Assembly: GCF_000613445.1 (NCBI RefSeq)
Contig: NZ_BAIZ01000011.1
Coordinates: 1-64,000 of the forward strand
Reading direction: 5' to 3'
From: Hoylesella shahii DSM 15611 = JCM 12083
GTDB lineage: Bacteria > Bacteroidota > Bacteroidia > Bacteroidales > Bacteroidaceae
Length of the DNA stretch: 64,000 bases
Shown here: one piece after another, positions 1 through 64,000 of the stretch
Layout: each line of letters starts with the position of its first letter
Numbering within the stretch: the stretch's first letter is position 1
Program-made: the position numbers and the translations under genes
The notes under the pieces: model-generated
Told to the model about the DNA's origin: nothing
Database searches by the model: none
Seen by the model: the letters and a program-made list of their open reading frames with translations, nothing else

Positions 1-642
1 CAAAATATTGTGCACCCAATGCCCAAGTGTCTTCACTGTCGGCTGATTGCTCCATTTTGGCGTGCCCCAGTCTTCGGCATCAAGACAAACAAAGTCTACA
101 CCGATGGCCAAATCCTTGTTTTGTTGTAGCAGTCGAGCAATCTCTAGCATCACGCCCACGCCGCTTGCGCCATCGTTTGCGCCATCAATAGGCTTGCGCC
201 AATTGGTGCTGTCGGGGTCGTTGTCGGCCCAAGGACGCGTGTCCCAGTGAGCACAGAGCAGCACACGCGTTGTAGCTTCGGGCTTATAACTGGCAATAAT
301 GTTGCGACTTCGCAGCATTGTACCATCATAACCGCGCAGCTCGGCACGCTGGTTGGTAATCTTGCAGCCATAACTTTCAAATTTCTTTGCAATCCATTCG
401 CCACATTCGTCGTGGCTCTTTGTGTTCATCGACCGTGGTCCGAAGGCGCATTGAGCAGCGATAAAGGCATAAGCCGAGTCGGCATTAAAGGTTGGTCCGG
501 TGGGATTTAGCTTCTCTGCAGCTGCCATTTCGGCGGCTTCGGCTTCTTCTGCTGCACTCTGCGAGGGTGAAAACAAACCCAACGAATAGGCAATGATGGC
601 AATGATGGCAAGCATGATAACTGCTATGACGGTTTTTTTCAT
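1..642 (-). CDS. M28 family zinc metallopeptidase (glutaminyl-cyclase-like), C-terminus cut by window edge
   Basis: Reads from an ATG at 640-642 to base 1 without a stop (214 codons seen). Residues 4-25 form a hydrophobic signal peptide or membrane anchor, followed by an Ala/Glu-rich stretch. Zinc-site motifs of the M28 family are visible: CAHWDTRPWAD (His132, Asp134), DGANDGASG (Asp157) and the Glu/Asp pair in DAEDWG (Glu190, Asp191). The CAFGPRSMN block near residue 65 resembles bacterial glutaminyl-peptide cyclotransferase homologues. The likely role is an aminopeptidase or glutaminyl cyclase acting in the periplasm; the sequence alone does not separate the two. The remaining C-terminal part, with the last zinc ligand, lies outside the window. 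Confidence 0.88.
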   Translation of the reverse strand, partial: MKKTVIAVIMLAIIAIIAYSLGLFSPSQSAAEEAEAAEMAAAEKLNPTGPTFNADSAYAFIAAQCAFGPRSMNTKSHDECGEWIAKKFESYGCKITNQRAELRGYDGTMLRSRNIIASYKPEATTRVLLCAHWDTRPWADNDPDSTNWRKPIDGANDGASGVGVMLEIARLLQQNKDLAIGVDFVCLDAEDWGTPKWSNQPTVKTLGHWVHNIL

Positions 643-785
643 TGATTTTTGAATTTATAGAATAGCTGATAACTACCTCAAAAGTGTTTGCGAGAGGCGT
701 GTTTACAACCTATGGCGATACATATATATGGAGATGTGGCTTTTATTGTTGGAAATGAGCCGCGCTTTAAATGCATAACTTCGTT

Positions 786-938
786 GGCTTGTCAATTTAT
801 TAACGCTTTGACTCATCCATTTATTAATTCATCAACTGATTAACTCATTAGCTTATTAACTCATCAAGTTATCAAGTTATTAACTTATCAACGGATTAAG
901 GCTTTAACTCATCAATGCATTAACTTATCAACACGGTC
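786..938. repeat. Degenerate AT-rich repeat (TTAACTCATCAA-type) upstream of the M28 gene
   Basis: The 322-base gap between the M28 peptidase and the dipeptidase fusion holds no gene. Its central part consists of degenerate copies of a short unit of the type ATTAACTCATCAA, ATTAACTTATCAA and ATTAATTCATCAA, about eight copies with variable spacing. I see no coding potential. It could be a replication-slippage satellite or a set of binding sites. Confidence 0.6.
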
Positions 939-964
939 GTTCAATCCCTCATCTTACTTTCTAA

Positions 965-2780
965 TTATTGCGCTTTACATTGTTGCATCACCCTTAACCA
1001 GTTGCCGCCCCATATCTTTTCGATGTCTGTTTCGGAGAAACGACGGCGCAAAAGTTGGATGGTGAAGTTGATTATTTCCGACGAATTGGCTATGCCTTGC
1101 ACGCCACCGTCGCCGTCGAAGTCGGTACCAAGCCCCACATGGTCTATACCCATCACCTTTATTGCGTGCTCAAGGTGCTCCATAGCGTCGTAGATGTTGG
1201 CCTCGCCTTGCGTTCGTAGAAAGCCCTTATATAGTGTAATGTGCGCCACTCCGCCCTTAGCAGCAAGCGCACGCAGCTGTTCGTCGGAAAGATTTCGTGG
1301 CACATCGCACAGCGCTTTGCAGTTGCTATGACTGCAAACGATGGGGTAACGGCTAATTTCCAGTGCATCGTAGAAGCTGGATTCGGCCCCATGACTAAGG
1401 TCAACCATGATACCCGTGCGGTTCATCTCTTCTATAACGCGACGTCCAAACTCGCTAACACCACCATGAGTAGCCGTTCCGCGAGCACTATCGCAGATAT
1501 CGTTGTCGCCGTTATGGCATAAAGTGATGTACGAAACGCCCCGATGAGCAAAGTGAGCCACGTTGGTTAAGTCGTTTTCGAGTGCCAAACCGTTTTCTAT
1601 TCCCAGCACAATACTCTTTTTCCCCGCGGCCTTATTGGCATAAAGTTGTTGAGGCGAGCGAGCTAAAGCCACGTATTCGCAGTTTTGTGCCACGATGTTT
1701 TCAATCTTATCGAATATCAAATCGGCATAACTTCGTGGGCCCGATACATCGAAAGCCACTTTGTTGCGAAAGGCTTCTCCAGCTTTGGGTTGTGGCAAAT
1801 AGGCCACCATGGTGGTTGCATCCTGTCTACCTTCGGTCATTTTATGCAGATCTACGAGTATTCGTGGGTCGCGTTGGTCGAATCTAACGTTAAGCGGAAA
1901 GAACATTGGTGTATCGCAATGCGTGTCGAGTGTAAGCACTTTGTCGTGCATACGTTTGGCTTCGGCAAAGATTTCGGCTTGTTTAACCAGCCATTGAAAC
2001 AGCGGAAGGCCCTGTTCTTCCATCCATTCGGGATGCCATTGCACGCCCAAGAGGGGTTTAAACTCAGTGCTTTCCATTGCCTCGGGCACACCATCTACAG
2101 TGGCTGCAGTAAACTTAAACTTGCTGCCAGCATTGCAAACGGCTTGATGATGGAACGAGTTTACATGCACGCTACTAGCATGGAAAATCTCTGTTAGTAG
2201 CGATTGGGGTTCGAAATACACCGTTTGCGTGGCCAAATTGCGTGGTGCCTCTTGCGAATGTTGTATCAGATTATCGGCGAACCTAGGCAAGAAGTGTTTG
2301 AACTCTCGTTCTGCCAAGCGCGTCGAACCTCGTAAGTGAAATGCTCTTCGATATCTTGCGCCACTTTTCCACCCAGTGCAATGGCCATTGTTTGCATGCC
2401 ACGGCAGATGCCAAGGATAGGAATTTGGCGGTTATAAGCCAACTGCGTGATGAGCAGTTCGGGCAAATCGCGCTCGGGATTAACGCCATGTAAGCGCGGT
2501 GAAGGCTCTTCTCCAGCCCAAAGCGGGTTGAAATCGGCCCCTCCAGTGAGGATAAGTGCGTCGATGTTGTTTAGTGTATTCACAATAACATCCACGTTAT
2601 CAACTGGCGGAATGAGCACGGGCGTGCCCCCAGCGTTAATTACTTGGCGGTAATAACGGTCTGCTAGCATGGCGCTTTCGTCGTTAAAATTGGCCGTTAA
2701 GCGATAACGGGTTGGCGCTTAGCTTGTGGAAACGAAGCGTATATGTTTTTTAATTGCGCTTGAAAATCGAAGTTGTGCAT
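965..2780 (-). CDS. Fused C26 glutamine-amidotransferase-like / M19 membrane dipeptidase (two frame breaks)
   Basis: After frame repair this encodes about 605 residues from the ATG at 2778-2780. Residues 1-260 are a class I amidotransferase / gamma-glutamyl hydrolase (peptidase C26) domain: LILTGGADFNP, nucleophile Cys126 in GICRGMQ, and His250/Glu252 in GVQWHPEW. Residues 280-605 are an M19 renal-dipeptidase-like domain: metal ligands in LTLDTHCDTP (His288, Asp290), then ENGLAL, CSHSN and GTDFDGDGG. It probably cleaves small gamma-glutamyl or dipeptide substrates; no signal peptide is seen. The frame breaks near 2699 (GCTTAA, expected GCTTTAA) and near 2328 (GAGGTT, expected GAGGGTT). Both repairs restore conserved sequence across the join, so I treat it as one gene. 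Confidence 0.85.
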
Positions 2781-3000
2781 GAATTTTTGCAGTTAGTTTG
2801 GGAAATAAGGTAACAGAAGACTTTGAGTAAAGGTTTCGATGCAGGCGAGTTTGTGGTTAACCAAAAGGCTTTAAAGCCTTGTTTGCAAGTTGCTATGCAA
2901 ACAAGCGCTAGCGATAAAGTCGCGTTCTAGGGCGTGATTACTTCGCCTTGCTGCTTTTTGTTGCAGCACAGGCCTGACTTTTAACCTTTTCTCTCTTTCC

Positions 3001-3467
3001 TTATTTCTCTTCGGGGTCTACCAAAATCTCTCTTTTGATACTTTGTTCGAGAGAAATGAGTGTCTCGGTAGACACAACACCAGGGATGGTTTGCAGTTTA
3101 TTGTTGAGTAAGTCCATTAGTTGCTCGTTGTCTTTGGCGTAAAGCTTGATGAGCATGGTGTACGAACCTGTGGTAAAGTGACACTCAACGATTTCGGGAA
3201 TGCTAGTAAGTCTCGACACAACATTCTTATACATGCTGCCACGTTCGAGGTTAAGCCTATATAAGTGCATGTTGAATAGCCCAAACTCTTGGGATTAACG
3301 TCGAAACCGCTACCAGTGATAACACCGTTTTCTATTAGGTGTTGCACGCGTTGGTGTATTGCAGCACGCGATACACCGCATTCTGCTGCCACGTCTTTAA
3401 ATGGGATGCGGGCATTTTGCGACAAGATGTTCAAGATTTTCTTGTCTAGGCTGTCTATTTTCTCCAT
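3001..3467 (-). CDS. Lrp/AsnC-family transcriptional regulator (one frame break)
   Basis: About 155 residues after repair. Residues 1-60 form the AsnC-type helix-turn-helix (DSLDKKILNILSQNARIPFKDVAAECGVSR...HQRVQ). Residues 65-150 form the RAM/AsnC ligand-binding domain (VECHFTTGSYTMLIKLYAKD). The frame breaks at 3251-3252, where TTAACC should read TTAAACC; the repaired join reads YIGLNLERG. The family regulates amino-acid metabolism as octamers that sense an amino acid. The break falls in the linker, so the DNA-binding half alone would survive if the break were real. Confidence 0.9.
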
Positions 3468-3522
3468 GTTTTGTTAAACGTGTTTTATGATTTAGTTGTT
3501 TTAATGTGTTCGTAAACTGCAG

Positions 3523-3530
3523 CAAATGTA
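3523..3530 (-). promoter_or_regulatory. Candidate -7 box (TACATTTG) of the Lrp gene
   Basis: TACATTTG on the minus strand fits the Bacteroidetes sigma-ABfr -7 consensus TAnnTTTG. A TTG lies about 20 bases upstream, the expected -33 spacing. It sits 56 bases before the Lrp start codon. Confidence 0.5.
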
Positions 3531-3620
3531 AACAATTTAAATGAAACGAACAACAAAAAGTTAGATAAAAAGGTGTTTATGGGGGCTTTTGACAATTGGT
3601 TAACGTCATTAAAGATAAAT

Positions 3621-3857
3621 TAAGAGGTTAGAAGCTAAGTGAAATATGCACATGGGATTGTCTATTTACGTAAAAAATCCAGATGCTTATCGAGCCACTT
3701 TCTTGCTAGTTGATGTTTGTTAGCTAGTTGTTCTCATAGCTCTTTGTTGTTCTGGGCGTGTTAAATAGCAAGTTATCCCAATGTTTGTCAACGCTTTTTG
3801 CGGTATTGATGGCCGCAGGTGGGCGTTAGGGGCATGCACTTAGTTTCTAACCTCTTA
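3621..3857. repeat. 237-bp segment with 21-bp terminal inverted repeats (MITE-like)
   Basis: The 465-base gap between the Lrp and FKBP genes has no gene. Bases 3621-3641 and 3837-3857 are inverted copies of each other with 20 of 21 positions matching (core GAGGTTAGAA / TTCTAACCTC). They enclose 195 bases of non-coding sequence. A short element with terminal inverted repeats in an intergenic gap is the usual form of a non-autonomous transposable element. I could not find a convincing target-site duplication, so this remains a candidate. Confidence 0.45.
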
Positions 3858-3942
3858 TTGTTAGGTTGCTTTAAGCTGGTTAATGGCGTATTGGGGCGAC
3901 GTTTACGCAAGCTTTTTAGCCAAAGACCAGGTTTATAGCTTG

Positions 3943-4920
3943 TTATTTTCTTTTCTTTGCAGCAGGGCGAGTAGCCTTTTTTGCAGGTTTAGCCACCTTT
4001 GTTTCGTTTGCATCGGTGGTAGTTTCGGGCTTCGCCTTAACCACTTTGATTAGTTCCACGGTGAAGATAAGCGTAGAGTAGGGAGGGATAGAGCCCATTT
4101 GGTTTGCTCCATAGGCCAAGTTTTGAGGGATATAAAGTTCCCATTTGCTGCCAGGAGTCATCAGTTGCATGGCTTCGGTCCAACCAGCAATCACGCGATT
4201 GACTTGGAATTGCGAAATGTCTGGTGTGCGACTGTAGCTGCTATCGAATATAGTACCATCGATAAGTTTACCTTCGTACTTCACAACCACCTCGTCTGTT
4301 GCAGTGGGTTTTTCGCCTGCGCCATTGGTAATCACCTTATATTGCAGTCCGCTAGGCAGTGTTACCACGCCTGGTTTTTTAGCATTCTCGGCCAACCAGT
4401 TTCTACCTGTACTAATTTGAGCTTCAACTTTAGCCTTTTGAGCAGCCTCAATGCGTTTTTCTATGAGCTGTTGAGCCTCGTCTTCAGTATATTTAGTGAA
4501 GTTTTTTTGTAGTGCATCTACAAATCCGATGTAGAAGTTTTTAGCCGAAATCGAGTCTTTCGTTCCTTCAAACTCGTGTTGCATTGAGGGCAAAATGCGC
4601 TGTTGTGCCATCTGTGCTATTTGAATACCAGCTACATAAGCCGCAAAAGCAGCGTCAGTTTGGTTGTCTAGCGCCTTGCGAAAACCGCGAATGAAGTCGG
4701 CCATATAGGTGGTATCCACCTTATATTGTTGCTGAACAAAAGTCATTAGACCTTTTGTTGCGGCCATACCAGCAGCGTAACTCATCGAGTCGGAAGTGGT
4801 TTTTAACTCTACAGGAGCAGGAGTTGCCACCTGTACTGCGTCTTTCTTTTTGCCTGCGAGGGCGGTATTAAAGGTGGCACTCGCTAAAAGTGCGAGTGCC
4901 AAATAGGTTGTTTTTTTCAT
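3943..4920 (-). CDS. FKBP-type peptidyl-prolyl cis-trans isomerase, periplasmic (copy 1)
   Basis: 325 residues. A signal peptide (residues 1-23, ending ALAGKKK) is followed by an FKBP N-terminal dimerisation region (DSMSYAAGMAATKGL ... IRGFRKALD). The FKBP catalytic fold follows at about 195-290 (LPSGLQYKVI, VKYEGKLIDGTIFDSSY, VIAGWTEAMQLM, WELYIPQNLAYG, PPYSTLIFTVELI). The C-terminus is a Lys/Ala/Pro-rich basic tail. It catalyses prolyl isomerisation during folding of exported proteins, in the FkpA/Mip manner. Its ATG overlaps the stop of the upstream FKBP gene (TAATG), so the two are translationally coupled. Confidence 0.95.
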   Translation of the reverse strand: MKKTTYLALALLASATFNTALAGKKKDAVQVATPAPVELKTTSDSMSYAAGMAATKGLMTFVQQQYKVDTTYMADFIRGFRKALDNQTDAAFAAYVAGIQIAQMAQQRILPSMQHEFEGTKDSISAKNFYIGFVDALQKNFTKYTEDEAQQLIEKRIEAAQKAKVEAQISTGRNWLAENAKKPGVVTLPSGLQYKVITNGAGEKPTATDEVVVKYEGKLIDGTIFDSSYSRTPDISQFQVNRVIAGWTEAMQLMTPGSKWELYIPQNLAYGANQMGSIPPYSTLIFTVELIKVVKAKPETTTDANETKVAKPAKKATRPAAKKRK

Positions 4921-5795
4921 TATTTTTCGCCTACTGAAATCAGTTCGATTTTAAAGATGAGGGTAGAGAAAGGTTTAATATTGCCTTGGTCGCGTGAGCC
5001 ATAAGCCATATCTTCGGGGATATACACTTCCCAAACGCTACCTGCGGGCATGCGTGTAAGCACTTCGGTCCATCCCTTAATCACTTGGTTGGCACGCATA
5101 GTAACGGGCTCGCCACGTTGATAAGTGCTGTCGAATACCTTACCATCGATGGTTTTGCCTTCGTATTGCACCTTAACCACAGAAGTGTCTTTGGGTATTT
5201 CTCCGTTTCCTTCTTTAATCACTTTGTATTGTACACCGCTGGGCAGTTGTTTTACGCCAGGTTGCTTAGCGTTTTCGGCCAAGAACTTCTTTCCTGCTTC
5301 CTTGTTGGCGCCGTAAGCGCTTTCAGCCGACTTTGCTTTGATTTTTTCTGCTTTCTCTTGAACGCACTTCACGGCTTGTTCTTGAGTCATCAAGCCCTTC
5401 TTTCCCTTAGCTCCGGTGATAAAACCAGCCAAGAAATTCTTCATCGAAATGGTTTTAGTAGAGTCTTCGCCAAATAATTCGTGGTTGATACCCTTAACCA
5501 TTTGGTTAGAGATTTGCTGACCAATCTGCACGCCTGCATAGTAAGCAGCCTTCTTTTTGTCGTCGCCAGCGTTGGCACCATCGTTAAGACCCTTTACAAA
5601 CTCGTCGATGTAGGCAGTGTCTACGTTCAAACCACGGCTAAGATAGTCTCTCAAACCTTGTGTTTGGCTATAGCCAAGGGCGTAGCTCAGTGTGTCGATG
5701 TCGTTCTTTAGGTCGGCTTTAGGCGTAGAGTTGCCACAAGCCGTGAATGTAGCAGCGGCAATGGCCACTGCTGCTAGGATTGTTAATTTCTTCAT
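4920..5795 (-). CDS. FKBP-type peptidyl-prolyl cis-trans isomerase lipoprotein (copy 2)
   Basis: 291 residues with a lipoprotein signal ending in the lipobox FTAC (Cys20). The N-terminal FKBP dimerisation region (LSYALGYSQTQGLRDYL) and a long charged helix lead to the FKBP domain at about 185-288 (LPSGVQYKVIKEGNGE, VQYEGKTIDGKVFDSTY, VIKGWTEVL, WEVYIPEDMAYG, PFSTLIFKIELI). It is membrane-anchored by its lipid, unlike the soluble copy downstream that it overlaps by one base. The pair is probably one operon for folding of envelope proteins. Confidence 0.95.
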   Translation of the reverse strand: MKKLTILAAVAIAAATFTACGNSTPKADLKNDIDTLSYALGYSQTQGLRDYLSRGLNVDTAYIDEFVKGLNDGANAGDDKKKAAYYAGVQIGQQISNQMVKGINHELFGEDSTKTISMKNFLAGFITGAKGKKGLMTQEQAVKCVQEKAEKIKAKSAESAYGANKEAGKKFLAENAKQPGVKQLPSGVQYKVIKEGNGEIPKDTSVVKVQYEGKTIDGKVFDSTYQRGEPVTMRANQVIKGWTEVLTRMPAGSVWEVYIPEDMAYGSRDQGNIKPFSTLIFKIELISVGEK

Positions 5796-5963
5796 TTAAT
5801 TATTTTGTTGTTTTTTTTAAGTTTCTGCTTATCTTGTAGGCTCATGGAAATGTGCCTATATTTTGGGCGTAAGCTCTAGCATTAACAGCTTTACTTGCGA
5901 AGAAAGCACCCTTGCTGCCCATGATGTAAAGCTGCGAACTAGGTTTTCTCCCTTTTAGGGCGT

Positions 5964-6569
5964 TTATTTCACCTCAATTAGTTCCACATCAAATATCAAT
6001 GTGGCGAAAGGAGGGATAGAAGCGCCAGCACCACGTTCGCCATAACCCAATTGATAGGGGATGAAGAAGCGATATTTAGCACCCTCTTTCATCAGCTGCA
6101 AACCTTCGGTCCAACCAGCAATAACGCCGTTTAGTGGGAATGTTGCAGGCTCACCGCGCTGGATAGAGCTATCGAACATGGTACCATCCACGAGCATTCC
6201 CTCGTAATGACACACCACCTTGTCTGTAGCCTTGGGGCTTTTGCCGTTGCCTTCCTGAAGCACTTGGTATTGCAAACCACTGGGAAGGGTAATCACACCG
6301 TCCTTTTTGGCATTTTCAGTAAGATATTTTTCGCCCTCGCTTTTTGCTCCCTTGTACTTCTCGGCTGCCTCTGCGCGCTGTTTTTCTTCTTGCTGGCGGA
6401 AGTATTCTCCCAATAGTTGCTGTGCTTCGTTGGTGGGAATTTGCGACTCTTTGCCGTCAATCATGTCTTTAACTGCCTGTGCGAAATCGCCTGCATTTAA
6501 TTCGGCTACGCCCATTTGCGACAGTTGGCGACCAATGCTTAATCCCAAAGCATAACTAAGTTTATCCAT
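5964..6569 (-). CDS. FKBP-type peptidyl-prolyl cis-trans isomerase, no signal peptide (copy 3)
   Basis: 201 residues from the ATG at 6567-6569 (MDKLSYALGLS). A longer in-frame start at 6614 lacks family similarity and overlaps the -7 box, so I prefer the shorter one. The N-terminal dimerisation segment (residues 1-60) and FKBP domain (about 100-200; VCHYEGMLVDGTMFDSS, YRFFIPYQLGYGERGAG, IPPFATLIFDVELIEVK) are intact. With no export signal it is expected in the cytoplasm. It is transcribed separately from the downstream pair, with a 168-base gap. Confidence 0.93.
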   Translation of the reverse strand: MDKLSYALGLSIGRQLSQMGVAELNAGDFAQAVKDMIDGKESQIPTNEAQQLLGEYFRQQEEKQRAEAAEKYKGAKSEGEKYLTENAKKDGVITLPSGLQYQVLQEGNGKSPKATDKVVCHYEGMLVDGTMFDSSIQRGEPATFPLNGVIAGWTEGLQLMKEGAKYRFFIPYQLGYGERGAGASIPPFATLIFDVELIEVK

Positions 6570-6611
6570 AACAATATTGTCTTTAATCTCTTTATTTTTA
6601 GTACAATGGTA

Positions 6612-6619
6612 CAAAGATA
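6612..6619 (-). promoter_or_regulatory. Candidate -7 box (TATCTTTG) for FKBP copy 3
   Basis: TATCTTTG on the minus strand matches TAnnTTTG, 43 bases before the preferred FKBP start. No clear -33 TTTG is seen at the standard distance. Confidence 0.45.
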
Positions 6620-6831
6620 CAATTATTTATCTTATAAGATACGTTTATTTGAAAAAAAATCACTAAATTTGGAGTGACAAGCAGCCTGCCCGCTTGTTTT
6701 CAGACTGGCTCTGATAGTACATACGCCACGAAATGATGGTTTTGCTGCAAGCAGTTTCATACCGCGCTACAACGAAACGAGCGCCGGCGATGCAAAGAAA
6801 AGGGGCACATAACCATTTAAACCAAAACAAC

Positions 6832-7536
6832 ATGAACTCAAAAAACAAACACATCGTCTTTCTAACTGGTGCGGGGATGTCGGCCGAAAGCGGCATTAAG
6901 ACGTTTAGAGGCAACGACGGACTGTGGGAAAACTATCCTGTGATGCAGGTGGCATCGCATGATGGATGGCTTGCCGACCCCAATCTGGTGAACCAATTCT
7001 ATAATGAAAGGCGCCAACAACTATTCGGCGCACAGCCTAATAAAGGCCATCTGCTTATCGCCGAACTGGAAAAACAATGTCAAGTGTCGGTTATTACACA
7101 AAACGTTGATGATTTACACGAACGCGCTGGCTCGTCGTTTGTGATACATTTGCATGGCGAACTGCTTAAAGTGTGCTCGTCGGCCGACCCTAATAATCCG
7201 CGATATATTCGCCAACTAACGCCTGATAACCCTATCGTTGCACCCAACGAAAGGGCCGAAGATGGCTCGTTGCTCAGGCCTTACATCGTGTTCTTTGGCG
7301 AACCTGTGCCACTTATCGACCGCGCTGCGCGCACGGTGAAGCAGGCCGACGTGCTTGTGGTTATCGGTACTTCGCTCAATGTTTACCCCGCTGCTGGGCT
7401 TTTGGCCTACGCGCCGCCTTCAACACCTATTTATCTCATCGACCCCGAGACGGTAGAGACGCAGCAATATCCTCGAGTTCAGCACTTGCGCATGGGTGCA
7501 TCGCAGGGTATGGAGCAGTTGATGGCTAAACTTTAA
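6832..7536 (+). CDS. cobB: SIR2-family NAD-dependent protein deacylase (CobB-like)
   Basis: 234 residues from the ATG at 6832; upstream in-frame Met codons precede any conserved sequence. Sirtuin motifs are complete: GAGMSAESGIKTFRG (NAD binding), TQNVDDLH, catalytic His108 in HLHGEL, and VVIGTSLNVYPAAGL near the C-terminus. Tyr57 and Arg60 in QFYNERR match the Tyr-x-x-Arg signature of class III sirtuins that remove succinyl and malonyl groups, as in CobB and SIRT5. The four zinc cysteines of many sirtuins are not evident. It removes acyl groups from lysines in the cytoplasm using NAD. It is divergent from the FKBP genes. Confidence 0.94.
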   Translation: MNSKNKHIVFLTGAGMSAESGIKTFRGNDGLWENYPVMQVASHDGWLADPNLVNQFYNERRQQLFGAQPNKGHLLIAELEKQCQVSVITQNVDDLHERAGSSFVIHLHGELLKVCSSADPNNPRYIRQLTPDNPIVAPNERAEDGSLLRPYIVFFGEPVPLIDRAARTVKQADVLVVIGTSLNVYPAAGLLAYAPPSTPIYLIDPETVETQQYPRVQHLRMGASQGMEQLMAKL

Positions 7537-7874
7537 CGAACCGCTTGTTTTGCTTTGGCGCTGCTTCTTTGCCATGAAGCGTGCTCGTGCAATCTAAACG
7601 ATGCGGTCTATCTTCCTTTTTTTGCGACTTGCATCGCGCTTTCGCCATGCGTTTGTGTATGAAAAATAGCAATGCCTGTCGCTTTTTTCTTTTTGTGGCG
7701 CGGCTTAAATTTATGGTATGTGTGAAGCACTTACGCCTTAATCCTCATTCTGTAATCAGCGTGCAGCTGTGTTTGCGCTAGCGATGTTTTTTAAGAGCGT
7801 GAGAAAAGCAAACCCTGGACGCGAAGATTGTTTTTTAGAACCGAACTAAAAAAATAAAAAAAGTGGTTATTCAC

Positions 7875-7905
7875 TTTCGCATTAACGCCAATTGTCGTAA
7901 CTTTG
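7875..7905 (+). promoter_or_regulatory. Candidate Bacteroidetes promoter for the lipocalin-like gene
   Basis: A -33-like TTTC (7875-7878), a 19-base spacer and a -7 box TAACTTTG (7898-7905) lie 42 bases before the start codon. The rest of the 410-base gap after the sirtuin gene shows nothing recognisable. Confidence 0.6.
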
Positions 7906-7946
7906 TGGCGTATTAATTCATAAAAATTAGAAAGGACAATAAGTAC

Positions 7947-8351
7947 ATGAAAAGTACCATTTTAAAAAATCGCGCATTACATGTTGTTGCAATGCTCGTG
8001 TTGCTCGTGGGCGGCTTAACATTTGCGTCTTGTGTTAGCGAAAACGGAGAAGATATTGAAAAGAGCCCTATCGTTGGCTCGTGGATTTCAAATACCACTC
8101 CAACCTATTACATTGTGTTCGACGAGTACCATCAGTACTTCATAACCAACGACATTAACACAAACGTAAACACCGAAGTAGGAACTTATACCTTTAACAA
8201 CAACACCTTGACTTGCAAAGTGAAGGGAACTAACACAACAAAGGTGTATTCTTGTTCTGTAAAAGGTAGCAACCTCACACTAACGGGCGTAACTGGCGCA
8301 ACGGGTGTACAGCAATTCATCACTTATACCAATACGCGTGTTCGCCGTTAA
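7947..8351 (+). CDS. Lipocalin-like domain lipoprotein
   Basis: 134 residues. The signal peptide ends in a lipobox (TFASC, Cys28). The mature part begins SPIVGSWISNTTPTYYIVFDEYHQY and continues in short alternating strands with GTYTFNNNTLTC and SNLTLTG. This is the pattern of the small lipocalin-like (calycin) lipoproteins common in Bacteroidales: W in the GSW motif, then a beta-barrel. The ligand is unknown. It stands alone, with its own promoter and a strong terminator. Confidence 0.75.
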   Translation: MKSTILKNRALHVVAMLVLLVGGLTFASCVSENGEDIEKSPIVGSWISNTTPTYYIVFDEYHQYFITNDINTNVNTEVGTYTFNNNTLTCKVKGTNTTKVYSCSVKGSNLTLTGVTGATGVQQFITYTNTRVRR

Positions 8352-8365
8352 TTAACGATTTCCTC

Positions 8366-8412
8366 ATCGCCACATCTGGACTTCATGCTCCTGGTGTGGC
8401 GATTTGTTTTTG
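8366..8412 (+). terminator. Rho-independent terminator of the lipocalin-like gene
   Basis: Perfect 9-bp stem ATCGCCACA / TGTGGCGAT (8366-8374 and 8395-8403) with a 20-base loop, followed by a T-rich tail TTGTTTTTGG. Confidence 0.85.
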
Positions 8413-8601
8413 GTTAGAGATGGTGCAGATTAATGCCCAACTGCTTTTTCTGCCACTAATCACTTATGCTTAAGATGCCCACCTGGCGGTGGCGTTTGGT
8501 TAGCTGTGGCTAATGGTGTTGTTAGCCTTGGTCTTTGGGGCGTGTTTATTTCTTTTTCTTCTTGCTTAGGCTCAGGTTTATTGCCGCTTCTCTTTGTGCG
8601 A

Positions 8602-9215
8602 TGTAAAATAAAACGCACAAAATTTAACATTATGAGTGCGAAATTTGCAACCAAGTATGCGCTCGCTCGCAAATAATCGATTCTCGCGAAGGTTTCGAGG
8701 GGTGAAAATAAGCTTTGTTTTTGATTGTCGAAAAAACGAACTTTCGTTGAAATAAACCGTGTTTTCCGTTAGTTTTTGGGCTATTTGCAGCAAAATGCAC
8801 TGCAATATGCAGCAAAACGCAGTGCTATCTCCTAGTAAACGCAATGCTAACTCGTGCTAAACGCAAGGTAAAATGCAGCAAAACGCAAGGTAAAATGGTG
8901 CAAAACGTAGACGAAAGAGCGGGTTGAAGTGCACTAAAGGGTGCGAAATCTTCGCTTTTCGAAGGCCAAAACACCCCCAAAAAAGGGCTTTTTACCTGCT
9001 AAAAGCTGTTTTTGGGGCGATGAATTTTCGTGAATTGGCGAGCAAATAGAAAGGCGAAATGGTTCAAAATGCACGTTTTTTGCTCAAAATCGACGTAAAA
9101 ATAAAATGCGTGAGACCAGAAAGGGACAAAAAGCATGTTTTTGCGCCTTGTTTTTCGCTAGAATGGGTTGTCTTGGAGGGTGTGTTTTGTAAAATAATAA
9201 TATCAAATTTAACAT
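8602..9215. repeat. Interspersed non-coding element, copy A
   Basis: Bounded by two copies of a 28-29 bp motif, TGTAAA...TTTAACAT (8602-8630 and 9188-9215). Inside are a 22-bp-period array and blocks shared with copy C (44510-45157): TGAGTGC after the left border, GGGCTTTTTACCTGCT at 8985-9000 and CGCTAGAA at 9156-9163. Short open frames inside have no family features. The 1160-base gap 8352-9511 contains only this element, a terminator and a 23-bp duplication. Confidence 0.65.
8790..8912 (-). repeat. 22-bp tandem array in element A (six units, inverted)
   Basis: On the plus strand the motif AAA(A)YGYA ends at 8799, 8821, 8843, 8865, 8887 and 8909, a constant step of exactly 22 bases. Read on the minus strand the units start TTGCGTTTTG or close variants and end in TTACC, TTAGC or ATAGC. 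Units differ by up to eight bases but never in length. Confidence 0.9.
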
Positions 9216-9427
9216 ACCATGCAAGGAAGATAGATTGCACAAACGCTGTGACCTAACTTTTGGCTTTAGCCTAATGCCCTGCTTGGCACATTCGTTCTAG
9301 GCGATTAGGCTGTGAAATGCTGATTGGGGGTAAAGGCAATGTGAGCTTGCAGCAATAAATGTGATTGTGCTTACCCTGTGAGGGTGCACGGCAAACGTGT
9401 AATGGCACAGTGTGCAGTGTGTTTGCG

Positions 9428-9476
9428 TGCTAAACAGCTTAATACTTTTGTGCTAAACAGCTTAATACTTTCGTGT
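9428..9476 (+). repeat. 23-bp tandem duplication carrying -7-like boxes
   Basis: Two adjacent copies of a 23-base unit (GTGCTAAACAGCTTAATACT followed by TTT). Each contains a TACTTTTG/TACTTTCG box resembling the Bacteroidetes -7 element. They point rightwards, but the next gene lies on the opposite strand, so no target gene is visible. Confidence 0.7.
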
Positions 9477-9511
9477 AAAAATAGCCGTCTGGCAGATTGT
9501 GGCATAGTAAA

Positions 9512-10093
9512 TCACGATTTAGCAATCTGCTCAATATAAGCATCTACCAATGGTTTTATCTCTTCTTGTTTGTCAAACATGTTGTAACACACAACAACGA
9601 GCGTGTTTGCATGCCAATAAGAGAAGCACGAAACGGGCTCTTCGGATACTATATTCACCTGCACGGGCTTGTTGCCAATCTGCTTTTTTAGGTAGTTTAG
9701 CCATTTGTCTTGCCCCCTGACAAATGTAAGCAGTTGTATTGTGAAGGTGGAATTGTGGTTCAGCCTTTTGATAAGTGCATGCTGGCAGCGATAGCTTATG
9801 TGGCTTGGTTTGATGGGCAATGCCTTTTTGTGTTTGGAGATAATCGCCTCGAAAAAAGGGATAATGTCGTATTGGTGAATGCTTTTATAGAGGGATAGTT
9901 TGTTAGAACCCGTTGCGTGGCTTATCTTTTTATTCCACGAATAAGCCATCGATTCTACCACTTCGTAGCGGGTGTCTCCATCTTTTTCTGCCGTAACGCT
10001 CACATTTATGCGCCACAACTTAGCCGTTCTGCCAGCACCAGCATAAGGGTTGAGTATAAATAGCAGTACGAAAACAAGGATAAAGTGCCTCAT
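9512..10093 (-). CDS. Exported protein of unknown function
   Basis: 193 residues. It starts with a clear signal peptide (MRHFILVFVLLFILNPYAGA). The mature region has no motif I recognise: a strand-rich first half (RINVSVTAEKDGDTRYEVVESMAYSW), a basic middle part and a C-terminal helix. No lipobox cysteine follows the signal, so it is probably periplasmic. It lies downstream of the DUF4132 gene on the same strand, but a strong terminator separates them. Confidence 0.7.
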   Translation of the reverse strand: MRHFILVFVLLFILNPYAGAGRTAKLWRINVSVTAEKDGDTRYEVVESMAYSWNKKISHATGSNKLSLYKSIHQYDIIPFFEAIISKHKKALPIKPSHISYRCQHALIKRLNHNSTFTIQLLTFVRGQDKWLNYLKKQIGNKPVQVNIVSEEPVSCFSYWHANTLVVVCYNMFDKQEEIKPLVDAYIEQIAKS

Positions 10094-10183
10094 GTTTTAA
10101 ACGATTTAGAAGAGATTGTTGATATAAAGACCCTCTTGCATAGTTCTTGTGCCCTGTTAGACCTAAAAAATGGCCCACCAACG

Positions 10184-10238
10184 TAAAAAAACTTAAGGGC
10201 TAAGCCAGTATGCAACAGCATTTGGCTCAGCCCCTTAG
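10184..10238 (-). terminator. Rho-independent terminator of the DUF4132 operon
   Basis: On the minus strand, a 15-bp stem (10223-10237 with 10193-10207; arms TAAGGGGCTGAGCCA and TGGCTTAGCCCTTAA with a few wobble or mismatched positions) and a 15-base loop are followed by seven T residues. Confidence 0.85.
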
Positions 10239-10315
10239 TATTATTGCGTATCATAAAGCACAGCCTGCGGGCCACGTGGTGAACCAAAACCACAGCACGG
10301 CCCCAGGCTAAGGCC

Positions 10316-13300
10316 TTATTGTCTTTCAATCCATTGCAAGATGGTTGGGTCTTTCAGTTTGTTGTCTTCGGCTAGCAACACCACTTTCGACACGATTTCC
10401 ACCGTTTTGGGGTCTTCGTCAACAAAAGGCAGATAGAGTTTGCCACGTTGCGAGCTGTGAACAGGTATGATAGGAATTTCGTTTCCACCCTTTTGTCGCA
10501 CAATAGCCGAACCCAGATGCACGGTGTATTCGGCCAATGTGCCTTTGATGAAGGCGAAATTGCCATCCACGCGCACATTGTTGAGTTTGAGCATCTCGGC
10601 AGTGCATCGCACAATAGCTGCGCGTAGTTCGCGTGTTGACTGGCCTGTTTCGGGGTCGACGCCACCCACGAATGCAATACTTACCGTTAAATCCACATCG
10701 CGCATCACCTCACTATACAGCACGGGGTCGATATCGCTGATGTGTAAAGGCTCTGTTCCGCGGGTGCGATTAAAGCTAACGTACTCGATAGCGGGTGCTT
10801 CGGCATCCGACGGACTAAACCAATCGGCCCTTGCATAGAGCGTTACCACCACCCCTTGCTTATGGAACACCTTACGCAGTCCCGATTCGTAGTCGGCCAC
10901 CCAGCCGCGCGAGCGCAGTGTAGCCAGCGTTTGTCGCACCTGTATTTGGTAACCACTGTAACGGCGGCTTTCGTCTTTGTCGGCTTCGTCTTGTGTGGGC
11001 ACGTACAATTCGCGGAACACTTGTTTGAAAGGTTGCACCAATTGTGTTTCGAACACATGGCTTTGCCAAGCCGCCCACTTGCCCGATGCGTGCAGATGGT
11101 AAGGGTGAACGATGGTAAGCGGCGTTTTGGGGTCGATGTCTTGTGGGCCATCCAAGGTGAGAAGCTTACCATCGGCATAGCGTCCTATATTGTTGTTTTG
11201 TTGCACCAGCAGCTTAGCAAAGAGCGGAGAGACGATGGGATTTTGTTCAATCACGGCAGCATCGGCAGGCATGATGGTGGTTTGTTGTCGCATCATGTCC
11301 TCAAAAATCTCGCGAGCACGGCGATATTGCAGTGTCCAGTCTTTGTGTGTTTGGTTCACTTGCAAGTAAACAGCGTTTTTCTTGAGCTTCGCGGGCACCG
11401 ATTTCAGTGGTTTATTGTCTTTCTCAATAATGAGTTTGTTGGTGCCATCAGCAGCAATCTCGATGCGAATGAGATAGCCATCGGCCTCCAATCCGTCTAA
11501 CATAGCCTTGTTGTCGGCCACCAAATGGCCTTCCATTCGCCACACCAGTTGTATCACATCATCGTATCCAGCCGAGCGAGCAAGTTGATGAGTGCAATTT
11601 CGGCTGTGCGTTTCTCTGATGTTTGGCGTTGCGCGCCAAACTGTTTGCTTTCTTTTAAGAATGCCTGAATGCGTTTGTAGCGTTTCAATAAGGCTGTGTC
11701 TACCTTTGATTTAGGCAGAGGCACCAGTCCCAGTGCGCACAAAGCGTCTTTGTTTCTGGTTTTGTCTATTTGCTCATACAGTTCGGTTTCCTTAATCAGG
11801 CCTTGTGTAACATCGGCAAAGCGGCGAGCCCTACTATGGTAATTGCTGCTTCCCATATATTTAGCAGCATCGTAGAAGAGGGCGAAATTCTTTTTGCCCA
11901 CCAGCTTAAAAGCCTCGTTAAACAGGCGTGCATCAAACGCGCCGTCGGCCAGCTCTTCGGGAGCGAGGTCGGTGTAGAGTGCAATTTGTGCTCGTTTGGC
12001 TTCGCTGTCGCTCTCTTTTGTGTGCGCCACAAAGTAATAATAAGCCTCGTTAAAGCCTTTCCATTTAAGGTGTTCGCGCACTAGCTCCATCCATTGTGGG
12101 GCAAAGAAGGCCAGCTCCACCAGTCGGCTAGGCTCAATACCTTTCAGCATTTCGGGTTTGTCGGTCTCCAAGGGGTAGCAGTTCACAATGCATGCTGTGA
12201 GCACGGCGCGTTTCTCTTTAGCATAATAGTCGCGCACCAGGTGTTCTTTACCCAACGCCTGCATAGCCTTTTGCAAGGCCTCAGTACCCCATAACACCAC
12301 TTTATTGCGATAACGCCCGCACAGAAGTTGTGTTGCCGTGGTGGGAGCATTGCGTCTTGTGAGTTCAATGTCCAGCAGATGGTTGGCAATGCGGTTAATA
12401 ACATCGCGCAGATGTCTGTAAACCTTCTCCGAATAGGGGCTGTCTTTGGGTTGCAAGTTCCAAACAGGTTTGCGGCGATAGTCGCGATCGTAGAACACCA
12501 CAAACGAAGCCGTGTCAAGCATTTCGCCACTTTCGGCCATCAAGAGTTGCATCAATTGGTCGTCGGTAAGCTTTCCTTCGAGGTTCATGCGTGCGGCCAT
12601 CAAAGGCGGAATTTGATAATTGCTTCTTGATTTCTCCTTATCGTCCAAGTAGAATTTTTTGCTGATAGCCAACAAGAGCGTAGAGCAGGCGTCGAACTCT
12701 TCATCGGTGCGCCATGCCCATTGCAGCGTTTGCAAAGCGTGTTGCAAGGGGAAGCAGGTGGGGATGGGGTAGATATAAGTGGAATATTTGGTTTTGCGCA
12801 CCACTTTCTTTTCGTTGCAATAGAAGAAAAATATTGTAGCCAAGGTATAGGATGCATCAAAAAACAGTTCGGGGTGCTCTTTATACACATCTTGGAAGCG
12901 AGCAGCAATCACCATATTAAAGTGCGATCTGTATTTCAACTCCAGCTGTCTTAGTTTTGAGTTGAGCGGATAGTTCGCAAGATTTAGGCTAATCCAGTCG
13001 TCTTGGCTTTGGCCAACACTTCTAACCATTAGATGAAGCCCATAGAGGTCTTGGTCTTTTACATCGTTATCTTTAAAAAATTGTTGCCACAATTCGGGGA
13101 AAGGCAAGCTGTTAAGGCCAGAATCAAAGTTCACTTCACGCAGGTAGGCATCGCCCAAGAGATATTCATCGTTCCACTTACTCTTGTATTGTTTTTCGGC
13201 ATTGGCATTGATGAGGGCTTCAAACTTTTGATAAAGGGCAATGAGCGAGTCGTAGTTGTAGGCGAAAAGACTGCTTAAATCGGGTGCGCCACTCTTTCCC

Positions 13301-15245
13301 ATGAGTTTAGAGAGTAGGCCTTTTAGTGCGTTGTTAGAACCTTCGTTAAAGGGATTTTGCATTTCGGGCATCTCGATAACAGAAGGTTTGTACAGTCCAA
13401 ATCCCCCTTCTTCGCCAGGATATACCTTCATGCTCTGCCCCGCTTCTTGGCTAATGGGTGCCTCAAAGGCCTTGGCGAGTGCGGGCGAAGCTTCACGCAG
13501 TTCGCTTAGAGAACCTTGAATGTCGGGCGATTTAAGTTTTTGAATGCGTTTATAACATTCAATGAGTTGCTCGTCGGGCAGCCAAAGCAAGATAGAGATG
13601 ATGCGTTGGCGGGTAGACGATACCTTCGATTTGAGTTTGCCCTCAATGGTTTTTACTTGCTCTTCGGTGTAATGCAAGTTCTTAGCAACCTTTTCAAAGC
13701 GTTCAAACTTGTCGGGGTCTAGGCTCACAATGTGGCTCACAACGAATTTTGTTTTGCTTTCTTCGCTAGCCTTAGGGAAGAAATCTTTTAAAAAGTGATC
13801 GAGTGGCGTGAGTCCATTCTTATCGGCGCGCCACTTATAAACGTTCATGAAGTGCGCATAAACGGCCGATTGTTTCATCGTTAAAAAGCGGTCGATGTAG
13901 GTTTGGTCGCCCAATCGCGAGGCCAGATACCACAAAACATCCGTTGTAGTGCCATTGCTAACCGACATAGCAAACCATTCAAATCCGCCATAAGTTAGAC
14001 TTTCGTTGGCCTTAAGCGTTTTATGCCAGTCGAAAATGGTTTCGAAAAGCAGCTCGGCTTGTTTGCGTTCTTCGCCTTTGTACAGGCCAAGTTTGCCACT
14101 ATCCACCGCATCAAAGTTATCTCTGTTATTGAGTTCGCTGGTGGTAAAGGCCAGCACATACTTGTCGTCGAGATGTTTACACAGCACATCGAGATGTTTT
14201 TCGCCCTCAAAAATGCTGCTGCGGTTAAGGTAATATATAGCAGCCACGCGCACTTGTTGTGGGCATTGACTATCTATGAGGCTTAAAGCAGCCTGTTCGC
14301 TTTGTGCGTAATCGTCCAGTCCGGCGCAGTAAAGTGCCACGTAAACCAGTAGGGGATTGTCGCCACGATAGGCCTCTTCGCGCATCTCAGGGTTGCGGAA
14401 GAAGGTGCGGATGGCATGAAATATGGTTTTGATGTCTTTGTCTTCGATGTTTTCGTAGGCCAGTCCAGCCCAGGCTTGCACAGAACGTCTCACCGAAGCA
14501 AAGCGCAACAAATTTTGTTCGTCAATGATTTGAAGCAGCTGTTCAAAGAAGTTGAGGTTGCATTCGTCGCCCGTTTCCACGATGCTCTGTCTTAGTCCCT
14601 CTTGCAGTTGAGCGGCTTTAAGCACCTGTAGCAGCAGTGTGTGCAGCTCTTCGTTATTGGTTCGTTCGATGCTCCGTATCAAAGCGTGGGTCATAATGCC
14701 CACATTGTTTTCGCTGGTAAGCACCTCTTTGGCAGCTTGCAGCGCGCGTTGGTCGTTGGCAAGCATATAAGCGTGATTACATGCGAGAATACTGGCGCGC
14801 CCCAATCCCAGTCTTTCACTTGGTATTGGCCACGAGTGAGCTTGTCGATATCAGCGCCCATCAAGGCGAACACAAAGAAAGCGAAATAAGCTTCCTTCAC
14901 TTGGTGCATGTTTGTTTTGAGGTTTTCATCGCGTTGGCGCAGACTGATGCGGTAAATACCTCTAGTTGGTGAGTACTGATGCAGCTCTTGCAGATAGTTA
15001 GCAAGCATCTCAGAAAGCTCTGCAGGCAACAAATTGGGCAGAGCTCCGCCAGCATTAACCAGTGCCGTGGCGTTAATTAGTGGCATTTGCGAAATGATTT
15101 CGCCACTAAAAGAGTACTCTCTCAGGTCGTTTTTGTCTTCTAGCATGCTCTTAACAAATAGTTTTTCGTATTTGTTAAGCTTGCCCTTATCCAGGGCGTT
15201 AAGGTATTCGTGGGCTTGAGCCACCAATTCTTTATAGGTTTGCAT
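10316..15245 (-). CDS. Giant DUF4132/MolR-like protein (two frame breaks)
   Basis: About 1643 residues after repair. The first ~1100 residues are helical, HEAT-like repeats (AIRTFFRNPEMREEAYRGDN, LSLIDSQCPQQVRVAAIYYL). The last ~400 contain the conserved C-terminal DUF4132/DUF7737-type region (QVRQTLATLRSRGW, EYVSFNRTRG, FAFIKGTLAEYTVHLGSAIV, KLYLPFVDEDPKTVEIVSKVVLLAED). E. coli YehI (MolR) is the best-known relative; its biochemistry is unsettled. No signal peptide, so cytoplasmic. Frames break at 14800-14803 (GGGG, expected GGGGG) and at 11568-11569 (GG, expected GGG); both repairs restore a continuous domain. A small conserved-looking gene lies just upstream on the same strand. Confidence 0.82.
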
Positions 15246-15346
15246 ATTATAAATGAGGTGTGGTTTAGTTGCTTATGAAAATGCCAGGCGTTGTTGTCAA
15301 GCTGGAGAAAACCCATGGCAGAGTGCCTTGGCGGTGAGTAAAGGGG

Positions 15347-15763
15347 TTAGAAAATGCATCTCCAACAGAGGCCAGTGAGCATGGTGAAGCGAATGAAAAC
15401 CAGTTCGCTGTCTTCCTTTAAGCTAATAGGACCCTCCCATTGTGTGAGTTCTTCGCCATCGGCAAACACTCTAAAGAGTCCATCGACAAATGCTTGGCGC
15501 ATGCGTTCGAGCGACTTCTCGGGTGTATCGTTGTTGGTGGCGTAGTTTTCAGCAAACTTAACGCGTCCTTCTTCGGCCTGTGCATCGATGTCGCTTTGCG
15601 TTAAGGGCTGGTTGTTTCGTTCGGCTTGAGCGTCGGCCAAGCCCACTAGCGTAAGTTCTTCAAGCAGTTGTTGTAGGGTTTGGGGTGTTTTAACCAACTC
15701 TATTTGGCGTTTACCCAATTCTTTTCTCTTGCCTGCATTTTTGGCTATTACGGTTATTCGCAT
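15347..15763 (-). CDS. Small partner protein of the DUF4132 operon, unknown function
   Basis: 138 residues, beginning MRITVIAKNAGKRKELGKRQ and containing NDTPEKSLERMRQAFVDGLFRVFADGEELTQWEGPISLKEDSELVFIRFTMLTG. No signal peptide. The mix of a short beta start, helices and a final strand pair (PISLKEDSELVFIRFTMLTG) suggests a small compact domain. It is 101 bases upstream of the giant DUF4132 protein and almost certainly co-transcribed. I infer a functional link with it but recognise no named family. Confidence 0.7.
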   Translation of the reverse strand: MRITVIAKNAGKRKELGKRQIELVKTPQTLQQLLEELTLVGLADAQAERNNQPLTQSDIDAQAEEGRVKFAENYATNNDTPEKSLERMRQAFVDGLFRVFADGEELTQWEGPISLKEDSELVFIRFTMLTGLCWRCIF

Positions 15764-16071
15764 TGTTTTGGGTGTTTGTTAAGTTCACGATTGTATAATC
15801 TAACAGGTTGACATTGCCTCTTTTTCTTTTCAATTATGGCCAGTGGCGGGTGCTGAATGGCTGTATAATTGTAGCAAAAGGCTGTGGCGTGCCCCTTGTA
15901 TTGTCTGCAATTGGTGGGCCTACTGTTTGCCGTGTTGCAGTTTGTTTACAAGTGTTAGCTACCCGTTGGCAAGTGCTTAGGACTATAATTGTCAAGGTTT
16001 GTAAGGCATTCACTTGTCTTTCGCTCTTAGAGCGAGTAGAGAGCAGTGCCTTTATCTTGTTGATTGATGCC

Positions 16072-16079
16072 ACAAAGAT
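16072..16079 (-). promoter_or_regulatory. Candidate -7 box (TATCTTTG) upstream of the DUF4132 operon
   Basis: TATCTTTG on the minus strand, about 310 bases before the small partner gene. The rest of the 826-base gap 15764-16589 holds no convincing gene. A 152-codon open frame at 15808-16266 lacks family features. Confidence 0.35.
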
Positions 16080-16199
16080 ACTTTTTTATTTTACATTTTT
16101 GGTGTTGTTTGCAATATTTAAGATTGCTAACAGCGTTATTTCGCTCCTCTTTCACAAATGTAGTTGTAATAGTTGTGTTGGGATTAAAAAGTGTTTAAA

Positions 16200-16262
16200 C
16201 CCAAATTGGTTATTACAGCCTAAACAGATTATGTTTTATTGTCGAGCAGATTGCCTGTCTTT
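16200..16262. repeat. 63-bp dispersed repeat, copy 1
   Basis: About 85% identical to 44392-44453. Shared exact blocks include GCCTAAACAGATT, TTGTCG and TTGCCTGTCTTT in the same order and spacing (one single-base gap). No open frame is shared. Confidence 0.75.
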
Positions 16263-16589
16263 TTAACGCAGGCGTAGCGGGCTACGGCAAGTTGAAAAGG
16301 CAGAGAAGAGGGCAACAAGAAAATAAAAGATGTTAGGAAACAACACAAAAGCAAGATTTCTGGAAACATTATGGTCTAATGACCGATTTGAGTTAAAACA
16401 TTAACACATGGCTAATGTTGGATAGAAGCAATCGTTTGCTCCTGCTTATTATTCTTTGCCCCATGTAAGGAGCAAAGAATAATGTAAGGAAATAAATGTT
16501 ATAAGCGTAGCTGTTGTTGTTTTACTACGCGTTTGAGTCTTCAATAATTTGAGTACTTAAGAGATAAACATACCGAATGCAGTTCTTTT

Positions 16590-19500
16590 TTATGGCGTTT
16601 CTGGTGTCAACTCCACGTCAAAGAGTCCGTTTTCTTTCACCATTAGCGTTTCGGTGCGATAGCCAGGAAGAATAAATTGGAGGGTGGACCCAATGCGTGC
16701 GGTGAGCGAATATTCGCCACGAGCGTTTGTTTGAACCGTTTTGCCATCTGCCTTAACCTTTACTCCAGCCAGTAAGAAGGCCTGAACGTTTCTTACCACG
16801 CCTGCAACGCGAATGGTCTTGGTTGTAGACGACTGATTGACTTGTGGGTTTGAACTGGTTTGTCTCGCCGTGTTGGGCGTGTTGACAATAGCTTTTTGCG
16901 AGCTTAACCCTATCACGTTGAGCGTGTCGCGAAGGCGAATGTCGGCCGATGAAGCGCCAACGAGCAGCTCATAACGGCCCGGTTCCACCACGCGTTGCAT
17001 GTTTCTGTTGTGCAGATACAGTTCGGCAACGGGCAAACGCAGTGTGAAAACCACTTCTTTTGCAGCGTCAATGTTGCGTTTTTGGAAATCGTAAAGCTGC
17101 CTAACAGGTGTGCCCACCGAACTTTTAAGTTGGCGAACGTAGAGTTGCGCCACCTCCATAGCCCGCCGTTTACCATTGTTGCGCACCACGAACCGCAGTT
17201 CAACGGTGTCTTTTTCGTTGGCTGTATGGTGCGAAAGTTGCAGTGCACGATAGTGGAACGTGGTGTAAGAAAGACCAAATCCAAAGGGGTAAGCAGGGTA
17301 GGGGTCGAAAAAAACGTAGTCGCGACCAGGCTTTTCTTTCGTTCCTTTTTTGTTGTAATAGCCCTTGTCTGTGGGCAAAGCATTGTAATATACAGGCAGT
17401 TGGCCCACGCTTTTAGGGAACGACACTGGCAAACGCCCCGATGGAGAGAACTCGCCAAAGAGCATTCGGGCCAACGAAAGGCCAGCTTGTTCGCCACCAT
17501 ACCATTGCACAACGAGTGCGCCAACACGTTGTCGGAAGCTCTCTGTTATCAACGGCCTACCAGTAACCAGCACAACCACCAGCGGTTTGCCCAAGGCCAC
17601 AAGACTATCAATGAGTTGTTGTTGCACGCCGGGCAAAGTAAGTTCGGACAAATCGTAGCCTTCGCCACTGGTAGAGGGTTGCGAAGCGCGCGCCAATAGC
17701 ATGCTTTGCGTGCCCACAACGGCAATGGTGAGGTCGGCTTGAGCAGCTAGTTGTAAGGCGTGCTTAATGGAATCGGCTTTTGGCGAATAATAGTCGCAGC
17801 CCTTAACATAGTCTATCTCTATGCCTTTGCCTTGCAAATATTGACGAATACCAGCCAAAGGCGTGATGCCATAGCGGTTATCGGCCGTCCACGAGTAGTC
17901 GCCAAACTGCACTTGGTTGGCATTTGGGCCAACCACAGCAATGCGTTTAAGCGTTTTAATATCGAGCGGAAGCAGAGCGTTGGGGTTTTCTAAGAGCACC
18001 AAACTCTCGTCGGCCATTTGTCTAGCTGTGGCCACTGCAGCAGCAGTATGTATGCGTTTGCGCCAGGAAAGCGTGTCGGGACGAGCGTCTTCAAATAGTC
18101 CTGCGGCTAGTTTTGTGCGCAAAACATTGGCTGCAGCACTATCAATGAGTGTGGCATCGAGTTCGCCTTCGTCAACCATTTGTTTGGCTGTGCGGTAGTA
18201 GTCGCTACCCGCTTCAAGGTCAACGCCAGCTTCGATGGCCTGTTTAGCAGCTTCGCGTTCGGTTTCGGCGGTGTGATGAAAATATCTAAGCATAGGAATC
18301 GAACCCCAATCGCTGTACACATAACCGCGAAAATGTAGGCTGTCGCGTAGCAGTTGGCGCAAGAAGAAGGGCGAAGCCGTGATGGCCTCGTTGTCGTAGG
18401 CACTGTAACAGTTCATCACCGAGCCTGGAAGGGTGCGCGAAATAACGTGTGCAAATGGGCGCACAAATACATCGAGCAGCTCTCGTTGCCCGCCTTTAAC
18501 CGACGCTAGGTTAAGTCCGCCTTGCGGAGTGCCATGTGCCACAAAGTGTTTTAGTGTGGGAATGCAACCCTCTTGCTGAATACCCTTGGCATAAGCCAGT
18601 GCCATTTGCGCCACTAGTAATCGGTCTTCGCCAAAGGTTTCTTCAACACGTCCCCATCTTAATTCGCGTGCTAAGTCGAGATCGGGCGCTAAAATCTGTC
18701 TTGCCCCTATGGCTTGTGTCTCTCGTCCCACGTGTCTAGCCATGCGTTCTACAAGTTGTGGATTGAAAGTTGCCCCTTGGGCAATGGCTTGTGGAAAGAT
18801 AGTGCAACCATCTTGCACGGCACCATGTATGCCTTCGAGCACAGGAATGACGGGAATACCCAGACGGGTGCTGTCCATTGCCTGGCGTTGGATGGTGGTA
18901 ACAGCTGCTAGATATTGTTGCGAAGAATAGGGAAAGGCTTCAAAACAGCCGAAACTTAGTCCGCCGGTGAAGTTGGTGCGCAGCTTTTGTAGGTTAACTG
19001 TTCCGTTGTCGTTATAATGTTTGGCGTGAATATGTCGTGTTTGAGCCAGCTTTTCGTCGAACGTCATTCGTGGAAGCAAGTCGTTAAGTCTTGTTTCCAC
19101 GTCTAAACTGGCGTTGAGATAGGGCGGAACGATGGTTTGCAGCACACGTTGGGCCATCTGCACAGCATCGCCCTGGGGGATGATGTTGATGAGTTGGGGC
19201 GTGTTGGCCCATCGTTTCTCCATTTCGAAGAAGTCGATGGAGGGTATATCTCCTGTGTTTACCGTGGCATTTAGTGCGCGGAAGAATACTTGCCAGCGTT
19301 CAAGATAGTAAGTTGAGAGCATACCAGCCCACTCTTTATTGGCATAATCGTGTACCTTAGTTGTGGGGTCGTCGGGTCCCCAGTAGGTAATGAGGGTTTG
19401 TGCATTGCGTAAGCACAACTGTCGGTCGGCCTCGTTGTTGGCGTATTGTGTGGCTTGCTTCAGCCAATTGCCCAGTAAGAAGTGACGATTGGTTAGCAAT

Positions 19501-21304
19501 AAACTGTCTTGCAGCATGATGAGGTGTTCAAAATGCTGAGTAACCTGTTGCAGTTGTTGCGCGTTTCGCTGCTCATAAGCCTGTACCACGTGGGCATAAG
19601 CCGTTCGGGCGTAGTTGGCTAAGGCTTGTCGAGCCAGGTCAACAAGGTCGTATTGATATGTTTCGCTATCTTTCAGCTTGGTGCAGCTTTTAAGAATAGG
19701 CCCAGAGCACGATAAAGGTCGGCCGGTTGGTATTGCATTTGCTTAGGTCCCCATGTTGATACGCTAGTAACGCGTAGCGAAGGACGGGCGCAGAACACCG
19801 ATTCGAATGTGCCTTCGCCCTTTATAGCAAACTCTCCATATACAGACTTGAGCATAATGCGCCATGCAGCGAGCAGTTGAGGCTGAACAATGCCATAACG
19901 CGCACCGATATATTGCACCAGCATACTGTCTACATCGGGAGTCTTTGTGTGCCAAGCAGTTTGCAAAGCCATGTGGTACACCACAGGATTAGTGCCAATA
20001 CCTTCGGGTAGGATGCCAATTCCCTGCATGGCATTGTTCGAAGTACGGGCTAATGCACGATGAGGTTCGGTTACGACGATGGGCAATTGTCCGCCCATAT
20101 CGGTCTTTCCGCCAAAGTGATTAACGCTTCCCCAGAGCCAAGGAGTGCCACCAAACTCGTTAGAACTTTCCCATGAGGTGGCAATTTCGCCACTAAGATT
20201 AACCAAAAGCGTGTGTTGCTTGTTGAGTGCGCTTAGCAATTGGGGCGACGGATTTTTGTTCCAGCCCTGCAAAACCCATTTAGCGCGAGGGAAATGTTTG
20301 AGCATTTGGCTCTGCACTTGCGCTGCAACGCTTGCCACATCTACCCCTTTGGTTACGCCACCCTCGTGAAATAAGTCGCCACCCAGAAACTCAAAGTCGG
20401 CCCCAAGCAGTTTTTTAACACTATTATAATAGGCATCGGCCACCCTTTCGAACAAGCCATCGTTACCAGGTAACAGCACTGAAGGACGCCGAAAACTACC
20501 CCATTTGCCTTGTTCGATGATGTGTGCTTGTGGGAAACGCTCTTTAAAGAAGGTGGGAACTATGCCAGGAAACCCCTGAACCACTGGTTTAATACCCAAT
20601 TCTCGCATGCGTTTAAGCATTTGTTTTTGCTGTTGTAGGCGCATGGATATAAGCGATTCGCTCATTGGTCCGCCCCATCCTTCGAGGTTTCCCATCAGCC
20701 ACCAGGCTGTATATGCAGGCCCAGGAATAAATCGTTGCACATCTTTTTGGTCGAAACCAAGTGTCTTAAGTGTCTCGCTCCATACGGCTTCCATGCCCAA
20801 AGGGGCCAACATCAGGTTCACACCATTAAGCGCCATCCAGTCTATTTCCCACTCAAAGTCTGGCCAACGATAAAAAGCGTAACTATAATTATAGGTGCAA
20901 TAGTTTAGTGCATACCTATATTTAAAAGGTGTGGTGCACCTCACCGCCCTCTCAAGTGGTACCAAACTAAAATGCGAGGGCCAGTTGTTGCCACATCGTG
21001 AGATGCTTATATGGCAATAATAGTTAAGATAATGGTTTAGTGCCACAGCAGCAGCCGATGGCGAAGTGGCTTTCACCACAAGCCGTTTGCCTTGCGTTTG
21101 CAGTTCGAAGGCTTCTGTTTTGGCATTGGTTAGAGGGAGAAACACCACCTTACCCACCATAAACGGAAAGCGACGAGCCACCAATTGCCGCACGCCCCCA
21201 AACTCTGTGGCTTGCTCCTTGGCCGCTAAAGTATTGGCCACCAGTAGCAAGAGAACGATAAGGAGGAAGTGTCGAGGGCGTAGTTGGTTGAGTTTGTGTG
21301 GCAT
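16590..21304 (-). CDS. Exported GH89-GH3 fusion with C-terminal carboxypeptidase-regulatory-like domain (one frame break)
   Basis: About 1571 residues after repair. Residues 1-28 are a signal peptide. About 30-730 is an alpha-N-acetylglucosaminidase (GH89, NAGLU): N-terminal domain, barrel with GGDLFHEGG and ILPEGIGTNP (positions of the catalytic glutamates), and the C-terminal helical domain (YWGPDD...HDYANKEWAGMLSTYYLERW). It then passes directly into a GH3 domain (PYLNASLDVETRLNDLLPRM, KHFVAHG, nucleophile Asp in VYSDWGS, a C-terminal alpha/beta and fibronectin-like domain). The last ~80 residues are a carboxypeptidase-regulatory-like beta domain. The frame breaks at 19680-19681 (CC, expected CCC), inside GH89. 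The GH89-GH3 join itself lies in one uninterrupted frame. Last gene of the PUL; probably removes terminal alpha-GlcNAc and a beta-linked sugar. Confidence 0.85.
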
Positions 21305-21525
21305 ATTGTTACGAGTTTATGGGTTGATATGTTTTTATGTTGCTGTTGTTAGCAGCCTTTTTGTCGGTTCTCTTTTTGTGAATAACGGTGTTAGTTATCT
21401 TAAACAAGTTTGCGTTATGCCTTTAACGCGCAAATGTTTTTCGCATGCGCATCCAGCAATCCATGCCAAAAGCTAAGGACGTATATGCTCAAAGGGAGGC
21501 AAAGAATTTACTAAGCACAGTCTTG

Positions 21526-22425
21526 TTACTTCAATTTAATATCCACAAAAACGGGGTAATGGTCGCTTATGGTATTTGTTTCAATCACCTGTCCGTCAAT
21601 GTTGAGCTGTTTCACCACAGCAGTTTTGCTTATCTGCACCATCTTTTTATGGCCTTTGTCAAGCAAAATGTGGTCGATGGTGGTGTTAGGTTGGTCGGGA
21701 AGTGAACCTTCTTGTGCGCTGATGATATCGAAAACCTTATTTAATATGGTGAAAGCCGACTTTTCTGCTTGCCAGTTAGGCGCGTCGTTAAGGTCGCCTG
21801 CAAAGAGCACTGGTGCTGTTGTAAGGGTCGAAAGTTCGTGGTTAACAATCTCTGCACTCGCTTTCCGGGCAGTGTCGTCTAGGTCGAGATGTGTACCAAA
21901 AAGGGTGAAATGAGGGAAAGAAAGCACCATCAGCGCCCGTTTTTCCTTACCGGGCAAGGCTATTTTTTTGATATAACTGGGCTTTAAAGAGCGTTTAAAC
22001 AACACGCCTGGTCCAATTTTACCATGAGAATAACTAGCAGCCGAACCAAAAAAGAGGTCATAATCAAGCGTGGTAGCGCGCCTAATATCGTCGAGTAAGT
22101 ATCTTTTTGCTCGTTCGGTTGTACCACTGTCAAGCTCTTGTATTACCACAACATCGGGATTAAGGGCTTTAATCACTTTGGCAAAGTTAGCTGTATGCTC
22201 ATCAGAGAAAGCCTTATTGTCTGTATTACTTTTGCAATAAAAGCAGTTATAGGTCATTATTCGTAAGCAGCTGTCGGCTTTTAGATATTTAAAATCTTTT
22301 TTTTCTGCAGGTGGATTATAGTCGGGAATATTTCCTGGACTATCTTTTCCGCCACATCCCATTAAAGGAAGCGAAGCCATAAATAATGCGGTGGCGGTGA
22401 TAAGGGTACTTAATAGGGGTTTCAT
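21526..22425 (-). CDS. Endonuclease/exonuclease/phosphatase-family lipoprotein
   Basis: 299 residues. The lipoprotein signal ends in LMGC (Cys24). Family motifs in order: IMTYNCFYCKS, VVVIQELDSGTTERAK (metal-binding Glu), LFGTHLDLDD, VLFAGDLNDAPNW, TIDHILLDKG and the C-terminal SDHYPVFVDIKL (catalytic Asp-His). The fold cleaves phosphodiesters or phosphomonoesters in nucleic acids, sphingomyelin or inositol phosphates. Its place between SusD and the GH89-GH3 enzyme suggests it removes a phosphate or phospho-substituent from the glycan target, but this is inference. It lies on the same strand as susD, with a stem-loop between them. Confidence 0.85.
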   Translation of the reverse strand: MKPLLSTLITATALFMASLPLMGCGGKDSPGNIPDYNPPAEKKDFKYLKADSCLRIMTYNCFYCKSNTDNKAFSDEHTANFAKVIKALNPDVVVIQELDSGTTERAKRYLLDDIRRATTLDYDLFFGSAASYSHGKIGPGVLFKRSLKPSYIKKIALPGKEKRALMVLSFPHFTLFGTHLDLDDTARKASAEIVNHELSTLTTAPVLFAGDLNDAPNWQAEKSAFTILNKVFDIISAQEGSLPDQPNTTIDHILLDKGHKKMVQISKTAVVKQLNIDGQVIETNTISDHYPVFVDIKLK

Positions 22426-22532
22426 AAATGCGGGATTTAGTTTACGGATTAACGCACAAACGTGTTGCGAACCATGCTGCGTTCAGCAAAACCCATTGAT
22501 GCGTTAGGCTTAAAGCTTCAAACACGGTTGTC

Positions 22533-22566
22533 AGGGGAGCGAAATACGATTGTGTTTCGCTCCCCT
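22533..22566 (-). terminator. Stem-loop between susD and the phosphatase gene
   Basis: Perfect 12-bp stem AGGGGAGCGAAA / TTTCGCTCCCCT with a 10-base loop, 12 bases past the susD stop. No T-run follows on the minus strand. It may therefore be a partial terminator or mRNA-stabilising hairpin that lowers expression of the downstream enzymes relative to SusC/SusD. Confidence 0.6.
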
Positions 22567-22577
22567 TAGTCTAGTGC

Positions 22578-24356
22578 TTACCATTCAGGATTTTGTTTAA
22601 TAATGCCTCCGTAGATGGTGATTTGGTCTTGAGGGATGGGGTAAAGGTAGTCGCGTGTTTCGTTCCACGAGCGTTGTTTGTTGGCAATGTCGTGCACAAT
22701 GATGTTTCCACCGTTGTTTCCATTGGCCAATTGGAGGTTAACGCCCAGCTTCAAGAATTGTGTAATGTTGGCCACCTCGCTATAAGTCTTCACGTTATTA
22801 AGGTCTCCTTCGTACACGCAAACGTCTTGCGCATCGGCCTGTCCGTTGCCATTGAGGTCGCAAATCACAAAATGTTTGTTCGAATCCAATGCGGGGATGA
22901 ACATTCCCTTAAACTGTTTCTCGAATGTTTTGCCTGCTTTCCAGCGCATAAGGTCGTCGTAGCGCAAGCCCTCGGCCACGAGTTCGATGGTTCGTTCTCG
23001 CCTAATTTCAAGGATAACGCCTTTGTTTGCTCCGCTAACATTGGGATAACCTGTTTCGTTGGCTTCTAGATAGGGGTCGGGATTGCTGTTGGCAGAGGCC
23101 AAGTTGATGTTGGGCATGCCCACCCTGTCTCTTAATTTCTTCACCGATTTATCTAAGTCTGCCTGTGTTAGCGTACCGAGTTCGGCCTTTGCTTCAGCAA
23201 AATTGAGCATCACCTCGGCCGTTCTAAACAGTGGGATGTCGTTTTGCGACTTGTTATAACCATCTGATGCAGTGGTCGAAACCCATTTAATAATTTGGTA
23301 TCCCGTTGTTGTGGCACCAAAGTTAACGCTTGTAACCGTGCTTTCTCCAATTCGTTTGTAGCCTGGCGTAACGATTGTTTGTGCCAAACGTGGGTCTCGG
23401 TTTTGCATCTCGTCATAATATTGCATGCTGTTATAGTTGGGTAGGTCGGTAAAACGCGTTCCATCTTTCATTAGATAGCTGTTCACCACCTTCTTATTCA
23501 TGCCAGGCGAAGCGCCACCGCTTAAGAAATAGAGATTGGCCGAGTGCACAATGCTCAGCGCACTGTTATAATTTCTTGCCAAAATCACCTCTTCTGCTTT
23601 AGCTTTGTCGGCGGCAAAGAGGTCGCGATAGGGTTGTTCGCCAGCGTTATAGATGGTATATGGGCTGTTGTCGATAAACATTTCGGCAGCTTCGGCAGCG
23701 GCTTTCAGATAGGTTTCGTGTCCTTCAAAGCCGTGATATTTTCGCCAAGTACCTTCGTAAAGGCACACTCTCGACTTCAAAGCCAATGCAGTCCACTTAG
23801 TTACTCGATAAAGATTTTTGGCCGTTGGCAGGTTCTCAGCGGCAAAATCTAGGTCGGCAAGGATGTTATTTATCAATTCGTTTCGTGGTGTTCGAGGCGC
23901 GTAGAGTCTGTCGTTGGTAGAAGAAAGAGGCTCGTCGAACCATGGAACCTCGCCAAAGCGTTTCACTTTATCATAATAGAAGTAGGCTCTGAAGAACCTA
24001 GCCACGGCCTCAAACTCTTTTCTTGCAGCCTCGTCGTTGCATCGCGAGCAGTCTTTAAGAAAGGTGTTGATGTTTGAAAGCTGTCCCCAACTCCATCCTC
24101 CGCCGCTCTGTGGCACTGTTCTTGTGCCCATTACTTCGGTAGATAGTGTTGTTGGCACAATGATATCGGCCGTTTCCGAGTATAGGTTTTCGGCCGTAGG
24201 GAAGTCGGCGTAGAAGCCATTTGTAAACACTTCCAGTTCTTTTCGGTTGTTATAATAGTTCTGGTCTGCTAGCTTGTCGAGTGGTTCAAGGTCTAAGTTA
24301 CAGCCAGTAAGCAATGCTACTGAAGTGAGGCATTGGACTAATAATATTTTTTTCAT
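22578..24356 (-). CDS. susD: SusD/RagB-family glycan-binding outer-membrane lipoprotein
   Basis: 592 residues with the lipobox LLTGC (Cys19) and the mature start NLDLEPLDKLADQNYYN typical of SusD. The TPR-like helical core (FFRAYFYYDKVKRFGEVPWFDEPL, KWTALALKSRVCLYEGTWRKYHG) and the C-terminal RagB signature (ILEIRRERTIELVAEGLRYDDLMRWKAG) are present. It sits on the cell surface as a lid over the SusC transporter and captures the oligosaccharide. It follows susC by 12 bases. Confidence 0.97.
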   Translation of the reverse strand: MKKILLVQCLTSVALLTGCNLDLEPLDKLADQNYYNNRKELEVFTNGFYADFPTAENLYSETADIIVPTTLSTEVMGTRTVPQSGGGWSWGQLSNINTFLKDCSRCNDEAARKEFEAVARFFRAYFYYDKVKRFGEVPWFDEPLSSTNDRLYAPRTPRNELINNILADLDFAAENLPTAKNLYRVTKWTALALKSRVCLYEGTWRKYHGFEGHETYLKAAAEAAEMFIDNSPYTIYNAGEQPYRDLFAADKAKAEEVILARNYNSALSIVHSANLYFLSGGASPGMNKKVVNSYLMKDGTRFTDLPNYNSMQYYDEMQNRDPRLAQTIVTPGYKRIGESTVTSVNFGATTTGYQIIKWVSTTASDGYNKSQNDIPLFRTAEVMLNFAEAKAELGTLTQADLDKSVKKLRDRVGMPNINLASANSNPDPYLEANETGYPNVSGANKGVILEIRRERTIELVAEGLRYDDLMRWKAGKTFEKQFKGMFIPALDSNKHFVICDLNGNGQADAQDVCVYEGDLNNVKTYSEVANITQFLKLGVNLQLANGNNGGNIIVHDIANKQRSWNETRDYLYPIPQDQITIYGGIIKQNPEW

Positions 24357-24368
24357 GATTGTTTTCGC

Positions 24369-27300
24369 TTAGAATGAAACGTCGAGTCCAAATGAGAAGG
24401 TCTTCGAGAAGGGGTAAACCCGCCCGTTGGTGTCGTGCATCATTTGTTCGGGGTCGATATAATCGCTTTTTAATTTACTGGTTATAAAGAGATTTTCACC
24501 GCTAAAGTATAATCTAACTTTTTCTAGATAGACTTTTTTGGTGAGCGTTTTAGGCAGAGTATAGCTACTGTTAAGTTCTTTAGTCGGCAATAGGCCAGGT
24601 TTTGTAAATACCTGTCGTTGGGTCTACTCATGGCAAAGCTGCGTGCTAGGTCGGCCACTGGTCGTGGAAAATAGGCGTTACGATTGTTTTTCGACCACAC
24701 TTTGCTGGGGAAATCCTCGGGAATGAACGAGCTATAGGCTCGAGCATAAGGCCCCCAAAAGAGCATATTGTTGCCACCAGGATATACGTTTTGTTTGCCA
24801 ATGCCTTGCCAGAACATAGAAAAGTCGAACCCCATCCATGCCATATTAACCGTGATGCCATAGTTATAGCGAGGCATTGCGTTGCCAATGCGCACCAAGT
24901 CGCCATGGTCGTCGAGTGTTCCTTTGCCTTGATCAATCTTTGTACTGCCGTCAACATCGTCGAAAATCAAGTCGCCAGCCTTGTCGGTGAATCTCGTACC
25001 AAGGAAAGATTGGTCTACGCCGCGGTCGATAGCCTCTTGATCGCTTTGGTAGATGCCTTTAATGCGGTATCCCCATATCTCTCCCCATTCCATTCCTTCA
25101 TAGTCTTGGCCAAGCACTTTCGACTCGTTGCCCTTGAATTTGGTGATTTTTGTTTTGCTGTCGGCCAGGGTTAGGTTCACACCATAATAGAAGGGCTTGC
25201 CTGCAAGGTTGAACTTGTCGTTCCATCCCACCACCAATTCAAATCCGTTAGTGCGCAGTTCGCCGTTGTTTTCGTATGGCGCATTGTAGCCATATACGGC
25301 AGGGAGTGCTCTCGCTGCGGCCAACATGTCTTTGGTTGTACGGCTATAAACGTCGAGTGCAAGCGAAAGGCGGTTGTTAAAAAGCCCAACGTCGAGTCCA
25401 AGGTTTTGTGTAACGATGGTCTCCCACGTCAACGAACCCGATGTAGGATCGCCAAGCGATGCGTAAACGGCTTGTGCATTGTCGAAGATATAGTTTAGGT
25501 TGGTGGTGGGTTTCAGCGTGATGAGCCTCATATAGGGGTAGAAGGTGTTGTTATTAAACTTCGCCGAATTGTCTGTTATTTGGTTTCCAAGCGAGCCAAT
25601 CGAAGCGCGTAGCTTCAGGTTGCTTATTGTTGGACGAACAGGTTCGAAGAAAGCTTCCTCGCTAATGCGCCATCCTAGTGCAAGAGAAGGGAAAAATCCC
25701 CAGCGGTGATTGCGTGGGAAGCGTGATGTTCCGTCGTAACGCATGTTGGCTTCAACGAGATATTTGCCTGAGTAGTCGTAGCTAAGGCGTGCGAAATAAC
25801 CCATCAATGCAAATTCGTTTTGCGACGATTTCACGCTCTTATCGCCAGTAGAGAGCGACAAGTCGTTCAGTACTTCGGATGTAAGGTCGCGTCCAGATGG
25901 TTCAACAAACTTATAATGTCCCCTCTCGTAGTTGGTTCCTACCACGGCACTAACGTTGTGAACGTTGGCAAAAGTGCGATGGAAATTAGCATAAAAGTCG
26001 TACACATAGTTTTCGTAAGTGTCGCGTCCGTCTTTCAATCTGTTGTTAAAGGGCCATCCGTTTGCAGTGAGCTCCTGTCCCGGTTTGCGTGCATATACAA
26101 AGCTTGCCGAGCGTGCTAGTTTCTCTTTGGCATAGTTGCGGTAGGTGATTTTTCCTGTAAACTCCAGTCCTTCCATCAATTTGAGCACTGCTCCTATGGC
26201 GTAGGTTTGTTCGGTTTTGCCCACTTGTGTAAAGCCATTGCCTGTTCGCAGCATGGCAGCAAAGCCGTCGGCGGGTTTGTTGTTGCTATTAGGAAGGATA
26301 TAAACATTTGTTCCGTCGGGGTTAACGGGTACTATCCAAGGCATGGCATGGAATGCAAGGTTGGCCACATTGCCACCGTCTTCGTAGTCGTATCCAGCCT
26401 GTTTATATTTAGATTTAAAAAGCGAAGCGGTGCTAAACACCCTTAGCCAGGGTGTCACTTCGGCATTAAACTTAGCCATGAGTGTGCGAGTGGAATATTT
26501 ATCGGTGCTAAGCGCATACAATCCGTCATGATTGTTCATACCACCGCTAATCATGTAGTTCATCTTTTCTGTTCCTCCGTTCACGCTTAGATTATGATTC
26601 CATGTGGGTTGTGCGAAGTTGAAGATGTAATGATACCAGTCGAAGTTTCCATAATAATGGTATAGTCCGTCGTTCTGACTAACAACCGCCCACGGCCTTG
26701 CAGGATTTTCTGTCACGTCGTATCGGCGTTCTTCCAACATTTTGTAGTCATCGGCGTTCAGTTCAGAGTAGCTGCTACCCGTTGTAGTCGTGTTAAACTC
26801 GTCTACCAGCCGTGCAACGTCATAGCCCACCGTCATGAAGTCGGTCTTAGTTGTTGGTGCCGAGAAGCTGAAACGTCCGTTATAGGTGATGTGTGCCTGC
26901 CCGTCTTTGTTGTTTTTGGTGGTGATAAGCACCACACCGAAGCCTGCACGCGCACCATAGATGGCGGCCGAGGCAGCATCTTTAAGCACTGAAACACTCT
27001 CAATGTCGTTGGGATTAATGCGATCGATGCTGCCTTCTACACCATCGATGAGTACCAATGGCGCACCAGAGTTGGTGATAGAGGTCTTTCCGCGGATATT
27101 CAATGTGGCTGCTTCACCAGGCGTACCCGTGTTAAAACTGATGTTTAGGTTAGGCACTTGCCCTTGTAACATCTGTCCAAGGTTTGTAACGGGGCGGTCT
27201 TTTAGTTCTTCTGCGCCCACGGTGCTAACAGCGCCGATGAGGTTGGCTTTCTTTTTAGTGCCATAACCTATAACCACCACCTCGTCTAAACCTTTAGCCT

Positions 27301-27922
27301 GCTCATCGAGTGTAACGTGTATGCCGTCGGTAGGCTTCAAAGTTTGAGGCTTAAATCCCACATAAGAAATGGTAATGGCGTTGTCGGGTGCTAGGTCAAG
27401 TGTGAAGTCGCCGTTGATGTCGGTAATCGTGCCGCCTGTTCCGCCTTTTTCGCTAATGGTTGCGCCCACGATGGGTTCGCCTTTTGCATCGCTTACATTT
27501 CCTTTTATCCGGCGTTTTTGTGCCTTGTTGGGCTGGCCAGACTGAGCGTTTTTTGTTTGTGCTAAACTTATTTGGTTGCCTTGTGCTTTATAGGTGAGTG
27601 CTGTTAAGGCGCACATCTCATCTAGAATTTGCAAAGCAGGCCGTCCATCGAGGTTTACTCTCACCTTGTTGGGCATCATTTTTTGCACTTCTGCGTTGTA
27701 CACAAACACGTAGTTGCTGTTTTTCTCAATGTAGTTGAGCACGTTTTTCACCGTGTACATGTTGTTGGCGACTGTGTTGGTGACGTGTTGTTCATGCCAT
27801 CTCGCTGTTTGTGTGTTGTTGGCTGTGGCCATACACACCGCTGGGGATATGAGCAAGAGTGCTGATACGTAGCGTTGGGAGATGCGCCAACGCCAGCTTT
27901 TTGGGCGTACGTTTTCTCTCAT
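24369..27922 (-). CDS. susC: SusC/RagA-family TonB-dependent transporter with STN signalling domain (one frame break near the C-terminus)
   Basis: About 1184 residues after repair. Order: signal peptide (1-33), STN domain (about 50-110; YTVKNVLNYIEKNSNYVFVY), carboxypeptidase-like domain (about 138-215; GNVSDAKGEPIVGATISEKG), plug with the SusC signature (LDEVVVIGYGTKKKANLIGAVS, PLVLIDGVEG, SVLKDAASAAIYGARAGFGV), then the 22-strand barrel ending FSFGLDVSF. It imports oligosaccharide through the outer membrane with TonB energy. The STN domain is the part that signals to a FecR anti-sigma factor; the gene for one lies upstream. The frame breaks at 24565 (GTAGC, expected GTAGGC), about 73 codons before the natural end. 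If real it would remove the last barrel strands, so I favour a base-calling error. Confidence 0.95.
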
Positions 27923-28191
27923 GGGGTGTTGTATTAATGTTGTTTTATAAGTTACTTTAATAGATGGTCTAAGCGGATATTCCTTAACATATAAGGTGTG
28001 CTATTATAATTAAGTCGAAAGATATAGAGTAATGTATAGGTGGGGTGGGGCAAAAAAACACATTAATTGTATTTTTCTAGCTCCAAGTGGTGAATTTTTA
28101 CACTGTTGGTTTTAGTTGATATGGCTGTTGCGCGCCGTAGGGGTAAGACTGGCATGCTTTTTAGAGGCGTGTTGTAGGTTGTTTAGACCTT

Positions 28192-29166
28192 TTAAAGTTG
28201 CGTGTTTGTTGTTTGGTGAGTGGTTAGAGCCTTGGCTGTGCTTTTCTTTTTAATCGTTACCACCCCTTTTTTCACCTCAGCCACAGCTCCCGAAATATTG
28301 CAAAGGCTAGTGAGTACATCGGCCAGTGGTGCGCCTGTAACCAGTTTTCCGTAGAGTGTTTCGTTGCAAAGGCTTGATTCCACTTGAAAGTTCACACCGT
28401 AATAATTCTCCAGATAGTTAACGACATCGGTCAATGGCATACCCTCCATGGGCAAAACACCCTTTAGGCGTTCTACATAGGCTGTGGCGTTTACCTTTGT
28501 TTTAGATGCAAATTCGCCCTGGGTAATGTTCAAACAATCGTTGGGTTGCAAATTCACCTTATCGTTTAAGGCGGTATTCACCTCCACTCTTCCTTCGGCT
28601 AGCACCACATTGCATCGTTTTTTGTTATAGCTATTAACACAAAAGTGAGTGCCAAGCACCTTCACGTCAAAACCTTGCGCATGCACCACAAAGGGCCTGT
28701 TGGCTTCGTGAGCCACTTCGAAGTAGGCTTCGCCCTTTAGATAGAGGTGGCGTGTGTGTTTATCAAAAGGTTTAGCATAACGAATCTGCGTGCGCGAATT
28801 GGCAGTTAGGCGTGTGCCATCGGGCAAAGTGAGTTGTAGGGTGTGGCCAGTGGGCACATTTATTTCCTGCATCACGCTTGTTTGCACTTGCTTATGCGCT
28901 GTGGATTGTGGGGTTGTGACCAATTGTTTTTGCGTGATGTTTAGCGCCAGCCACATGCTGCACATCATTAAGGTTACAGCCACAGCAGCGACAATGCGCC
29001 ATCGTTTGCGGTTTTGGCGTATCTTGTCGGCCTGTATTTTCTCGTATATACGGGCTGTGAGTCGTTCGTTGGAGCAGTTTACAGGTTCGGCTCGCGAGAT
29101 AAAATCTTGCAGTTTCAAGTCTTCTTCCGAACCATCAAACCGCATGTCGTATATATCCTTGTTCAT
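28192..29166 (-). CDS. FecR-family anti-sigma factor
   Basis: 324 residues. A cytoplasmic N-terminal part (1-58) is followed by one membrane helix (about 60-78, IVAAVAVTLMMCSMWLALNI). The periplasmic FecR domain (about 105-205; LTLPDGTRLTANSRTQIRYAKPFDKHTRHLYLKGEAYFEVAH, VLGTHFCVNSY) and a C-terminal DUF4974-type STN-binding region (LTDVVNYLENYYGVNFQV) follow. It holds the ECF sigma factor encoded 13 bases upstream until SusC signals substrate uptake. Confidence 0.95.
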   Translation of the reverse strand: MNKDIYDMRFDGSEEDLKLQDFISRAEPVNCSNERLTARIYEKIQADKIRQNRKRWRIVAAVAVTLMMCSMWLALNITQKQLVTTPQSTAHKQVQTSVMQEINVPTGHTLQLTLPDGTRLTANSRTQIRYAKPFDKHTRHLYLKGEAYFEVAHEANRPFVVHAQGFDVKVLGTHFCVNSYNKKRCNVVLAEGRVEVNTALNDKVNLQPNDCLNITQGEFASKTKVNATAYVERLKGVLPMEGMPLTDVVNYLENYYGVNFQVESSLCNETLYGKLVTGAPLADVLTSLCNISGAVAEVKKGVVTIKKKSTAKALTTHQTTNTQL

Positions 29167-29179
29167 GGGCGATAATGTT

Positions 29180-29779
29180 TTATTTGTTTTTTAGAAAGCT
29201 TGTAGACAGCTTAGCGCGATCTTTAAGACTTTGTCTGAGCGTTTGCACAGCCAGTGCCACATGATAATTCACGGTGGCGAGGGCAATACCCAGCATATTG
29301 GCAATGTCTTGGTAAGGCATTTTCTCAACTTTAGCCAAGAAGAAAACGTACTTGCATTTAGGAGGGAGCTTGTCGATGGCAGCATTGATGGCAGCCAATT
29401 CTTCGTTAGAAATAAGCGTATCGGCAGGTGTTTTCATGTCGGGGAAAGCAAAGTCGGCCATACCAAAATGCTCAACGCTAATCTGTTTCACGCGGTTACG
29501 TTCGCGTCGCAGATAGTCAATGCTTTTGTTATACACCAAACGTGTGAGCCATGCACGCACGTTTTGCAGCTCGATAAGCGTTTTGCGCATGCGCCATGCT
29601 TCTAGAAACACGTCGCTCACCACCTCTTCAGCCATTTCTCTGCACCTCAAAATGCCATAGGCGTGGCAATAAAGGGTGTTAGAATAACGGTTGATAAAGC
29701 CGTTGAAGGCCAATTGGCTTCCTTGTGAGATGAGCGTTAGTTCGTTATATTGTTCGTTCATAGGTGGCTTTGGGCGCAT
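29180..29779 (-). CDS. ECF RNA polymerase sigma factor (Bacteroidales PUL type)
   Basis: 199 residues, or 193 if the second Met (ATG ending at 29761) is the start. Region 2 (AFNGFINRYSNTLYCHAYGIL, AEEVVSDVFLEAWRMRKTL, VRAWLTRLVYNKSIDYLRRERNR) and region 4 (AAIDKLPPKCKYVFFLAKVEKMPYQDIANMLGIALATVNYHVALAVQTLRQSL) are complete. It should direct transcription of the downstream susCD operon once released by FecR. A TAAATTTG box at 29812-29819 suggests the gene itself is read from a housekeeping promoter. Confidence 0.95.
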   Translation of the reverse strand: MRPKPPMNEQYNELTLISQGSQLAFNGFINRYSNTLYCHAYGILRCREMAEEVVSDVFLEAWRMRKTLIELQNVRAWLTRLVYNKSIDYLRRERNRVKQISVEHFGMADFAFPDMKTPADTLISNEELAAINAAIDKLPPKCKYVFFLAKVEKMPYQDIANMLGIALATVNYHVALAVQTLRQSLKDRAKLSTSFLKNK

Positions 29780-29811
29780 TGTGCTGCATACCCATTTGTT
29801 ATATAACGACG

Positions 29812-29819
29812 CAAATTTA
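29812..29819 (-). promoter_or_regulatory. Candidate -7 box (TAAATTTG) of the sigma/anti-sigma genes
   Basis: Minus-strand TAAATTTG matches TAnnTTTG 33 bases before the sigma-factor start. No convincing -33 box is seen. Confidence 0.5.
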
Positions 29820-30115
29820 AGGATAAGTTATAGGTTAGAGATGTTAAAAAACGTATTTTAACATCCCTTTTTCACGCTTTTATCTTTAAGCAATAATCTC
29901 TTTTTGTGCATCTTTCGCTCTGATTAGGCCCTGGTTTGTGCTGCAAAGGGCAAAATGTTAGGGGGTTAGGAGACGCGGAGGTTTCGCTGGGAGAAATGGT
30001 GTATTATGAATATTATCAGGTGGTTAGCTGGTGTGAGCGGTGCTGAGAGACGGAGTTGACGGGGGTGGGATGTAGATTTTTTTTGTGCGAAAGGCATAAA
30101 AAAGTTGGGATAAAA

Positions 30116-30147
30116 TTTGGTGGCATGCCCGAAAAGGAGTACCTTTG
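30116..30147 (+). promoter_or_regulatory. Promoter of tRNA-Gln (TTTG-N20-TACCTTTG)
   Basis: -33 TTTG at 30116-30119 and -7 TACCTTTG at 30140-30147, spaced 20 bases, a good match to the Bacteroidetes housekeeping promoter. It ends 12 bases before the tRNA. Confidence 0.85.
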
Positions 30148-30158
30148 CACCCGTTAAT

Positions 30159-30229
30159 TGTCCCATGGTGTAATGGTAGCACTACAGTTTTTGGTTCTGT
30201 CAGCGGTGGTTCGAGTCCATCTGGGACAA
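30159..30229 (+). tRNA. tRNA-Gln (anticodon TTG)
   Basis: 71 bases: acceptor stem TGTCCCA/TGGGACA, discriminator A, D-arm with TGGTGTAATGGTAGCA, anticodon loop containing TTG, T-arm GGTGG-TTCGAGT-CCATC. The CCA end is not encoded. The sequence closely resembles tRNA-Gln of other Bacteroidales. It is a single gene with its own promoter and terminator. Confidence 0.95.
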
Positions 30230-30236
30230 CCTTAGA

Positions 30237-30270
30237 AGAGGCTCTTTCGAAAGAAGGAGTCTCTTTTTTG
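30237..30270 (+). terminator. Terminator of tRNA-Gln
   Basis: Stem AGAGGCTC / GAGTCTCT (8 bp with one G-T wobble) followed by six or more T residues. The loop contains the small palindrome CTTTCGAAAG. Confidence 0.85.
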
Positions 30271-30400
30271 TTTTTGTAACTTAGGCTCGTGTTGGATGAT
30301 GAGCGATGACGAGGTTAATATTGTGATACGCCTTGTGGGTGAGCAGGTGGTTTTGGGCTAGTGGTGTGTAGCTGCGAGTGATGGCATCTAGTTTGGTTTT

Positions 30401-31071
30401 TGTAAAAATATTGTACTCTTTTTTAACATTGTGAGTGCCCGTTCTGCGTGTCAACCCGTCGTTGGTGCAGATTTTGGCTTGTATTTTGATGGTTTGTAAG
30501 CTCTTGATTGATTGAGGTTTACGTAATTTTAGTGCTATTTTTGCTCTTTTTTATGCGTTTTATGCCTGGTATATACAGTTTTTATAAAGGAGTCGACGGC
30601 TTTCTGTGGTTTTGTCTAATAGCGTTAGTTTTGCGTATTTTTATGGTCTGTTTTGTTTATTTCGTGTCTTTTTTCGTTAATTTCTTTCTGCTTCTCTTGC
30701 ATTTTATAGGTTTTAGTGCTGCGTTTTGTAGGAGTTAGCCTTGCGTTTTGTAGGAGTTAGCCTTGCGTTTTGTAGGAGATAGCGTTGCGTTTTGCTGTAC
30801 TTTACACACCTAGGAGGTGCAAAATGCGGAGCGAAAGCTGTTGTTTTATGTGCATTTTTATGCTTTTCTGTATGATGGTTTTTTGTGTTGTGAGTGCATC
30901 TACAACGACAAAAAAGGGCAAAAGCATAGTAAATGGCATGTTGAATGGTGCAGAGCCGTGACTAAAAAAGGGGCTTAGCGGTGTGTTTTCTATGGTTTTG
31001 GGGTGCAATTTCTTCTAGAAAGGTGGATTGGTTGGGATGTATTATGTAAAGAAAAGGAAACAATTTAACAT
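30401..31071. repeat. Interspersed non-coding element, copy B
   Basis: Borders TGTAAA...TTTAACAT at 30401-30429 and 31045-31071. The sequence TTTAACATTGTGAGTGCC after the left border is identical to copy C, and GCAAAAGCATAGTAAAT at 30918-30934 is identical to 44995-45011. It carries the 22-bp array at 30697-30806. It fills most of the gap between tRNA-Gln and the next gene; no coding potential is seen. A TATCTTTG box at 31143-31150 lies outside the element. Confidence 0.65.
30697..30806 (+). repeat. 22-bp tandem array in element B (five units)
   Basis: The TGC of each unit starts at 30698, 30720, 30742, 30764 and 30786, exactly 22 bases apart. The three middle units are nearly identical (TTGCGTTTTGTAGGAG followed by TTAGCC or ATAGCG); the outer ones are more divergent. 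Confidence 0.92.
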
Positions 31072-31142
31072 CGACTGAGGTTTTATTGTGGATGGGATGA
31101 AAAAAATGGGGCGCTCATGCCGAGTAAGTGTAATTAAATAAC

Positions 31143-31150
31143 TATCTTTG
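31143..31150 (+). promoter_or_regulatory. Candidate -7 box (TATCTTTG) of the 31.2-kb lipoprotein gene
   Basis: Matches TAnnTTTG, 97 bases before the start codon. No clear -33 box. Confidence 0.45.
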
Positions 31151-31246
31151 TGCGCTTCTCTTAGCGGTCTTTGCGTTCTACATAGTGGGTTAGACGACTG
31201 TTTATTTGGAAGGTTTTTAGGTGATTAATCGTATAATTCTTTAAAT

Positions 31247-32064
31247 ATGAAACGAAATATTGGGGTATTGCTGGCTCTTATGGCCGTGTTATTGATGTCT
31301 GCCTGTGCTAAGAACGAGCGCAAATGCACTTGTGAACGTGGCGAAAAAGGCAGCGATACGGTGATGGTGCTCAGTGCCAAAAGGCTTGAGGTGAACGGCA
31401 AAGGCAAGGTGCATATCAGTGTGTTGATACAGATTATTGTCTACATTCTACCACAAAATTGCTTAACTATCTTGAGATGGATGTTAAGCTTAAGTGTAAG
31501 GCTATGACCAATGTAGACAGTTTGGCTTTTACCGACTTTGTCAATGGTCCGTTGTATCTTTTCTTTTGCAACGAGGATGGCGTTATATTAGATAATGTTG
31601 TGCCTTTGGCCAGTAGTTATAAAGACGATGCCAAGCTGAAAGAAGCCTTGAAAAAGGGAGAAGAGGTGACCATTTCGTTTGTAGGAATGATAAGCAACAA
31701 TCTGCCCGAAGGTATTGGGGGCTTCACCATTGGTTATGATGTGGATGGGCGAAACACTCATTTGGCCGACGAATTTCGCAACAATTGCAACACCACTTCG
31801 ATGGAGCAGGTGGAGAAATGGGACAAACTGATGGACGAACTCGAAACAACCTATCTTAAATTGGCCTCTTTAAACAAACAAACGAATGAGCAAAATTCGG
31901 CTCAACTGGACTTTGAACGAAGTAAATTGAATGAGAAACAAGAGCAATTATGGCAAGAGTTAGATGCTGCAGTTAAAAGTCGTGCGCTCGCTCCAATGCA
32001 AATTGTGCGAATGGGGGGCATGCATATGAAGGTGAGGAGCATCGAGCAAAGCGGTGTTCACTAA
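31247..32064 (+). CDS. Lipoprotein of unknown function (one frame break)
   Basis: About 272 residues after repair. The signal peptide ends in the lipobox MSAC (Cys20). The mature protein has a beta-rich middle (DVKLKCKAMTNVDSLAFTDFVNGPLYLFFCNEDGVILDNV) and a C-terminal coiled coil (MEQVEKWDKLMDELETTYLKLASLNKQ ... KLNEKQEQLWQELDAAV). The frame breaks at 31423, where GTGTTG should read GTGGTTG; the repaired join reads HISVVDTDYCLHSTT. No family recognised. It lies upstream of the fructan genes on the same strand but with a 313-base gap. Confidence 0.65.
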
Positions 32065-32202
32065 ACAAAGTTCTACGATTGTGCTTGCACTTAATGGCTC
32101 TTGGCGTTATGGGGCAGGCCCAAATTGTGGGAAAAACGTATTATTTTGTGCCCGCAACCATAAAATACATAAAACATTACATGCCTTATAGCAAACAAAA
32201 AC

Positions 32203-32210
32203 TATCTTTG
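32203..32210 (+). promoter_or_regulatory. Candidate -7 box (TATCTTTG) of the fructan locus
   Basis: Matches TAnnTTTG about 170 bases upstream of the TonB-receptor remnant. No -33 match. Confidence 0.4.
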
Positions 32211-32377
32211 CGAAAAGCTTGTGTGCTGCGAATAAAAATGCGCGACCAATGAGAGCAAAGCTTTGGGCACACGCTTTATAATAAAGAGGTGTGCAGGTTT
32301 GCCTCAAGTGCATCTGCAAGACAGATTGGATGACAGCCCAAACAAGACTATCATCAATATCTAAACAATATCTATCT

Positions 32378-33069
32378 ATGCAACTAAATGTTTTGGAAAG
32401 AGGGTTAGTAGCAGTGTTTGCCACTCTCGCAATCACGCTTCCAGTGCCAGCACAGACCAACAATCAGGCACAAAAGCCCAAAATCAGAGAAGCCACAAAC
32501 AGTAAGGAGGAGGGCAACCGCAATGTGATGCTCAACGCAGCCAGTGCAAACGGACCGCGTGAGATACAAATAGGGCTTCCCTCGGTCGATGTTAATGTGC
32601 TTGAAAACGGTTTGCCCATCACCTATGCCACCAATCCGCGAAGCGTTAACTCCTTGTGGCGAGGCGATGCCAGCCTATCCCATCAAGGCTTACTCAAGAT
32701 AGCAGAAACTGCCATCACCACAGGCAACATTGGCTATGCCGTAAACTCGTTTACTCGTATGGGCGAAGATAAATTTAACTGAATGCTAAATTACAAGACA
32801 AATTTAGCAAAACCTACGCCAATATAAAGGAAGCCTATTATTTTAATGGCCGATGGGAAACCTTTGGCGGAGTGAACTGGCAAGTGAACCCCAAATTGTC
32901 GCTTGGTTGCACCGTTGTGAACTTCCTTAACCAAACTGGAACTAAGGGAAGCATTGCAGGAGCCGAACTGATAACCAAAGACCAGGCAGCAGCCTTTAGC
33001 AATACGCTGATGGCAGGCAGCTACCTGCGACCCTTCACAGTAGAGTTTAACGCATCGCTTAAGTTTTAA
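32378..33069 (+). pseudogene. TonB-dependent receptor remnant with large internal deletion
   Basis: The first 134 codons (32378-32782) encode a signal peptide and the start of a plug domain (GPREIQIGLPSVDVNVLENGLPITYATNPRSVNSLWRGDASLSHQGLLKIAETAITTGNIGYAVNS). After a TGA the other frame, open from 32779, encodes about 96 residues that are the end of the barrel (EAYYFNGRWETFGGVNWQVNPKLSLGCTVVNFLNQTG ... YLRPFTVEFNASLKF). Receptors of this type have 700-1000 residues, so most of the barrel is missing. The two ends are in different frames. The short similar sequences GATAAATTTAAC and GACAAATTTAGC lie at the junction. It is followed after 11 bases by a GH32 gene, so it was probably the fructan importer. 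Confidence 0.75.
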
Positions 33070-33080
33070 ATATCCTGATT

Positions 33081-34975
33081 ATGACAATGAAAAAAATAAT
33101 AATAGCAGCTTTAATGGCAGGCATAATGCCCAAGATGGCTGGGGCGCAAGACATTAAAATAAAGTATAAAGCAATACGGCCACGCTTATTGTGGACAATT
33201 CGCCCAAGTATCTCATCTTGCCCGTGGAGGAAACCATGCCCGAGGCAAAGGTGAAATTGGACAACAGACTGAAAACAGACACCTGGATGGACGTGCGACT
33301 GGCGCAAAACAGAAGCGACTATCACGTGCCTTTCGAGCTGAACGAAGGCAAGAGGTCGGTGGTGAAGATTGAAAACATAAGTAAAGATGCGCTATGCCTA
33401 AAGCCTGGAGCTATACGCTTGGCTTATAGCTGGGAGGTGCAGAACACCGACTTTTATAGACCAGCCTATCACCACACACCTTCTTACGGATGGATGAACG
33501 ACCCCAACGGCATGTTTTATAAAGATGGCGTGTACCATCTGTGTTATCAATACAACCCCTATGGTTCTAAATGGGGCAACATGCACTGGGGACACGCCGT
33601 GAGCAGAGACCTGGTGCACTGGGAACAGCAAGCCCCTGCATTGCTACGAGATACTATGGGACACATCTATTCGGGCTCGGCCGTGGTGGATAAAGACGGA
33701 ACAGCAGGCTATGGCAAAGATGCCGTGGTGGCTTTGTACACTTCGGCCAGTGATGAAAACGGACAAATACAATGCATGGCCTATTCAACAGATGGCGGAT
33801 ACCATTTCACAAAGTATGAGGGAAACCCCATTCTTCGACCATTTGATGGCTTAAAAGACTTTCGCGACCCTAAAGTGTTTTGGTACGAACCATCAAAAAA
33901 GTGGTTTATGATTGTTTCTGCCGATAAAGAAATGCGCTTTTACAGTTCGCCCAACCTCAAAGACTGGACCTACGTAAGTGCTTTTGGACAGGGTTATGGC
34001 GCACAACCCAACCAGTTTGAGTGTCCCGACTTTATACAAATGCCCGTTGAAGGTAAACCCAATAAAAAGAAATGGGTGATGATTGTAAACATCAACCCCG
34101 GCTGTTTGTTTGGCGGAAGTGCCACAGAATATTTTGTGGGCGACTTCGATGGCACTAAATTCACTTGCGACACGCCACCAAGCGTGGCCAAATTCTTAGA
34201 TTATGGCAAAGACCACTATGCCACAGTGTGCTTCTCTAACACGGGTAACCGCGTGTTGGCCATGGCTTGGATGAGCAATTGGCAATATGCAAACATCACA
34301 CCCATTAAGCAATACCGCGGTGCAAACACACTTGCGCGCGAACTTAGACTGTATGAAAAAGACGGACAATATTACTTATCATCGGATGTGGTGCCCGAAG
34401 CGAAGGTGTTGAGAAAGAACAAACGAGTTTTAAACGTGGGAACAGTGCCCAACGCTCATGTTGTTAAGGATGTAAATACAAACTACGACAATGCTTTTGA
34501 ACTGGAAATGGAGATTACACCAGGCAAAAATGGCATCGCAGGTCTTGAACTCTTTAATGCAAAAGGCGAGAAAGTGAATATCTATATCGACCTAAAGGCT
34601 AAACGCGTGGTGATGGATCGCACGCAAAGTGGACTAACCGACTTTGGTAAGAAGGCCGAACCACACGATATTGAGAAGGCTTTCGACGCACAAACCATAA
34701 AAGATGGTCAAGAGATTATGCGCAAACGCAATGCCGTGAACTATCAAAACGACTTTGCTTTGGGCACTTGGGCACCACTTAACCTATGCCAAGGACCAAC
34801 ATATAAGGTGGATGTGTGGGTGGATAAATGCTCGATTGAAATATTTGTTGATGGTGGACGCATCTCGATGACCAACCTTGTGTTCCCCAAAAAACCTTAC
34901 ACCGATGTGCGTTTTTATGCGCAAGGTGCACCAGCAAAGTTTGATAATGTTAAAATCTACCGTTTGGCACAGTGA
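33081..34975 (+). CDS. GH32 exo-fructanase (levanase/inulinase type) (one frame break near the N-terminus)
   Basis: About 631 residues after repair. Signal peptide (1-20, ending AGAQ), a ~90-residue N-terminal beta domain (YLILPVEETMPEAKV ... VVKIENISKDALCLKPGAIRLAYS), then the GH32 five-blade propeller: nucleophile Asp in WMNDPNG, FRDPKV, acid/base Glu in ECPD. The C-terminal beta-sandwich (FELEMEITPGKNGIAGLELF ... DKCSIEIFVDGGRISMTNLVFP) follows. It releases fructose from levan or inulin in the periplasm or at the cell surface. The frame breaks at 33178-33179 (CGGCC, expected CGGGCC), between the signal peptide and the first domain. Confidence 0.92.
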
Positions 34976-35100
34976 TAAATGCTGGTTGACGCATGCTAAA
35001 TTAATTATCGTGGCGGGTGCACATGCTTGCAAGGTGTAAACTAAAAGTGCTTACAAAAGGAAAATATACCAATTTAAAAGTTGGGAGAAAATAAAGAAAA

Positions 35101-35523
35101 ATGAGAATAACAAGGATAAAAGAGAAGAATAGCTTACACACTTTTAAGGACAGTACCATTTGTACCCTACATATAAATAAGGATAACGTGTTTTGCGATT
35201 TTGAAAAGCTAAGCAAAACGTGGGAAACATCGAGCAATATAGCCATACGTCTCGACGTGGAGCAAACGGATGTTGAGCCTATCGTGAAAGAATTGCTGGG
35301 CAAATTGCCAAACGATTTGGCCTACTGTATCATGTCTGAAATAGCCGAGTTTGAACACTTAGAAGCCGAACTGATGCGGTTAATCTACAACACAGGCGAC
35401 ACAGGCTGTAAAGTTGCCATTTGCTTGCGCGATGATTTACCCCAAGACTTGAAGAAATGTTGCGAACAATCCAACGACATCAACGTGCAACAACATCGTG
35501 ACAATAAGCATAAGCACATGTGA
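35101..35523 (+). CDS. Hypothetical protein at the head of the immunity-gene island
   Basis: 140 residues, no signal peptide, no family recognised. It starts with short strands (MRITRIKEKNSLHTFKDSTICTLHINKDNVFCDFEKL), then a region reading IAIRLDVEQTDVEPIVKELLGKLPNDLAYCIMSEIAEFEHLEAELMRLIYN, and ends with a basic His/Lys-rich tail. Its position directly before SUKH and Imm26-like genes, its small size and cytoplasmic character suggest another immunity protein, but this is inference from context only. Confidence 0.55.
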   Translation: MRITRIKEKNSLHTFKDSTICTLHINKDNVFCDFEKLSKTWETSSNIAIRLDVEQTDVEPIVKELLGKLPNDLAYCIMSEIAEFEHLEAELMRLIYNTGDTGCKVAICLRDDLPQDLKKCCEQSNDINVQQHRDNKHKHM

Positions 35524-35590
35524 CTTCAAACCCCATTCGGCCATCGCATCCTGTCCGAACATCATCAATTTACTTATAATAGCAACAACC

Positions 35591-35953
35591 ATGGATTGTG
35601 TAAGCGTAAAGAAGAACGTTATTGAACTGGAAGAAAGGTTGAAAATAACCTTTCCCAAGCCCTATTTTGATTTCCTGTGCCACATCCAAGCGGACGATGT
35701 CTTTGAGGTGGAAGGTTCTGGAATAGGTCTGTTTTCTTATTCCGACTTAGAGGAAAGGAACGAAACTTATGAGGTACGAGCCTACGAACCCAATTATTTG
35801 ATGATTGGACAAGATGGAGACATGGGCTATTTCATAAGCACAAATACGCCCAACGACTATTCAATATACGCAAACGACTTAGGTGCATTAGGCTCATTGC
35901 CGATGAATAAAGCCGCGAACGACATCTTCGAACTGATTAATAAGTTTCAATAA
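35591..35953 (+). CDS. SMI1/KNR4 (SUKH) family immunity-type protein
   Basis: 120 residues from the ATG at 35591; an earlier in-frame start would overlap the previous gene and adds nothing conserved. The SUKH pattern is visible: helix VIELEERLKITFPKPYFDFLCH, acidic strand EVEGSGIGLFSYSDLEE, then YLMIGQDGDMGYFIS and a C-terminal helix NDIFELINKFQ. SUKH proteins neutralise diverse contact-dependent toxins, mostly nucleases. Lies between the unknown 35.1-kb gene and the Imm26-like gene, same strand. Confidence 0.8.
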   Translation: MDCVSVKKNVIELEERLKITFPKPYFDFLCHIQADDVFEVEGSGIGLFSYSDLEERNETYEVRAYEPNYLMIGQDGDMGYFISTNTPNDYSIYANDLGALGSLPMNKAANDIFELINKFQ

Positions 35954-35984
35954 GTTACTTTCTAAACGCCCTAAAAATTAAGCA

Positions 35985-36496
35985 ATGAATAAGATTGTCG
36001 TTCATGCAGGAGATATATTTTGTATTCCGCTATTCATGCCCAAAGACGATTGGAAGTTAAAAGCGAAACTATCTGACAACGATTTAGATAAAGACTTTGC
36101 CTTTGGAAGAGTAATAGAAACCAGTTCTTCGGTCTTAGTAGAGATTTTTAAGAAGATTGGTTCTGCCCAAACCAGCATTAGCGAAATAGAAAATTCGGGC
36201 GTGTTGTTTGCTCCATTGCAAATATTTTGGGACGGCATTATAAAAAAGCGGTGGCGCATAATCGGGAAAACAGACTGTTACGACAAGTATAAACACTCAA
36301 ATGACGAAAGTCTAAAAATGATATTCGGCGTTGATGGAGACTTTCGACTGAGGAATTTTGCCTCATGCCAGGGCAAGAAAGCCATCTGGCTTTCCACAAC
36401 AAGTGCTTTACGCGCGACTACCTACACAAGGTTGGGCTTAAAGTTTTGGGCGGAAACCAACTTGATAGCCGCATTATCGAATTGCTAAAAGAGTGA
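35985..36496 (+). CDS. Imm26-like immunity protein (one frame break)
   Basis: About 170 residues after repair. GDIFCIPLFMPKDD at the N-terminus and FAFGRVIETSSSVLVEIFKK fit the immunity protein 26 pattern: an IPL strand, then an FGRV strand, then a LVEIF strand. They are followed by GVLFAPLQIFWDGIIKKRWRIIGK. The frame breaks at 36356-36359 (TTTT, expected TTTTT); the repaired tail reads CLMPGQESHLAFHNKCFTRDYLHKVG and ends at 36496. Without repair the protein would end in 45 unrelated residues. It neutralises a toxin not encoded in this window. Confidence 0.65.
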
Positions 36497-36723
36497 AAAC
36501 ATACATTGCCAACAATCCTTTTAAACACAAAGAACATGTGACTTGCAACCCACGCCCCATGTCTTTGTGCATATTTGTGAAAGGAAGTCAACGCGCTTTC
36601 GTGCTTTTTAGTCGGCGTAATCTGCAGTTAGTCTTGCTCATACGCAACTTGTAGCGCAATAATTGTGAACTTATAGGGGCGTATTAAGTGTAGTATTATC
36701 AATCAAAACATCATTTTTATGCT

Positions 36724-37290
36724 ATGGAATTGTTATCTATAAAAGAAATTATCCAATCTATTGAAGAGGAAACAAAGGGACTTGACCCTGAACTTGTTGA
36801 AGAAATGAGTTTGAGAGAAGTGAATATACCTCTAAAAGAGATTGAATATTTGAAGGCAGAACTGAATATTAACGCGCTAAACCAAGGCTTTATAGATAGC
36901 GTTCTGAAGTATGGTTGGGGCAATTTTGGCTTTCTTAGCTATCAATTTGGGTATGACGACGACAATAGTTTGCACTGGATTGTAGAAAGAAATGTGGATT
37001 ATGAGGATTATTCCACATTGAATAAGAATGGACTTATTATCATTGCAAACGGCGATCCCTTCACCATTTTGCTAGAATGTGCCACAGGAAGGATTTATTG
37101 TATTGATAGCGAAACCTGTTTGGAACACAGAATGCTTATCGCCAATAGCTTTGAACAATTGGTACAGGCTATGGGAACAGGGCAATATGCTTGTTGGAAG
37201 GAGAAAGAAACCGAGTTTGTGCAGCTTATGGCGCACATAACCGATGGCGAGGGCATGCTCTTTTGGAAAAGCTTAGTTGGTTGTTACTGA
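36724..37290 (+). CDS. SUKH-like immunity-type protein
   Basis: 188 residues, cytoplasmic. The N-terminal helix-rich part (MELLSIKEIIQSIEEETKGLDPELVEEMSLREVNI) is followed by a SUKH-like core: FIDSVLKYGWGNFGFLSYQFG, a strand pair LIIIANGDPFTILLECATGRIYCID, and a helix SFEQLVQAMGTG. Acidic overall, as most SUKH proteins are. It is separated from the Imm26-like gene by 227 bases containing a short repeat also found at 35516. Confidence 0.65.
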   Translation: MELLSIKEIIQSIEEETKGLDPELVEEMSLREVNIPLKEIEYLKAELNINALNQGFIDSVLKYGWGNFGFLSYQFGYDDDNSLHWIVERNVDYEDYSTLNKNGLIIIANGDPFTILLECATGRIYCIDSETCLEHRMLIANSFEQLVQAMGTGQYACWKEKETEFVQLMAHITDGEGMLFWKSLVGCY

Positions 37291-37334
37291 TTGTTTTGTG
37301 CTAAAAAGGCCAATGGTTGAGAGGTAAATATTAT

Positions 37335-37386
37335 GTTTATACAAAGATTACTTCTGTTTATATAAAGGCCACTTCGGTTTATATAA
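37335..37386. repeat. Three 21-bp-spaced repeats (GTTTATATAA)
   Basis: GTTTATAC/GTTTATAT blocks start at 37335, 37356 and 37377, exactly 21 bases apart. They lie in a 557-base gap (37291-37847) that otherwise shows no gene. A TAAATTTG box near its right end (37806-37813) may serve the next small gene. Confidence 0.55.
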
Positions 37387-37805
37387 TGAGTAAGAGAGAC
37401 GCGTTGCATTGCAACGGGTAGGTTGTTTTTTGTAGTTGTTATTCGTTTTTGAGGGAAAGAAAAACACGTGAGGTATTGCATCTCGCAGTAATGTGTGCGC
37501 TTGATGATGTTATTTACGTGTTATCCAAGAAGCATTTTTACCAAAAGGCTAGAATTATACAAGCATTTTGGTTTTTATTTTAATTGAAAAACACCTTACG
37601 TGGCAAGAAAACAAGCCGTTAGTATTCAAAAAAAATATGGAAATGCGGTTACTTAAAAGCTGTTAATATGTCATTTGAAATTACTTATGTTACAGCAATC
37701 TATAGATTATTCATGGTAAATAGTGCTATATTACCAAATAAGAAAATGTCAGAAGATGTTAGTTTTTTGTCCGATTATGATAACAGCTTTTATTATTTCT
37801 ACGTC

Positions 37806-37813
37806 TAAATTTG
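37806..37813 (+). promoter_or_regulatory. Candidate -7 box (TAAATTTG) before the 37.8-kb small gene
   Basis: Matches TAnnTTTG 34 bases before the start codon; -33 not evident. Confidence 0.45.
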
Positions 37814-37847
37814 CACAAGAAGTTTTAATTAGAAAAGAGAGAAAGGT

Positions 37848-38105
37848 ATGGCACAAAATAAGAAGACGCGAATAACGTCTGAGCAAAGGCAAAATATGCA
37901 GTTTCCTGAAGAGCGCTTTCAACTGTTTGAGTCTATTCAGGAAATGATAGACAATGAAATTAAAAAGCGTGGACTAAATAAGTATCAAATACTTCAGCCA
38001 AAGCCAGAGGCTAATCCTCCGCCAATGAAAAACGAAACGCTCCATAATGGTTTATGTGCGTGGATTAAAAGGTGGTGGAAGTCGCATTTCAGAGATAAGC
38101 CGTAA
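37848..38105 (+). CDS. Small hypothetical protein
   Basis: 85 residues: MAQNKKTRITSEQRQNMQF, then a helix FQLFESIQEMIDNEIKKRGLNKYQIL, a proline-rich linker and a basic tail (WIKRWWKSHFRDKP). No signal peptide. A -7-type box lies at 37806-37813. No family recognised. The following gap (38106-38588, 483 bases) contains nothing I can identify. Confidence 0.5.
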   Translation: MAQNKKTRITSEQRQNMQFPEERFQLFESIQEMIDNEIKKRGLNKYQILQPKPEANPPPMKNETLHNGLCAWIKRWWKSHFRDKP

Positions 38106-38588
38106 ATATATTTAGGTGATACAATTTTTTCGGTTTACAAGACTAAATACGTGTAAATGTATTCAGTAGATAATATTTTCTCAAATTACTAATAACGTTC
38201 AAAAGTGATTTAATTTATCTATCATCTGATGAGTTAAAGCACTATCCGTGGTCAATGATTAATAAAAGCCGACTCTGCCAATATAAAATGGTTCAAATCA
38301 ATCCGTATAACTCGGTTCAATGCCTTAGTTTTTAATGGCGTTTGGGCTTAGAAAAATGGTGGAAAGTGGGCAAAGTATATAAGAATAAATAGCAGAATAT
38401 TATACAGCAACAAAGAAATCTACATCTCTTTAATAGATTTACTTATTTGAAAACCTTGAGGACTCGCCAATTAATATTGTTAACGGCAAGAAGAAAATTA
38501 AAGAATAGCAAATATAAAATTAAAAGCCCAAGTCTTCGATACGGCACTACTCCCAATGGAGTGATAATAGGGAGACATCGAGTCTATT

Positions 38589-39938
38589 ATGAACAAAAAA
38601 CTATCTAAACCGCCTATTCCACTGCTCAGCAGGAGATGGGCAAGAGTGGGACTGATAGTCTTATTCACACTGTCGGCAATTAGTAACCTATATGCGCAGG
38701 ACGAACAGGTGAATAAAAGCCAGTTCCCACAGAACTTAAACAGTGAATTGCGTAGGAATACTTGGAGCATTTATGCCGAAGGAGGATTGTCTTGGGCAAC
38801 AGATGTGTGGTATCAAAGTTTTAATGCTAAGCGCAGCTACAACCAATCGCCAGCCGTTGGCGGCGGTATTGACTTTACTATCCGCCCATGGGTTCGTGTT
38901 GGGGTTGAGTATTTGTGGTCGCGTTATCGTCGTGAGCAGCGATTTTCTAGCCTTAACACTCAAAAAATGCCTGTTAAGGTGTATGGTAACTATATGATGA
39001 ATTTTCATAATGCCAAGCTAGGTGTACAATTTAATTTCATGGAATTATGGCCACACCGTCGTGCTCAGTGGTTTAATGCTTGGATGGGAACTGGTATTGG
39101 CTATTCCTTTATTAAGGGTAACGAATATGGTATGTTCTTTAATAACACGATGACGCAAGATGGACGCACCACACCTATTGGCAATAATTTAATCGTAAAC
39201 AACGAATCTGAACTTTCTCTCACGGGAAACGTGCGCACCACTAACCAACATGAGAAGTTTAATAAACTTTTTATCCCTACGGTTTTACACTTTGAAGCCG
39301 ACGTTAGTCGTCGTTTCACCATTGGTTTGAAAGGAGAAATGGACTGGTTGTTGAGTCGTGGTGGTATTGCTCCCAAGAATTACATCTTTGGTTTGGCCAC
39401 TATACGCTACAATTTTGTTTCAAGTCGTGCTAAAAAGTTGCAGACTTATTACGAAGGAGAATTGTCTGTGCTTAACGATGAGGTGAATGAAGTACAGAAA
39501 GAAACTGCTAGATATAGGGATCGTGCTGACAGCGAAGCCAGCGAACGCCAAAGATTGGAACAGCTTAACGCCGACTTGCAACAACGTCTACTTGACAGCG
39601 AAAATAGTAAGAGTGAGGGAAAAGCTGCCATTGAGATTTCACACTATGTGCAGTTTGTTAACAACAGTGCAAGCATTAGTAAGGACGAACTTTCTCATCT
39701 AAAACATTTTGCTGCCTATATGCGTGGCCATCAGCTCTCTGTTATTGCTGAAGCCAGCACACCTGGCACCACTCGCTATAATCAGAAACTCTCTGAGCGC
39801 CGGCTTAAACACGTTATTAAGGCGCTTTTGAAAGAAGGCTTTGTGAAAGAAAACCTCCATCCGCAGATTGCTATTGGTGAACAAGATGGTAAACCTGATG
39901 AAACAGGCCGACGAGTTACTATTAAATTAGTGAAGTGA
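38589..39938 (+). CDS. Outer-membrane barrel protein with coiled coil and OmpA-like peptidoglycan-binding domain
   Basis: 449 residues. A long signal peptide (1-36, ending LYAQ) leads to a beta-barrel of about 240 residues (SIYAEGGLSWATDVWYQSF, GGGIDFTIRPWVRVGVEYLWSRY, KLGVQFNFMELWPHRR, YIFGLATIRYNF). A coiled coil follows (about 285-340; DEVNEVQKETARYRDRADSEASERQRLEQL). The C-terminal OmpA domain (about 345-449; VQFVNNSASISKDELSHLKHFAAYM, LSERRLKHVIKALLKEG, GRRVTIKLVK) would bind peptidoglycan. It links the outer membrane to the wall. The next gene encodes a repeat-rich lipoprotein on the same strand 142 bases away; the two may be an operon. Confidence 0.85.
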   Translation: MNKKLSKPPIPLLSRRWARVGLIVLFTLSAISNLYAQDEQVNKSQFPQNLNSELRRNTWSIYAEGGLSWATDVWYQSFNAKRSYNQSPAVGGGIDFTIRPWVRVGVEYLWSRYRREQRFSSLNTQKMPVKVYGNYMMNFHNAKLGVQFNFMELWPHRRAQWFNAWMGTGIGYSFIKGNEYGMFFNNTMTQDGRTTPIGNNLIVNNESELSLTGNVRTTNQHEKFNKLFIPTVLHFEADVSRRFTIGLKGEMDWLLSRGGIAPKNYIFGLATIRYNFVSSRAKKLQTYYEGELSVLNDEVNEVQKETARYRDRADSEASERQRLEQLNADLQQRLLDSENSKSEGKAAIEISHYVQFVNNSASISKDELSHLKHFAAYMRGHQLSVIAEASTPGTTRYNQKLSERRLKHVIKALLKEGFVKENLHPQIAIGEQDGKPDETGRRVTIKLVK

Positions 39939-40080
39939 GGCAACGCAAATGTTGCGAGCTTACAAATAAATGAAAATAAATAATCACAAACTTGAGTGCG
40001 GGAAGGAGTGGAAACCAACTATCAAATCAACTTAATTAAACCCCATTCGCTTTCCTTTGCTCCTAAAGAAAAATATAGTT

Positions 40081-41466
40081 ATGAAGTATATTAAATCAAT
40101 GATGTTCGCCATTGCACTGATAATGGCTGCACCCATCTTCTTTACTGCTTGTCAGGAAGATGCTCCCGAGATTAATTACACGATGAACGTGTCTGTAGTA
40201 AACGACTTTACAAAGGTTGTGCAGGCTATCAACGACGGTTTTCTTAAGAACCAGCAGGCGGTAGACAGTCTTACCAAAGTTCTTGATAAGATGAATACCA
40301 CGCAACAACAGAAACTGGAAGCTATTTCCGACATCTTGAATGCTGTAAACACTACGCTTGAGACTAAACTTGCTGCTGTAGAAGCGGCTCTTAATGCGCA
40401 AACTTTATCATTAGAAGCTAAGATGCAACTGTTGGTAAAGGCTTTTAATGCGCAAACTTTATCGTTAGAAGCTAAGTTGGAGGCGTTGAAAACGGCTATA
40501 AACAACCTGCCAGACTATTCTGCAAAGCTTGATGCACTTACCGAAGCTATCAACGCACTCCCCAATTACGAAGATAAGCTTGCTGCTATTCAGAGTGCTA
40601 TCGCTGCAATGCCCAACTATTCTGCAAAGTTCGACGCACTTGCTAGGGCTATCAACGCGCTTCCTAATTATGGCACTCAGCTTACTGCCATACAAAAAGC
40701 CATTGTTGCAATGCCTAATTATGAAAGTCAGTTCAAAGCCATTGTTGATGCTCTCGGCTTGTTGAAGAAAGAAATAGAAAAGGTTGGCCCTGCACAAAGT
40801 GGTATGTCTGCAGAATTGGCTAAGGCTACTACTGCTATTACGAATCTTATCGCGACAGTGAAAACTGGTAATGAAGACGAAACTAAGGCTCTTGAAGCTA
40901 TTGTTAAGAAGCTTGAGGAATTAAAAGAAAAGATTGGTACGGGTAAACCCAGTGGTTCTGGCAACACTGGTGGCGTAGGAGAAGACCCTGATGATGTATA
41001 TGGTAACAATTTAGAATTTAATAAGATTGCATTTGGCGACATCATTGGACTTATTGATAAGATGAACTCAAAGAATTTTGAAGTAACTAAAGGTATTATT
41101 TTACTCAGAACGAGCGAAGGTAGGTTTGCGAAGGTTGAAATTAGCCCTGCAAGAACGGGTTATCATATTGCTTCGGATTACGATAAATCCAGACTGGCAA
41201 TAAGTTATATTCTTTATGATGCTAACGGAAAGGTGAAGAATAAGAACTCCGTACATTTCGAAGCACGTTATAATAAAGATGGGACTCCGGTTACTAAACC
41301 AGAGTTTGAGGTGGACTTTGACTCTGGTAACAAAGGTGGCATAGGCTCCGATCTACGTTTTACGGTGAATATTAGATACGAACATTCCTTACTCGCGGAT
41401 GTAATAGATGGTGTAAAATTTAAATGTCTGAATAACACAAAGGCGGTGACTTATCATAAATATTAG
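40081..41466 (+). CDS. Lipoprotein with five 17-residue repeats and helical stalk
   Basis: 461 residues from the ATG at 40081; an earlier in-frame TTG-type start at 40057 only adds residues before a normal signal. Lipobox FFTAC (Cys24). Residues about 30-135 are helical and include a duplicated AQTLSLEAK segment. Residues about 139-223 are five exact-length 17-residue repeats (AIN.LPNY..KL.AI..). A helical segment and a Gly/Ser linker (KPSGSGNTGGVGED) precede a C-terminal beta domain (about 310-461). The layout suggests a surface or periplasmic stalk carrying a small globular head. No named family recognised. Confidence 0.75.
   Translation: MKYIKSMMFAIALIMAAPIFFTACQEDAPEINYTMNVSVVNDFTKVVQAINDGFLKNQQAVDSLTKVLDKMNTTQQQKLEAISDILNAVNTTLETKLAAVEAALNAQTLSLEAKMQLLVKAFNAQTLSLEAKLEALKTAINNLPDYSAKLDALTEAINALPNYEDKLAAIQSAIAAMPNYSAKFDALARAINALPNYGTQLTAIQKAIVAMPNYESQFKAIVDALGLLKKEIEKVGPAQSGMSAELAKATTAITNLIATVKTGNEDETKALEAIVKKLEELKEKIGTGKPSGSGNTGGVGEDPDDVYGNNLEFNKIAFGDIIGLIDKMNSKNFEVTKGIILLRTSEGRFAKVEISPARTGYHIASDYDKSRLAISYILYDANGKVKNKNSVHFEARYNKDGTPVTKPEFEVDFDSGNKGGIGSDLRFTVNIRYEHSLLADVIDGVKFKCLNNTKAVTYHKY
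40495..40749 (+). repeat. Five in-frame 51-bp repeats
   Basis: Units start at 40495, 40546, 40597, 40648 and 40699. Each encodes 17 residues of the pattern AI-x-x-(L/M)-P-(N/D)-Y-x-x-(K/Q)-(L/F)-x-A-(I/L). The DNA differs between units mainly at third positions and in the variable residues. Confidence 0.9.
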
Positions 41467-41592
41467 TTGTAACGCTTGCTGTTTCGGCTGTGGATAGAAG
41501 GTTTCAACTTCATTCTCGCTTGCCCAAAGTAATTGCATAGCGCACGATTAACCTCTCTTCTCCTACCATTAGTCAGGGGAACGAAGGGAAAT

Positions 41593-41659
41593 ATTATCCC
41601 CAATCGGACCATTAGCAGCGGATTGTATTTATCCTTCTAATGGCCCTTTTGGGGATTAA
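41593..41659. promoter_or_regulatory. Long imperfect stem-loop
   Basis: Arms 41593-41615 and 41637-41659 (23 bases, 18 paired) enclose a 21-base loop, about 127 bases past the repeat-lipoprotein stop. No T-run follows. It could be an RNA structure or an old insertion scar. The 677-base gap 41467-42143 holds no other convincing feature except a TAACTTTG box at 41888-41895. Confidence 0.45.
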
Positions 41660-42143
41660 AGGGCAAAAGAGCGTGGCGTATGAACACAGCTAAGCTGAGA
41701 TTTTGCATTTGTTATTGGTTTTCGAGCGTAAGAAAATTTATATAATTGCTGCTCTTGGTGCGTATATTTGTATATTTTATGGTTGAAAATACGGTTGGTA
41801 ATGAGGGTGTTAGGTGGTTTATTATGTCAAAGATGTTGTTGTAAAGTTAAAGATTGCTACAATAGAATTACCAAACAGATATTTTACTAACTTTGATGCG
41901 AGAGTAGATAGTGATTTTATATCGTATGCCCTTGAGGTGTATGTGGTAAAGGTACAGCTTTTATGGCTGGTAACAGCATTTTCAAGAGAGGATAAATCAT
42001 CGAACTAACGTATTATTTCTTGCACCTGAATGTTAGATAAAAAGAAATTCATGGTAGCTAAATTCTCCGCGTTAAGTAAATTATCGTTAAAGAGAACGCA
42101 ACTGCTATAAGTTCATTAACTCAAATAACAAATTTTTAAGAGA

Positions 42144-42332
42144 ATGATAAAAAACGAGTACAAACGTCCCTTTTGTGGGACAATTGAAACCGCTGCAGAG
42201 GTAGCTTTAATGGCTGGAAGTGGCAACGGTATTGGTAAAAACGACCCAATTCATGGAGGAGAAGACAATCTTGCTAAGCAAGGTGAATTCTTTGATGATG
42301 AAGAGACCGATGAAGACGAGTGGGAAAACTAA
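42144..42332 (+). CDS. Small acidic protein preceding the fimbrillin-like gene
   Basis: 62 residues, MIKNEYKRPFCGTIETAAEVALMAGSG then a Gly/Asp-rich stretch and the acidic end FFDDEETDEDEWEN. No signal peptide. It lies 21 bases before a lipoprotein gene, so translation is probably coupled. Similar tiny genes are found before fimbrillin-like or FISUMP lipoproteins in Prevotella as far as I recall; no function is known. Confidence 0.6.
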   Translation: MIKNEYKRPFCGTIETAAEVALMAGSGNGIGKNDPIHGGEDNLAKQGEFFDDEETDEDEWEN

Positions 42333-42353
42333 GTAAAAACGAGTAAACAAAGA

Positions 42354-44317
42354 ATGATGAAACAGAATTTACAGTTCGTTTATGGCGCTTTGGCTGTGCT
42401 AGCGCTTGCTGGTTGCAGCAACAACGACGACGTTAATGAAGAATTAACTCAAAGCAATGGTTATGCCACGACTATCGAAGTGTCGGCCAATACGCAGCAA
42501 TCTACGCGTGCGCTCAAACTTGATGCGAACAAAAACGTGACGGCTACGTGGGAGAAGGGCGACAAAATGTTTGTGTATAACCTATCAGACAATGATCAAA
42601 GTACGGCTACTGCTTACAGTTTGGTGACGATGAACACCACTAGTGCGGATAAGAAAACAGCCGATTTCACTGGTAATATCATCAGCCGCCTGCCCATGAA
42701 GGCTTCTGATAAGTTGGCATTTTTCTATCCTGGTAATGCCATTGAGGGAGATAAAACGGTTGAACCAGTTGACCCGGACGTAAAAACAGAATCTCAACAA
42801 GGGGTAACCATCTCTTATCATGAGCCTATTAACAAGATTAAAAGTACCGTTGCGCTTAACATGAAGCTGCAAGATGGCAAGTTGGCTACTATTGATAAGA
42901 AGTTTGATTACAACTGGGGCGTGACACTGCCAGGGGCGCTTGATAACAACGGAACGCAAGCGAAGGTTACTAAAACCAATGTAGCTTTGCAACGTAAGGT
43001 GGCGTTCTGGGGGATGAAATTCATTTTGTCGACTTGTCCTAGCAGCAAGGGACCAATCGAAGACATCGACAGTGTGAAGATTAACGGACTTCGGTCTTAC
43101 GATGTGCTTAATCTTAACAATGGCACGTTTGTGGGAACTGAAGACGAAAAGGAACATGTTATCACCATCGCTAATAAAGATAAGTCTAAACTTAATCTTG
43201 ATGGTGGCTATCTTTGGGTGGCTTTCTTGCCCGAAAATGCACCTACCAATTTTCACATCACTGTGTACACGCCCAATGGGGTGTTTACTAAAGAGGCTAC
43301 AAAAGACTTTAAAGAGGGCTACGACTATCGCTCTAACATCAACGTAAAGATAATTGAACAACATCCATACGTTGAAGTTAATGGCGTGAAGTGGGCCACG
43401 GGTAACTTTATTCATTATAAAACTTGTCGCGAAGAATATTGGGGTATCGCGCCTGCACAATGGTGGATTAGCAGCTATGGCGAAAACCCACGCAATGAAA
43501 ATAAGGCTGGTGCTGAAGCAATTAAGTACAACGGCCTGGGTTCGCAAAACTGGTTTGTGGGCTCGCATATAGGTAGATTCTCGCAAACAACTAACGATTG
43601 CGACCTCTTCCAGTGGGGCGTAATTCGCGATGCCTTGAAATTTAACGGTGTGTATTACCTTCAAGGAACTCAAGTAGACCTGCAAGGTAAATATTATAAA
43701 GAAAGAGGTGGGTGGATTCATGTAAACGAAGTGAGTGGCAGGCGATGCGCAACGCATGGCGATATCGTAAGGTATTATACTGAAGCCGGACAGAAACACT
43801 ATCATTATCAATATCCCTCTAAGGCCAATTTCGATGCTTTGTGCAAGGCCAACACCATTATTCCTGGCTATTGTTACACGGATAAGGGCAACAAGATTTA
43901 TGGCGCATTCTTCAGCGATATGAAGTTGGCTGGCAAGGGCTCTAAGTTCCCAACGGGCAGAAAACTTTGGAAATATCAAGACGTATCAGCCTTGTGCTGG
44001 CCAATAAAGGCTTGTTCTTGCCTATAGCTGGTCGTAGACCTATTAATAGTGCGTGGGTAGAGTTCCGCCATGTGGCTTTTGATAGCGGCTTCTATGGTCA
44101 ATATTACTCTTCGTATTGCACCACTTATTCTATTCCTAATGCGCTATTCTATGGCGCTGCGTTTAAGGTTAATGTGGCTGTTGCATCAAAAGACCAGGGT
44201 GCTTCTATACGTCCTGTCTATGTAGGTGCCGATAATAACGATGAGGCCAAGCCTATAGACGCGGCCAACTTTGCGCCCTTCCGCAACATTGTCTCGCCTA
44301 TGGGTCGCAAATATTAA
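42354..44317 (+). CDS. Fimbrillin-like (Mfa1/FimA-type) lipoprotein with C-terminal FISUMP-like domain (one frame break)
   Basis: About 654 residues after repair. Lipobox LAGC (Cys21). The first ~330 residues have the fimbrillin-family pattern: TRALKLDANKNVTATWEKGDKMFVYNL, SDKLAFFYPGN, then strand-rich repeats ending FKEGYDYRSNINVKI. The C-terminal ~300 residues (VEVNGVKWATGNF ... YSSYCTTYSIPNALFYG ... GASIRPVYV) resemble FISUMP-type modules. The frame breaks at 43961-43964 (AAAA, expected AAAAA); the repaired join reads PTGRKTLEISRR. It is probably a surface lipoprotein or minor fimbrial subunit. Confidence 0.75.
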
Positions 44318-44350
44318 GCTATACGATTATTTAATTTCTTATCTTTTCAC

Positions 44351-44387
44351 GCTGCTTGCCCTCTTTTGCGGGGGTAAGCAGCTTTTT
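44351..44387 (+). terminator. Terminator of the fimbrillin-like gene
   Basis: 11-bp stem GCTGCTTGCCC / GGGTAAGCAGC (one G-T pair) followed by seven T residues, 33 bases past the stop codon. Confidence 0.9.
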
Positions 44388-44391
44388 TTAT

Positions 44392-44453
44392 CCCAAATCG
44401 GGTGTTAGCGCCTAAACAGATTTTGTTTTCTTGTCGGCATCTTGCCTGTCTTT
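44392..44453. repeat. 63-bp dispersed repeat, copy 2
   Basis: Partner of 16200-16262, about 85% identical. This copy lies directly after the terminator and 57 bases before element C. Confidence 0.75.
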
Positions 44454-44509
44454 GGGCTGGTAAGGGGTTGTTACGTGTCGGTGTTTTCTTTGCTTTTTAC
44501 GATGTGGAT

Positions 44510-45157
44510 TGTAAAATAAACGCACTATTTTTTAACATTGTGAGTGCCTTCGTTGCAAAAAATCTGGACAACGGGTGTATTTTCGGGCGTATTTTTAAAG
44601 TTTGCAGCCGTTTTATGGCTTACACTCTTGCTGTGTACTGCTGTCTACTGGGTTGCTTATTGTTTGCTTCTTATTTTATTGTTTATCTGTTGGATGTGTT
44701 GTATATCTTTGATTTTGGCAACGAATAATAAGAATAGGTGCATTAAAAGTTATAAAATGCTACGACGTTTTTTGTTCTTTTGCGCTGCGTTTAGCAGCAA
44801 AATACACTGCGTTTTGCTGCATATTACCTTGCGTTTTGGTGCATATTACCTTGCGTTTTGCTGCAAAACGCAAGGTTAAAAGGTGCTTTTTGCAAAACCA
44901 AAACCCATGTTCTCTGCTAAATAACATGTAAAATGGGGGTGAAATCGTGTTTGCGCGGATGTTGTTTTGGCGCAATTTTTCTCAAAATAGAAGTGCAAAA
45001 GCATAGTAAATTGCAAAAAGGGCGCTCAATTCCTTTCTAAAGACCTCGCGTTTTTTGTCGAAAACAGGGCTTTTACCTGCTGTTTAGCATGTTTGTTGCG
45101 CTAGAAGGGGATGGTAAACTGGGTGTGCTTTGTAAAGAAACGTTACCGATTTAACAT
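44510..45157. repeat. Interspersed non-coding element, copy C
   Basis: Borders TGTAAA...TTTAACAT at 44510-44538 and 45131-45157. It contains a four-unit 22-bp array ending in a palindrome, GGGCTTTTACCTGCT (45067-45081, shared with copy A), GCAAAAGCATAGTAAAT (44995-45011, shared with copy B) and CGCTAGAA (45099-45106, shared with A). Short open frames inside lack family features. Bases 45158-45558 hold no gene, only -7-type boxes. Confidence 0.65.
44785..44876 (+). repeat. 22-bp tandem array in element C, ending in a 29-bp palindrome
   Basis: Unit TGC positions 44786, 44808, 44830 and 44852 are exactly 22 bases apart. The last unit runs into its own reverse complement. Bases 44847-44875 form a perfect inverted repeat with 14-base arms (ACCTTGCGTTTTGC and its complement) around one central base. 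Confidence 0.9.
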
Positions 45158-45256
45158 TTTCTTGATGCTTTGCTGATGTTCATTGCATGGTGTGCAAGCT
45201 GTTGTGCATGGGCGATAAATTTGTTGAACATGGGGTCTGCTGTCGATTTTTATGCT

Positions 45257-45264
45257 TACCTTTG
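45257..45264 (+). promoter_or_regulatory. Candidate orphan -7 box (TACCTTTG)
   Basis: Good TAnnTTTG match, identical to the tRNA-Gln -7 box, about 300 bases upstream of the DUF6242 gene. Either a distant promoter of that gene or the start of a short RNA. Confidence 0.35.
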
Positions 45265-45558
45265 TGAAATGCCACGATTACTAGGGTTGCTTCAAGATAA
45301 TGATGCACTTACTTGCGCGCCGTGTCGATAAGTTGTGTTTTACCCTTCACACCCGCAAACGAAAGGCCCAATATTTAGAAAATACGACCACGACCTATGC
45401 GAAATGTATGTGCATGCATAACCAAAGCAAGGCCCAAAGGCGGTAAATTTACTTAAAAAAATGGCGCGTTTTTCATATTTTGCACAATAAAGAGAACAAA
45501 AGGCAGTTTATTTGAAGATTTCTCACTAAATTTGCAGCTAAAATTAATTTGAAATAGA

Positions 45559-46973
45559 ATGAAAAAAATGCGATGGTCTCTCGCTTTGCTGTTCTCAGCG
45601 GGTTTTGTTTTTGCATCTTGTCTTAAAGACGAAAGCAGAGACATCACCTATTATGACGATACGGCTATAACTCTTTCACCCTGGGTACACTAACACAAAG
45701 GGTGGACTCGACAACCAAAAAGGGCGATAAAGACAGTGTCTATTATAAAAAAATCGATGGTAAAAGCTATGTCTTCTACGTCGACCAAGTAAACAAAAGG
45801 GTGTATAACCCCGACTCGCTGCCGTATGGCATAGACGCAAAGAAAATCGTTGGAACGTTTTCTACCAAAAACTCGGGGGTGGTGACGCTGAAAAGCCTTG
45901 TCAGCGACTCGACTTTTTTCTACAATAACGGACAAGACTCGGTGGACTTTACCTCTGAGCGCACACTCGTGGTGTACAGCAATTCGCAAAAATACTCGCA
46001 AAAGTATGTTATGGATGTGCGTGTGCACAAGCAAAAACCCAACGACTTTAAGTGGAACGAGGTGGCCACGGTGCCTGCTTTTGCAGCTTTGCATGGGCTG
46101 CGCGCTGTGAATGCTGGTTCTACAATGATGGTTTGGGGCTACAACGGTAGCACAACGGTGGTTTATACTTCGCCCATTGCCAACGGTAAAACGTGGACGG
46201 CGGTGTCGCCAACCTTTGCCCCCGATGCCAATGCATGGAAAAACGCTGTAGCCTTTAACGGCGTGGCTTATGTGATGAGTGGTAACAAGGTGTGGCAAAC
46301 AACAAATGGCACATCGTGGACCGACTTTGGCGTTTCTGCTGCTGGTATGTCGCAACTGCTCGGCGCGTCAAACGCTGGCCTACATCTGCTCGGCGCCAAT
46401 GGTAAGTTGTATCTGGCTAAGGCTGGTGCCGCGCTGCCCGAAGAAGAAGTATTGGCTTCGGCTACAGCCTATCTGCCACAACAAGACTTTAACGTGGCCG
46501 TTTGGAAACATTCGGCAAGCGATAACACAGAGCAAGTGCTGCTCTTGGGCAACCGCTCTTTGGCCACATCGGCCACCGATGCCGCACCCGTGGTGTGGGG
46601 AAAGGTGTACGAATATGGCCTAACCAACTCTACACAGAAGTGGACTTACTATAATAGTCTGCAAGCAGAGAATGCGCTTCCTCGTATGGCCAACTTGCAA
46701 GTGGTACGCCATGGCGCAGTGTTGCTGGCCGTGGGTGGTGCAGGCATGGGCGCAAGTAGCAACGTGCAAGCACTCAAAAACATCTACGTGAGCCAAGATG
46801 GTGGCTTGTCGTGGAAGCTTAACAGAATATATAGCCTCCCTCAAAACGCCGAAAACAATGTCACAACCTTTGCCCTGGGTACAGATACCAACAACTATCT
46901 GTGGCTGGTTTGCGCTGGTTCGGGTAAGGTTTGGCGCGTGCGTAAAAACAGTGTGGGCTGGACCAATAAATAA
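45559..46973 (+). CDS. DUF6242 lipoprotein (one frame break)
   Basis: About 471 residues after repair. Lipobox FASC (Cys21), then CLKDESRDITYYDDTAIT. The N-terminal ~150 residues are a beta domain (VQKQKP-like end, MDVRVHKQKPNDFKWNEV). The rest is a propeller of short repeats (MMVWGYNGSTTVVYTSPIANGKTWTAVSPTF, LLGANGKLYLAKAG, IYVSQDGGLSWKL). The frame breaks at 45672 (ACTCTT, expected ACTTCTT). In other Bacteroidales I recall DUF6242 genes preceding the DUF6089-uppS-bamA cluster, as here. A TAAATTTG box at 45527-45534 may be its promoter. Function unknown; exported and lipid-anchored. Confidence 0.8.
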
Positions 46974-47037
46974 ATTGCCGCTAAAGCGAGGCTAAACCAA
47001 AGGGCAAACCCTCGCATGCGCACATATATATAATAAG

Positions 47038-47721
47038 GTGAAAAGAAACTGGCTGGCTACTGCGCTGCTCTTTGCGCTGCCCTTGGGCACAATGGCGCAA
47101 GAAGACCCGCTCTATCTCATGGAAGCGGGCGGTGCATTAGGGTTGGTTACTTATCTAGGCGACTTCAATGCAGGTATATTTAGCGGGGCGCAACCCATGG
47201 GCGGACTGGTAATGCGACGTGTGTTAAACCCCTATATGCACCTGCGTTTAGCCGCCTTCACTGGGCAAATAAAAGGCTCGTCGAAAGATGTGGCCACCTA
47301 TTATCCCGCCTTTGCCGCTTCGCCCTATAGTTTTAACCATCGCTTGACCAATGTGGATGTGGCCTACGAATACAACTTTTGGCCCTATGGCACAGGTCGC
47401 GACTATCGCGGAGCACAGCCTTTAACACCCTATGTGGCAGGCGGACTAGGCCTTACACATGTAAGCGGAGGCGAGAAAAATGTGGTAGCTGCAAACATCT
47501 TCCTAGGCTTAGGCGTGAAATATAAAGTGGCTCAAAGGCTTAATTTGGCCCTACAATGGGGCGTGCACTTTGCCACAACCGATAAAATAGACGGCGTTGC
47601 CGACCCCTATGCAGTGAAAAGCGTGGGCTTGTTTAAAAACAAAGACGGGTATTCCACTCTGGAACTGTCGCTCACTTATAGCTTTATGGCCAAATGCAGA
47701 ACCTGTAATAAAGACGATTAA
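47038..47721 (+). CDS. DUF6089 outer-membrane barrel protein
   Basis: 227 residues from a GTG start, chosen because it gives a complete signal peptide ([21 protein letters not shown]). Predicted barrel: [104 protein letters not shown]. Family DUF6089 is regularly found before uppS in Bacteroidales. Its stop overlaps the uppS start (TAATG). Probably a small outer-membrane porin-like or assembly factor; role unknown. Confidence 0.85.
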
Positions 47722-48458
47722 TGGAACAAGAACTCGACAAAAAACGCATACCAACGCACATTGCTATCATTATGGACGGCAATGGACGATGGGCTAAAGA
47801 ACGCGGAAAAGAAAGAAGCTTCGGCCATCAGGCTGGTGTGGATACCGTGAGACGCATCACTTCGGAGTGCGTGCGACTGGGGGTGAAGTTCCTTACGCTA
47901 TACACTTTCTCTACAGAAAACTGGAGCAGACCCGAAACAGAAATAGCCGCACTCATGGGGTTGGTGCTCTCTTCGCTCGAAGACGAAATTTTTATGAAGA
48001 ACAATGTGCGTTTCCAAGTGGTGGGAGACATGCAACGACTGCCACAATCGGTGCAAGACAAACTGCGCGAAACAATGGAACACACTGCTCAAAACACCGC
48101 AATGACTATGGTGGTGGCCTTGAGCTACTCGTCGAGATGGGAGCTAACCAAGGCCGCAAAGAGCATCGCTAGCGACGTGAAAGCTGGAAGACTACAGCTG
48201 GAAGACATCACAGAAGAACTGATGAACCAACGTTTGGAAACGGCTTTCATGCCCGACCCCGAACTGCTGATACGCACTGGTGGCGAACTTCGCATCTCTA
48301 ACTACATGCTTTGGCAGATTGCTTACTCGGAACTCTACTTCTGCGACACTTATTGGCCAGATTTTAACGAGGCCGACCTGCATCAAGCCATCGCTAGCTA
48401 CCAAGCTAGGCAAAGACGGTTTGGCAAAACAGGGATGCAAGTGGAAAGCGAAGCCTAA
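47721..48458 (+). CDS. uppS: Undecaprenyl diphosphate synthase
   Basis: 245 residues. The diagnostic cis-prenyltransferase motifs are complete: [17 protein letters not shown] (catalytic Asp), [56 protein letters not shown]. It condenses isopentenyl diphosphate onto farnesyl diphosphate to make the C55 lipid carrier for peptidoglycan and O-antigen. Start overlaps the DUF6089 stop by one base; bamA follows after 49 bases. Confidence 0.97.
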
Positions 48459-48507
48459 AAAATGGCTTGATGATTATTGACTCACAAAGAAAGAAAACAA
48501 TCCAAAG

Positions 48508-51121
48508 ATGAAGATATTAAACAAGGTTTTTCCTGTTATCGCACTCTGCTTGTGCTCGCTTAATGCCTCTGCACAAGAGAAAATCGTGTATCCCGACATT
48601 TCATACGCCGGCACTCCTAAAACATTGGTGCTAGGCGGCATCAACGTATCAGGCATCGAAGGTTATGAAGACTATATGCTAACTGGCATATCGGGACTTA
48701 GTGTGGGGCAAGAAATAACCGTTCCTGGAAACGATATTACCGACGCCGTGAAGCGTTATTGGCGACATGGACTGTTCTCTGACGTGAAAATCTCGGCCGA
48801 TTCTATCGTCGGTGATAAGATTTTCTTGCACGTGTACTTGGCTCTTCGACCCAGAGTGTCGGTGATTAACTACGTAGGACTGAAAAAGTCGGAACGCGAA
48901 GATATGGAAAATAAACTGGGTTTGCTTAAAGGGGCCCAGATTACGCCTAACATGATTGACCGCGCAAAAATATTGGCTAAACGATATTTCGACGATAAAG
49001 GTTTTAAAAATGCCGACATCGAAGTGCGACAAAGAGACGATGTGAGCAATAAAAATCAGGTTATACTGGATGTTATCATCGACAAAAAAGAAAAAATGAA
49101 GGTGAGAAACATCATCATCGAAGGTAATAATCAGCTGCCTAGCAATAAAATTAAAGGCGGACTGCTGAGCAAAGGGGCATTCGCTAAGACACACGAGGCG
49201 GGTAAACTTTCTAACATTTTCAAAGCTAAAAAGTTTACCAACGAACGCTGGACTGCTGATAAGAAAAAACTGATTGAGAAATATAACGAACTGGGTTTCC
49301 GCGATGCTACCATCCTCGAAGATAGTGTTTGGAATGCCGACGACAAGCATGTAAACGTGTTTGTGAAAGTGGATGAGGGTAAGAAATACTACTTGCGCAA
49401 TATCACTTGGGTGGGTAATACCGTTTATTCTACCGACTTGCTGAATGCTATCCTGGGCATGAAAAAGGGAGATGTGTACGACCAAAAGTTGCTTAACAAA
49501 CGCCTTACCGAAGACGAAGACGCTGTGGGCAACAAATATTGGAACAACGGATACCTCTTTTATGGCTTACAACCAACGGAAGTAAATATCGTGGGCGACT
49601 CTATCGACCTCGAAATGCGTATCACCGAAGGACAACAAGCTCGTCTAAGTAGGGTACGCATCAATGGTAACGACCGACTTTACGAGAATGTTGTGCGCCG
49701 TGAATTGCGTACTAAACCAGGCGACCTCTTCTCGAAAGAGGCATTGCAACGCTCGGCTCGCGAACTCGCAACAATGGGACACTTCGATGCTGAGAAGGTG
49801 AACCCCGATGTTAGACCCAACTATGAGGATGGAACGGTTGATATTAATTGGAACCTTGAACAAAAGAGTAACGACCAAATTGAGTTCTCTTTGGGCTGGG
49901 GACAAACGGGTGTTATCGGTAAAATCGGTTTGAAACTCAACAACTTCTCCATGCGTAACCTCTTTGGTAAGAACAAAGAACGACGCGGTATATTACCCAT
50001 TGGAGATGGCGAAACACTGGCCTTGGGTGCTCAAACTAATGGTAAGTATTATCAATCGTATAACGCCAGCTACTCAACAGCGTGGTTTGGTGGCAAACGA
50101 CCATTGCAATTCAATGTTAGCGTGTTCTATTCTAAACAAACGGGTGTGAACAGCAACTACTATAACAACAACTACCGTAACGCTTATTACAACTATATGG
50201 GTGGCTATGGTAGCAGTTATTACAACAACTACGAGAACTATTACGACCCCGACCAATATATTCAGATGCTCGGAGCATCGGTGGGATTGGGTAAAAGACT
50301 GCGTTGGCCTGACGATTATTTCATGCTGTCGGTAGACCTTTCGTACACACGTTATATGTTGAAAAACTGGCGTTACTTCATTATGAGCAACGGTAACGCT
50401 AACAACATCAACCTGGGTGTGACACTTAGTCGCAGTTCAACCGATAACCCGCTGTTCCCTCGTAGAGGTTCGGAGTTCATGGCCTCGCTATCGGTAACGC
50501 CACCTTGGTCTAAATGGGATGGCAAAGACTATCGCAACCTGGCCAACAACCCCCAATCGCCCACCTATTCGCAAGAACAACAAGAGAAATTCCGCTGGGT
50601 GGAATACCACAAATGGAAATTTAAGTCAAAAACTTATACAGCTCTATCGGGCGGACAAAAGTGCTTTGTGCTTGTGTCGCGCATAGAATGGGGATTGCTA
50701 GGCTCGTATAATAGCTATAAGAAATCGCCCTTCGAAACCTATTATATGGGTGGCGACGGTATGAGTGGATACTCGTCGGGCTATGCCGAAGAAACAATTG
50801 GTCTGCGTGGTTACGAAAATGGTTCGCTCACTCCTTGGGGAGCAGAAGGCTATGCCTACACACGCATGGCATTAGAACTACGCTATCCCTTCATGCTGGG
50901 CAACACCACCATCTATGGATTGGGCTTCGTTGAAGGCGGTAATGCATGGACCGACACCCGTAAGTTCAACCCCTTGCAACTAAAACGCAGTGCAGGATTG
51001 GGTGTACGTATATATCTACATGGTGGGATTGATGGGTATTGACTGGGCTTACGGCTTCGATAAGGTGTACGGAACAAAGGGTGGCAGTCAGTTCCACTTC
51101 ATTTTGGGACAAGAGTTCTAA
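48508..51121 (+). CDS. bamA: BamA outer-membrane assembly protein (frame break near C-terminus)
   Basis: About 871 residues after repair. Signal peptide (1-22), POTRA repeats (about 30-440; VSVINYVGLKKSERED, MKVRNIIIEGNNQLPSNKIKG, YYLRNITWVGNTVYSTDLLNAILGMKKGD, LSRVRINGNDRLYENVVRRELRTKPGDLFSKEAL), then the Omp85 barrel. The normal end GIDWAYGFDK ... GSQFHFILGQEF is encoded in the other frame. At 51019 CTACATG should probably read CTACCCATG (two bases lost in a C run); the true stop is then at 51119-51121. BamA is essential, so a real truncation of the last strands is unlikely. The barrel contains an Asn/Tyr-rich loop (YYNNNYRNAYYNYMGGYGSSYYNNYENYY) near residue 550. Confidence 0.95.
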
Positions 51122-51231
51122 ACCTTTCGCATCCAAATGCGTCTAAACAATAACGGGAAAAGATGCTGGTCAACTTACCATAATTGACCAAGCATCCCCC
51201 GCTTACTGACAATAACAAAAAAAGAGAGATT

Positions 51232-51744
51232 ATGAAGAAACTTATCATCGCCTGCATGGTGGCCTTTGTGTCGCTTGCAGCAAATGCGCAGAAGTTCGCA
51301 CTCATCGACATGGAGTACATTATGAAGAACATTCCTGCCTACGAACGAGCCAATGAGCAGCTAAACCAAGTGTCGAAAAAATGGCAAGCTGAGGTGGAAG
51401 CGCTCTCTAACGAGGCCGCAACGATGTACAAAAACTACCAAAACGAGGTGGTTTTCCTCTCGCAAGAGCAGCGTAAAGCTAAGCAAGAGGCCATCATGAA
51501 GAAAGAAAAAGACGCTGGAGACCTGAAAAAGAAATATTTCGGACCCGAAGGCGAGCTGTATAAAAAACGCGAAAGTCTTATCGCACCTATTCAAGAGGCC
51601 GTTTATAACGCTGTTAAAGAGGTGTCTGAATTACGCGGTTACTCACTAGTGCTCGACAGAGCAAGCGATACTGGCATCATTTTTGCGTCGCCTAAAGTAG
51701 ATATTAGTAACGAAGTGCTGGCTCGTCTGGGCTATTCTAACTAA
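51232..51744 (+). CDS. skp: OmpH/Skp-family periplasmic chaperone (first copy)
   Basis: 170 residues from the ATG at 51232, which gives a proper signal peptide (MKKLIIACMVAFVSLAANAQ). Then KFALIDMEYIMKNIPAYERANEQLNQVSKKWQAEVEAL and a long coiled coil with charged tentacle helices, ending DISNEVLARLGYSN. It is the typical trimeric Skp that holds outer-membrane proteins on the way to BamA, encoded just upstream. The region 51122-51231 has no gene. Confidence 0.94.
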   Translation: MKKLIIACMVAFVSLAANAQKFALIDMEYIMKNIPAYERANEQLNQVSKKWQAEVEALSNEAATMYKNYQNEVVFLSQEQRKAKQEAIMKKEKDAGDLKKKYFGPEGELYKKRESLIAPIQEAVYNAVKEVSELRGYSLVLDRASDTGIIFASPKVDISNEVLARLGYSN

Positions 51745-51796
51745 TATACACGTAATATTAACAAGTAAATACTAACAAATAAAACCAATAACAACA

Positions 51797-52296
51797 ATGA
51801 AGAAACTAATTTTAATGCTGATGCTCTGCGCCCCAGTGGCTGCGTTCGCACAAAAGTTCGGACACGTTAATGCACAAGAGGTAATGGCTTCTATGCCCGA
51901 ATTCCTCAAAGCTAAGGGCGAAATCGAGCCTCGGCCAAGAAGTTTGAAAACGAACTCCAAGCTATGCAAGAAGAATTGAAACGCAAAAGCGACGAGTACG
52001 AGAAAACTAAGAGCACGATGAACGCCACCAAACAACAAGAAACGGAGGCTACATTGCAGCAGATGTATGGCAAAATCCAGCAAACCTACCAAGATAACCA
52101 ACAGGCTTTGCAGAAGGCTCAACAAGAAAAAATGGGCCCAATCACTGGCAAACTGGTAGAGGCTATCAAGTTGGTGGGCAAGAATGGTGGCTATGTTTAC
52201 ATCATGGACGTATCGGCTGGCATTCCTTATATCAGCGAAACGCTTAGCAAAGACGTTACCGCCGACGTAAAAGCTCAGCTCAACAAGATGAAGTAA
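51797..52296 (+). CDS. OmpH/Skp-family periplasmic chaperone (second copy, one frame break)
   Basis: About 166 residues after repair. Signal peptide MKKLILMLMLCAPVAAFAQ, then KFGHVNAQEVMASMPEFLKAKGEIE, followed by the coiled-coil part (ELKRKSDEYEKTKSTMNATKQQETEATLQQMYGKIQQTY) and the C-terminal core (IKLVGKNGGYVYIMDVSAGIPYIS). The frame breaks at 51929 (GAGCC, expected GAGGCC); the repaired join reads EIEASAKKFENELQAM. Tandem skp copies after bamA are usual in Bacteroidales. Confidence 0.92.
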
Positions 52297-52447
52297 GGCG
52301 CTAAAGGTTGCTCACTTGCAACGGTGTGCTCGCACATTGGGTGGCTAACATCGGTCTGTTATGGCCTTTTGCTACACTCGGCAGCTACAATGCTCTGCCC
52401 TAAGAATGCACACACCAGCGACTTTACACAAACTGAAAGAACTGATG

Positions 52448-52487
52448 CCCGTGTTTGACCTCGCTTAATGTAGCGGCCAAACGCGGG
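52448..52487 (+). promoter_or_regulatory. Stem-loop in the gap between the second and third skp-like genes
   Basis: Arms 52448-52465 and 52472-52487 (CCCGTGTTTG pairs with CAAACGCGGG, then a second short helix with one bulge) form a strong hairpin in a 316-base gap without genes. A pyrimidine-rich tail follows. It may end the second skp transcript or be an untranslated leader of the third gene. Confidence 0.45.
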
Positions 52488-52612
52488 TTTCAGGCTTTTC
52501 GCCTTTACACCCTTATATGATTAAGGTGTGGTCGTGGAGGCATGACAACTAGTTATACACGCCCCTTAATGGCTTTCGACCAAAACGGGGCTACAACAAC
52601 CAACCAAACGAT

Positions 52613-53161
52613 ATGAAAAAAACTATTTTCGCAGCCTTAATGCTCTTCACTGCCCTCACGGCTGGGGCGCAAGATGTGAACACACAGGGGCAAAATGCAC
52701 CCATGCAAACGGCTGCTAGCTTGCGTTTTGGCTTCTTTAGCTATCAAGACGTGCTACAATCGGCTCCTGATTATGCTGAGGTGCAACGCAACATCGAAAC
52801 CCTTAGAGGTAAGTATCAAGCCGAAATGAAACGTGCTTCTGACGAGTTTAACCTCAAATACGAGGCTTTTCTCGATGGACTAAAAGATTTTGCACCAGCT
52901 ATTCGCATGAAGCGACAAGCTGAATTGCAAGAACTCATGGAAAAAAACATGGCCTTTAAGCAAGAGGCTACTCGCTTGTTGCAACAGGCTGAGGCCGACG
53001 CTATGGCTCCTTTGAAGGCTCGTTTGAACCAGGCTATCGCTAAAGTTGGCGCTCAAAAGGCTCTGGCTTTCATCCTCAATACTGATAATAACGCCGCGCC
53101 TTACCTCAATCCTGAATTGGGAGAGAACGTGTCGGCTGCTATTAGCGCCGAGTTGCAATAA
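52613..53161 (+). CDS. OmpH/Skp-like periplasmic protein (third copy, divergent)
   Basis: 182 residues. Signal peptide MKKTIFAALMLFTALTAGAQ, a short Gln-rich linker, then FGFFSYQDVLQSAPDYAEVQRNIETLRGKYQAEMKRASDEFNLKYEAFLDGLKDF, a coiled coil, and the C-terminal core KALAFILNTDNNAAPYLN. Same fold as the two skp genes upstream but more divergent. A separate transcript is likely because of the 316-base gap. Confidence 0.88.
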   Translation: MKKTIFAALMLFTALTAGAQDVNTQGQNAPMQTAASLRFGFFSYQDVLQSAPDYAEVQRNIETLRGKYQAEMKRASDEFNLKYEAFLDGLKDFAPAIRMKRQAELQELMEKNMAFKQEATRLLQQAEADAMAPLKARLNQAIAKVGAQKALAFILNTDNNAAPYLNPELGENVSAAISAELQ

Positions 53162-53234
53162 GCTTGGCTAAGTATTACCAACCTGCTTATGGGCGAAAGG
53201 GGCGCGTTTAACGCCCCAACGCCCCCAATGACGT

Positions 53235-54074
53235 ATGAACAAGTTCGCACAACAGCCTGGACCCATCGGCGTTTTCGATTCGGGTTATGGCGGATTAACT
53301 ATCTTGCACGGCATCAGACAGCTCTTACCCCAGTATGATTACCTCTACTTGGGCGACAATGCACGTGCTCCCTACGGGCCAAGATCGTTTGATGTGGTGT
53401 ATCAGTTCACGCGTCAGGCTGTCATTAAGCTCTTTGAGCAGGGCTGTCACTTGGTTATTATAGGCTGCAACACGGCTTCGGCCAAAGCATTGCGGTCTAT
53501 TCAGCAACTCGACTTACCTTCGCTCGATGCCAATCGCCGGGTATTGGGCATTATTAGGCCCACAGCCGAGAGCATTGGCCAGCTAACTGTCTCACGACAT
53601 GTGGGCATTCTGGCCACCGAAGGCACCATCAAGAGCGATAGTTATAGGCTTGAAATACAAAAACTCTTTCCCGATGTGCAGGTGCAAGGTATGGCTTGCC
53701 CTCTTTGGGCGGCCATTGTTGAGGCTAACGAAGCCGATAGTCCTGGTGCCGACTATTTTGTGAAGAAGCGTATCGACGCCCTTTTGCGCTCCGATCCGCA
53801 AATAGATGCGGTGGTGTTGGGATGTACACACTATCCCTTGCTCATGAATAGCATTGTGAAACATGTGCCTCCAGGCGTGCGAATTGTGCCACAAGGCGAA
53901 TATGTGGCCAACAGCTTGCAGCACTATCTGCAACGACATCCCGAGATAGATGCACGTTGCACTAAGCAGGGAACAGCTCGTTATCTCACCACCGAAAACA
54001 AAGATAAGTTTAAAGAAAACGCGCAGATATTCTTACACGAGCAGATAGACTGCCAGCATGTAAGCTTGGAATGA
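53235..54074 (+). CDS. murI: Glutamate racemase
   Basis: 279 residues. Substrate and catalytic motifs are complete: IGVFDSGYGGLTIL, YLGDNARAPYG, Cys78 in GCNTASA and Cys197 in LGCTHYPLL, the two acid/base cysteines. It converts L-glutamate to D-glutamate for peptidoglycan, in the cytoplasm. It ends the envelope cluster begun by uppS-bamA; rbfA follows after 31 bases. Confidence 0.97.
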   Translation: MNKFAQQPGPIGVFDSGYGGLTILHGIRQLLPQYDYLYLGDNARAPYGPRSFDVVYQFTRQAVIKLFEQGCHLVIIGCNTASAKALRSIQQLDLPSLDANRRVLGIIRPTAESIGQLTVSRHVGILATEGTIKSDSYRLEIQKLFPDVQVQGMACPLWAAIVEANEADSPGADYFVKKRIDALLRSDPQIDAVVLGCTHYPLLMNSIVKHVPPGVRIVPQGEYVANSLQHYLQRHPEIDARCTKQGTARYLTTENKDKFKENAQIFLHEQIDCQHVSLE

Positions 54075-54105
54075 CGCGCACAACACGCTTAACAGCACTC
54101 CCAAT

Positions 54106-54441
54106 ATGCAAGAAACAAGACAAAACCGCATCGCACGACTCCTACAGAAAGAGTTGAGCCTTATTTTTCAATCGCAAACGCGCTTGATGCATGGCGTTAT
54201 GGTGAGCGTTACACGCACTCGTGTGTCGCCCGACCTTAGCATCTGCACTGCATACCTCAGCGTTTTCCCCTCGGATAAGGGCGAAGAACTGCTTAAAAAT
54301 ATTGAAGCTAACACCAAAACTATTCGCTACGCACTGGGTACGCGCGTGCACAATCAGCTGCGCATCATACCCGAATTGCGCTTCTTTATCGACGATAGTC
54401 TCGACTATATTGAGCGTATCGACGAACTACTAAAACAATAA
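54106..54441 (+). CDS. rbfA: Ribosome-binding factor A
   Basis: 111 residues: QNRIARLLQKELSLIFQ, a strand MVSVTRTRVSPDLSICTAYLSVFP, a helix and the C-terminal LRIIPELRFFIDDSLDYIERIDELL, the RbfA KH-like fold. It helps 16S rRNA maturation and 30S assembly. The next gene starts seven bases after its stop. Confidence 0.96.
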   Translation: MQETRQNRIARLLQKELSLIFQSQTRLMHGVMVSVTRTRVSPDLSICTAYLSVFPSDKGEELLKNIEANTKTIRYALGTRVHNQLRIIPELRFFIDDSLDYIERIDELLKQ

Positions 54442-54447
54442 TCGCTC

Positions 54448-55676
54448 ATGGCCGTATCTCTTTTCATCGCTCGCAGGTATCTTTTCTCTAAGAAAAGCAC
54501 CAATGCTATCAACGTCATCAGCGCCATTTCGGTGGTGGGGGTGGCCGTTGCAACCATGGCATTGGTTATCGTGCTGAGCGTGTTCAACGGCTTTCACGAC
54601 CTCGTTGCATCGCTCTTTACGGCTTTCGACCCCCAAATAGAGGTGGTGCCTGCTAAAGGAAAGGATGCTCCTACCGACGACCCGTTGCTCACCGAGATAC
54701 GAAATCTGCCCGAAGTGGAGGTTGCCACCGAGTGTGTGGAAGACAATGCCTGGTGTTTTATGGCGATAAACAAGCCATGGTTACTATCAAAGGCGTTGAC
54801 GACAACTTTACAAAGCTTACGCGCATCAACGACTTGCTCTACGGCGAAGGCGAATTTGCTTTGCGAGCTGCCAACTTACAGTATGGCGTGCTAGGCATCC
54901 GACTGGCTCAGCAGCTTGGAACGGGTACGCGATGGAAGGGCTTTATGCGCGTGTTTGCACCCAACCGCGAAGGACAGTTCGATATTTCTAATCCTGCTTC
55001 GGGCTTCGTGGTCGACTCGTTGCTGTCGCCTGGCGTGGTATTCTCTGTTCGTCAGGCCAAATACGACCAGCGTTATATCCTCACTTCTGCTTCTTTTGCT
55101 CGCAATCTCTTTGGTATGCAAGGCATGCTTACTGCCTTGGAACTGAAACTTAAGCCCAATGCCAACACCGATGTGGTGAAAAAGAAGATACAGAATATTG
55201 TGGGTAGCAAGTATAAAGTGCTCGATAGATATGAGCAACAGGAAGATACGTTCCGCATAATGAACGTAGAAAAGATTATCGCCTACATCTTTCTCACCTT
55301 TATTTTGGTGGTGGCGTGCTTCAATATTGTTGGTTCGCTCTCTATGCTTATCATCGATAAAAAGGCCGATGTGACCACCTTGCGCAACCTTGGTGCAACG
55401 GATAAGCAGATAGTGCGCATCTTCTTGTTCGAAGGACGCATGATTTCGGCCCTTGGAGCTTTGCTTGGTGTGGGGCTTGGACTGCTGCTTTGCTGGCTTC
55501 AACAACAATACGGACTGGTTTCTCTGGGTAAGAGCGAAGGTTCGTTCATCGTTAACGCTTATCCCGTTAGCGTGCATTACATTGACGTTTTTTGGATTTT
55601 TATCACTGTTATTGCCGTTGGTTGGCTCTCGGTGTGGTATCCTGTGCGTTATCTAAGTCGTAAATTATTAGACTAA
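54448..55676 (+). CDS. LolC/LolE-type ABC transporter permease (one frame break)
   Basis: About 409 residues after repair. N-terminal helix (SLFIARRYLFSKKSTNAINVISAISVVGVAVATMALVIVLSVFNGF), a ~220-residue periplasmic MacB-like domain, then three membrane helices (IIAYIFLTFILVVACFNIVGSLSMLIIDKK, FEGRMISALGALLGVGLGLLLCWLQ, IDVFWIFITVIAVGWLSVWYPVRYLSRKLL) of the FtsX fold. It should release lipoproteins from the inner membrane with a LolD ATPase encoded elsewhere. The frame breaks at 54749-54750 (CC, expected CCC); the repaired join reads EDNALVFYGDKQAMVTI. Forms an operon with rbfA. Confidence 0.9.
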
Positions 55677-55729
55677 AAGTCAATCCATCTAATTATCATT
55701 ATCCTATAACAACGCTTATCTCTTTATCA

Positions 55730-56587
55730 ATGAATGACATTTGCTGTATCGGACACATCACTCGCGATAAGATTGTAACGTCACAACACGAGGCGTTTAT
55801 CTCGGGTGGAACATCTTTTTATTTCTCGTATGCCATTGCTCGACTTCCTCGTAAGGTGTCTTATCAACTAGTAACTAAGCTTGGACGATTCGATGTTCAA
55901 GAGGTGCGACGCATGCGCGAAGAAGGAATTAACGTGGTGGCTTATACCTGCGACAACTCTGTTTATTTTGAAAACTCGTATGGGGGCGACCAAAATCGTC
56001 GCACACAACGCGTGTTCGCTAAGTGCGAACCATTTAAAATAAAAGAAATGCGCGGTGTGGAAGCCAAGGTTTACCATCTGGGGTCGCTACTCTACGACGA
56101 TTTCTCACCCGAATTTGTGAAAGAACTTTCCACTCGTGGCCAAATTTCTATCGACGTGCAGGGCTTCTTGCGCAACGTTCGTGGACAAGAAGTGGTGGAA
56201 ACTGACTGGAAAGAGAAGCTCGATGTGCTGGCCCATACGCACATCTTGAAACTTAACGAATACGAAATGGAGCTGATTACTGGCCTAACCGATCCCCGAG
56301 CAGTGGCTCGCCAAATCGCTTCGTGGGGCGTTAAAGAAGTGGTTATCACCCTTGGAAGTCATGGCTCGCTTATCTACGCCGATAATTCGTTTTACGAAAT
56401 TCCTGCTTACACCCCACGCAAATTGGTAGATGCCACAGGTTGTGGCGACACTTATTCGGCTGGTTACCTTTATTGTCGCGCCCAAGGCCTTAACTTTGTC
56501 GAGGCTGGTCGATTTGCTGCGGCTATGTGCACACGCAAATTGGAGGCCACTGGGCCTTATTCACCCGAATTTGAGTGGTTTGGTTAG
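55730..56587 (+). CDS. PfkB-family carbohydrate kinase
   Basis: 285 residues, MNDICCIGHITRDKIVTSQHEAFISGGTSFYFSYAIARL at the N-terminus and the PfkB signature DATGCGDTYSAGYLY near the end, with the catalytic Asp in GCGD. VVITLGSHGSLIYADNSFYEIPAY precedes it. It phosphorylates a sugar, nucleoside or cyclitol; the substrate cannot be told from sequence, although a position next to a PAP2/IPC-synthase-like gene would fit an inositol- or sugar-related role. Its stop codon overlaps that of the convergent PAP2 gene (56584-56587). Confidence 0.88.
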   Translation: MNDICCIGHITRDKIVTSQHEAFISGGTSFYFSYAIARLPRKVSYQLVTKLGRFDVQEVRRMREEGINVVAYTCDNSVYFENSYGGDQNRRTQRVFAKCEPFKIKEMRGVEAKVYHLGSLLYDDFSPEFVKELSTRGQISIDVQGFLRNVRGQEVVETDWKEKLDVLAHTHILKLNEYEMELITGLTDPRAVARQIASWGVKEVVITLGSHGSLIYADNSFYEIPAYTPRKLVDATGCGDTYSAGYLYCRAQGLNFVEAGRFAAAMCTRKLEATGPYSPEFEWFG

Positions 56588-57546
56588 CGTAGGTATCTAC
56601 CGCTAACCCACATCAAACCAAAGTAAAGCATCGCGCCTGTAATCAATCCGGCAAAGGCATCAATGGCATAATGCGCCATGATGTACACCGTAGAGAAGCA
56701 CATCAATACAAAGAAAGGGAGCAAACACAATAGCAAACGGCGATTGCCCGAGTGCCAAGCAAGTAGCATAATAACGGTGCTGATGCCCACATGGCTACTT
56801 GGGAAGGCTGCTGTTGGGCGTTCGCCAGCGTCGTGCGCATGCTCCACCAACTGGTAGAAGATGCCGTTGGCATAACCGGGACTGGTTAAACGCTCACTGT
56901 GCAGATTGAAGTAGTCGCCCACATTAGGAAAAACACCCATTGCTATCTTCTCCATCCCCACAGCTGGATAATAATATTGCGGACCTGTTACAGGCAAGGC
57001 CACGAACACCACGTAATAGATAAAAAATGCGGCGATGAGTACAAACGAGGCTCTTTCGAACTCGGCGTAACGGCAAAAGAAATAAAACAGCGTTACGGCC
57101 AATATCATAGGGAAGTAAGAAGCATAACCCATATCCATCAGTTCGCTAAACCAAGGCGAGGGCATGGCATCACAAAACACCAGTGCTGGCTGAAAACCAA
57201 ACACCGATTGTTCTGCTTGGGCAAACACATGGTCGAGGTTTGGCAGTATCCTATTTAGTTCGTAGGTGTCGGGATACCACCACGACAGCAGATAAAGTTG
57301 TGTCACCACGCGCGTTAGTTTGGTGAAACGGCAGGGCACTAAGCGATAAACCAGCCATAGGGCAGCCGTTATCACGCCGATACGAATGCGTCCCCAAATC
57401 ATTGCTTCGGGGTTAGCCAGTTTGGTAAAGGTAAAAAACACCATGAGCAGTGTCAGTACCATATAGACCAGCACCACCCATTCCAGGGCCATTAGTCCCT
57501 TTCGAGGTGTTTTCTCTATTGCGAAAAGTGTTTTAATAAAGTTCAT
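56584..57546 (-). CDS. PAP2-superfamily membrane protein, inositol-phosphorylceramide-synthase-like
   Basis: 320 residues from the ATG at 57544-57546; an earlier start adds 19 hydrophilic residues. About six membrane helices. The two catalytic motifs are RPTAAFPSSHVGIST and STVYIMAHYAIDAFAG, giving the two His and one Asp of the lipid phosphatase/phosphotransferase site. The TAAFPSSH form and the long loop before it are like Aur1-type inositol phosphorylceramide synthases. Bacteroidales make sphingolipids, so transfer of a phospho-head group to ceramide is plausible. An ordinary lipid phosphatase is the alternative. Confidence 0.75.
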   Translation of the reverse strand: MNFIKTLFAIEKTPRKGLMALEWVVLVYMVLTLLMVFFTFTKLANPEAMIWGRIRIGVITAALWLVYRLVPCRFTKLTRVVTQLYLLSWWYPDTYELNRILPNLDHVFAQAEQSVFGFQPALVFCDAMPSPWFSELMDMGYASYFPMILAVTLFYFFCRYAEFERASFVLIAAFFIYYVVFVALPVTGPQYYYPAVGMEKIAMGVFPNVGDYFNLHSERLTSPGYANGIFYQLVEHAHDAGERPTAAFPSSHVGISTVIMLLAWHSGNRRLLLCLLPFFVLMCFSTVYIMAHYAIDAFAGLITGAMLYFGLMWVSGRYLR

Positions 57547-57684
57547 TTTGTGTTTAAGTGGGGGTATTGTTATGGCTTGTTTGTGGCCAGTATCATGCAC
57601 CAACGATAATACGTGGCACTTCTGTGCACACGTTTGGACTATATTTTTGGTGCTTTTCTTTCTATTGGCAACCCTAGTTGGTTG

Positions 57685-58712
57685 TTAAAGCCAGCCATTT
57701 TCTTTATACCATTTCACTGTTAGGGCAGTTCCTTCTTCAAGGTTCACTTGTGCGTGATAGCCCAGTTCGTCCATCGCTGGTTCGATGTTGCAGCGCCAGT
57801 TGCGTTGTTTTAGTATGTGATACTTGTCGTTGTTAAGAGCCGAGATGCGCCCTGTGGCTCGCCCGATGTACTCGCCAAAGAATGTAACCACGCGCAAAAA
57901 CCACACGGGAGCTTGATGCGAAGCATCCACGGCTTACCCAAATTGCGGTGAATAAGGTCGCTAAAGTCGTACGAACGATACACGCCGCCATCGCTAAGAA
58001 AATACTTTCGGCCGCTCATGCCATGGTCGAGAGCCAAGAAAACGGCCTGAACTACATCTTGAACATACACAAAAGTGATGTCTTGTGGCTTGTATCCCAC
58101 GGCAAAGTCGATGTGTTGCTTGATGCTTTTGGCCATGAGGAAATAATCTTTCTCGCGTGGACCGTACACGCCAGTGGGCCTTAGCACGATGTAAGGTAAC
58201 ACCACATCGGTTATTTCGCCGTCTTCGTTCTTGGGATTAAGCGAGTCGAGATATTCCTCGGCCAGCAGTTTGCTGAGTCCGTAGGCCGTGTTAGGCATGG
58301 GTTTGTCGGTTTCTTGTATCTCCTCGTAGGGTTGTTTCTCGCGCACAGGTCCGAAAATGCTAAGCGAAGAGATAAACACAAATCGCTTAAGAGGCATTTT
58401 TAGTTGCACCACAGCATCGGCAAGGTTTTTTGTTCCTTCGGTGTTAACGCGGTAAAAGTCGTTTCGATGCAAGCATTTTGTGGCTCCTGCAGCATGCACC
58501 ACGTAGTCAAAATGGTGACCGCTGAGCTGACTTTTGAGTCGTTCGGCATTGCCCAAATCAAGCTCCACGAAACGAATGCGCTTGTCTTGTAGGTATTCTT
58601 TCGAGCTGCTTTTTCTCACCGCGGCCCACACCTCCATGCCTCTGTTAAGCGCTTCTTCAACGATGAAGCTCCCAATAAACCCGCTTGCGCCGGTAACAAG
58701 TATTTTGTCCAT
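57685..58712 (-). CDS. NAD-dependent epimerase/dehydratase (extended SDR; one frame break)
   Basis: About 342 residues after repair. Nucleotide-binding motif ILVTGASGFIGSFIVEEAL at the N-terminus, then VVHAAGATK, catalytic triad region SSLSIFGP ... TAYGLSKLLAEEYL (Tyr-x-x-x-Lys), and YIVLRPTGVYGPREKDYFLMAKSI. The frame breaks at 57907-57909 (CCC, expected CCCC); the repaired join reads RIKLPVWFLRVVTFFGEYIG. The substrate may be a sugar nucleotide or a lipid intermediate; ceramide reductases of other bacteria belong to this fold, and the gene lies beside the PAP2 gene. A TATCTTTG box lies at 58849-58856. Confidence 0.88.
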
Positions 58713-58848
58713 ATTCGATAATAGTTCTTTTCTTGGTTAACTTGCTAAGGGTTTATCAGTTGCCATACCCATTAAAAGTTAACCATTGGCTTTGCCACAA
58801 CGCATGGAATGGTTGCCAAATTCGGCCTTGATCCCTAGCATTGAAATG

Positions 58849-58856
58849 CAAAGATA
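58849..58856 (-). promoter_or_regulatory. Candidate promoter -7 box (TATCTTTG) of the epimerase gene
   Basis: TATCTTTG on the minus strand, about 140 bases before the start codon, with TTTC about 21 bases upstream as a weak -33. The remaining gap to the GH20 gene contains a stem-loop and nothing else recognisable. Confidence 0.45.
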
Positions 58857-59052
58857 CCACAGTTTTTTTACAAAAACGAAAGGTGGAGTGGGATTTATTT
58901 GCATATGAGCGTATGTACAACACGTTTTTCTTTGTACTTGTTGGCGGCACTACTGTGGAAGCTAAACGCTCTGCCACAGTTGAAAGACTACAGAAGTAGA
59001 GGTAAAGACCTCTATGTCTCCTTGGTTCATCTTCTCTATTCTAAGCCCAAAT

Positions 59053-59116
59053 CACCACAACCAATAGCTTGGATATTGGCTAGCAAAATCCCATGTATAA
59101 GCTGTTGGTTGTGGTG
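59053..59116. terminator. 18-bp stem-loop between the GH20 and epimerase genes
   Basis: Arms 59053-59070 and 59099-59116 pair over 18 bases with one G-T wobble (CACCACAACC / GGTTGTGGTG at the base) around a 28-base loop. It lies downstream of the GH20 stop on the minus strand. No T-run follows, so termination is likely but not certain. Confidence 0.5.
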
Positions 59117-59247
59117 AAGCGTTTTATTAGTTTCTTAGAAAATGCTTTTCTTATCTTGGCTATATATCCAAGTAGGCTTGGTTTTGCACCCTTTCCTTAA
59201 CGGAAATATATCTTTAAGTGTGCAAGGACAACCGAAGTGCGGCCACA

Positions 59248-60891
59248 TTACCAGTCGGCCCTGTTGTGGTTGTATCTTTCGGGCCAGATATGTAGGGCAT
59301 AAGTATAGCCGTAATGGTCGTAAAGGCGAGCCAGACGTGTGACGCGTTCCACAAATTCGGTGTAATTCTTACGTGCAGCCGGCATCCATTGCACCTCGGC
59401 AAGCGCCGCCATGCGTGGCAACACCATGTATTCGGCTTGCGCAGTGGTGGGCACATACTCGGTCCAGAGGTTGCCTTGCACGCCGATGATGCGGCTTGTG
59501 ATGTCGGCCGACACCGTATCGGGGCGCGGATTGAAGCTGTACACTTGCTCAACGGGTAGGTAACCGCCGATTGCTTGCGGCTCGTGAAGTGTGTTTTTCG
59601 CCTGATAATAGTCGAAATAGGCATATTTCCCAGGGCAAGTGATGACGTTGTGCCCCGCCTTTGCCGCCTTTGTCCAAGTGGATAGGTAACGTCTACTAAG
59701 CACGATGGTCGACTTGGCCAGTTCGCCTTCCAGTATTTCGTCCCAACCAATCATCGTCTTTCCCTTTCCGTTGATGTATTGTTCCATGCGCTTGGTGAAA
59801 TATTGTTGCAGGTGTTTGGTGTCTATGCCTTGCTCTTTGGCCTTGTCTTGGCAGCGTTTGCACTGTTGCCATCGTGTGGAAGGCGCCTCGTCGCCACCGA
59901 TGTTAAAGTAGGCAGAGGGGAAAACTTGGTTTAGCTCGTCGATGATGTCTTGCAAAACGGCATAAACGCGCTCGTTGCCCACGCACAAAACATCGTGGTG
60001 TACGCCCCAGTTGTGGCCCACGGTGTAAGGCCCACCCGTGCATCCCAGTTCGGGATAAGCAGCCAATAGCGCTTTGGTATGCCCCGGAATGTCTATCTCG
60101 GGTATTACTTCGATGTGTCGTTGTCGGGCATATTCCACAATCTGCTTTATCTCTTCTTGCGTATAAAAGCCGCCATGCGGTTGATGGTCGTCCACATCCG
60201 AGTTGTGTCCCACAACCGTTCCACTTCGCCAAGCGCCAACTTCCATCAGCTTAGGATACTTCTTTATCTCAATGCGCCAGCCTTGATCCTCGCTTAGATG
60301 CCAGTGAAAGGCGTTCATGTTGTGTAGGACCATCATGTCGATAAAACGCTTAACAAAGCTTACGGGGAAGAAATGTCGGCCACAGTCGAGCATCATTCCT
60401 CGGTAAGGCAGCAAAGGAGCATCGGCAATTTGCACGGCAGGCAGTTCCACTGGGGCAGCAGCCTTGTTGCTCGTTGCTACGGGTAAGGCCTTGCGCAGTG
60501 TTTGAATGCCATAGAAAACACCAGCTGCAGTGCTGCCGGCGATAGTCACTTGCTTTTGTGTCACAGTTATGCGATAGGCCTCTTTGCCAGCAATCTTATT
60601 GTCTAGTGTGAGCAAGATATGGCCTGCACCCTTGGGAACTGTGGTTGTGTGGGCCAGCTTTATGCCTGTGACATCTGCGATGTATTCTGCCAGGAAGTGG
60701 GCATTGTGCTGCATCAGTTCGTTGGCAGTGGTGCAAGTAATGGCTGTACTTTCGTTCAACACGAAGGGTTTTCCTTTGGTCATCGTGATGGATTGCGGCA
60801 AAGGCACTACGTTGTAATTGGCTGTTGCTGAGTGGGTGGTGATGGACAGCAGGCAAAAGGCTGCCAGGAGGAGAGCTTGTTTGAATGTCAT
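59248..60891 (-). CDS. GH20 beta-N-acetylhexosaminidase
   Basis: 547 residues. Signal peptide (1-24), GH20 N-terminal domain, then the barrel: RGMMLDCGRHFFPVSFVKRFIDMM, NAFHWHLSEDQGWRIEIKKYPKL, EIDIPGHTKALLAAYPEL, catalytic Asp-Glu in NIGGDEAP. It removes terminal GlcNAc or GalNAc from glycans. The normally conserved Trp in the segment after the Asp-Glu pair (usually SWRG) reads VLSRRYLSTW here, which could be natural or a sequence error. It forms a minus-strand cluster with GH92 and GH31, all directed at host glycans. Confidence 0.95.
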   Translation of the reverse strand: MTFKQALLLAAFCLLSITTHSATANYNVVPLPQSITMTKGKPFVLNESTAITCTTANELMQHNAHFLAEYIADVTGIKLAHTTTVPKGAGHILLTLDNKIAGKEAYRITVTQKQVTIAGSTAAGVFYGIQTLRKALPVATSNKAAAPVELPAVQIADAPLLPYRGMMLDCGRHFFPVSFVKRFIDMMVLHNMNAFHWHLSEDQGWRIEIKKYPKLMEVGAWRSGTVVGHNSDVDDHQPHGGFYTQEEIKQIVEYARQRHIEVIPEIDIPGHTKALLAAYPELGCTGGPYTVGHNWGVHHDVLCVGNERVYAVLQDIIDELNQVFPSAYFNIGGDEAPSTRWQQCKRCQDKAKEQGIDTKHLQQYFTKRMEQYINGKGKTMIGWDEILEGELAKSTIVLSRRYLSTWTKAAKAGHNVITCPGKYAYFDYYQAKNTLHEPQAIGGYLPVEQVYSFNPRPDTVSADITSRIIGVQGNLWTEYVPTTAQAEYMVLPRMAALAEVQWMPAARKNYTEFVERVTRLARLYDHYGYTYALHIWPERYNHNRADW

Positions 60892-60931
60892 GAGCTTATG
60901 GTTTGTTTAGTTTGTGGGTAAAGGCTTGGAC

Positions 60932-63178
60932 TTATTGATGGGGAATGGCTGGTACATTTTCTTCTGCACGCATTTTAAATTCCAGCTTTGCACCCTTTAT
61001 CAGTTCGCTATGCTTCACAAATTGAGAGTGATATGGTTGCCCGTTTAGCAATAGTTGCGATACATATACATTTGTGGGGCTGTTTTGCGGAGCGACAATA
61101 TGGATGGTTTTTCCATTGGGAAGATGTAGGGTGGCTTGCCTAAACAGTGGACTGCCCACTGCATATTCGCCGCTGATGGGCGACAAAGGATAAAAGCCCA
61201 AGGCCGAGAATACGTACCAAGCAGACATCTGCCCGTTGTCTTCGTCGCCACAATAGCCGTCGGGACGTGGCGCATAAAGGCGCGACATGATGGTTCGCAC
61301 CAGGCGTTGTGTCTTCCACGGCTGGCAAAAAGCGTAGAGGTATGGCACGTGGTGCATAGGCTCGTTCAAGTGGGCGTATTGTCCCATGTCGGCATTTTGC
61401 ATCTCCCTGATGAGGTGGATGATGCCGCGCTTATAATAAGAAATGTCGTAACGCTGGGTTTGCGAGAACACCGAGTCGAGCTTTTCCACAAACTTGGCTT
61501 GTCCGCCCATCAGCTTTTGCAGGCCAATAACATCGTGCGGAACAAACCAAGTGTATTGCCAGCTGTTGCCTTCGGTAAAGTGGTCGCCCCAGCGATATGG
61601 GTCGAAAGGCGTTAAGAAACGCCCTTTACTGTCTTTGGGGCGCATCAATCCCGTGTTCTTGTCGAACAAGTGGCGATAGTTAAGACTTCTTTGACGGAAA
61701 GTTTCTTGCTCTTTCTTGGGGCGGTTCAATGCTTGGGCCAGGCGATAGATGCAATAATCGTCGTAAGCGTACTCCAAGGTGCGCGACACGTTCTGGTTAA
61801 CGTCCACATCGCAAGGCACATATCCCAATGCGTTATATTGGGCAAAGCCCTTCCTGCCAACCGAACTAACAGGGCCAACGCCTTCCGTACTCTTGCGGAT
61901 GGCCTCGTAAAGCAAGCCTATGTCGTACCCGCGAATGCCTTTGAGGTAAGCATCGGCGATAACCGATGCCGAATGTTGGCCAATCATACAATCGCGATGT
62001 CCAGGACTGAACCATTCGGGCAGCCATCCGCTTTCCTTATATACGTTTTCCAATCCGCGTAAAATCTCGGTCACGATGTTTGGATACATCAGGTTGAGGA
62101 AAGGAAATTGCGCCCTGAACGTGTCCCAAAAGCCGTTGTCGGCATAGAGGATGCCAGGCATGATGCGCCCATTATAGGGGCTGTAATGCAGGGTGTCGCC
62201 TTTGTCGTCTATCTCGTAGAACTTGCGGGGGAATATCAACATGCGATAAAGGCTGGTGTAGAAGGTGCGCATATCATCGTCGGTGCCGCCCGCAACGCTT
62301 ACTTTTGCCAATTCCGCATCCCATGTTTGTTCGGCTTTTGCTTTCACTTCGTCGAAACTTTGCTTGCCAATCTCTTGCAAATTAAGCTCAGCTTGTTCTT
62401 CGCTAATGTACGAAGTGGCGATGTGCATCTCAACGGTTTCGCCCCGTTTAAGGTCGAAACCCACCACGGCTCCCACGTGTTGTCCCTGCTGTTCGTATTG
62501 GCCATCCAGCAATTGCTTATCTTTCCAGATGGTGGCGTTGAGGAAAGGGCGGTTGAAGGTTATCACGAAGAAGTTTTTAAAGGCAGGGCCAACCCCGCCG
62601 TTGTTCTTTGTTGAATAGCCCACGATACGCCTTTGCTCGGGTATGACCTTAACATACGAACCGCCATTGCAGGCATCTAGCACCACGTACGCGCTGTCGC
62701 CGCCGTTAAATCGCATTCTAAATGCCGCCGCCCTTTCGGTGGGCGTAAGCTCCACGTTGGTTTGCGCATCGCCTAGGTAGGCGTGGTAATAATGGGGTAG
62801 GGCTATTTCTGTTTTGTGCGAAAACCAACTGCGGCGGCGTTCTTCGGTAAAGTCGTTGCGGCGCGTAATGGGCATTACCGATAGTTGGCCGTAATCGTTA
62901 ATCCAAAGACTGGCTTGGTGGGTCTGCTTAAAGCCGTAGAGAAAGTTCTCTTGATAGGTATACAGAAAGCCATTGCCAAGCTTTCCCGTGTGGGGTGCCC
63001 AGTTGTTCATGCCGAAGGGTAGGCAAACGGTTGGGTAGGTGTTTCCGTTGGATAGTTCCATGCTCGACTGTGTACCCATCAGGGGGTTCACATAGTGGGT
63101 CAGTCCCTCTGCTTTGCAGAGCATAGTGCCTGCAAATGCAAGGAGGTATGCAAGGAGATAGCTATTGGGTCGTTTCAT
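60932..63178 (-). CDS. GH92 alpha-mannosidase
   Basis: 748 residues. Signal peptide (1-23), then the GH92 start YVNPLMGTQSS and NGNTYPTVCLPFGMNNWAPH. The catalytic barrel motifs are HFTEGNSWQYTWFVPHD (general acid Glu) and GYCGDEDNGQMSAWYVFSALGFYPLSP (base Asp pair). GH92 enzymes are calcium-dependent exo-mannosidases acting on N-glycans or fungal mannan. It lies 40 bases upstream of GH20 on the same strand and is probably co-transcribed; GH31 precedes it by 83 bases. Confidence 0.96.
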   Translation of the reverse strand: MKRPNSYLLAYLLAFAGTMLCKAEGLTHYVNPLMGTQSSMELSNGNTYPTVCLPFGMNNWAPHTGKLGNGFLYTYQENFLYGFKQTHQASLWINDYGQLSVMPITRRNDFTEERRRSWFSHKTEIALPHYYHAYLGDAQTNVELTPTERAAAFRMRFNGGDSAYVVLDACNGGSYVKVIPEQRRIVGYSTKNNGGVGPAFKNFFVITFNRPFLNATIWKDKQLLDGQYEQQGQHVGAVVGFDLKRGETVEMHIATSYISEEQAELNLQEIGKQSFDEVKAKAEQTWDAELAKVSVAGGTDDDMRTFYTSLYRMLIFPRKFYEIDDKGDTLHYSPYNGRIMPGILYADNGFWDTFRAQFPFLNLMYPNIVTEILRGLENVYKESGWLPEWFSPGHRDCMIGQHSASVIADAYLKGIRGYDIGLLYEAIRKSTEGVGPVSSVGRKGFAQYNALGYVPCDVDVNQNVSRTLEYAYDDYCIYRLAQALNRPKKEQETFRQRSLNYRHLFDKNTGLMRPKDSKGRFLTPFDPYRWGDHFTEGNSWQYTWFVPHDVIGLQKLMGGQAKFVEKLDSVFSQTQRYDISYYKRGIIHLIREMQNADMGQYAHLNEPMHHVPYLYAFCQPWKTQRLVRTIMSRLYAPRPDGYCGDEDNGQMSAWYVFSALGFYPLSPISGEYAVGSPLFRQATLHLPNGKTIHIVAPQNSPTNVYVSQLLLNGQPYHSQFVKHSELIKGAKLEFKMRAEENVPAIPHQ

Positions 63179-63261
63179 TTTGAGTGGGGTTAATTGACAA
63201 ATGAGACATTTATGCGGATGCTACGAGTGTGGCGAATGGTTGAAAGGGTGCAATGATATGC

Positions 63262-64000
63262 TTATTCAATCAACGTCCAGTTCTTCACCTTATATCTTAC
63301 ACCCTTAAATTTGCCTGTGCGTTTAATGCTTCCGCGCCCATTCCAGCTAAGCAACACCTTATTATATATACCGCTTTCAAAACCATAGCTAATGCCGTCG
63401 TCTTCGAAAAGCGATGTGTTGCGGGCTTGCTTGCCATAAACGCGGCAATTCAGTACGAACGTTGTTTGGGGTGTAATACAATCTGTGGGTTCGGCCAAGG
63501 GTAAGATGGTGCCTTCGCGAACAAAGAGCGGCACCTCGTGTAGTGCGAAGCGCACGTTGTGGCTTCGGCCGCCTTCCAGCTTTTCGTTGGTGTTGAAGTT
63601 GTACCAGTTGCCTTCGGGTAGGTACACCGTTCGCTCGTTGCCTTTACCCACAATGGGGCAGGCAAGCAAGTCGTCGCCAATAAGAAATTGGTTGTCTATC
63701 GCCGCTGCGGCCTTGTCTTTTGGATAGTTCAGCACCAAGGGCTTGAAAGGCGGTGTGCCATCTGTGCGATAGCGGGCGAATTGGGCGTAAAGGTATGGCA
63801 CCAGCGACATGCGGAAGTTGAGTAATTGGCGCACCACGTCTTCGTTTTTGGTGGCCGTAGGCAAGAATTTGTCTTCGTTGTTAAGCTGTTTATCAAATTG
63901 CAGCCATGCTGGATTGCGCAGATACCAACCATTAAAGAGGGTTTGGGCCGATAGTACGGCCACTTGCACGCGGCGGAAGAAGTCTTCTTCATCGGCCGAC
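63262..64000 (-). CDS. GH31 alpha-glycosidase, N-terminus cut by window edge
   Basis: Reading frame open through the right edge; only the C-terminal ~246 residues are present. They match the GH31 barrel end and beta domains: RQLLNFRMSLVPYLYAQF, NQFLIGDDLLACPIVGKGNERTVYLPEGNWYNFNTNEKLEGG, VPLFVREGTILPLAEP, SLFEDDGISYGFESG. Catalytic aspartates lie outside the window. Acts on alpha-linked glucose, xylose or similar residues. First gene of the GH31-GH92-GH20 cluster as seen here. Confidence 0.9.
   Translation of the reverse strand, partial: SADEEDFFRRVQVAVLSAQTLFNGWYLRNPAWLQFDKQLNNEDKFLPTATKNEDVVRQLLNFRMSLVPYLYAQFARYRTDGTPPFKPLVLNYPKDKAAAAIDNQFLIGDDLLACPIVGKGNERTVYLPEGNWYNFNTNEKLEGGRSHNVRFALHEVPLFVREGTILPLAEPTDCITPQTTFVLNCRVYGKQARNTSLFEDDGISYGFESGIYNKVLLSWNGRGSIKRTGKFKGVRYKVKNWTLIE

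Follow-up and report, generated by a model that had tools for sequence, protein, structure and literature searches.

The three tandem arrays in the window, the 64,000-nt stretch of Hoylesella shahii DSM 15611 = JCM 12083 that was analyzed here (contig C132 of the 3.49-Mb draft genome G000), are members of a genome-wide family of arrays with a step of 22 bp. Array loci keep apart from one another, recurring every 16 to 22 kb where detection was good. Judging from the sequences compared, the 22-bp step appears to be general in the GTDB family, with unit letters that seem to be specific to each genome. This layout, with different letters in related bacteria, suggests an undescribed means of marking or organizing the chromosome.

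The two-core pattern TGCGTTTTGN13TGCGTTTTG (≤3 mismatches) had 12 matches in the window, 12 of 12 inside arrays 1 to 3 (Table 1), against a mean of 0.26 and a maximum of 2 in 100 dinucleotide shuffles, which bears out the exact 22-bp step at three loci noticed in an earlier sequence-only reading of this DNA. That reading had the loci right and the spans slightly too short: it correctly gave array 1 six units, but its span of 8799 to 8909 holds five, the real span being 8778 to 8909 with cores on the minus strand. As it also stated, there are no CRISPR-like spacers; the units abut at 22 bp without unique sequences between repeats, and a CRISPR array was rejected on this ground. Pfam searches of the 10 ORFs adjoining the window arrays returned SIR2, FecR, an ECF-type sigma factor, DUF6242, and a weak DUF5640/lipocalin-like match, while the remaining five had no Pfam match and no replication protein was found by Pfam among the 10. 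The FecR and ECF-type sigma factor genes form a pair at 28192 to 29779, and a tRNA (30159 to 30229) lies between this pair and array 2.

Table 1. Arrays and associated blocks in the window
Feature	Positions	Strand	Description
Array 1	8778..8909	-	Six 22-bp units, TGCGTTTTG-like cores
Array 2	30698..30807	+	Five 22-bp units
Array 3	44786..44873	+	Four 22-bp units; the fourth passes into an inverted core
AAATTTAACATTATGAGTGC block 5′ of array 1	8620..8639	+	Motif also near the left edge of the Prevotella conceptionensis repeat consensus
GCAAATAATCGATTCTCGCGAAGGTTT-like leader block, array 1	8669..8695	+	Common to L042 and the P. conceptionensis consensus
Leader block, array 2	30400..30439	+	85% identical to 44509-44548; repeat family D7
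Leader block, array 3	44509..44548	+	Repeat family D7
Tail block, array 2	30914..30938	+	92% identical to 44991-45015; repeat family D17
Tail block, array 3	44991..45015	+	Repeat family D17

The same pattern with ≤1 mismatch had 313 matches in the whole of G000 and its reversed control pattern had 0, so the arrays are genome-wide; their occurrence only here, which the earlier reading named as refuting it, is contradicted. In a 464-kb sample of this genome (the window and 20 further 20-kb stretches), 20 regions were found and 19 were counted as arrays, a chance pair at L040:2627 being dropped. The core pairs were spaced at 22 bp (48 pairs), 44 (35), 66 (23), 88 (12), and 110 bp (5); between 20 and 24 bp, the off-step spacings amounted to one at 23, with none at 20, 21, or 24. 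Inverted cores were also in phase, at 12 mod 22 and less often at 2 mod 22. The number of units differed between arrays, and adjacent units were on average 78% identical (minimum 59%, 63 junctions), confirming the constant length with diverged sequence described before.

A search with TGCGTTTTG matched few genomes: 10 of the 201 family genomes and 12 of the 200 genus genomes, counting G000. Because several of these matches kept the step but carried a different unit, the next scan for periodicity used no motif and covered 918 kb of family genomes in 54 stretches. Tandem Repeats Finder returned 18 non-coding arrays of period 22, whereas periods 20, 21, 23, and 24 together gave 2. Self-matching non-coding segments, counted with microsatellite-like segments kept, numbered 19 at lag 22, nine at lag 14, seven at lag 44, and six at lags 21 and 28, and shuffled stretches gave none. 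The microsatellite-filtered count covered 52 of the 54 stretches (L159 and L162 were left out) and gave 15 lag-22 segments in the genus versus 7 at the ten other lags from 17 to 27 combined, and 8 versus 1 in other genera of the family. By contrast, other families of the phylum (20 stretches, 311 kb) had 1 lag-22 segment versus 4 at other lags from 17 to 27, and 50 kb of E. coli had no lag-22 segment. The pattern-hit stretches L167 to L172 were excluded from the Tandem Repeats Finder, lag, and palindromy counts; L159 to L166, from genomes with matches to the reversed control pattern, were kept and gave 4 of the 15 genus segments. A lag-22 segment was present in 17 of 52 single family stretches (12/29 in the genus, 5/23 in others), a proportion that we count against the reading preferred below.

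Each of the seven other family genomes checked (G178, G069, G056, G243, G005, RUG11701, and G150) had its own unit, while G000 and the near relative Prevotella conceptionensis have their unit in common. The G178 unit TGGAACN3GTTCCA, palindromic and thus read on both strands, occurred as pairs at 511 places (control 0; none in G005 or G069), and the G069 unit AGTACTCGN14AGTACTCG had 520 matches over both strands (control 1; 1 in G178). The units of G056, G243, and G005 were found 78 times (control 0; none in two other genomes), 17 times (control 0; 1 in G056), and at 17 places (control 0), respectively. In RUG11701, whose arrays are dyads of the form CGTTTTG-spacer-CAAAACG, the GCGTTTTG pair with other linkers had 134 matches (control 2). 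The palindrome GCGTTTCTATATAGAAACGC of G150 occurred at 40 places (control 2) and stood beside 22-step units in both loci read. Unit length, which the sequence-only reading wanted checked in relatives, therefore does not vary freely but stays at 22 where the units are unrelated, and this supports its proposal of selection on spacing with phased protein binding.

Several observations fall outside this pattern. Two G150 palindromes (C1:255272 and 255295) are 23 bp apart, off the 22-bp step. One G178 stretch (L056) carries an array of the G000 kind despite the main unit of that genome, which could be a transfer, a relic, or contamination; since G178 has a few such arrays (a looser pattern gave 4 matches versus 3 for the control), a genome is not strictly limited to one unit, which also counts against the reading preferred below. 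Outside the phylum, 22-bp arrays with TGCGTTTTG cores and other linkers were seen in L071, L103, L104 (Treponema RGIG5076), and L107 (a horse Treponemataceae MAG), the two genomes having 21 matches of this type versus 1 for the control and 13 versus 2.

The arrays might be ordinary functionless minisatellites in dispersed repeats, with the 22 bp held by slippage only, and the closest described element in make-up, BrickBuilt of Porphyromonas gingivalis, could be read neutrally in the same way. Units do duplicate, the unit number varies between arrays, and BrickBuilt is a minisatellite in a MITE from a related member of the order, with a 23-nt unit, 19 copies per genome, and TIRs resembling IS5-family elements (PMC4596501). 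It likewise consists of imperfect, spacerless, intergenic tandem repeats, flanked by a leader and a tail in dispersed copies, and some copies were gained or lost between strains (PMC4596501). A leader and tail of this type also accompany arrays of the present kind, in 48 long copies (46 of them in P. conceptionensis), with shorter common blocks at the window arrays. The earlier reading, which knew of no fitting described family, did not mention this similar element. The BrickBuilt unit is 23 nt rather than 22, its range by the BLAST searches in that paper was limited to P. gingivalis and P. gulae, and its accessible text reports neither a conserved step across unrelated sequences nor a distance between loci (PMC4596501). 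A BrickBuilt-like TIR, GAGACCTTTGCA, had 2 matches with 2 mismatches in the window (7143 and 45569) versus 6.2 by chance, with no pair flanking an array. Neutral slippage fails to explain a 22-bp step common to unrelated sequences, or the almost complete lack of off-step spacings despite 22% unit divergence.

The anatomy of the unit was read in 420 kb of G178, where 110 sites with ≤2 arm mismatches were found and every spacing up to 200 bp was 22, 44, or 66. These sites formed 27 arrays (16 four-site, 10 three-site, and 1 two-site) plus 14 single sites. The arms were near-invariant, and the center and linker were mostly free, apart from one T and one A, which make up a second dyad at a distance of 11 bp; near-invariant arms beside free centers are likewise unexplained by neutral minisatellites. 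About half of the arrays share flanks, and 13 of the 27 were left after a redundancy filter. In an ungapped alignment of these 13, weak in-phase conservation extended over about four units on either side of the core (0.66, 0.46, 0.42, and 0.24 bits versus 0.08 by chance), to which common descent of the loci may contribute. Scored with the core matrix, an in-phase signal was found in the two core-adjacent units only and none further, which counts against the preferred reading. None of the 27 arrays lay inside an ORF, and the median intergenic gap was 875 bp with an array compared with 307 bp overall. Sixteen of the 27 stood between convergent genes, an orientation that makes up 34 of the 134 gaps of ≥150 bp and 34% of gap bases.

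This convergent placement, and the fact that palindromic units would fold, could favor transcribed arrays of small RNA hairpins, acting as terminators or structured RNA, as the sequence-only reading had considered. However, the covariation check that it suggested revealed no compensation in G178, G000, or P. conceptionensis. At arm position 6 of the G178 unit, 53 changes were one-sided and 7 were two-sided; of the 7, 3 paired and 4 did not, against 11.5 two-sided changes expected under independence. Position 3 had 1 compensated change versus 0.4 expected. Over 82 units of G000 and 302 of P. conceptionensis, pairing at nine dyad positions was −0.10 to +0.03 off the independent expectation. Covariation between symmetric units in G178 had no consistent pattern, Rfam at gathering thresholds found only a tRNA in the window, and gene orientation around the P. 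conceptionensis-type copies was mixed. We therefore give the RNA hairpins very little credence. The units are best described as probable dyads with independently varying arms, which points to selection on DNA sites and not on RNA pairing. Among units from the sampled relatives, 7 of 28 were palindromic at p <.05, and most were not palindromic by the measure used. At one G178 locus (127456) the outer units are complementary, and in L176, L183, and L217 a palindrome with a short linker occurs in both orientations within one array.

For the spacing along the chromosome, arrays in one intergenic gap were counted once, so that the 27 arrays of G178 make 26 loci. In this genome, with complete detection over 420 kb, the mean interval was 15.9 kb, the longest was 33.4 kb, and the CV was 0.43, whereas random draws from its intergenic gaps gave CVs of 0.84 to 0.90 and reached 0.43 in ≤1 of 10,000 (P at most 1e-4). 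The locus lists of G000, P. conceptionensis, and G069 comprise the exact or near-exact matches listed and are incomplete, their counts being at least those given. Among the matches listed, G000 had 31 intervals of 9.2 to 37.7 kb (mean 19.9 kb), contigs 1 and 2 of P. conceptionensis had 1 of 49 intervals under 8 kb versus 14.8 expected, and G069 had 2 of 39 versus 9.5 expected on contigs with ≥3 loci, or 3 such intervals over all contigs. G150 had 0 of 36 intervals under 8 kb versus 3.1 expected, with P only 0.12 at 5 kb. G056 had 0 of 60 intervals under 5 kb versus 6.9 expected; its 7 intervals under 8 kb versus 10.6 expected are no significant deficit, and its CV of 1.14, from an incomplete locus list, counts, with this and the G150 value, against the preferred reading. 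When the six genomes were pooled, 2 of 228 intervals were under 5 kb versus 34.4 expected (sd 4.8, minimum 17 in 20,000 simulations), and 12 of 228 were under 8 kb versus 52.4 expected. Even spacing as such was thus seen only in G178; for the other genomes, whose lists are incomplete, the result is a deficit of short intervals. Such a shortage in genomes with unrelated units is unexpected for neutral minisatellites, a reading already disfavored that we consider improbable. It fits either selected chromosomal placement or insertion with target immunity.

The explanation that we prefer, at a little short of even confidence, is that the arrays are cooperative putative binding sites for a fast-evolving DNA-binding dimer with a chromosome-scale role. 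Each array would be a cluster of candidate sites for a sequence-specific dimeric protein, and because 22 bp is about two helical turns, bound dimers would be aligned on one face of the helix. Phased dyads with free centers and linkers match the expected look of cooperative dimer binding at two helical turns. Assembly may begin on strong central units and extend over weaker in-phase sites, and the assemblies could provide regularly spaced marks or anchor points on the chromosome, as a domain boundary, a tether, or a segregation or division signal. Protein specificity and sites would co-evolve rapidly, and the sites would presumably spread via copying of the surrounding DNA, so that their places turn over between species while the spacing is kept. 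More tentatively, the GTDB family (Prevotella and other genera) may possess an undescribed chromosome-organizing system of nucleoprotein-filament nucleation dyads, with a fixed 22-bp step, roughly even spacing, and a fast-evolving putative reader protein that differs in specificity from species to species, with step and spacing conserved. If true, it would be a bacterial counterpart of fast-evolving centromere or insulator systems. To our knowledge, chromosome marking and division in these bacteria are largely unknown, and the question is testable, since bait DNA for finding the binding protein can be read from each genome.

The chief rival, which we regard as unlikely although it keeps real weight, is that the arrays belong to non-autonomous mobile elements, as the parts bound by a transposase or recombinase, with the gaps due to target immunity and the letter change to turnover of element families. 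A scan of genome contigs for three exact cores returned 73 stretches, 60 of them from Prevotella conceptionensis 9403948. The other 13 came from Treponema RGIG5076, the horse Treponemataceae MAG, Bacteroidales Cc175_bin60, Prevotellaceae RUG11701, two uncultured Prevotella MAGs, and three minisatellite-like records; L085, L089, and L123 were put aside as apparent plain perfect minisatellites. In P. conceptionensis the arrays occupy the middle of a dispersed repeat of ~670 bp that has a sharp left edge (TTTTGTCTAGTTTTCAG..TTTAACATTATGAGTGCC) and a tail terminating close to TATTGTAAAATAAAAG; an 8-bp microsatellite often comes next. With the G000 element L042:9356-10030 as query, blastn found 48 long copies, of which 46 were at the 60 P. 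conceptionensis loci. The G000 sample contained the other 2 (L041 and L042 itself), and there the full repeat with leader and tail accompanies only 2 of the 19 arrays. Neighboring genes were callable for 38 of the 48 copies, with orientations (−,−) in 16, (+,+) in 8, convergent in 8, and divergent in 6. Neither this repeat nor the mutual avoidance of array loci was part of the earlier account, which overall was partly supported.

The places of the arrays differ between G000 and P. conceptionensis. Thirteen P. conceptionensis loci had a syntenic stretch in the G000 sample, and at all 4 with flanks aligned on both sides of the array, the core pair was absent from the G000 gap; in the reverse comparison, for one G000 array with one aligned flank, 1,050 bp of P. 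conceptionensis contained no core pair. This turnover and the location in dispersed repeats, expected of a mobile element, count against the preferred reading and keep the mobile-element explanation alive, as do the common flanks of about half of the G178 arrays. Tn7-type ends carry multiple 22-bp TnsB sites (PMC9371665). Elements of this type bear such sites terminally and encode their transposase, whereas the arrays here are in the middle of short repeats. Tn7 and Mu show target immunity, which would space copies, and a hard distance with saturation could yield a similar CV, so that spacing alone is not decisive. On the other hand, no terminal inverted repeats, clean empty sites, or target duplications were seen between G000 and P. 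conceptionensis, whose intergenic DNA is too diverged to place edges, and all G178 intervals are ≤33.4 kb, a ceiling that immunity alone would not impose. Three points favor placement selection over target immunity: the recurrence of the layout with unrelated letters in single genomes of several genera, the failure to find transposon ends, and in-phase conservation that extends past the core. Should the mobile-element explanation be right, an element family would fill whole chromosomes at kept distances, which is likewise undescribed in the literature searched.

Regarding function, the nearest case by analogy may be the Noc sites of Bacillus subtilis, ~70 palindromic chromosomal sites whose bound protein spreads on DNA (PMC4331003). 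Palindromic sites dispersed over the chromosome also occur here, but Noc sites, as far as the accessible text describes them, are discrete and not 22-bp arrays (PMC4331003). REP/BIME repeats with RAYT transposases are genome-specific palindromic extragenic repeats in >100 copies (PMC2817692). The arrays resemble them in genome specificity, palindromic extragenic units, and high copy number. We know of no fixed 22-bp step in REP/BIME. Plasmid iterons and parC-type arrays are tandem sites with a fixed helical step and cooperative binding, at one or a few loci beside rep or par genes, whereas the arrays here are dispersed, with 19 in 464 kb. No description of step-conserved or evenly placed 22-bp arrays was found in the literature searched, which comprised few subscription journals and no preprints.

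Other repeats were observed alongside the arrays. A true MITE-like element of ~155 bp with inverted ends TATAGTCAAACAGAATTG was seen in L101, L108, L061, and G398 contigs; its ends had 23 exact matches in P. conceptionensis, too few to serve as a spacing control. Microsatellites of 8 bp, (GAGTTGAT)n, lie to the right of many P. conceptionensis elements, with the inverse to the left (e.g., L127 and L108). An array of the 8-bp microsatellite type, ATTAACTC, is present at 811 to 932 of the window, and 54-bp and 102-bp repeats, both multiples of three in length, occur at 40386 to 40722 within the ORF at 40057 to 41466.
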